A program made the translations under genes and the position numbers. A stretch of 35,334 bases of DNA, from NCBI GenBank assembly GCA_025463045.1, contig JAOAPT010000588.1:1-35334 (forward strand), written 5' to 3'. Positions 1 to 35,334 of this stretch are shown here, one piece after another. The notes beneath the pieces are model-generated. The model was not told the origin of the DNA. It made no database searches and saw nothing but the letters and a program-made list of their open reading frames with translations. The DNA is from Candidatus Solibacter sp. (GTDB taxonomy: Bacteria > Acidobacteriota > Terriglobia > Bryobacterales > Bryobacteraceae). Numbering within the stretch: position 1 is the first letter of the stretch; each line of letters opens with the position of its first letter.

Positions 1-1
1 G

Positions 2-508
2 GCGAAACCAATCGATCCGGAGATCTTCGTGCGGCAAGTCGTGGGTTTTCTGCCGCTGGAAAGGCGGGCCGCGGCGCCGAGCCCGCCGGCGGTGGCTAGC
101 CGGCCTGCACTTGGCGCGGCGCCGCAAACGCAGACCATTATGGCGGTGGACAACCAGGCGATCAATTTGGAGCTGGCACGGAGCATTCTCGAGCCCTCGG
201 GCTATAAGGTAGTCACTGCTTTCAGCATGGACGATGGTCTGGCGCTGGCGCGCGCCGACAGTTGCGACCTGATCCTCTCCGACGTCTCCATGTCCGGCGG
301 AAGCGGCTACGACTTCTTGCAGGCGGTGAAGCAGGATCCGAGGCTGCGGCCGGTGCCATTCGTCCTCATTACCTTCAGCATGATCGACGAGAAGGCGCGC
401 ATCAACGGCTTGGCACTGGGCGCGACGCGCTTCTTCTGCCGGCCGACCGAGCCGGAGCTGCTGCTGGCCGAGATTCGCGCCTGCCTGGCTGAAATAGGGG
501 ACGAGTAA
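2..508 (+). CDS. Tandem receiver (REC-REC) response-regulator protein, 5' truncated by the window edge
   Basis: The frame is open to the window edge (AKPIDPEIFVRQVVGFL..., a REC C-terminal KP motif). A second REC follows: IMAVDNQAINLELARSILEPSGYKV...DLILSDVSM...PTEPELLLAEIRACL. Confidence 0.8.
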   Translation, partial: AKPIDPEIFVRQVVGFLPLERRAAAPSPPAVASRPALGAAPQTQTIMAVDNQAINLELARSILEPSGYKVVTAFSMDDGLALARADSCDLILSDVSMSGGSGYDFLQAVKQDPRLRPVPFVLITFSMIDEKARINGLALGATRFFCRPTEPELLLAEIRACLAEIGDE

Positions 509-510
509 CA

Positions 511-3500
511 GTGGCGGTGATCCTGATTGTTGACGACGGCGCCGCCAACCGCGAATACCTTGCGGCCCTGTTGGGCTATGGCGGCCACCGGCTCTTGCAG
601 GCCGCCGATGGCGCCGAAGGCCTGGAGTTCGCGAAGGCCGAGCGGCCGGACCTGGTGATAGCCGACATCCTCATGCCGACCATGGATGGATACGAACTGG
701 TGCGCCAGATGCGCCTCGATCCGGCTCTTGCGAGCACGCCCGTGATCTTTTGCACGGCGCACTATCACGAGCGGGAAGCGCGGGCCCTGGCTCGCACCTG
801 CGGAATCTCCCACGTGATCGTCAAGCCGACTGAGCCGGAAGTCATTCTGACCGCCGTGGCGGGGGTTTTGGGCACGCCTCCGCCCGCCAGAGTTCCCAAC
901 GCGGAGGAGTTCGACCGCAAGCACCTGCGGCTGTTGACGAACAAGCTGTCGCAGAAGACCGACGATCTGAAGGCCACCAACGAGCGGCTCTCGGCGTTGA
1001 TCGAATTGAACCTCCAGCTTGGCTCGGAGCTCGATCCGCAGCGACTGCTGCAGGGATTCGGAACAGCGGCGCGGGAGATCATCGGCGCGCGGCATTCCAT
1101 CACAGGAATTCTCGACGAAACGGGCTCCCGGCTGCGGTGGCTGTTCACGAGTGGTATGGACGCCGCTGCGGCGGCGAAGCTCGGATCGCCGGATCCGCGG
1201 GCCGGGGTTTTGAAGACGATCCTTTGGGAGAGCCGGCCCACGCGGCTGCGTAATGCGGACGTCAATCCGGAATCGCTGGGGCTTTCCGCGGGGCATCCGG
1301 CGATCCATTCCTGGCTGGGCGTTCCCATCGCTTCGCCGACCCGCGTCTACGGGTACATCGGGCTCATCGACAAGGTGGGGCTGGACCAATTCAGCGAGGA
1401 GGATGAGCGGCTGGCGGTGATCCTGGCGGCGCAGGTGGGCAGGGTCTATCAAAACGGCAGCCTGTATGCCGACGTGCTGGCGCACGCGGCGAATCTGGAG
1501 CGGGAGGTGGCCGCGCGGCAACAGACAGAGAGAGCGCTGGCCGATCGGGCGCGACAGGCATCGCTGATTGCCCGGGTGGGGGCCATTCTCACCCGGAGCG
1601 ACACGGCGCAGGAAATGCTGCAACGGTGCGCCGAGGCACTGGCAGGGTACCTGGAAGGTGCTTCCGCCGGCATCTGGACGCTGGATGAGGTGGGAAACTC
1701 GCAGCTCCAGGCGAACGCCGGACCCGCTCTCGATGGCGAACCGGTTCGCCCCATTCCGCTGGCCACGATCGGCGCCATGGTGAAGGAACGCAGGCCGCAT
1801 GTCAGCAATGACGTAGCGAACGACCCCTGGATCGATGACAAGGATTGGGTGGAGAGCGCGGGCATCACGGCGTGTGCGGCGTACCCCCTGATGCTGGAAG
1901 ACCGGCTGGCGGGAGTGCTTGCGGTTTATGCGCGCGGCCCTTTCAGTCCGGAGGCTGTGGAAGCTATCGGCACAGCGGCCCAGGAAATCGCGCTGGGGAT
2001 TCAACGCAAGGACGCGGAGCGCGCGCTGCACGATCGCGAGGAGCACATCCGGCTGCTGCTGAATTCCACCGCGGAGGCGATCTACGAAATCGATCTGCAG
2101 GGGCTGTGCACGTTCGCCAATGCCGCGTGCGCGCGACTGCTGGGATACAACGACACGAGTCAATTCATCGGCCGCAACATGCACGCGCTGATACACCATA
2201 CACGGGAGGACGGCACGTCCTATCCGATGGACGAATGCCGAATCTACCAGGGCTTCCGGCGCGGGGAACCTTCACACATTCAGGACGAGGTGCTGTGGCG
2301 GGCGGAGGGATCGAGTTTTCCGGCGGAATACTGGTCGTACCCCATACGCCGCGGCGGAGAGGTGGTGGGGTCGGTGGTGACGTTTCTGGATATCACCGAG
2401 CGCAGGCAACTGGAGACGCAATTCCGCAAGGCGCAGCAGCGGCTGCGGCACATCGTGGTGTCCAGTCCGGCTGTGCTGTTTACGCTGGCGATCGTCGGAA
2501 ACGACCTCGAAAGCATCAGTTGGATCAGCGATAACGTGTGGGAGATCTTCGGATATCCGCCGGAGGCGGCCCTCGGCACGGAGTGGTGGCTGTCGTGCAT
2601 CCACCCGGACGACCGCGAGCGGGCGATGGCGCAGACCAGTGCCGAGCTGTTTTCACGCGGGCACTGCACCGAAGAGTACCGCTTCCGCTGCGCCGACGGC
2701 AGCTATCGCTGGACGCGGGCGGAGATCCGGCTGACACCGGAAGAGGCAGTCGGCGCGTGGACCGACATCAACGAGCGAAAACTCGCCGAAGAGGAGCAGG
2801 CCAAGCTTCGGGGCCAATTGCAGCAGGCGCAGAAGTTGGAAAGCGTGGGCCGGTTGGCGGGCGGAGTGGCGCACGACTTCAACAACCTGCTTACGGTGAT
2901 CAACGGCTACAGCGGTATGCTGCTCAAAAGGCTTCCAGTCATCGATCCAATTCGCGAGGACATCGAGGAGATCCAGATCGCCGGCGAACGGGCGGCGGTA
3001 TTGACCCGGCAACTGCTGCTGCTGGCGCGCCAGCAGATGGTCCAGGTCCAGCAGGTGCAGCTCAACGACGTAGTGACCGAGGTTCAGACCATGCTGCGGC
3101 GCGTGATCGGGGAGGACATCGTCCCAGAATCCGTTCTGGATCCGACACTGGGATTCGTGCTGGCGGATCCGGGCCGGTTGCACCAAGTGCTGATGAACCT
3201 CGCGGTAAACGCTCGCGATGCCATGCCGGGCGGCGGAAAGCTGTTGATCGAAACACAAAATGTGGAGCTGGATCGCAGCTTCGCCGAGTTGCACGCCGGC
3301 GTGGAGCCGGGCTCGTATGTGCAGTTGAAGGTAACCGATACCGGGGTAGGAATGACCCCAGAGGTGCTCTCTCACCTATATGAACCATTCTTCACGACGA
3401 AGGCGATCGGGGAGGGGACTGGACTGGGACTGGCAACGGTATATGGCATTATCCAGCAGAGCCAGGGATCGATTTGGGTTTACAGCGAGCCAGGCGAGGG

Positions 3501-4329
3501 AACGACGTTTACGATCTACCTTCCGCGTTCGGATAGGAGAGAGACGCTGCCCGCCAAACCGGTGGACGCACCCGCCACGCTGCGAGGTACGGAGACACTG
3601 CTGGTGGTGGAGGATCAGGACCAGCTCCGACGGATGGCAGTGAAGGTTCTGCGTGACCACGGATATCGAGTGATCGAAGGGCGCAACCCGGGCGAGGCCC
3701 TACTGCATTGCGAACGCTATCCCGGGCCGATTCACCTGCTGCTGAGCGACGTGGTGATGCCGGGAATGACGGGCCCGGAAATGGTGGAACGGATCCGGCC
3801 CCTGCGGCCGTCAATCAAGGTTTTGTTCATGTCGGGTTATAGCGAGCAGGCCCTCCAGCGCCACCGCGATCTCGAACTCGCGGGCGGCTATCTGCAGAAG
3901 CCGTTTTCCGCCGAGGCGCTGGCGACCAGAGTGCGGAAAGAGCTGGACCCGCGGCAGCCCGCGGGCACCATCCTGGTGGTGGACGATGAGCCGGCGGTCC
4001 GCCACCTGATACGGAAAATCTTGGCAGGCGTCGGCTACCAGGTGCTGGAGGCCGGCGACGGCGGCGAGGCGGTTCGGATCATCGAGGCGAACGATATCGA
4101 TCTGATGATCACCGACCTGGCGATGCCCCAGCAGGAGGGGTTAGAGACTATCCAGCGACTGCATCACAGCCGGCCGGGGCTGCGGATAGTGGCGATGTCG
4201 GGCAAGTTCCCGGAGATTCTGCGGGCTTCGGAGTATTTCGGGGCGGCGGCGGCGATTCGAAAGCCGATCGAGCCGGATGAATTGCTGAAGCTGGTACGCA
4301 ACTTGATATTGAAGCGGGAAGGCAATTGA
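511..4329 (+). CDS. Hybrid sensor histidine kinase: REC-GAF-GAF-PAS-PAS-HisKA-HATPase_c-REC-REC
   Basis: 1272 aa. REC (LIVDDGAANREYL...DILMPTMDGY), H-box GRLAGGVAHDFNNLLTVINGYS, N-box NLAVNARDAMPGGG, G-boxes DTGVGMTPEVLSHLYEPFFTTK and GTGLGLATVYGI, then two C-terminal RECs (LLVVEDQDQLRR; ILVVDDEPAVRHL). Confidence 0.95.
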   Translation: MAVILIVDDGAANREYLAALLGYGGHRLLQAADGAEGLEFAKAERPDLVIADILMPTMDGYELVRQMRLDPALASTPVIFCTAHYHEREARALARTCGISHVIVKPTEPEVILTAVAGVLGTPPPARVPNAEEFDRKHLRLLTNKLSQKTDDLKATNERLSALIELNLQLGSELDPQRLLQGFGTAAREIIGARHSITGILDETGSRLRWLFTSGMDAAAAAKLGSPDPRAGVLKTILWESRPTRLRNADVNPESLGLSAGHPAIHSWLGVPIASPTRVYGYIGLIDKVGLDQFSEEDERLAVILAAQVGRVYQNGSLYADVLAHAANLEREVAARQQTERALADRARQASLIARVGAILTRSDTAQEMLQRCAEALAGYLEGASAGIWTLDEVGNSQLQANAGPALDGEPVRPIPLATIGAMVKERRPHVSNDVANDPWIDDKDWVESAGITACAAYPLMLEDRLAGVLAVYARGPFSPEAVEAIGTAAQEIALGIQRKDAERALHDREEHIRLLLNSTAEAIYEIDLQGLCTFANAACARLLGYNDTSQFIGRNMHALIHHTREDGTSYPMDECRIYQGFRRGEPSHIQDEVLWRAEGSSFPAEYWSYPIRRGGEVVGSVVTFLDITERRQLETQFRKAQQRLRHIVVSSPAVLFTLAIVGNDLESISWISDNVWEIFGYPPEAALGTEWWLSCIHPDDRERAMAQTSAELFSRGHCTEEYRFRCADGSYRWTRAEIRLTPEEAVGAWTDINERKLAEEEQAKLRGQLQQAQKLESVGRLAGGVAHDFNNLLTVINGYSGMLLKRLPVIDPIREDIEEIQIAGERAAVLTRQLLLLARQQMVQVQQVQLNDVVTEVQTMLRRVIGEDIVPESVLDPTLGFVLADPGRLHQVLMNLAVNARDAMPGGGKLLIETQNVELDRSFAELHAGVEPGSYVQLKVTDTGVGMTPEVLSHLYEPFFTTKAIGEGTGLGLATVYGIIQQSQGSIWVYSEPGEGTTFTIYLPRSDRRETLPAKPVDAPATLRGTETLLVVEDQDQLRRMAVKVLRDHGYRVIEGRNPGEALLHCERYPGPIHLLLSDVVMPGMTGPEMVERIRPLRPSIKVLFMSGYSEQALQRHRDLELAGGYLQKPFSAEALATRVRKELDPRQPAGTILVVDDEPAVRHLIRKILAGVGYQVLEAGDGGEAVRIIEANDIDLMITDLAMPQQEGLETIQRLHHSRPGLRIVAMSGKFPEILRASEYFGAAAAIRKPIEPDELLKLVRNLILKREGN

Positions 4330-4358
4330 CGGAGGTTGGAAGAAGGAGGCGCTCGGTT

Positions 4359-4727
4359 ATGAATAGTCCCCCATACGTTTTGCTTGTCGACGATGACCAC
4401 CAGATCGTTCGGATGATGAAGAAGGCCCTGGAAACGGACGGTTTTGAGGTGCTAACGGTAACTTCAGGGAAGGCCGCGCTGGATGCGGTCCGCCGGCGGC
4501 GGCCCGATCTGTTGGTGCTGGATTTGAACATGCCGGAGCCCGACGGCTTCGACGTGCTAAAGATCGAACGCAGCCAGTTTCCCTATTTGCGAATCCTCGT
4601 CATTTCAGGCTATCTGAACGGCGCGCTTCTGGAGGCGGCGAAACTCGTTGGAGCGATCGCCACTATCCAGAAGCCGTTCGAGCCCGGAATGCTGGTGACG
4701 AAAGTGCGGGAGTTGCTGGGGAGTTGA
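4359..4727 (+). CDS. Single-domain response regulator (CheY-like)
   Basis: MNSPPYVLLVDDDHQIVRMMKKAL...LLVLDLNMPEPDGFDV...IQKPFEPGMLVTKVRELL. ATG at 4359 is preceded by AAGGAGG (about 4343-4349). The ORF-track start at 4326 is an upstream TTG. Confidence 0.9.
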   Translation: MNSPPYVLLVDDDHQIVRMMKKALETDGFEVLTVTSGKAALDAVRRRRPDLLVLDLNMPEPDGFDVLKIERSQFPYLRILVISGYLNGALLEAAKLVGAIATIQKPFEPGMLVTKVRELLGS

Positions 4728-4918
4728 TTCGTGCGCTGATCCGCTGCGTTTTGAGGAAGACGAGCGCCGATAGCCTGACGAAGGCTTTCTCCGGTCGGTG
4801 TGCTGCCAAACGTCGCCACCGGGACCAGATTTTCCTCGATCACGTTCGATTCAGCGATGGCCGTTTCCGAACAGCTTTCCCGCGAAGTCGCCGACGGCCG
4901 TCCAGCGCTCGACACCGG

Positions 4919-5267
4919 TTACGGACCGGTCGGCGACCATCGTTGCTGGTGCCGATGTGCAGGAGGTTTGGGTTGCCACACCGCTCCTTGAGGCGCCGGA
5001 TTGGGAACCGATTGAGCCAGGAACCAAGAAAGCTCGTGATCGCGATAATCGACGGATGTTACCGAGCTGGATTTGAGTTGGACAACGAAACTGTCTTCGG
5101 CGTAGCTGTTCCCCTCGCTATCGCGGCGAAGTAGGGTGGCAATGGCATCGAGTCCAAAATCTTCGGTATTCGGAACGTCCGCAACGGCGGTAATTCCCTT
5201 CAGCAACAGTAAGCCGAAATGTTCCGTCAGGGTACCAAGCTCGCAGGCTCCACAGAAAGCATCGAGA
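4919..5267 (-). pseudogene. Remnant of a DUF4365-like (PD-(D/E)XK-type) protein
   Basis: The - frame reads ...GTLTEHFGLLLLKGITAVADVPNTEDFGLDAIATLLRRDSEGNSYAEDSFVVQLKSSSVTSVDYRDHELSWFLAQSVP. It has the D...D...QxK spacing of DUF4365, no good start codon, and homology-like sequence stops after WFLAQSVP. Confidence 0.4.
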
Positions 5268-5308
5268 GATTTCCGAGCAACCTACGGATATCTGGTGCGT
5301 CCGGCGCG

Positions 5309-5518
5309 CTAATAATCTTCGCGAACTGAATCTTCCAGATCGAAGTTGCCGGCGACCATTGCAGCCCGCAGGGTATCGATGTCTTTGCCGGAGTTCTCCG
5401 CCCGCTCCAGGCACCCGTGGCAGCACAGCAAATGTTCCTCAAGAGGCGCCAGTTCAGCCTCGTCTACAACCATTCCGAGGTAGTAGCGGTCTAAGTCGTG
5501 GTCAGAAATATGTTCCAT
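5309..5518 (-). CDS. Small HC-type zinc-finger (anti-sigma/zf-HC2-like) protein, 69 aa
   Basis: MEHISDHDLDRYYLGMVVDEAELAPLEEHLLCCHGCLERAENSGKDIDTLRAAM. The H-x3-C-x2-C pattern is typical of this family. Start set at the internal ATG. Confidence 0.6.
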   Translation of the reverse strand: MEHISDHDLDRYYLGMVVDEAELAPLEEHLLCCHGCLERAENSGKDIDTLRAAMVAGNFDLEDSVREDY

Positions 5519-5641
5519 GTCAGTGTAGCGGCAGGGCGCCAAGCACATTACCCCGAACCGCATTCGCCAGGCAGCTTCGCGCTGACGGCAATGGGATAGC
5601 GGGCGAAAACCGTGTGTCATCCAGCCCACTGGACTCAAATG

Positions 5642-5830
5642 TTACCTGCACAACTGCAAAAGTGGGGGAGCCGCAACGCGGGGGAACAGGTCCTCCAACT
5701 GAAGCTGGCATGTCGGGCAAAGCAGCAGATGCCCCTCCAGCAGTTCCAACTCCTGCCTTTCGAGTAATTCTGCTCGATACTGGTTCAGTGTGGTGTCGGA
5801 TATGTGCCGCCTCAGCAGAAACTCAAACAC
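5642..5830 (-). CDS. Small HC-type zinc-finger-like protein, 62 aa, apparent paralogue of the neighbouring 69-aa protein
   Basis: MFEFLLRRHISDTTLNQYRAELLERQELELLEGHLLLCPTCQLQLEDL. GTG start preceded by AAGGAGAACATC on the - strand. Confidence 0.55.
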   Translation of the reverse strand: MFEFLLRRHISDTTLNQYRAELLERQELELLEGHLLLCPTCQLQLEDLFPRVAAPPLLQLCR

Positions 5831-6063
5831 GATGTTCTCCTTCGAGCCACCGGACCGCTCGTGCCTCTAAGATCAGGTTGAGTCAATGGGCTCCCGACAG
5901 CAATAGGATGTTAAAGGTATTTCGGGCGCGGCAGAATTGTGCAACCCTTTCGATGGCTGGTACCCGCTAGAGTATCGCCCTATGCCTGTCGAGGGTTTCA
6001 CGGTATTCACTTTGCGGAGTTTCGGTGCCAGAGTGTGGTTAAGGGTCTGGAGTTCCCCACATT

Positions 6064-7255
6064 TTGTCGGAATCCGTGTTTCGCGTGTTACTCATCGAAG
6101 ACAACGCTGGCGATGCCGAACTTGTCAAGGCAGCGCTTGCGGAGGGCGGCGGCGCCGTCGCATTTGAGGTCCACTGGGCCGAAGCACTGCTGCCCGGTCT
6201 GGACCGTCTGGCGCGCGCAGATTTCGATCTAGTGCTCCTCGATGTCTCTCTCCCGGACAGCCACGGCCTGGAGGGTCTAAACGCGGTCCGCACCCATGCT
6301 CCCTCAACTCCAGTAGTGCTGCTGACCGGGTGGGATAGCGAGTCCTTAGCGTTGCGGGCGGTGCAAAGCGGAGCGCAGGAATACCTCGTGAAGGGTACAT
6401 TAGAGGGGCCTGTTCTGGCTCGCGCCCTCCAACATGCCATTGTACGCCAGAGAATCAAAGCCGACACCTCATCCCCCGAAGGTAAAATCAAGCATGCAAA
6501 AATTGTCGGGTTTCTTGGCGCTAAAGGCGGAGTTGGCAGTACTACCATCGCCTGTCACATCGCGATGGAATTGAAGCGGCAGGCCGATGGCCCGGTCCTG
6601 CTGATGATCTCGTTATGGCGGGCATGCCATCGGTTTCGTGATGAACGTGAACTCGCCCTACGGAATTATGGCCGCTTCCGACGACATCCTGCACCTGGAT
6701 GAGGATCGCTGGCGGAAGTTGGTCGTTACCACTAGTGGATTGGATGTCATTCAGTCCGGGGGCCCCGTATCACGCGAAGAGCAGCAGCCGAGAGCGGAGA
6801 GGTCCGGTTGCTGCTCAATTTCGTCCGCTCGCTCTATAGTTGGGTTGTCGTGGATCTCGGCCGAATGACGCCTTCGTCGCCCAGGCGCTTCAGAGCGCGC
6901 AATCGGCTACGTCCTCAAAGCGTGCACCGAGGAAAATCTCGTCCGCGCCGTGAGAGAGGCGGCCGCCGGCCGACGTTTCCTCAATCTACCAGTAACGGAG
7001 ATCGCTATTGATGCCTACATTGAACAATCCAAGACTGAAGTATTCGACCCCACGATACGCTAACACCGCGACAGCGCGAGGTCCTTCAAATGGCAGCTGA
7101 AGGGAAGACGACCGCCGAGATTGCGGCGCGCCTGACAATCAGTCCACGGACCGTGAGAATCACTGTGCCACTATCATGAGGAAACTGGGCTGCAAAACCA
7201 GACGGAACTGATTCGCCACGCGATGCGCCACGGGCTGACTCCGCTCGAAGAATAG
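6064..7255 (+). pseudogene. Frameshifted REC-CpaE/ParA-like ATPase fused to the remnant of a NarL/LuxR-type response regulator
   Basis: Intact REC (FRVLLIEDNAGDAELVKAAL...LLDVSLPDSHG...YLVKGTLEG), then Walker A-like KIVGFLGAKGGVGSTTIACHIAMEL. Changing frames give MAGMPS, VMNVNSPYGIMAASDDILHLDEDRWRKLV, RLLLNFVRSLYSWVVVDLGR, IGYVLKACTEENLVRAVREAAAGRRFL, LTPRQREVLQMAAEGKTTAEIAARLTISPRTV and QTELIRHAMRHGLTPLEE*. Confidence 0.85.
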
Positions 7256-7556
7256 CCCGTGACCCGCTGTCTGGCGTATTTCCATCTATTTGATGGTCGT
7301 GAGAATAATGTCAGATCTTCGAGTATTAGTACGGATAGTAATCCTGGTGGACGCCCCGCCATTCTTTAGTAAGGGCCCTAAGCCCTTGGTATCCGTACCC
7401 TCAGGCCCACTGTTCAGCAAATCCGAGTCATGTTATTTGATACGGCTTTCGTGGGATGCCGTCCAGAAGACGCGTTGGCATTCGTAGTCGAAATTCTGCA
7501 GTCGCCGACCGAGTACTCCCTCATTCTAGAGTTCGCGATTGTGAGGTCCCCATCCA

Positions 7557-9044
7557 ATGACCGCCCAGTGCGTTAGCGTCCTGATCATCGAAGATAACCC
7601 GGACGACGCGTGGTTAGCCCGGGAAGTCCTGCAGGGAACTTCGGAGCCGGCATACCGGGTTGAGTGGGCCGACACGCTCACGACCGGTCTGACTCGTCTG
7701 GCCGAGGGTGGCATCGATGTGCTCCTGCTGGACCTCGGTCTTCCCGACAGCCGCGGGCCGCAAGCGCTGACGCTGATTAGTCATTTAGCGCCGGCCGTTC
7801 CCGTAGTGGTACTGACTGGCGCCGACGATGAGCAACTTGCGATGGACGCGATGCGTGAAGGCGCGCAAGATTACCTAGTAAAATCCCATGCCGACTCTCA
7901 CCTCCTGACGCACACCATTCGCTATGCCATTGAGCGCAAGCGCGCCGCTGAGGCGCTCCGCATCAGCGAAGAGCGCCTGCGCCTGGCGGTGCTGGCTGCC
8001 AATGAAGCCATTTGGGAATACGACCCCGTCAAGGGCATACCATGGAATAAGGCGTACGAGGGACTCTCCGGCATCACGCCGGAGGCCGCGTCGGTCGCCG
8101 AATTCTGCGTCAGGCCTATCCACCCGGACGACCGCGATCGGGTGTTCCGGAGCTTCGCCGAGACGCTGGAAGGACGAGCCCTTTCTTGGAGGGCGGAATA
8201 CAGGCTGAAGCGCGCCGATGGCGAATGGTCCCACATCCATGACCGCGCGATCATCGCTCGCGATCGCTCGGGGCAGGCGACTCGGGTCGTAGGGGCAATG
8301 CTCGATGTCTCCGACCTCAAGCGCAGCGAGGAAGCTTTGCGGGCGTCCAATCGCAAGCTTCAGCAGCTTTCCAGAGATCTGCTGCGCGCCCAGGATTACG
8401 AGAGGCGCAGAATTGCGCGGGAACTGCACGACAGCACGGCACAGCTGTTGGCTGCCTTGAGTATCAACCTCACCCGTCTGCAGGATGGCGGGTTAGAACC
8501 CGAACGGCGAAGCCGCGTACTCTCAGAGGCGGTCGAATTGGCGGCTGCGTGTTCCGCGGAAATTCGAACCGTCACGTGCCTTCTGCATCCACCCCTGCTC
8601 CAGGAACTCGGGCTGGTAAGCGCGCTGCAAAGCTACGCCCAGGGCTTCAACCAGCGGACCGGGATTCACGTCGAGCTCAAAATTCCGGCCGACTTCTGCC
8701 GGCTCAGCCTCGAGGTGGAAGCCACTCTCTTCCGCATTGTCCAGGAAGGGTTGGCGAACGTTCACAAACACTCCGGCAGCCAGTTGGCAGTTGTGCGGCT
8801 GGAGCAGGATTCACAGGAAGTCCGATTAGTGCTGCAAGACCGGGGCCGGGGCTTGCCAGAGGTGCTGCAGGATCAGGCAGAGGGATATGTCCGCTTTGGC
8901 GTTGGTGTCATCGGCATGCGCGAGCGCGCGGAGCAACTTGGCGGCCGGTTGGAGCTTACTTCGAACAAGATCGGCGCAAGGCTGATCGTAGTTTTGCCCC
9001 TAGTGCATTCTAATGATGAAAACGCGAATATTGTTGGTGGATGA
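7557..9044 (+). CDS. REC-PAS-HisKA_3-HATPase sensor histidine kinase (NarX/DegS-like transmitter)
   Basis: 495 aa. LIIEDNPDDAWLAREVL (REC), PAS with SWRAEYRLKRADGEWSHIHDRAI, HisKA_3 box YERRRIARELHDSTAQLLAALSINL, N-box FRIVQEGLANVHKHSGS. Confidence 0.92.
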   Translation: MTAQCVSVLIIEDNPDDAWLAREVLQGTSEPAYRVEWADTLTTGLTRLAEGGIDVLLLDLGLPDSRGPQALTLISHLAPAVPVVVLTGADDEQLAMDAMREGAQDYLVKSHADSHLLTHTIRYAIERKRAAEALRISEERLRLAVLAANEAIWEYDPVKGIPWNKAYEGLSGITPEAASVAEFCVRPIHPDDRDRVFRSFAETLEGRALSWRAEYRLKRADGEWSHIHDRAIIARDRSGQATRVVGAMLDVSDLKRSEEALRASNRKLQQLSRDLLRAQDYERRRIARELHDSTAQLLAALSINLTRLQDGGLEPERRSRVLSEAVELAAACSAEIRTVTCLLHPPLLQELGLVSALQSYAQGFNQRTGIHVELKIPADFCRLSLEVEATLFRIVQEGLANVHKHSGSQLAVVRLEQDSQEVRLVLQDRGRGLPEVLQDQAEGYVRFGVGVIGMRERAEQLGGRLELTSNKIGARLIVVLPLVHSNDENANIVGG

Positions 9045-9672
9045 TCATCAGGTGGTCAGACGGGGAGTCGCCGGACTCATCGCCGATGCCCGCAGCGACT
9101 GGGATGTCTGCGGCGAAGCATCCACAGGCAGCGAAGCCGTGGCATCTGCCGCTGCGCTCAAGCCGGACATCGTCGTCATGGACATTTCCATGCCCGATAT
9201 GAATGGCCTGGAGGCCACGCGCGAGATTCTGAAAGCCAGCCCTGGCACTGAAGTCCTGATTCTGTCTATGCATGAATCGGACCAGATGGTCTACGATGTG
9301 TTGGGCGCGGGCGCCCGCGGCTACATACTCAAGAGGGATGCGGGCAACAACCTGATCGCGGCCCTGGAAGCACTTCGGCAACATAAGCTCTTCTTCACTT
9401 CCGAGGTATCTGAGGTGGTGTTGGGCGGATTTCTTGGCCGCACCGGCGCCACAGCAACCGAGGAGGTGTCCTCCAGCCGGCTCAGCGTGCGGGAGCGGCA
9501 AATTGTCAAACTGGTGGCCGAGAGCAAGTCCAACAAAGAGGTCGCCTTCATTCTTCAGATCAGTATCAAGACCGTGGAATCCCACAGGGCTAACGTTATG
9601 GAGAAACTCGGCCTTCATTCGGTCACCGAACTGGTCCGGTATGCGATCCGCAATAACATTGTGGAGTGCTGA
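9013..9672 (+). CDS. NarL/FixJ-family response regulator (REC-LuxR HTH)
   Basis: ILLVDDHQVVRRGVAGLIAD...DIVVMDISMPDMNGLE...GYILKRDAG...LSVRERQIVKLVAESKSNKEVAFILQISIKTVESHRANVMEKLGLHSVTELVRYAI. Overlaps the 3' end of the upstream kinase gene by 32 nt. Confidence 0.95.
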   Translation: MMKTRILLVDDHQVVRRGVAGLIADARSDWDVCGEASTGSEAVASAAALKPDIVVMDISMPDMNGLEATREILKASPGTEVLILSMHESDQMVYDVLGAGARGYILKRDAGNNLIAALEALRQHKLFFTSEVSEVVLGGFLGRTGATATEEVSSSRLSVRERQIVKLVAESKSNKEVAFILQISIKTVESHRANVMEKLGLHSVTELVRYAIRNNIVEC

Positions 9673-9774
9673 CAGAGCAAATTAGGGCGCCGGCAGGGGT
9701 TGGCCACGGCAGGAAAGAGAACCCAACGAAATTAGGGGCTTACCTTACGTTTAATCTGGGTTTTTAGAATTATC

Positions 9775-10599
9775 TTAAACATCGGAGTGTCTGGCCTGCC
9801 TGCCTGCAAATACCGCCAGCATCCAACTGACGATCATCATTGGCAATAATCCGATCATTTTCGCCGGTTCCCATGCCTGCCCGTCTCTACAGAGATATGC
9901 TACGCCGGTGCTGACGGTGATGGTCAAGGCTCCGGTGCAGACGGCCAGGCTGAACCATCGGGGAATACCCGACGCATCGAGTCCGTCATACCGGCAGGCA
10001 CTCATGAGGATGCCCAACCCCAGTACGCTGGAGCAGATCGCGCTCAAGAAGGACATCGGGGCGTGCGCTTGCCAGGCATAGATCGGAACATCGGTCATAT
10101 AGCCGACGCAAGCCACGACTCCAATTGCGAAAATTATCGATCCCAAGATAGCGATCGCCCCAAGCCGCGCTTCGAACAACAGGGGAGTGTGGCGCATCAT
10201 CAACGCCCCCGCAGCGAGCAGGAGTACGACCATTGTATTGGGAGCGATGGCGCTCCAATCCGTTACTCCCATGTTCGCCGAGACCAGCGCTTCCACTCTG
10301 GGTCCCAGTCCGAATGCCCGCTCTGCTGCCATGGCGACCGCCATCGACAAGGCGACCATCGACAACATCGACGTTACCCGCGGGACCCAGAAGCCGACAC
10401 CGATCAAGGCCAGCCCGCAAACCACAAACCCGACAGCAGAAATCGGAGAAGTGGGAACGCTGACGGGCAACAGACCAGGAAAGATTGCCCTGTGCATGAG
10501 CAGCGATAGCAGGACGGCGGTGCCCAAACCGGCGCACATCCCTCCGCTCACGATCAGGCCCGCACGATAAACCGGGCCTGCTCGATATTCATTTCGCAC
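9775..10599 (-). CDS. Integral membrane protein resembling the multi-TM sensor domain of histidine kinases, without an output domain
   Basis: 274 aa with many hydrophobic segments. Contains WSAIAPNTMVVLLLAAGALMM and a GYMTDVPIYAWQAHAPMSFLSAICSSVLGLGILM block reminiscent of MASE-like sensor regions. Ends after the last TM. Confidence 0.6.
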   Translation of the reverse strand: MRNEYRAGPVYRAGLIVSGGMCAGLGTAVLLSLLMHRAIFPGLLPVSVPTSPISAVGFVVCGLALIGVGFWVPRVTSMLSMVALSMAVAMAAERAFGLGPRVEALVSANMGVTDWSAIAPNTMVVLLLAAGALMMRHTPLLFEARLGAIAILGSIIFAIGVVACVGYMTDVPIYAWQAHAPMSFLSAICSSVLGLGILMSACRYDGLDASGIPRWFSLAVCTGALTITVSTGVAYLCRDGQAWEPAKMIGLLPMMIVSWMLAVFAGRQARHSDV

Positions 10600-10744
10600 G
10601 GTGGCACCTCGGGCGGCCCGCGGTATTCCTCCCAGGCGTCCTTGCTTTGGACGGAACGATACAGAGTTGATACTGTTCCATACATTGGATCAGTGATACA
10701 AGGCGATCCTGGCGCTTGTACAAAACCGACAGTTCGGACTTCAT
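10589..10744 (-). CDS. Small hypothetical protein, 51 aa
   Basis: MKSELSVLYKRQDRLVSLIQCMEQYQLC... with a helix-like N-terminus; slightly overlaps the downstream membrane-protein gene. Weak support. Confidence 0.3.
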   Translation of the reverse strand: MKSELSVLYKRQDRLVSLIQCMEQYQLCIVPSKARTPGRNTAGRPRCHRAK

Positions 10745-10779
10745 TGTGGATTGTTGACGTATAACCTGCATGTGATGGC

Positions 10780-12063
10780 TTAGCTCCTTAACCTACTTTG
10801 CATTGGAAGAGTTACTCTTCGGTATCCTGAAAAACCCCAGTTTGACGGAAGGTGAGGCAGCAGTTCACCGGGGCGAATTCCTACGTGACAATGAGGGCGG
10901 CAGGCCGAACGCCCCGCGGATTTGATACCTTCGGTGACCACGGACCGGGTGGCGACGCCGAGAACCAGAAATACGATGGCAGGCAGGAACCGTCCCTGCA
11001 TGGGGAACTCGACCAGAGAGTGGAAGAAGACTATAGGTACGCCCAAGACCCATGGCACCTTCCGCACCAGGGATACGGATGCGCCGAAGAGCAAAAACAG
11101 GCAGGCGAGCATGGGGATGCCGCCCTCGGCCCCCCACTGTAGCCAGTCGTTGTGGGCGGCGTTGATGAATACGCCAAAGTCTTTGGGGGCGTAGGCTGGG
11201 TACACGTTGGTCCAAGTACCCAGGCCAGAGCCTTTCCATGGGTTCGCCCTGAGCATCTGAACCGTCGCCAAAGCCACTTCCTGGCGACCGGCGTAAGGGT
11301 CTGGAATGCGGAGGCGTTCGTAGAGAGATTCCCAACCGACCACGAAACCGAAGGCAACCGACAGAGCGGCAACAGCTAACAGGGTTCGGCCGGAGAACCT
11401 CAGGAGTACGAACAACACCAGCAGTTCCACGGTCAGAAGTACAAAACCGGCGCGCGAAGCGCCCGCTATTACCGAAGCGTACAAGACCGCTACGGTGAGC
11501 GCGAAGAACCAGCGCTGGCGTGGATGGCGCAGCATCTCGACGGCGGCTGCGGGAAGGGCCAGGGCGATGAAAGATGCGTAGTGATCTCTATTCAGAAAGG
11601 GTCCCAGCCCGGCAGGCTCGGCCGACTCAAAGAGCCAATAGATCTTGCCGTTGCCCAAGAAATATTGGAGGACCGAAACTACCGCCAACGCGAGGGCGTA
11701 GACCGTGAGCGCTCTTCGGAACAATTCCGCGCTTCGGGCTTCTTCGAAGAGTTGAAAAGCCAGGAAGAAGATCGCGAAATATGCGCCCCAGCGAACCGTA
11801 TCCGACTCGGTGGCGAAAGCGTAAACTGACCACCCCATGTGTAACTGCAAGGCGCCCCATCCGCAAATGGCAAGCAGGGGAAGGAGCAGCCACGACCATC
11901 GGGCCTCGATTCTTCCCACAGACCAGGCGAGCGTCCAAAGAATGAAGAAGCTGAAAATGAGCCCTTCGAACAGGTGCCAGGCGAGGAGTTGCGGCGTCCA
12001 GGCCATCGACAGGCCTGCCCCACAAAGAGCCAGGAGCGAGTAGGAAAGAGTGCGCTTCAGCAT
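10780..12063 (-). CDS. O-antigen ligase/polymerase (Wzy_C-like) membrane protein
   Basis: 427 aa, multi-TM. GLGPFLNRDHYASFIALALPAA and GSGLGTWTNVYPAYAPKDFGVFINAAHNDWLQWGAEGGIPML are typical Wzy_C/WaaL-like motifs. Confidence 0.88.
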   Translation of the reverse strand: MLKRTLSYSLLALCGAGLSMAWTPQLLAWHLFEGLIFSFFILWTLAWSVGRIEARWSWLLLPLLAICGWGALQLHMGWSVYAFATESDTVRWGAYFAIFFLAFQLFEEARSAELFRRALTVYALALAVVSVLQYFLGNGKIYWLFESAEPAGLGPFLNRDHYASFIALALPAAAVEMLRHPRQRWFFALTVAVLYASVIAGASRAGFVLLTVELLVLFVLLRFSGRTLLAVAALSVAFGFVVGWESLYERLRIPDPYAGRQEVALATVQMLRANPWKGSGLGTWTNVYPAYAPKDFGVFINAAHNDWLQWGAEGGIPMLACLFLLFGASVSLVRKVPWVLGVPIVFFHSLVEFPMQGRFLPAIVFLVLGVATRSVVTEGIKSAGRSACRPHCHVGIRPGELLPHLPSNWGFSGYRRVTLPMQSRLRS

Positions 12064-12073
12064 TAAGGGTCGC

Positions 12074-13270
12074 CTATGGCAGGAGTGTCAACTGTACAGA
12101 GTGAATCCAGAGTTCGCCTTCCATCCTGGTTGTACCCGGCAGCCTGGTATAGGAGAGCAGTAACCTCACGGGGCACTGTTGGCGCGGGGTCTCGAAGGGG
12201 AACATTTGTTCAACGAATTCCTCAGCAGCCAGATTCATCAGGCCCACCATCACAGGCTTACCGGAGGGCATAGGTAGAACGGACCACTGCAGGCCGCTTC
12301 CGGATTGGGAGTGGCGGAGACGGTAGCGGACTTTGAGCTGATATTGCCTCCTGGGCAAGAGCGGAACGAACAGGCCCATCAGTTCGCAGGTTTCGGGCTG
12401 GCTACCGGAAAACTCCAGGTAAAGGCTACGGTCCGGTAGCGATCGGATCGCGGAAACACCGGAAGGGGTCGAATTCTTCCAGTCAAACCCACGTTCCAAC
12501 GGCTCTCCCGCAAAGGCTCCATTCGCGAGAGATTTTCCAGACACCGGATCCAAGGGAAAGAGATTGATCCAGCCGACCCGGATGGCTGTGTTCCACAGGT
12601 CAACGGCCTCGTCGATTTCGCCCGCGGCAAATAGAGACTCGCAAGTTTCTAAAATGCTACTTCGATTTTCTTTCGAGCCGATTCGGACGAGTTGCGCGGC
12701 GGCGGCATGTTGCTGTCCGACTCTGCCTTGCTGGAGCAAGAGACGCAGATAGGCGTCAACCCGGTCGGGAACTTCGGGCAGCAGATCATCGAGTATCTGG
12801 CTGGATGTCAGGTTCAGTCTCTGCGCCATCTTGAACAAGGATTCCGGCTCGCCACTGCCGGCAGATAACGCCGATTTCGCCCATTTGACGAATTCCGTCT
12901 TGTTGCCCTGACGATAGTAAAATGCGGCCAGACTCCAACGAGGCGTGAAGTAACGGCTGACCAGATTGGCTTGAAGGAGGCTCTTTTCGGCTCCGGCGAC
13001 GTCGCCGTCCTGTTCCTGGCGGACTGAGAGCAGAATCCACCAGGACGGATTCCTCGAATTCAGCGCGAGGGCGGTGCGCAGTTGGTCGTCTTGCGAAGAG
13101 TCCAGCGTAGCAATGCGCGCATAGTAATCCGCGTTACGAGGCGTGATCTCAAGTGCGGCATGCAGTGCCTCGACGGTGTCCCTGCGGGAAAGTTGCTCCG
13201 CACGGGTGAAGCGCAATGTCTCCGCGATGGCATAGCCGGCCAGAAAGATCGCAGGGATACTCACAGCCAA
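12074..13270 (-). CDS. Secreted or membrane-anchored TPR-like protein of the polysaccharide locus
   Basis: N-terminal hydrophobic segment (AVSIPAIFLAGYAIAETLRF), then ALHAALEITPRNADYYARIATLDSSQDDQLRTALALNSRNPSWWILLSVRQEQDGDVAGAEKSLLQA repeats. TTG start is the earliest plausible codon. Confidence 0.65.
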   Translation of the reverse strand: MAVSIPAIFLAGYAIAETLRFTRAEQLSRRDTVEALHAALEITPRNADYYARIATLDSSQDDQLRTALALNSRNPSWWILLSVRQEQDGDVAGAEKSLLQANLVSRYFTPRWSLAAFYYRQGNKTEFVKWAKSALSAGSGEPESLFKMAQRLNLTSSQILDDLLPEVPDRVDAYLRLLLQQGRVGQQHAAAAQLVRIGSKENRSSILETCESLFAAGEIDEAVDLWNTAIRVGWINLFPLDPVSGKSLANGAFAGEPLERGFDWKNSTPSGVSAIRSLPDRSLYLEFSGSQPETCELMGLFVPLLPRRQYQLKVRYRLRHSQSGSGLQWSVLPMPSGKPVMVGLMNLAAEEFVEQMFPFETPRQQCPVRLLLSYTRLPGTTRMEGELWIHSVQLTLLP

Positions 13271-13320
13271 CCGAATTTCGCGCCGTATTCGCAGTTTGGA
13301 GCCCCGCTGCCAGTATCCGT

Positions 13321-15015
13321 CTAATGCTGTTCAATAGGCCGGTCGGGCCGGACAGTCACAGGGATTGGCAGATTCCACGAATCTTTCATGCTCAGCTCCA
13401 CCCCATACAAGAAAACTCGACTGGCCTCTCCCGGAGTCCACCGCTGCGAGGAAATAAATTGCTGAAGCTGCTGCACCGTGACGGACTGGCCGGTGGGACT
13501 CGGGGCTGGTTGCGGGCGGACCGATGCGTCGTGGCTGAACCAGTAATCACCCGCAGGAAGCGTCAGGGGCGAGGCAAGCCGGTAAGTCAACCGATAGATC
13601 GCCTTGGGCGCATCCGCCGCACTGCTCGAGATCAGTTTGACGCCCGTATCGGAAAAGCCGAAAGTTCCAGCGGCCGTATCGCTGGAGAAGACATCTCCAA
13701 CGAAGCCTCCGGTGGTCCTGGGGAGAGGTCCGGTAGAGTTGGACCAGATATTCATCCGGTACTGCACGGATGGATTGTTCGGGTCGAACGGCAGGTTCAA
13801 CTGTCCCAGCACGTCGAAGTACCCGATCATGGTGGTGACCGTTGCGGATTGCGCCAGGTGGAAGTGCCCCGCGAAGACCAGTGGGAAATAGTTCGACATC
13901 GAGAACAGATCGGACAAGCCCGGCTTTTGTGAGTTTGCCGCGCCATTCGCATTGTTATAGAAAGTGCCGTAGGTGTTGGTCTCGATACCATTGTTGTCGT
14001 AGACAATGGTATTGCCGTTCAGGAGAGTCGTAGCAAGCCCTGAAGCCGCGGCGTAGGTGCTGCCGAGACCGGTGTTATTGGTCCACGCATTCAAGCCGTT
14101 AGTCCCCCATGTGGAGACATCGGAGTGCTGGTAGGCCAGCGCGCTGGTTGCCCCGGAGACTCCGTTCCATGTCTCCCCCGGGACCGCCTTACCTCCGAGC
14201 AGAGAGTAGTAGAGGCCAAGCTGGCGATACGGCAGGGTTACGTACGCCTGACTCGATATCTCTCCCGCTGTAACCCGTACCGACACCGGACCGGTAATTA
14301 CGGCAAAGGGCACCTGCAAATTGACCTGATACAACCCCGTCGATCCCGGACTCAGACCGGCAAATACGACCTTGGCGGGCATCCCATAGACGGTAGCCGT
14401 GACCGTTTCAGTAATCACGGAAGGCAGCGAACCAGGATCCGACCCTGGGGCCGGCTGGCCGGCTACCGGGTTTCCCGATGTAGCACCCATGCTATTTATC
14501 CAGAGGACGATCGTCTGTCCTGGAGCTGCCGGATTCGCCGCCGAGAGTACCCTGTAGTCGCTGGTCGTAGCAATCCCAGGCCCCTGTCCCGATTGATCGA
14601 GGGTGAAGATTTTGGGCGCGCGGGCCGCCACCGTAATGGTGTCGATATTGCTGTTGCCGGCGGCGGTCGCCACCCTGATCTGCACCGGCCCGGGGGGCAC
14701 GTCGTACGGCAACTGCGCGTTGATCTGGGTCGGAGAGACGAACCACAGCGGCAGGGCCTCTCCGCTGGAGGCCAGTTGAACCGAAGCGCCAGCCAGGGAT
14801 TTCGGAAGCGGGAATGCCGCGGGCTGCCCGGTGGAGGAGGACAGGCTTGCGCCGAATATGGAAATCAGAGCGCCTGGAGCGAAACTTCTCGAATAATCCG
14901 CGCTATTGACGGTTCCGAGGGATGCAATGTTTGGAACCTGGGCATAGCCCACACCGACGGTGAGGCTCACCGTCGAGATGCAGACCAACAAGAGACACCG
15001 GTGGTTCAAATTCAT
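13321..15015 (-). CDS. Secreted protein with a TIGR03437-like (Solibacter paralogous) domain plus a novel C-terminal region
   Basis: Signal peptide, then VNSADYSRSFAPGALISIFGASLSSSTGQPAAFPLPKSLAGASVQ...PLWFVSPTQINAQLPYDVPPGPVQIRVATAAGNSN...YQVNLQVPFAVITGPVSVRV, matching the TIGR03437 pattern. Confidence 0.85.
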   Translation of the reverse strand: MNLNHRCLLLVCISTVSLTVGVGYAQVPNIASLGTVNSADYSRSFAPGALISIFGASLSSSTGQPAAFPLPKSLAGASVQLASSGEALPLWFVSPTQINAQLPYDVPPGPVQIRVATAAGNSNIDTITVAARAPKIFTLDQSGQGPGIATTSDYRVLSAANPAAPGQTIVLWINSMGATSGNPVAGQPAPGSDPGSLPSVITETVTATVYGMPAKVVFAGLSPGSTGLYQVNLQVPFAVITGPVSVRVTAGEISSQAYVTLPYRQLGLYYSLLGGKAVPGETWNGVSGATSALAYQHSDVSTWGTNGLNAWTNNTGLGSTYAAASGLATTLLNGNTIVYDNNGIETNTYGTFYNNANGAANSQKPGLSDLFSMSNYFPLVFAGHFHLAQSATVTTMIGYFDVLGQLNLPFDPNNPSVQYRMNIWSNSTGPLPRTTGGFVGDVFSSDTAAGTFGFSDTGVKLISSSAADAPKAIYRLTYRLASPLTLPAGDYWFSHDASVRPQPAPSPTGQSVTVQQLQQFISSQRWTPGEASRVFLYGVELSMKDSWNLPIPVTVRPDRPIEQH

Positions 15016-15072
15016 GTTCGTTCACCAACCTTCGCTGCAAATTTCACTGCCATTTGGAAAGGCGCCCGATTT

Positions 15073-16002
15073 CTAGCCTCCCGACGCACTGAACTGCCCA
15101 TTCGTCACGGGCGAAAGTGTCGGAGGCTGGGTGCCGGCGGGCAAAGTGCCGTTCGTCACCCCGTTGTTGATCGCCTGCTGGACTCCGTTTTGGACAGCGG
15201 TGGCGGTTTGCTGCGGCGTGAGCGGAGTGTTCGAGCCGACCGGGGTGAACGTAAAAGTCGAGGAAGCCCCAGGCGTGGAGATGCCTGTCACAGTGGCTCC
15301 AATCAACGGTCCGGAAGTAACGGTGACAACGGCGAAACTCCCACTCGAAGTGGTGACCGTCTGTTGGATAGTCGAAACCACGTAAGTGGTAGCTCCGGTA
15401 GTGGGATTAACCACGGCAGTAAGATTAACCGTCATTCCGTCCGGGGTGAGGATCTGCGGGCCGGCCTCAACTCCGGCCGCAGCGCCGCCCCGACTAAAAC
15501 TACCGGTAAACGCCGCGGCCCGCGGTGCGATTACGCCTGGTTGCGGCAGGGCCTGACCCCGGTACCGGAAACCTCCGGTTACCGGTGTTTGGTTACTGTT
15601 GCCCCAGCCGGCAGCGGGAGCGGGCGAAGCTACGCCGGGCGGAACCTTCGAATTGGGAGGGGTTGCGCGATTCACCGGAGCACTTGAGGGAGTCCGGGCC
15701 GCATCGTAGATGGCGGAGCCGCGGAGGACACGTCCAACCGGATTGGAGGCCTGCCCCTCAACTCGTAACTTGGAGTGCGGTTGCAAGGTAATCGCGGTTC
15801 CATCGGTGAACTGAATGACGGCCGAGGCTCCCTCCGTGATCACCTCGGCGCCTAATTGCAGCGGCACGAAATTTCGCGCCGGCGCAAGTATGCCATCGAC
15901 ATTGACGGGAGCGGCGCTGATCACTCTCGCTACGGGCGCCGCGGCGAACGAGACAATGGCGGCCGCAACGCCGAGAAAAAGTATTCCGACTCTCATTTTC
16001 AT
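15073..16002 (-). CDS. FecR-domain-like secreted protein with a low-complexity C-terminal region
   Basis: Signal peptide MKMRVGILFLGVAAAIVSFAAAPVA, then VNVDGILAPARNFVPLQLGAEVITEGASAVIQFTDGTAITLQPHSKLRVEG (FecR-like). The remainder is P/T/G rich. Confidence 0.75.
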   Translation of the reverse strand: MKMRVGILFLGVAAAIVSFAAAPVARVISAAPVNVDGILAPARNFVPLQLGAEVITEGASAVIQFTDGTAITLQPHSKLRVEGQASNPVGRVLRGSAIYDAARTPSSAPVNRATPPNSKVPPGVASPAPAAGWGNSNQTPVTGGFRYRGQALPQPGVIAPRAAAFTGSFSRGGAAAGVEAGPQILTPDGMTVNLTAVVNPTTGATTYVVSTIQQTVTTSSGSFAVVTVTSGPLIGATVTGISTPGASSTFTFTPVGSNTPLTPQQTATAVQNGVQQAINNGVTNGTLPAGTQPPTLSPVTNGQFSASGG

Positions 16003-16008
16003 GGCTCA

Positions 16009-16037
16009 ATTATAGGCTGTTACAAGGGTTGGGTAAA
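16009..16037 (-). promoter_or_regulatory. Candidate sigma70-type promoter of the FecR-like gene, possibly leaderless
   Basis: On the - strand: TTTACC (16037..16032), 17-nt spacer, TATAAT (16014..16009), then TGAGCC and ATG at 16002. Confidence 0.5.
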
Positions 16038-16178
16038 GACAACTAACTAAGTTACTTTTTAACGGTATTACGTATGTTTTACAGCTACCTTATAAGTTAG
16101 GGTGGAACGGAGCGTCGAGTTATCCAAGAGTATCCGCAGGCGGCGTCTGAACGCGACGCCACAAAAATCAAGCAAGGA

Positions 16179-16571
16179 TTGAAAATCGAAGTGAAACTGA
16201 AAACTCCGTGTCTGATCGCCGCCTTCGTCGCGGCTTACGGGCTGCCCCTGGCGGCCCAAGTGCAACCAATCCATACCGGTGAGTTCCCGCCCGGACCCGC
16301 GCCGGTTACGCTCGTGCTCTTGAATCAGTGGCATTTGCCCGATTCGAGCCTGGCGGACGTCGCCAACTCTCTTAACCGCAAGACCTTGGGAGTAGTACTG
16401 GCAACGCGGCTGGCCGGTATCGGCGCGTGCGGCCAGGGCGAGTGGTGCATGGCAATTACCGACCAGGTACTGGGCAATGGGTCAGACGCGGCGGCTGGAG
16501 CCGCCGTGGGAGCCGAGATCGTCAAAGAGATCTTACGGAAGATGCTGTCCGCGCTGACGCTTCAGATCTAA
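16179..16571 (+). CDS. Small secreted hypothetical protein
   Basis: MKIEVKLKTPCLIAAFVAAYGLPLAAQVQP... has a signal-peptide-like N-terminus. TTG at 16179 or GTG at 16191 as start. Divergent from the FecR-like gene. Confidence 0.5.
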   Translation: MKIEVKLKTPCLIAAFVAAYGLPLAAQVQPIHTGEFPPGPAPVTLVLLNQWHLPDSSLADVANSLNRKTLGVVLATRLAGIGACGQGEWCMAITDQVLGNGSDAAAGAAVGAEIVKEILRKMLSALTLQI

Positions 16572-16893
16572 CGCAGGCGGTGACGCAGCTTAGATTGTGC
16601 GGGCGAGCCGGAGCGGCGGCGGGGAGCATCCCGGGACAGCGGCAGGCGAGCCCGCGCTGATAAGTCTCGACACGCTTACCGGCCGTCCTCGCCGCAGTTT
16701 TGAGTACGGGCAGGACATCCGAACCGGAGGGCTGCCGGCTGTAAAGATCCCGCGGAAAATGTCTTCGGAAATCGACGAGCTGGTTGCCGGTGGCGATGTA
16801 GTCCAAGAGAAGTTGGTTACAGCGATTGCAGTCAGGTTCGTTTTGGGGTCCAGGAAGGCCGGCGTTCGAGGTGCGGCGCTGGCAATACGCCAC
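16522..16893 (-). CDS. Hypothetical small protein or remnant
   Basis: MAYCQRRTSNAGLPGPQNEPDCNRCNQLLLDYIATGNQLVDFRRH... has a CxxC and an amphipathic stretch. Competing ORFs exist on both strands. Confidence 0.25.
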   Translation of the reverse strand: MAYCQRRTSNAGLPGPQNEPDCNRCNQLLLDYIATGNQLVDFRRHFPRDLYSRQPSGSDVLPVLKTAARTAGKRVETYQRGLACRCPGMLPAAAPARPHNLSCVTACVRSEASARTASSVRSL

Positions 16894-16933
16894 TCACCAA
16901 CACCCCCGGTTACCGTGTGCGAGAAGGGTTCAC

Positions 16934-17350
16934 TTAAAAGACGTCGAGGCAGTCGCGGACCGGCCGGCCCAACAGGGCGCCGCAACCGACACCGGCACCG
17001 TTGGCAAGAACATCCCGGAGTTCGACCGCGCGGCCGGGCGAGAAATGCTGGCCAAACTCCATGAGAAGGCCGAGAACGAACATGGACAGGCCCGCTTTGA
17101 GACCGGAGCAGCGATCCTGGTAGCCAAGCACCGGTAGGAGAGCCAGGGCCAGGTAGGCGAAGAAGTGCATCACCTTGTCGCTGACGTGCAGGCGACCGAT
17201 CGCGGCCACGACGGGAGAGCCACCGGGCGACAGGGAACCCACAGCGACGCAGAGGATGAGCACTGCCCAGAAGGCCAGAATCAGGTTGCGAGGGGTCCCA
17301 GGAGCAAGACAGAATAATCGCGATACGAGTTTGTTTTGCAGTGGATGCAT
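16934..17350 (-). CDS. VanZ-like family membrane protein
   Basis: LILAFWAVLILCVAVGSLSPG...LHVSDKVMHFFAYLALALLPVLGY...GLLMEFGQHFSPGRAVELRDVLANGAGVGCGALLG. Confidence 0.85.
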   Translation of the reverse strand: MHPLQNKLVSRLFCLAPGTPRNLILAFWAVLILCVAVGSLSPGGSPVVAAIGRLHVSDKVMHFFAYLALALLPVLGYQDRCSGLKAGLSMFVLGLLMEFGQHFSPGRAVELRDVLANGAGVGCGALLGRPVRDCLDVF

Positions 17351-17383
17351 GCGGCTTCGATTTCCGTGATGGGGGAGACGGTC

Positions 17384-19255
17384 TTACACTGGAGCGCGCG
17401 CGGTTACTCTACCGTCACACTTTTGGCGAGATTGCGCGGCTGATCCACGTCGCAGCCGCGGCGCACGGCGATATGACGCCATCAACTGGAGCGGCACGAT
17501 TTCCAAGATCGGGGCCAGCAGCTCCGAGGTCCGGGGGATCTCGATGACGTGGTCCGCTATTTTCCGGGCGTCGTCGTCGCCCTCCGTGACGACGGCAATC
17601 ACGAGGCCGTCGCGCGCCTTCACCTCCTGGATGTTGGAGAGGGTCTTCTCGTACAGAACCCTGCTTTCCGAACTCGCCGGGTCGCGCGTGGCCAGGACTA
17701 CCACCGGCAGGTTCTCGTCAATCAGCGCGTTCGGCCCATGTTTCATTTCGCCCGCAGGATAACCTTCCGCGTGGATGTACGAGATCTCCTTAAGCTTCAG
17801 CGCGCCTTCGAGGGCGATGGGATAGTGGATGCCGCGGCCGAGAAACAGAGCGTTCCTGAAGTGATGCAGGCGACGCGCCAACGCCTCGTACACGGCGTCG
17901 TTGGAAAGGACCTCCTCGAGTTTGCCGGGAATCCCCAGCAACTCCTGCATCAGGCACCGCGACGTGCTCTCATCCAATGAATGGTTGGCCTGCCCCAGAC
18001 GCATGGCCAGTATGAACAGCGCGGTCAACTGGCACGTGAAGGCTTTGGTTGAGGCCACGCCGATTTCCGGCCCGGCGTGGGTGTAGATGGTGCCTGCCGC
18101 CTCGCGTGTGATCATCGACCCCGCGACGTTGCAGATGGCCAGAGTCTTCGAGCCCTTCTGTTTCGCCTCGCGCTGTGCTGCGAGGGTATCGGCCGTCTCG
18201 CCGGATTGCGAGATCACCACGGTCAACGTGTGCTCGCTCACGATTGGGTCGCGGTAGCGGAACTCGCTGCTGTAATCGACCTCCACCGGCACGCGCGCCA
18301 GGCGCTCGATCATAAACTTCCCGGCCAGAGCCGCGTGCCAACTGGTGCCGCAGGCGATGATGCGCACCTGCCGGAATTGCGAGAACTCCGCAGGGGCGAT
18401 ATCCATCTCGTTCAGGAAGATGCGACCGGTATCCAGCCCTACCCGCCCGAGCGTGGTGTCGCGGACGGCACGCGGCTGCTCGCAAATCTCTTTCAGCATG
18501 AAATGCTGATAGCCGCCCTTTTCGACTTCAATCGGATTCCAGAGGATGCGCGATACCTGGCGCGACACCTGCCGGCCGTCGAAATCACATAACTGCGCGC
18601 CGGTGGGCGTGAGAATGGCCATCTCGCCGTCATCCAGGAAGAGCATATCCTGCGTATGCGCAAGGATCGCGGTAACGTCGGAGGCAACGAAGAACTCCTG
18701 GTCGCCGAGACCGATCACGACCGGCGGCCCGGAGCGCGCGGCGACGATCTTAGACTGGTCCGAGCGTGAAATGACCGCCATCGCGAACACGCCGGTCAGT
18801 TCCTTCACCGTCGCGCGCACGGCCTCTTCCAAATTGCCTTGAAAGTGTTTCTCAACCAGGTGCGCGATCACCTCAGTGTCGGTTTCCGTCTGGAATACAT
18901 GACCTTCGGCCTGCAACTGTTGTTTGAGGGACAGATAGTTCTCGACGATGCCGTTGTGCACCACAACTATGTCGCCCTTGCAATCGCGGTGCGGGTGTGC
19001 GTTTTCTTCGGTCGGCCGCCCGTGGGTGGCCCATCGTGTATGACCGATGCCGTAGAAACCTTCCGCCGGGTTCAGCTGGATGGCCTTCTCGAGATTCCGC
19101 AGCTTGCCCTGCGCGCGGCGGACCTGTAGCTGGTTATCCCCGCAACAAACCGCCAGACCGGCCGAGTCGTAGCCCCTATATTCCAGCCGCTTCAGGCCCT
19201 CTAAGATAATTGGGACCGCGGGTTGCGTTCCGATGTAGCCAACGATTCCACACAT
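17384..19255 (-). CDS. glmS: Glutamine-fructose-6-phosphate aminotransferase (isomerizing), frameshifted at its C-terminus
   Basis: [36 protein letters not shown]...[16 protein letters not shown]...[13 protein letters not shown]...[16 protein letters not shown]...[36 protein letters not shown]. The expected tail [23 protein letters not shown] is present in another frame, with its stop at 17404-17406. Confidence 0.95.
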
Positions 19256-19558
19256 GGGATATTACCAATGCCTCCGTACGAATCGGGATGCGGGATTGTG
19301 TAGCAATAGAAGCACGCGCTCAATCATTCAACGCCTGCCGATTCCGGTTGCGACGCCCCGGTCCAACTCACGATCTCGGACTCCGGGCGCAGTTCCCCGT
19401 CCACGTGGTAGTATCGAACGCCGCGACGGGCGACGACGGGCAGGAAGCCGACCCTCCTGCCGAAGCGGAACTGGAGAATCTTGAGCGACTCCTGAATGTC
19501 CAAGGCGCGTGATATGAGAGCTGTCCGATTCTGCAATTTGGTGGCCCGTTGAATGGCA

Positions 19559-20878
19559 TCAGAGCCTTACGATCTTCTCAGACGCAAACCCCTTCAGCGC
19601 ATTCCTGGTGTCTACAATGAGCTTTGCGCGTGCCACGAGCAGGTGGTAATCGAAAGCCTTATGATCGGTCACAATCACGACACAATCGGCCCGCTCCACG
19701 CTGCTTGCGAAGTCCTCGGCTGCACACCTGTGTCCATCGAACTTCACGGAAGGGACGTGCGGATCTGAGTAAGTTACCTTCGCGCCGCGCTTTTCCAACA
19801 GATGCATGATGTCGAGAGCCGGCGACTCGCGGACATCATCGATGTCCCGCTTGTAGGACACGCCGAGGATATGAACGTGCGAACCCATGAGGGGTTTGAC
19901 ATGTTTGTTTAGCGCGGTCTGCACTTTGTCCACGACGAAGAGCGGCATCTGGCCGTTGATGTAGCCGGCCAGTTCAATAAATCGCGCTTCAATACCGGCC
20001 TGCTTCGTCTTCCACGAGAGATAGAACGGATCGATGGGAATGCAGTGTCCGCCAAGACCCGGCCCCGGGTAGAACGGCATGAAGCCGAAGGGCTTGGTGG
20101 CGGCGGCGTCGATGACTTCCCAGACGTTAATGCCCATGCGGTCGCACATCATGGCCATTTCGTTGGCGAGGCCGATGTTGATCATACGGAAGGTGTTCTC
20201 AAGGAGTTTCACCATCTCGGCGACGCTGGTGTTGCTCACGGATACGACCTGTTCGAGCGCCTGGGCGTAGAACAGCGTGCCGATTTCGGTACATGCGGGC
20301 GTGATGCCGCCGACCACCTTGGGGATGTTCCTGGTCTGGTACTGAGGATTGCCCGGATCGACCCGCTCCGGCGAGAAGCAGAGGAAGAAGTCCACGCCGA
20401 CTTTCATCCCACTCTTTTGGAGAATTGGGAGCAGCACTTCTTCCGTGGTGCCGGGATAGGTGGTGGATTCGAGGATCACCAAGAGGCCCGGGTGGGCGTA
20501 TTTTGCGATTTCTCCGGCAGCCGCCATGATGTAGCTCATGTCCGGGTCCTTTGTCTTGCGCAAGGGCGTCGGGACGGCGATATTGACAGTATCCAGGTGG
20601 GCGATGACGGAAAAATCCATCGTGGCGCGGAATTTGCCGGAATTGACAAACGGGTGCAGGGTGCCGCTCGGGACGTCCTGGATGTAGGAGCGGCCGGCTT
20701 TCAGTTTCTCGACCTTGGAGGGATCGACGTCGATCCCCGTGACCGGGAATCCGGCAGTTGCGAACTCCATGGCGAGAGGCAGACCGACGTAGCCTAGGCC
20801 TATGACTCCGACCTTAGCGGTGCGGGAGCGGATCTTATCAGTGAGGATTTCTAGTTCGGTGGATAAAGTGGCTTGCAT
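19559..20878 (-). CDS. Nucleotide-sugar dehydrogenase (UDP-HexNAc 6-dehydrogenase, WecC/WbpA/TviB type)
   Basis: VGVIGLGYVGLPLAMEFATAGFPVTGIDVD...LLVILESTTYPGTTEEVLLPIL...FSPERVDPGN...MVKLLENTFRMINIGLANEMAMMC...GPGLGGHCIPIDPFYLSWK. ATG start at 20878 (MQATLSTELEI); the ORF track extends to 20941. Confidence 0.93.
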   Translation of the reverse strand: MQATLSTELEILTDKIRSRTAKVGVIGLGYVGLPLAMEFATAGFPVTGIDVDPSKVEKLKAGRSYIQDVPSGTLHPFVNSGKFRATMDFSVIAHLDTVNIAVPTPLRKTKDPDMSYIMAAAGEIAKYAHPGLLVILESTTYPGTTEEVLLPILQKSGMKVGVDFFLCFSPERVDPGNPQYQTRNIPKVVGGITPACTEIGTLFYAQALEQVVSVSNTSVAEMVKLLENTFRMINIGLANEMAMMCDRMGINVWEVIDAAATKPFGFMPFYPGPGLGGHCIPIDPFYLSWKTKQAGIEARFIELAGYINGQMPLFVVDKVQTALNKHVKPLMGSHVHILGVSYKRDIDDVRESPALDIMHLLEKRGAKVTYSDPHVPSVKFDGHRCAAEDFASSVERADCVVIVTDHKAFDYHLLVARAKLIVDTRNALKGFASEKIVRL

Positions 20879-20906
20879 ATCGAGAGTCTGTATGATGTTC
20901 GAAAAG

Positions 20907-22388
20907 TCAAAGAACGGTGGTGGCGGCAGAGATACCGACAAGTGACTTGAGCTTCTGATGGAGCGCTAAGTCTGGCGAAGTGGCCGAGCGATGAAGCGCA
21001 AAGGAGGCCAGTTTGTTGACGAGGATCGTTCCCACCGAGCTCACCAGCCGACCGATGGTCGCGGGGGGCGGCGTGCAATTCAGGGGGATGCGGAGATCCA
21101 CATGGCCCGAATGGTTCAACGGGATGTGCAGATCCCAGCAGTCCGTGGAATCAACCTCGGCAAGCCGGGCGCTGATGTGGAGGTCATTGAAGTGGAGCGA
21201 CACCTGGCTAAATCCAAAACTGCGGCCGGCCTCCACCAGAGCGCTCCAACATTCCTCGGGAGTATTAGAGACCTGGATGGCAGCTTCCATCCGGCTGATG
21301 GAGAGGTTGCCGGCCAAAACGCGGCGGAAGAGGCCGCCGAAGATCAGGCGATGGGCCGTGTTGAATTCCTCATAGCCGAGGTAGCGGATGGCGAGCCAGA
21401 CGATGGCGCAGAATGCGACCAGGGCAATGCCTCCGAAGCGGCCGCTGGAACTGAGGGTCAGTGAGATACCTGCGAAAACGCCGGCGCAGACATAGAGGAC
21501 GTAGGCGACGCGGCGAGGGGTGAAACCACGCGCCAAGAGGCGATGATGAATGTGTCCGCGGTCCCCGCCAAAAACGGGTTGTCCCTGGAGAAAGCGTCGC
21601 GCGATGGCGAGCGCGGTATCCAGAAGGGGAACGGCCAGCGCAATGAGCGGAGCGGTCATGCCGAGGAGCGTAGCGGATTTTTGGGACCAGATGATGCCGA
21701 AGCACCCGAGGAGGAAGCCGATACTGAGACTGCCGGAATCACCGAGGAAGATCGAGGCCGGGTTTAGGTTGTAGCGCAGGAATCCGCAGAGGGCACCGGC
21801 GAGGGGGGCGGTGGCGAGCGCGAGGGCATAATTGCCTTGCCCCAAGGCTGCGATTAGCATGGTCAGCGTAGCGAAGAGGCCGATACCGGTCGCCAGGCCA
21901 TCGAGACCGTCAATGAGGTTCACCGCGTTTGCGCAGACCACCAGCCACACGATGGTCAGGGGGACGGCGATCCAATCGTTCAGGTTGTAGCCGGCGAAGC
22001 TGCCAATGTGGAAGCCCGCCCAGCAGACACACCCGGCGGCCGCCACTTCACCCAAGAGCTTTTGCCAGGGTTTGAGGCCGAAGATGTCATCGGTCAGACC
22101 AGTGGCGAAGACGACCAGGAGTCCCGGCATCAGACGGAGTGCAAACGGAAGTGCGCCCGCGATTGCTAACCCGCCAGCGAGCGGGCTCAGGGCCAGCAAC
22201 CCCGCCGCAACGGTGTAGGCGATCATGATCGGCACGCCTCCGACCCGCGGCACGGGGCTTTTGTGGAATTTCCGATCGGCGTCAGGCTTGTCCAACAGGC
22301 CGCGCCGCACGGCGACATTGCGGTACAGCGGGGTCAGCACCAGCGAAAGCACGAAAGAAAAAAGAGCTAATACGGTAATCGAGTACAT
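20907..22388 (-). CDS. WecA/MraY-family undecaprenyl-phosphate HexNAc-1-phosphate transferase with a C-terminal extension
   Basis: 493 aa multi-TM. KPDADRKFHKSPVPRVGGVPI, NAVNLIDGLDGLATGIG, FLGDSGSLSIGFLLG, DRGHIHHRLLARGFTPRRVAYVLY. About 120 aa follow the TM core. Confidence 0.93.
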   Translation of the reverse strand: MYSITVLALFSFVLSLVLTPLYRNVAVRRGLLDKPDADRKFHKSPVPRVGGVPIMIAYTVAAGLLALSPLAGGLAIAGALPFALRLMPGLLVVFATGLTDDIFGLKPWQKLLGEVAAAGCVCWAGFHIGSFAGYNLNDWIAVPLTIVWLVVCANAVNLIDGLDGLATGIGLFATLTMLIAALGQGNYALALATAPLAGALCGFLRYNLNPASIFLGDSGSLSIGFLLGCFGIIWSQKSATLLGMTAPLIALAVPLLDTALAIARRFLQGQPVFGGDRGHIHHRLLARGFTPRRVAYVLYVCAGVFAGISLTLSSSGRFGGIALVAFCAIVWLAIRYLGYEEFNTAHRLIFGGLFRRVLAGNLSISRMEAAIQVSNTPEECWSALVEAGRSFGFSQVSLHFNDLHISARLAEVDSTDCWDLHIPLNHSGHVDLRIPLNCTPPPATIGRLVSSVGTILVNKLASFALHRSATSPDLALHQKLKSLVGISAATTVL

Positions 22389-22433
22389 GGGCTGTGCAGT
22401 TAAGTGGGGGAAGTTTGAGTTTGACGAACAGAT

Positions 22434-22560
22434 CTATACGAGCGCCAAGGAGCGGCGCGACGACACATAATACTCGACGGTGTTCCGCAGGCCGTCATCG
22501 AACGAGGTGCGGGCACGCCAGCCAAACTCCAATGCGGCAAACCACAACCGCTCTGAACAG
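22434..22560 (-). pseudogene. C-terminal remnant of an NAD-dependent epimerase/dehydratase (extended SDR)
   Basis: WFAALEFGWRARTSFDDGLRNTVEYYVSSRRSLALV* resembles the terminal 'LGW.PRTSFEEGLR.TVEWY' motif. No Rossmann fold or catalytic YxxxK part lies upstream. Confidence 0.65.
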
Positions 22561-22633
22561 GGCAAGGAACCAAGAAGAGCAGAACGCCGAGGATGCGAAC
22601 CAGCACCGAGTGAGGGGATGATTGGCAAGCGCA

Positions 22634-23887
22634 TTACAACTCCGTCTCCGGAATTGGAACTTGCCGGCTGGGAAGGGTATTTCGAGAAACAAGCTCCAGC
22701 GCCCGCTCGAACTTCACCAGCGCCCCATCTAGGGAGCAGTGCTCCTCGGCGAAAACCTTGCCCTTCGCTCCCATTCTTTTCCGCAGGCCGGGGTCTTCGT
22801 AGAGTACAGCCAGAGCCTCCGCAAGTTCGGCCGGGCTGCCGGCCTTTACTATTAAGCCACCTTCGGACCGGGCGGCAACCTGCCGGGTGTCGTTGCCCTC
22901 GGGAACGGCCGCGACGAAGGGCTTTCCCGAGGCCATAATGGTTGGAACCTTGCCGGGAACGGCAGGAACCGTCAACGCGGGATCCAGTGTGACGAGGGCC
23001 ACGTCGCAGGCTTGTAATGCCGCGAAGTACTCCTCAGTAGGCAGGCAGCCCAAGAATTGTACGTTGGACAATTCGCCAGCCGCAAGACGAACCTCTTCGG
23101 ACCGCGCACCGTCGCCTGCGAGTACAAATCGCCAGTCCGGCCGATGGGCACACAGGCGCGCACATTCGAGGATAACTTTCATATCCTGCGCGTGACCCAT
23201 CAAACCCGCATAGAGAATTACAAATTCATTGCGAACCCGGAGGCGTTCCCTGAAGGCCGCGCCGCGATCCGCTCCGCTACAGTGACTCAGGTTCACGTAG
23301 TTGTCAACGAAGGTTACGTGCCCTTCGGCCAAGCCAGGGTAGGCCTTCAAGATTTCCAACGTTGCAGGGGCAGCGGCTATAATTTTCCCCGAGTTCCGGT
23401 ATGCGACGCGCTCGACCCAACGCATGAGGCCAATCATCCACCGATTTCTCAGGATGCCCAGGTCAATTGCGGTTTGGGGATAGAGGTCGTGAAGGTGGAT
23501 GACATACGGCGTTCCGTGCAACTTCTTCTTGATAATTGCCGCCAACGTCAACGGTAGAGGCGGCGAAGACACGAGTACGGCGGCCGGCCCGGGCGACAGA
23601 AGCAAGTGTATGGCGATCCGGATACTGACAGCCACTTGATCCAATCCCCGGAGCACCGGCCATGAACTGCTGAACAGACTGGCGACTCTCACGACCTTAA
23701 CCCCGTTCAGGGTCTCGGTCGCAGGCAGCCGGCGCTGGCCCTCGGCCGGCACAAATCTCGTGGGATACCGCGTGAGCACCGTAACGTCGTGTCCGCGCCG
23801 AGCCAACCCCTCCGCCAGTTCGCAGAACAGATATGCCGCGGCGCGGGCTTCCGGTGCATAGCGGTCCGTGATGAGAACGAGTTTCAT
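22634..23887 (-). CDS. GT4-family glycosyltransferase (WcaI-like)
   Basis: MKLVLITDRYAPEARAAAYLFCELAEGLARRGHDVTVLTRYPTRF...IHLHDLYPQTAIDLGIL...ILYAGLMGHAQDMKVILECA...GKPFVAAVPEGNDTRQVA. Start set at 23887; the N-terminal 157 residues of the track ORF overlap wecB out of frame. Confidence 0.9.
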   Translation of the reverse strand: MKLVLITDRYAPEARAAAYLFCELAEGLARRGHDVTVLTRYPTRFVPAEGQRRLPATETLNGVKVVRVASLFSSSWPVLRGLDQVAVSIRIAIHLLLSPGPAAVLVSSPPLPLTLAAIIKKKLHGTPYVIHLHDLYPQTAIDLGILRNRWMIGLMRWVERVAYRNSGKIIAAAPATLEILKAYPGLAEGHVTFVDNYVNLSHCSGADRGAAFRERLRVRNEFVILYAGLMGHAQDMKVILECARLCAHRPDWRFVLAGDGARSEEVRLAAGELSNVQFLGCLPTEEYFAALQACDVALVTLDPALTVPAVPGKVPTIMASGKPFVAAVPEGNDTRQVAARSEGGLIVKAGSPAELAEALAVLYEDPGLRKRMGAKGKVFAEEHCSLDGALVKFERALELVSRNTLPSRQVPIPETEL

Positions 23888-23889
23888 TG

Positions 23890-25053
23890 TCAGCGGTTGC
23901 CAGCGGAAGTCGATGCCAGAGCGGACTCTCGCGCGGACTCCTGGCTCCACTCCGCTTCGGAGGCAGAATCGGGCATGCGAAACCCAAGGACGATGCGGCA
24001 AATAGTCTCGGCGACATGCGGCACCAGGTACTCGGGCGGCGTCTGCCATGCGCCGACCCTGCCCATCACGAACCGGACGGCCCGCGCGACCATCCGGGGT
24101 TCCACGCCGGACAGGAAGTTTGCGCCGCACTCGACGGTCTCGGGACGCTCCGTGACATCGCGCAAGGTGACGTTGGGCACGCCGAAAATGCACGCTTCCT
24201 CCTGGACCGTGCCGCTGTCGGACAAAATGCAGGCGGCATTCCGTTCGAGTTTCACGAAATCGAAGAATCCAAGCGGAGGTACGAAATGGATGCCGTTCCG
24301 GTCCAAGTCCAAACCGAATGCATCCGCACGGGAACGGGTCCGGGGATGAAGGGAACACACAACCGGGTAGTTGTACTCCTTCTTTAACGCCGCCAGGGCC
24401 TGCATCACGCTGCGTAAACGGTCTTCGCGATCGACATTCTCGCTGCGGTGAAGCGTGACCAGCAAAAATCGGCCGGCGCAGACTCCGAGATCCTCCAGCA
24501 CGCGACTGGCTTCAATCTTTTCCGCAAAGCCATCAATCACTTCTTTGATCGGATTGCCGGTGACGTAGACGCGACGCCCGGGGATGCCTTCCGCCAGGAG
24601 ATTCTCACGACTTCGTTGCGTATAGGGGAGGAGAACCGTGCTGGCATGATCGATCATTCGCCGGTTTACCTCTTCCGGCACACGGTCATCGAAGCAACGA
24701 TTTCCCGCCTCCATGTGGTACACGGGGATCCCAAGGCGGCGAGCTACGATGGCGGCTAACCCGCTATTGGTGTCACCGAGGATGAGAAGCCGCTCCGGAC
24801 GGTACTTCAGAAACAATTCCTCGCTTCGCTCCAGAATCTGCCCGACCTGCCCTCCGAAGGTACAGGCCCGCACGCCCATGTAAACGTCAGGGCTGCGCAC
24901 CTTCAAGTCATCAAAAAACACCTGGCTCAGGCGCTGGTCATAGTTCTGGCCGGTGTGAACCAGAACATGGTCGCCTTGCGAATCGAGCAGAGCGATCACT
25001 TTACTTAGTCGAATGATTTCCGGGCGGGTGCCCAGGATTGTCATGATTCTCAT
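23890..25053 (-). CDS. UDP-N-acetylglucosamine 2-epimerase family (WecB/FnlC/CapG-like)
   Basis: MRIMTILGTRPEIIRLSKVIALLD...VHTGQNYD...LILGDTNSGLAAIVARRLGIPVYHMEAGNRCFDDRVPEEVNRRMIDHAS...VYVTGNPIKEV...SDSGTVQEEACIFGVPNVTLRDVTERPET. Confidence 0.93.
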   Translation of the reverse strand: MRIMTILGTRPEIIRLSKVIALLDSQGDHVLVHTGQNYDQRLSQVFFDDLKVRSPDVYMGVRACTFGGQVGQILERSEELFLKYRPERLLILGDTNSGLAAIVARRLGIPVYHMEAGNRCFDDRVPEEVNRRMIDHASTVLLPYTQRSRENLLAEGIPGRRVYVTGNPIKEVIDGFAEKIEASRVLEDLGVCAGRFLLVTLHRSENVDREDRLRSVMQALAALKKEYNYPVVCSLHPRTRSRADAFGLDLDRNGIHFVPPLGFFDFVKLERNAACILSDSGTVQEEACIFGVPNVTLRDVTERPETVECGANFLSGVEPRMVARAVRFVMGRVGAWQTPPEYLVPHVAETICRIVLGFRMPDSASEAEWSQESARESALASTSAGNR

Positions 25054-25154
25054 GGAGCGATGTTTCCCTTCGCGTTTTCCAGATCCATGCTTCGTTGTTG
25101 CCGAAGCCTGGGGGGGGTGATATGTGGCGCGGGCAGCTTAACTTCCACCCAACG

Positions 25155-26246
25155 TTAGCGGAGGATTTCCTGCTCCTGCGCCCCCACCGGGACTGCGGCG
25201 TTGTAAAACTCGCCCTCCGGCAGCAACAGATCGTTCGCCTTCAGCATCTGGGCGGTTTCCTCCGGAGTCATCACGTCGTCCTCCGAGCTGTATTCCTTAG
25301 TGAGAGTATTCTTTCGCTCAACGTTGCTGGCCAGTTCGGTCAGCATCGGCTGGATCGCATACCACGGTCCACGGTCCACGGTCCGAACCGCCTCATCCTC
25401 GCTGACCAACGACTCGTGAATCTTCTCACCGGGCCGGATTCCCGTCACCACCATTTCAATCGACCGGTTTCCGATGAGAGCGGTAGCCACGTCGATGATC
25501 CGTGCAGAAGGCACGCGGGGCACATAGATATCGCCGGGGAAGCCTGTCCGGATCGCAGCGAAGATAGTATCGACGGCAGCGTTCAGGCTCAGAAGGAAGC
25601 GGGTCATGTCCGAGGTGGTAATCGTAACCGGTCCGCCCTGGCGGATCTGATCATGGAAGAACGGAACCACCGAACCACGCGACGCCAGCACGTTACCGTA
25701 GCGGACGCAGACGAAGCGCGTGCCGGGACACCGCATATTGGCCTGGATGAAGATTCGCTCCTGGAGGGCTTTCGTCATACCCATCGCGTTGACCGGCTTG
25801 CAGGCCTTGTCCGTAGATACTCCGACTACAGTCTCAATGGGAAACGTGTGTTCCTGAATTGCGCGCACAATGTTTTCCGCGCCGTTTATGTTGGTTCGAA
25901 CGGCCTCGTATGGAAAATACTCGCAGGTAGGCACCTGTTTCATGGCGGCGGCATTGATGACGACGTCGGTGCTGCGCAGCACCGACGCGATGCTGCCGTA
26001 ATCGCGCACATCGCCGATGCGGAAGTCCAGCACCTGTTCACTGTCCCGATAAATGAGGTCGTCGGTAGCCGCCCTGAGTTTTTGGAACTCGAGGCGCATG
26101 AAGAACTGCTTCGCTTCATCGCGCGAGAAGACGACGATTTTGGAAGGCATCCCCATTTCTCCGGTGAGCAGCCGTTTTACCAACGTCTTACCGAGAGAAC
26201 CGGTACCACCGGTGATGAGTACGCGTTTGCCGTGTAATTGTTTCAT
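25155..26246 (-). CDS. UDP-GlcNAc 4,6-dehydratase/5-epimerase (CapE/FnlA/WbjB-like)
   Basis: KRVLITGGTGSLGKTLVKRLL...IVVFSRDEAKQFFMR...VVINAAAMKQVPTCEYFPYEAVRTNINGAENIVRA...GVSTDKACKPVNAMGMTKALQERIF...TRFVCVRYGNVLASRGSVVPFFHDQI. ATG at 26246 gives an ATGA overlap with the upstream gene's stop. Confidence 0.92.
   Translation of the reverse strand: MKQLHGKRVLITGGTGSLGKTLVKRLLTGEMGMPSKIVVFSRDEAKQFFMRLEFQKLRAATDDLIYRDSEQVLDFRIGDVRDYGSIASVLRSTDVVINAAAMKQVPTCEYFPYEAVRTNINGAENIVRAIQEHTFPIETVVGVSTDKACKPVNAMGMTKALQERIFIQANMRCPGTRFVCVRYGNVLASRGSVVPFFHDQIRQGGPVTITTSDMTRFLLSLNAAVDTIFAAIRTGFPGDIYVPRVPSARIIDVATALIGNRSIEMVVTGIRPGEKIHESLVSEDEAVRTVDRGPWYAIQPMLTELASNVERKNTLTKEYSSEDDVMTPEETAQMLKANDLLLPEGEFYNAAVPVGAQEQEILR
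25362..25382. repeat. 7-bp tandem repeat (CCACGGT)x3 inside the capE-like gene
   Basis: Direct reading: ...catA CCACGGT CCACGGT CCACGGT CCgaacc...; 21 bp, so in frame. Confidence 0.9.
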
Positions 26247-27139
26247 TGAGATATCCAACTTTCGTAAGGAGTGCGGTCGGTTGCCAATTGATTCAGAAGC
26301 TCACGCCACGATGGGGCGGTATAGCCGATTGCGCGGTGCAGCTTTTGGCCGATCATGCTGCGATCGGACTGTTCGGTGTCTTCCGGTGTGATTTCCACAT
26401 CCAGCGAGTAGGCGTCCCGGAGAAGGCAGAGGAGATCGTACTTCGAAATCGGAGAGCTTGCGGCCTGGTATAAGCCCGAGAGACCTGAGTGGTTGCGTAT
26501 AATGTCCGCGACCAGGTCCGCCAGGTGGTTGGTGGTTACGCCAGAATAAATCACGCGCCGGAAGCCTCGAACGCTATGACCTTTCTGCGAGAGGAACCAA
26601 TCCAAGAGCGAGCGATGCCCGATAATCTCCCTACCGATGATCGAAGTCCGGAGGGTCAGCGCATTGCCGCCAGCGGCTTCACCCAGGAATTTCGACCGGC
26701 CGTATAGATCGTGAGCATCGGATTCGTCTTCTTCGGTGTAGGCGCCGCGAGTTCCGGAGAACACGCAGTCGGTCGAGAAGTGGATCAGTCGGCCGTTCCA
26801 GCCGGCGGCCAGCGCCGCGAGGCGATGGGGAAGCAGCGCGTTGATGGTAATGGTAGGGATCGCTTCCTGGGCGATGGGCCGCTGTTTAATCACGCCGATG
26901 CAGTTGACGATGTAATCGGGGCGGATTTCGGATAGCCAACTGCTAAGAGCCTCGAAATCCGTGGCATCCATGCCGCTGCGTACGTCGTATCCCTGGAGGA
27001 GTTCAATGCGATCAAAGGGTGGAGACGCGGCTGGCTTACGCATGGACGCGACCACACCAGGGAAGGCGGCGCGCAGGCGCTGGAACATTTTATGGCCCAG
27101 CATCCCGGCGGCGCCGAGGATGGCTATTTTAGGAGACAT
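26243..27139 (-). CDS. RmlD-like SDR (NDP-4-keto-6-deoxyhexose reductase)
   Basis: KIAILGAAGMLGHKMFQRLRAAF...PDYIVNCIGVIKQ...INALLPHRLAALA...RLIHFSTDCVFSGTRGAYTEEDESDAHDLYGRSKFLGEA. Confidence 0.9.
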   Translation of the reverse strand: MSPKIAILGAAGMLGHKMFQRLRAAFPGVVASMRKPAASPPFDRIELLQGYDVRSGMDATDFEALSSWLSEIRPDYIVNCIGVIKQRPIAQEAIPTITINALLPHRLAALAAGWNGRLIHFSTDCVFSGTRGAYTEEDESDAHDLYGRSKFLGEAAGGNALTLRTSIIGREIIGHRSLLDWFLSQKGHSVRGFRRVIYSGVTTNHLADLVADIIRNHSGLSGLYQAASSPISKYDLLCLLRDAYSLDVEITPEDTEQSDRSMIGQKLHRAIGYTAPSWRELLNQLATDRTPYESWISQ

Positions 27140-28478
27140 GTTGATGATAGTCGCTAATTACGTATCGCGTCTTGCCGCGGTCGGAGGATATGTGGGGAAC
27201 CAGAGAAATGCGAACCGGTACCGAATGGCCGGCCTTTGCCTGGAGAGTCCTGCGAACGGACTCGAGTGTTGCGTCCAAACCAGCAAACGACCTATTGGGA
27301 ACGGCCCGCACCGCGATTGAGGCATCCGACCCCTGGTGCACCTGGAAAGCTGTAACGGCATCGGGAAACGAATCAAACAGAGTAGTTAGGTACTCGCCAC
27401 TGATGATCCGTCCATCCGGGAAATGCAGGACATCGGAGATCCGGCCCCTCACCGGCTGAATCAAGGGAAAGGGCCTGCCGCACGGACACGGCTCACCCTC
27501 AAAGCTACTGCGGTCCCCGACTTCATAGCGGATGAGCGGAAATACATAGTTCTCCAGATCTGTGACAATGACCTTGCCAGGCATTCCCGGTTCGCAGGGA
27601 CGGCCGGATTCATCGACGATTTCCAGGTGGCGCGAGTCGGCGAAGACGTGGAGCCCGGCGCGACGATCGCACTCTGCGCCGAGCCAGAATACTTCGCCGC
27701 ACCCGTACTGGTCGTACACCGGAGCGTGGAACGCGCGTTCGATCAGCGCGCGCTGAACCGAGGAGAGGGGGGCGGCGGTGACAGTGACCGCTTCGGGGGC
27801 GTGGATTCGCAGACCCGCGCCGAGGATACGCTCGGCAAGGGCGTGGACCGCGCCCACATAACCCTGGACGAGCGCCGGCCGGCACTTATTGACGCTGGCG
27901 AGAAACTGGTCAATCCGCTCGGGCGTCATTGAAGATGCGTCCAGGAAAATCCGCCTGGTCGGCCACCACATGACGCGATTCGTAAGGTCCATGAGGGGAC
28001 TGCGTCCGGGCAATCGCAGAACAATTGCGGAGTCGATGCCTGGTTGGATGTTCCACCAGCGAAACATCCTCCAGCCCAGTGTTTCATGCGGGAATTGCCG
28101 ATCGTGATATACCTTGACCGGCTTTCCGGTCGATCCGCCGGTCGTGGACAGGGCCAACCGGCCGGGGTTAACACCAGTTGCAAGGAGTTCGCTGTGTGAT
28201 TGTACGAGATCGGTCTTGTGGAGCAGTGGAAGCTGGATCCAATCTTCGGGAGTGCGGATGTCACGCGGATGAATGTGCATCGCATCGAGACGTCTGCGGT
28301 AGAAGGGGACATTCGTGTAGGCGTACTCTAGCAACCGCGCGCGCTTACGCCAATTGAGCGCCCGCAACTCTGCGCCGGAAAGCCGTTCGTTCTCGAGCAA
28401 CTGGCGATACCGGGAATAGGCTCGGGGCCGGAGCGCGCGCTGCTTGATGAAGAATGCGGTGGTGTTGAGGGTGCTCAT
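27129..28478 (-). CDS. PaaK/CapK-like adenylate-forming (phenylacetate-CoA ligase family) protein
   Basis: YAYTNVPFYRRRLDAMHIHPRDIRTPEDWIQLPLLHKTDLVQSH...LSTTGGSTGKPVKVYHDR...YDQYGCGEVFWLGAEC...VIVTDLENYVFPLIRYEVGDRSSFEGEPCPCGRPFPLIQPVRGRISDVL. Start set at ATG 28478. Confidence 0.88.
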   Translation of the reverse strand: MSTLNTTAFFIKQRALRPRAYSRYRQLLENERLSGAELRALNWRKRARLLEYAYTNVPFYRRRLDAMHIHPRDIRTPEDWIQLPLLHKTDLVQSHSELLATGVNPGRLALSTTGGSTGKPVKVYHDRQFPHETLGWRMFRWWNIQPGIDSAIVLRLPGRSPLMDLTNRVMWWPTRRIFLDASSMTPERIDQFLASVNKCRPALVQGYVGAVHALAERILGAGLRIHAPEAVTVTAAPLSSVQRALIERAFHAPVYDQYGCGEVFWLGAECDRRAGLHVFADSRHLEIVDESGRPCEPGMPGKVIVTDLENYVFPLIRYEVGDRSSFEGEPCPCGRPFPLIQPVRGRISDVLHFPDGRIISGEYLTTLFDSFPDAVTAFQVHQGSDASIAVRAVPNRSFAGLDATLESVRRTLQAKAGHSVPVRISLVPHISSDRGKTRYVISDYHQHVS

Positions 28479-28622
28479 GAACAGGCGATTGGTACTTACA
28501 GACTTGGGCCCGCGAAATATCGGACGATTTCCCCGATGGCGCTGCCGGCGCGGACGGGCGTTGTCAAAGGGCGGCTCAACGCGGTTAGAGGGCGAACATG
28601 CGGATTGCGGCAAGACGTGTTT

Positions 28623-29975
28623 TTACACGTTCAGCGTGGTTTCCATGTGGTAATCCGGCAGCAAGTCGAGAAACAAGGCCCTATTCTGTTCCAGAAGCTT
28701 CGAATCGGTACGTTTCTCGATGCCGAAATTCTTAGCGCGTAGCGAAAACTCGGCGAACGCCTTCGGCTCCATGTCGATACAGGCCTGAAGAGCGTCTTGA
28801 AACTTTATGGAATCACGAAGGGGCAGATCCCACCCGACCCCGATTGCCTCCAGATTCCTCCAGGGCGTTTGGTCGCTGATCACGACGGGGCAGCCCGCGA
28901 GAAGCGCTTCCAGGATGACGTGACCATAGTTCTCTCCGAGAGTCGGAAACAGAAGTAGGTCATTCTGCTCCATGACAGCCCGGACAGAGTCGTGGTGCAC
29001 CGCACCCACATACTCCACTGTGACGTTCCGAGGGAGGCGCGAAATCATCGTCTGACATGTCTTCCAATAGGCAACGTCTTCGGCTGGGCCATAGATAGTG
29101 AGATGAACTTTACCTAAGAGATTGTTCAAAAAGGAAATAGCTCCATCCAGGTTCTTCATGCGGCAAAGGCGAGACAAGAAGACCAGGCGTATCGATCCTG
29201 CTGGTTTACTGCGGCGGGGCGGGGCTATTGGACTTTGGCAAGTTACACCCCCCGGCATATCCAGGGCCGTGACGATTTTGAGCGGCTGTTTTGGCGACGA
29301 TTCGGATCCAGACATCGGTTTTGCAATGGCGATGGATTCCGTATCGCGGAATGTCCGCTTAATATCCTGCTCTTCGTATTGGCTGGATGCGTGCCACACG
29401 ATCCGATCATAGAGGCTTAACGCCCGGGAAGTTGCCACGTAGGCCCTTTTCCTCCACGCTTTCAGTTGCATCGCCCCAGCCGAAAACTCGCCCCGTGGCG
29501 CCAGAATGATGGCATCCGAATGAAGCAGCCGCAGTCGTCGAAGAAGGGACGGGAGCATGGAGTACTTCCTGGCAAAAAAGCTATTCAGATAAATAAGATC
29601 GGCGGGCGTGGAACGAAGAACCCCGATGAGCATCCAAACCGATCGCAGCCCTTTGGGAATGTACATGACGCTCGCCTTACCGACTTGCGTCCACTCGTAG
29701 GGCTTGACTTCCGGATAGGGTGCAGGCTCGCCGACATCGCAATTATTGGTGACAATACGAAAATCCAGCTCATCCCCGAGCGCTTCGACTGCGTTTGAGA
29801 TGCTGCGTACGGGGCCGCCCCCTTTGTATCCGGGCAAATAGGATTCGACAAGCACTAAGATGACAGGCCTATCGGGGATTGCAGCGCTACTCGGAAAGCA
29901 GCCTCCGTTGGCGGACGCGTTGCCGCGCGGGGTTCGGCGCTGTCGCGCTGTCGAGCTATTGACCAGTTTTCTCAT
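28623..29975 (-). CDS. GT4-family glycosyltransferase
   Basis: VILVLVESYLPGYKGGGPVRSISNAVEAL...IRLVFLSRLCRMKNLDGAISFLNNL...LLFPTLGENYGHVILEALLAGCPVVISDQTPWRNLE. Start set at ATG 29975; the track ORF begins at 30023. Confidence 0.88.
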   Translation of the reverse strand: MRKLVNSSTARQRRTPRGNASANGGCFPSSAAIPDRPVILVLVESYLPGYKGGGPVRSISNAVEALGDELDFRIVTNNCDVGEPAPYPEVKPYEWTQVGKASVMYIPKGLRSVWMLIGVLRSTPADLIYLNSFFARKYSMLPSLLRRLRLLHSDAIILAPRGEFSAGAMQLKAWRKRAYVATSRALSLYDRIVWHASSQYEEQDIKRTFRDTESIAIAKPMSGSESSPKQPLKIVTALDMPGGVTCQSPIAPPRRSKPAGSIRLVFLSRLCRMKNLDGAISFLNNLLGKVHLTIYGPAEDVAYWKTCQTMISRLPRNVTVEYVGAVHHDSVRAVMEQNDLLLFPTLGENYGHVILEALLAGCPVVISDQTPWRNLEAIGVGWDLPLRDSIKFQDALQACIDMEPKAFAEFSLRAKNFGIEKRTDSKLLEQNRALFLDLLPDYHMETTLNV

Positions 29976-29985
29976 AGCCGCCTGC

Positions 29986-31044
29986 TCAAGCCGGATCGTT
30001 TGCCCCAACAACTTGCGGTGCATGGCTGGATTGGGACAACGCTAGTTCCTGGTAAACCTCCAGATAAAGCCGCCCGACCCCCTCAGGAGAAAACCTCTTG
30101 ACGTTCTCAAAACCTCTTAGCACTAACTCATCACGATAGGCCGGATCGCCGATCACGCGGAGAATCCCCGTCCGTATCGAGTCAACATCAAAAGGGTCCA
30201 CCAGGCAGGCTGCGCCACCGGCGACTCCAGACATCGGTTCGATATTGCTCGTCACGACCGGTCGCCCCACCGCCTGCGCCTCTATGATCGGCATGCCGAA
30301 ACCCTCATATGTGGAACAAAAGGCCAAAAGGTCCGCCTTCCGGTATTTCGCGACCACTTCCGCGGAGGATAGGCCCGAAGCGCATTCGTACTCTATTCCC
30401 AAATGGTCCAGTCTCTTCTTCGCATCGGCAGAGACCCGGCCGAGGATGTCCAGTTTGCACGGTATGCCAGACAACGCCGCCGTAAGGCGGTCCAGATTCT
30501 TATTGACGGCCGATCCCACATGAAGAATCCTCGGCCGATCCGCTTGAAAGGCCGCCGGCGAAGGTCGAAACTCGTCGCCTACGGGATCCGGCACCACCCT
30601 GATTTTGTGCTCCGGACAAGAGGTGTACCGCAAAAGCTCCTGTTTGGTCTGCTCCGAAATCACAGTCACTATCGAGCATCTCCTGATTGGCAGTTCCAAC
30701 CACATCCACCGGAAGACCAGGCGCCGGATTCCGCGAAGGCGTAACATGGTCCCGCAGTCGTGAACCGTGATTACGTTGCGGCTCTTTCGAAGCGCTAGAG
30801 CCAAATAATGTACGTCGCCAGTGATATGGTTGACATTTCCCTGGCTCAGGGCAGCATCCACGCTGTTACACAGCCGCTTAAATAGGCCACGGCTTTCAAA
30901 TGGGCAGACATTCACTTCGATCCCAGCGCCAGTTAGTGCATCCCGAACCGTGGCAAACACCCGCTCCATACTGGGGCTTCCGCCGTTGGGACGTCTCTGA
31001 AAATGCACGACTCTCCTGCCACTCGATATGCCATACGCTGCCAT
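29986..31044 (-). CDS. GT4-family glycosyltransferase
   Basis: VHFQRRPNGGSPSMERVF...NHITGDVHYLALALRKSRNVITVHDCG...RILHVGSAVNKNLDRLTAALSG...LLAFCSTYEGFGMPIIEAQAVGRPVVTSNIEPMSGVAGGAACLVDPFDVDSI. Confidence 0.9.
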   Translation of the reverse strand: MAAYGISSGRRVVHFQRRPNGGSPSMERVFATVRDALTGAGIEVNVCPFESRGLFKRLCNSVDAALSQGNVNHITGDVHYLALALRKSRNVITVHDCGTMLRLRGIRRLVFRWMWLELPIRRCSIVTVISEQTKQELLRYTSCPEHKIRVVPDPVGDEFRPSPAAFQADRPRILHVGSAVNKNLDRLTAALSGIPCKLDILGRVSADAKKRLDHLGIEYECASGLSSAEVVAKYRKADLLAFCSTYEGFGMPIIEAQAVGRPVVTSNIEPMSGVAGGAACLVDPFDVDSIRTGILRVIGDPAYRDELVLRGFENVKRFSPEGVGRLYLEVYQELALSQSSHAPQVVGANDPA

Positions 31045-31149
31045 CACTTAATTCCTCTCTCGGTGTAAAACCTGTCTTATCGCGAAGTGAGACAGGCCGT
31101 TCCGCTTGAGTCTGCTCGATCGACTTAGCCCTTGACGCTGTACAACCCG

Positions 31150-32742
31150 CTATCCGGTGGCCAGGGTCTCGCAAGGGTTGTGCGCCCTTCCGCCGGCGGG
31201 TCCGGTGGTGCGGCGCGTATGTCTCACCTGCAAACTGCGACTCGCACCTCTCGCGTTGCGAACTCTGTCCGACAGTACTCTGTCGCGCACGAAGATCGCG
31301 GCGCGCCAGAAGATGCCGGCGGCGACGGCCCCCACAAACGCTGTGCCGGCCGTGGCGCCGGTGCCCGTAACGAACGACAGCATCGCTCCACTGTACGCTG
31401 CCATTTCCAGGAGACCGCGCCGTGGATCTGCTCCGGCGGCGCCCCACCAGAAGCCGGATATCGCCGCGCCGAGGAGGTACATTCCAACAAATACTCCGAA
31501 CCAGCCGAAGTTCCAGTAGAGTTCTCCTGCCGCAGTCTGCCCGGTAGATGTTGTCGCCAGGCTGGCATCCGACGCTCCCCCAATACTGGCCGTGAAGTAG
31601 TGGCCTCTATCGGAAAACGGCTTCGAAGGCCACAGGATCCGGGGCATGAAGGACGACGGAACATAGCCGAGCCCCTGTCCCCACAGGAAACCGCCATTTT
31701 GTACGAGCGTGACCACCATCCCCGCCGCGCTAGGGTCGCACAATCTGCTCATGGTCGCATCTACCTGATCTTGCAAGTATGCTATCGGATCGGACGAATA
31801 ATTGGCCCTCAAGGTATCCGCGGCCCCTTGGGTAGAGCCACGACTCAGCGTGCTGACGGAACCGCTCTCGTCGCGCACACCTGTGGTTCTTATCAACATA
31901 ACCAACGGCGCGATAACGAGAAGGTAGAGTGCAACGAGCGCCAATCCGACAAACGCAAGTGTCGTGCGGTTCTTGCGGATCAACGTCAACCACAGGAGCG
32001 GCACGAACGACAAGATGAGATCCATCTTGGAATCTCTCCGTGAGTTGAGAAGCAGAACGGCTAACGACCCCAGCAGAACAACGACGAATTGCGCGTTGCC
32101 GGAACGCCGGAGATTGCGCGGCGGGTTCAGCGCCACCATGCACAGCGCGGCTAGCGGTAACAAGTTGAGCTGGACCATCGTACTCCCGATGTAGGGCGTG
32201 ATCACCTCATTACCCCAGTGAAATAGAACCCCGACTGCAGCGGCGATCAACAGACCAGCGACAGCCGGACTTGACGTTTCCGTAGTCTGGCCTTTCGCCT
32301 CTCCGGGCTGGAACTGCTTCATCCCGGCATAGAGAGCCCACGACCCCGCCACCATCAGCGCGTGCCCGTAGGCAACAACTCCAAAAGCGAGATAACGTCC
32401 TCCTTCAAAGAGCACGTCTGAGCCGGGCGCGCCGTTCAAGGCGGTGTACAAGGGAGCCACTCCAAGGGTTGCCGTCTGCCAGGCCTGGTAGCAAACCATG
32501 GGATTCAGCGCCAGTACTGATGCCTTCTGCTCCTCGTTCACCAGCCAGATGCTCCAAATCAGGAACAAGGCAGAGGACAGCGCCAGACCTGCCCTGCCCG
32601 GAAGGAAGAGGTCAAACATGAGACAGAACAACGCAACAATTGCATAAGCCGCCACATGCGATACCGTCTTCCGCGCTTTGCGGGGGGCGAAAAACGGAAC
32701 TCCTGCCAGTTCGCTGCGAGGGGACACCAGACTTGCCGGCAT
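31150..32742 (-). CDS. Multi-TM membrane protein, probable O-antigen/EPS polymerase-like (Wzy-type)
   Basis: About 530 aa with many hydrophobic helices (VSHVAAYAIVALFCLMFDLFLPG, FVVVLLGSLAVLLLNSRRDSKMDLILSFVPLLWLTLI) and GAADTLRANYSSDPIAYLQDQVDATMSRL. ATG at 32742 lies one nt past the upstream gene's TAG on the - strand. Confidence 0.7.
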   Translation of the reverse strand: MPASLVSPRSELAGVPFFAPRKARKTVSHVAAYAIVALFCLMFDLFLPGRAGLALSSALFLIWSIWLVNEEQKASVLALNPMVCYQAWQTATLGVAPLYTALNGAPGSDVLFEGGRYLAFGVVAYGHALMVAGSWALYAGMKQFQPGEAKGQTTETSSPAVAGLLIAAAVGVLFHWGNEVITPYIGSTMVQLNLLPLAALCMVALNPPRNLRRSGNAQFVVVLLGSLAVLLLNSRRDSKMDLILSFVPLLWLTLIRKNRTTLAFVGLALVALYLLVIAPLVMLIRTTGVRDESGSVSTLSRGSTQGAADTLRANYSSDPIAYLQDQVDATMSRLCDPSAAGMVVTLVQNGGFLWGQGLGYVPSSFMPRILWPSKPFSDRGHYFTASIGGASDASLATTSTGQTAAGELYWNFGWFGVFVGMYLLGAAISGFWWGAAGADPRRGLLEMAAYSGAMLSFVTGTGATAGTAFVGAVAAGIFWRAAIFVRDRVLSDRVRNARGASRSLQVRHTRRTTGPAGGRAHNPCETLATG

Positions 32743-32743
32743 T

Positions 32744-33880
32744 CTATTTGAGAGCACAATTTCCCGTGACTTCCGAAGCCAATTGGCCGGGCTGTATACG
32801 TGTTTCGGAGTCAGATGGCTCCAGAGGTACTGCACGATCCGCCTGAGAACTCAGAGCATCCAACACCAGGGCCGCCTGCCCATCGTACGAGTAGTCCGAG
32901 CGGAGGCAGCGCTGATGCCCGGCGGCCGCGACCTTGCGCCGTGCGTCCGGGTGAGCCAGGTAGTATCGACATTTCTCCAATAGTTCGTCGCGGCTGTCGA
33001 AAAACCCGGCTTCGGCGCCCTCTTCGAAGAGCTTACGATGCTCGTCCGTTCGCTCGGCGAGCATAAAGCCACCACAGGCCGGTATCTCTACGGAGCGAGT
33101 GGTCTGCAGATCGCGATTCAGCTTACGCAGGAAAGCCAGATTGATATCAAAGCTGCAAATCGCCTTAACGTAGTCGAGGCCGAAGACTGCCCGCTCTTCC
33201 ACCTTCAGCCCCGGATGCCGATGCAGCGCCGCCCATTCCTTCCAGCCCTTGCCCCACCCTGCGCCCCACACCCGTACGGGAATGCCGTTCGTGACCAGAA
33301 ACCAAATCGCACTCGCGCGCTCCGCTTCGAAGGCGCCAATGAAGCCCACCGGGCCACCCAAACACGCTCGCTCCTCACCAGACATAACCACCGGCCGATG
33401 CAGAATCGGAGAATAGGCATTGTTGACGAAGAGCACCCTTTTAGCGCCCACGACCTGGAGCTCGGCCACGTTGTAGGACTTCGTCGTCGTGTGCAAATCG
33501 TAAAACGGAATCCCCACGAGATATCTTCTGGATTGGTTATGCTTTCCACTCATATCGTCCAAGCAGTAATGGACTAAGCGCACTCCCGGGATCATTTCGC
33601 GGAGCTTTCTCAGGGTCATTGGCTGAATGGTCAATCCCTTGTCGATCCAGACGATATCGAGTTGGTGCCGTGTGGCCAGTTCCAACAGCGCACGATTCAC
33701 ACCGGCGGTGTCGATGGCCCATCCCGCCTTTCGCGCACCCCGTACCCAGATGGCGCGCAGCCCTCCGAGCGAATGCGTCGTGCCCACCCCAAGCACAGTG
33801 TGGCCCAACCTCTGCAGGGCCTCCAGGCGTAGGCGGGCCGTACTGCCATCCCAAAGGGCCCCGCAATAAGCGATCAGCAC
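32744..33880 (-). CDS. CgeB-like glycosyltransferase
   Basis: IAYCGALWDGSTARLRLEALQRLGH...WIDKGLTIQPMTLRKLRE...VHYCLDDM...RSVEIPACGGFMLAERTDEHRKLFEEGAEAGFFDSRDELLEKCRYYLAHPDARRKVAAAGHQRCL. Confidence 0.85.
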   Translation of the reverse strand: MLIAYCGALWDGSTARLRLEALQRLGHTVLGVGTTHSLGGLRAIWVRGARKAGWAIDTAGVNRALLELATRHQLDIVWIDKGLTIQPMTLRKLREMIPGVRLVHYCLDDMSGKHNQSRRYLVGIPFYDLHTTTKSYNVAELQVVGAKRVLFVNNAYSPILHRPVVMSGEERACLGGPVGFIGAFEAERASAIWFLVTNGIPVRVWGAGWGKGWKEWAALHRHPGLKVEERAVFGLDYVKAICSFDINLAFLRKLNRDLQTTRSVEIPACGGFMLAERTDEHRKLFEEGAEAGFFDSRDELLEKCRYYLAHPDARRKVAAAGHQRCLRSDYSYDGQAALVLDALSSQADRAVPLEPSDSETRIQPGQLASEVTGNCALK

Positions 33881-34617
33881 TCCGGTTCCTTGTTGACACA
33901 GAGCATCATAAGATTTCGTGTGTAGATGCCGCCTTGAGTGGTACCCGTTTCAATTACGTTCCATACTGCATAAGTGCTCCAGATCAGCTTCCAGCCAAGC
34001 GCCCGAATCGCGCTCGGGATGCCGTGGATATACGGGCCCACTTCCCGGGTATAAACGTCACCGAAACCAGCAAGCCTGGACACCGAAGTAAGGCAACGTG
34101 CGCTAAAGATAAGCTCGTGTGTCAGGTCGCCGTAACGGACACTGGACGCCCAGGGTGAAGATGCGTTTGGAGTCTGAATGATGAAGCGTCCGTTGGCCGT
34201 GAGGCGCTTTCGGATAAGCGGAAACAGCTCAAGTAGCTCGTCCTTGCCAAAGTGTTCGATCACGTCAAAGGCAGTGATGAGGTCGAACTGCTCAGTCGAC
34301 GAGCGGAGGAATTCCCGGATGTCTGACTGCGTAATCTGAAATCCTGCCTTGAGTGCCAATTCCGCCGCTTGAGGACCTAAATCCACACCGTGCACATCAG
34401 AATAGCCGGCGCTTCGCAGCGCAAGCAGGAAGCGACCCGATCCGCACCCCAAGTCAAGGCATCGGGCGGCCTTGTCGGCCGGCAACCAACCCTTCAGACG
34501 ACTCAGTGCGGCTGCACACGAGACACGAGCCGCGCCAGCGTCGTCCCGGCCCCACTCCGGGGCTTGCAGCGTTACATAGTTCTCATACATGGCCGTTCTA
34601 TAGTTGCGTTCGATCAC
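33874..34617 (-). CDS. SAM-dependent methyltransferase (Methyltransf_23/11-like)
   Basis: ARCLDLGCGSGRFLLALRSAGYSDVHGVDLGPQAAELA...FDLITAFDVIEHFGKDELLELFPLIRKRLTANGRFIIQTPNA. Confidence 0.9.
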   Translation of the reverse strand: MIERNYRTAMYENYVTLQAPEWGRDDAGAARVSCAAALSRLKGWLPADKAARCLDLGCGSGRFLLALRSAGYSDVHGVDLGPQAAELALKAGFQITQSDIREFLRSSTEQFDLITAFDVIEHFGKDELLELFPLIRKRLTANGRFIIQTPNASSPWASSVRYGDLTHELIFSARCLTSVSRLAGFGDVYTREVGPYIHGIPSAIRALGWKLIWSTYAVWNVIETGTTQGGIYTRNLMMLCVNKEPEC

Positions 34618-34725
34618 TGTTTCCTTTTCCTTAAGATTATTGAGTGGTTAGCTCGCGAACAGGAGCGACCCCCACCGTTTCAAATGTTACGACATGGGCA
34701 GCCCCAGACTTTACTCTGCGGCCGT

Positions 34726-35334
34726 CTAGACCGTTAAACGCCGCATTAATGCGTTTCGGGCTTCGCGTAGGCCCGCGAGCGCTTGGTGTCCGCCCGGCAG
34801 ATGCTGAACCATCGCTCGCCACGGCCTGCGTCTTGTATGAAGGGGATTAAAAGAAGCCGCGACGCCTGTGTGCTTGAAGCATGAATAACCGTCAATGAAC
34901 GCGGCCTTCGCAGCGTTTTGTTTCTCGAATCGACGGCAGAAGTCCATCTCGACCTGGTTCATTGGTTTACCTTCAAGATAGCGGCCGACAGAGTCATGAA
35001 GCGTCCGACGCTTAATGTGAGGAGTATCTGAATAGACATACTCGCCGGCAGTGGAACGCCACTCCGTGCGCTGTGTGTATATCTGCGCTTCGCGTCCCGA
35101 ACCAAGTGTGTAGGTTTCGTGCGGTCCGGCGAATGGTTCTCTTAGGCGAATGAAGGCGACATCGGAGCGGTCGTGGAATAGGTCGAGCGCCCCCTCAATG
35201 AAATCCGGCGGCCCTCCGCATTCCCAGTCGTCTTGCAACTGTAGTATGTAGGCGCCGGCGGCTGCGCGAATGCCTTTATTCGTGTTGTTACCCATTCCCC
35301 GGTTTTCGGAGGCCATTAAGAAGACGTCAAACGG
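34726..35334 (-). CDS. GT2-like glycosyltransferase, N-terminus cut by the window edge
   Basis: Frame open to the edge: PFDVFLMASENRGMGNNTNKGIRAAAGAYILQLQDDWECGGPPDFIEGALDLFHDRSDVAFIRL; GT-A-like 'N.G...N.G...A.G.YILQLQDD'. Confidence 0.75.
   Translation of the reverse strand, partial: PFDVFLMASENRGMGNNTNKGIRAAAGAYILQLQDDWECGGPPDFIEGALDLFHDRSDVAFIRLREPFAGPHETYTLGSGREAQIYTQRTEWRSTAGEYVYSDTPHIKRRTLHDSVGRYLEGKPMNQVEMDFCRRFEKQNAAKAAFIDGYSCFKHTGVAASFNPLHTRRRPWRAMVQHLPGGHQALAGLREARNALMRRLTV

Follow-up and report, generated by a model that had tools for sequence, protein, structure and literature searches.

A chimeric REC-CpaE/NarL gene relic, probably genuine and very recent, with seven single-base losses in a Bryobacterales-like genome

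Introduction

Large two-component families turn over, leaving gene fragments behind. Two known gene families are represented in the locus described here. REC-CpaE/ParA-family ATPases join a receiver to a CpaE/TadZ-like P-loop ATPase; the copy described here lacks the C-terminal half of the ATPase and is out of frame past the P-loop. The second family is that of the NarL/FixJ (LuxR-type HTH) regulators. The remnant corresponds to the second REC half and GerE domain of an intact NarL from the same genome (contig C913), but unlike the regulators of this family it is without the N-terminal 87 codons and has four frameshifts.

Bacterial pseudogenes with a small-deletion bias (Mira et al. 2001, cited in PMC8717266) are truncated, frameshifted and non-coding remnants of once-selected genes that have undergone net DNA loss. 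The relic is likewise such a remnant. It differs from those pseudogenes in having seven losses that are all -1, no nonsense codon, little or no excess of substitutions, and a grouping of the losses around one joint.

Two mutation spectra are of relevance to these features. Of 118 spontaneous mutations recorded in Acidobacterium capsulatum, 31 are indels, more than 26% as compared with 1.8-11.9% elsewhere; this is 31 indels to 87 substitutions, with insertions and deletions equal at 15:16 (PMC8717266). DinB-dependent break-repair mutagenesis in E. coli is characterised by -1 losses in small repeats (PMC2543114). Compared with this stress-induced mutagenic break repair of the Lac system, the relic has more losses in a shorter tract, and a similar origin for it would be read from sequence only.

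Results

Layout of the locus

The window, i.e., the whole stretch of 35,334 nt analysed, is contig C105 of a 7.7-Mb genome bin of 1038 contigs. The contigs measure about 3-35 kb, which suggests a short-read assembly. The nearest named relative among the genomes compared is Bryobacterales bacterium palsa_129 (PMTR01000169, here G044). Both flanks of the damaged region match a single G044 locus, with order and orientation preserved; identity is 79% for 5687-6863 and 81% for 7531-9673. Reference homologues were the 406-aa REC-CpaE of G044 and the 218-aa NarL of contig C913. The features are collected in Table 1.

Table 1. Features of the relic and its flanks, in window coordinates
Feature	Position	Strand	Basis or content
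1272-aa hybrid histidine kinase, intact left flank	511..4329	+	one ORF; GAF, PAS, HisKA, HATPase, REC ordered
REC-CpaE 5′ part, intact and still open	6064..6604	+	TTG start; receiver and ParA/CpaE P-loop KGGVGSTT
CpaE ATPase middle, frameshifted, three single-base losses	6605..6863	+	DNA alignment with G044, G100 and G006 (to ~6700)
Left deletion joint, CpaE codon ~267 / NarL codon ~87, out of frame	6863..6864		ends of homology and frames
NarL/LuxR-type response regulator 3′ part, four single-base losses	6864..7256	+	second REC half and GerE HTH
PAS histidine kinase, N-terminal 30 residues, cut by right joint	7436..7525	+	tblastn and DNA alignment
Right deletion joint	7526..7531		homology to 505-aa kinase (HK505) to 7525, G044 homology from 7531
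REC-PAS-HisKA_3 histidine kinase, intact right flank	7557..9044	+	74% aa identity to G044, indels 0, Pfam
NarL-type regulator, intact right flank	9013..9672	+	86% aa identity to G044, indels 0

The REC-CpaE remnant

The ORF that starts at 6064 shows 80% aa identity to the G044 REC-CpaE over its first 181 residues, and the Pfam Response_reg domain is detected in it. The 5′ part displays no frameshift relative to G044 and a single 3-nt in-frame insertion. Intact homologues are present in G044, G100 and G006, and that of G044 has the Response_reg and ParA/AAA_31 domains. It should be noted that the G044 protein matches the CpaE homologue model TIGR03815 weakly, at 56.7 bits against a cutoff of 154. 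The frame of the window copy is disrupted relative to these intact homologues. A whole receiver and a whole ParA-type ATPase in one frame were not found in the window copy, with the frame lost at 6605 and the C-terminal half absent. The missing half was also sought elsewhere in the same genome, where the best match, at 34%, is distant. As predicted from the reading frames, a stub of 212 aa containing the receiver and P-loop (6064-6702) could still be translated. The relic can yield no NarL and no ATPase.

Two deletion joints and a stranded NarL-kinase block

Homology to the G044 ATPase stops at 6863 and homology to NarL begins at 6869-6870. The passage from one to the other shifts from frame 0 to frame 2, and this out-of-frame joint rules out an in-frame CpaE-NarL fusion protein. 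The NarL part has 72-73% DNA identity to the intact C913 NarL and 68% to an intact homologue in G022. A full receiver and GerE domain in one frame were not found here either: the first ~87 codons are absent and four shifts are present.

A third gene fragment lies 180 nt past the NarL end. Its 30 residues are 70% identical to the start of the 505-aa C913 kinase (tblastn, E 3e-8), and the match is also seen by DNA alignment. On C913 the NarL and kinase genes have the same order, with 160 nt between them as compared with 180 nt in the window. Because a NarL tail is followed by a kinase start, in the order found on C913, the segment 6864-7526 is read as what is left of a NarL-histidine-kinase module that had been duplicated and then lost both its ends; the intact paralogue is on C913. 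It stands in place of about 6.3 kb of G044-type genes; between the same flanks G044 has the C-terminal half of the ATPase, a PAS protein, two kinases and two receivers. No repeats were found at the joint, and a scan for promoters and terminators gave nothing better than chance.

The original prediction of a chimeric REC-CpaE/NarL pseudogene was correct, with the CpaE-to-NarL joint placed at 6863/6864. Its proposal of one internal deletion near 6862 was right in kind but incomplete, as there are two joints, at 6863 and ~7526, and the relic runs on to the second of these, past the end first assigned to it, and includes the third fragment. As to the proposed check for intact REC-CpaE and NarL genes side by side in relatives, no relative with REC-CpaE beside this NarL was found.

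The first 704 nt of the window (1-704) match the last 704 nt of C913 (3903-4606) at 95.7%, without indels. C913 is thus probably the upstream neighbour contig, broken by strain variation, and an intact HK-NarL-HK module would therefore lie ~9 kb upstream of the relic. The C913 NarL as another strain's allele of the relic was rejected: the 1272-aa kinase separates the two, and their divergence is 27%, compared with 4% in the contig-end overlap.

Seven single-base losses

DNA alignment with the intact relatives reveals exactly seven single-base losses, each -1, between 6605 and 7190. Three are in the CpaE part, near 6605, 6624 and 6797-6804 (6061-6863 aligned to G044), and four in the NarL part, near 6896-6897, 7047-7048, 7154-7155 and 7190 (6866-7260 aligned to the C913 NarL). 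The losses were also viewed in a four-way alignment. When all codons are read in the homologue's frame across the losses, no stop codon is found.

The count and the common sign agree with what had been predicted, and four of the seven positions hold. The other three are displaced by 7-12 nt: the loss assigned to 6636 (TTTT>TTT) is at ~6624, in an AAC codon of the homologue, that assigned to 7060 (CC>C) is at ~7048, and that assigned to 7197 (AAAAA>AAAA) is at ~7190. The residues read at these three sites change with the corrected positions.

The homologues fix the missing base at only four sites, GG, AA, GGG and GG. These four resolvable losses all come from runs of 2-3 bases (p about 0.03, a modest and post hoc value). 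Any single-base loss can be written as the shortening of a run, with the missing letter taken to repeat the one beside it, and such shortening is thus no evidence by itself. The longest run in the damaged tract, GGGGGCCCC (GGGGG-CCCC, 6758-6766), is intact. The suggestion that the losses are mostly in homopolymers is therefore weak, since the two longest runs named are mislocated, GGGGGCCCC is intact and only four sites are resolved.

All seven losses are located within ~590 nt, for which the probability by chance is ~4e-10 against the 30.7 kb of coding sequence in the window. They extend from -261 to +327 nt around the left joint, on both of its sides, and the ORF is free of losses for its first 540 nt; the clustering around the joint has a p of about 0.015 if losses are uniform over the ORF pair, which is again modest and post hoc. 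That 7/7 are deletions has p = 0.008 under a 1:1 ratio of insertions to deletions, a test chosen after seeing the data.

The damage is local

Across 2,148 nt compared with G044, the two right-flank genes (7557-9044 and 9013-9672) show no indels. The 1272-aa kinase on the left reads open throughout, with its domains in order. Thus the damage is local, as had been predicted. For a genome background, a coding-frame HMM was run over a 503-kb sample with 452 kb coding; with its strict score filter it misses short shifted segments in the present locus, so that the genome count serves as a rough background only. Few candidates were returned and most are gene boundaries on inspection. Similar frameshifts are not spread throughout the assembly: only two other multi-frameshift genes were recognised in the 503 kb, and one of these has a stop codon of the kind typical of natural decay. 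Losses in long homopolymers, which would also mark an artefact, are not seen, GGGGGCCCC being intact and the resolvable losses being in runs of 2-3.

The first of the two genes (C4, about 3400-3990, minus strand) is a C-terminal remnant like a TonB-dependent receptor, with an in-frame stop and a frameshift, i.e., a conventional decayed relic. The second (C200, about 2790-3330, minus strand) is a Ser/Thr kinase gene in which ~530 nt separate two frameshifts. One of its shifts is at an apparent activation-loop gap, a further case in this genome of a deletion with a nearby -1.

Few substitutions accompany the losses

Differences in the shifted NarL part are distributed.13/.13/.57 by codon position, and the third position dominates as in intact genes. 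In a three-way comparison, the NarL changes by codon position are 5/9/26 on the window branch and 10/5/23 on the branch of the intact C913 gene; for the shifted CpaE part the window branch has 11/5/12. Old pseudogenes, though not necessarily young ones, are expected to have lost the third-position bias; the relic has retained it. The disruption, if real, is then too recent to show relaxed constraint.

The neutral substitutions that have accumulated since the disruption are put by a mixture estimate at a median of 8, with a 95% upper bound of 28 (about 0-28 with seven deletions). Intergenic DNA adjacent upstream has 7 indels per 145 substitutions, pooled from two pairwise comparisons, and 2 per 61 against G044 alone. 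The number of substitutions expected with seven indels is ~20 at the A. capsulatum ratio, ~51 at that of T. turnerae (PMC5833318) and ~145 at that of the adjacent intergenic DNA. At these ratios, the seven losses would fit slow decay only if the mutation ratio is unusually indel-rich.

Discussion

Origin of the relic

The locus is probably a genuine gene relic of very recent origin, in a Bryobacterales-like (Acidobacteriota) genome. A pair of large deletions would have taken the back half of REC-CpaE, the intervening genes and the greater part of a NarL-kinase module that had been duplicated, so leaving a NarL tail and a kinase head stranded between the joints at 6863 and ~7526. The single-base losses may have come after the deletions or together with them, too fast for substitutions to build up. 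The joints, the missing bases, their locality, the lack of stop codons and the intact relatives are observed, whereas we infer that the seven losses are real mutations, and their time order. The inner block keeps the NarL-then-kinase order of C913, and natural relics are found in the same genome (the C4 TonB remnant and the C200 kinase), both of which argue for a genuine relic. Counting against it are seven deletions with a median of 8 substitutions, when ~145 are expected at the intergenic ratio, and the fact that all seven are losses. The relic thus appears genuine and ordinary in kind, of known gene families, with one unexplained feature, its many deletions versus few substitutions.

The losses could quite possibly stem from ordinary decay that was gradual, under a mutation spectrum as rich in indels as the one known from A. 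capsulatum, though we stop short of calling this probable. The ~20 substitutions predicted from that acidobacterium lie inside the bound of 28 (PMC8717266). However, with insertions and deletions equal in that species, 7/7 deletions have a p of about 0.01, and the intergenic DNA beside the relic is far less rich in indels against G044.

A local assembly or sequencing error should also be considered, in which a patch of ~600 nt around 6863 was covered by few or error-prone reads, so that the losses are not in the cell and the joints may be real or false. Seven losses without detectable extra substitutions are most simply explained in this way, and their common sign and their position close to the joint, leaving the ORF's first 540 nt untouched, are what it would give. 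Short-read assembly rarely makes indels, and the short contigs point to short reads; moreover, long homopolymers are intact, almost no other such patch is present in 503 kb, and the flanks are syntenic with G044. We regard such an error as unlikely.

More doubtful still is a burst in a single event, whereby a break at the deletion joint was repaired by an error-prone DinB-type polymerase that made -1 losses on both sides at once. The losses do straddle the joint, the resolvable ones come from runs of two or three bases, substitutions are in deficit, and the genome encodes a DinB-family polymerase (PF00817 on C531) and three Ku proteins (PF02735 on C774, C551 and C178). However, the E. coli clusters are estimated at about 1.7 mutations, not seven (PMC2543114), DinB enzymes also make substitutions (PMC10159617), and the statistics on clustering are post hoc and of modest strength. 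The full proposal, in which a single event of mutagenic break repair would have produced the deletion joint along with all seven losses, as a -1 frameshift shower over ~600 nt that occurred naturally in a wild acidobacterium, is slightly less probable again. It should be noted that gradual decay and the burst are both versions of a genuine relic, and the confidence placed in them overlaps with that placed in the relic itself.

A genome-wide homopolymer error is rejected on the near-clean 503-kb sample and the intact long runs. A random contig chimera is disfavoured, as a single G044 locus accounts for both flanks with their order and orientation preserved; in addition, a mis-join should have left the lost ATPase half on some other contig, and no match above 34% is found elsewhere in the genome.

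If the relic is genuine, the imbalance of deletions and substitutions would point to a -1 burst at a break or to an indel-dominated spectrum in soil Acidobacteriota similar to that of A. capsulatum, and either could be tested by a survey of young relics in the clade. Should it instead be an assembly error, the case is a warning that read support is needed for chimeric "fusion genes" from fragmented genome bins.

Neighbouring genes and contigs

Short zinc-finger-like ORFs (CPTC/CCHGC) are found divergent from REC-CpaE, at 5309-5850 on the minus strand of the window, at 933-1175 of locus L007 and at 12778-13071 of locus L061. The one closest to REC-CpaE is conserved in G006 and G044. The REC-CpaE gene of G006 is split over two contig ends, with residues 1-231 on C549 (1-699) and residues 225-404 on C164 (8923-9459), and these two contigs therefore probably adjoin.
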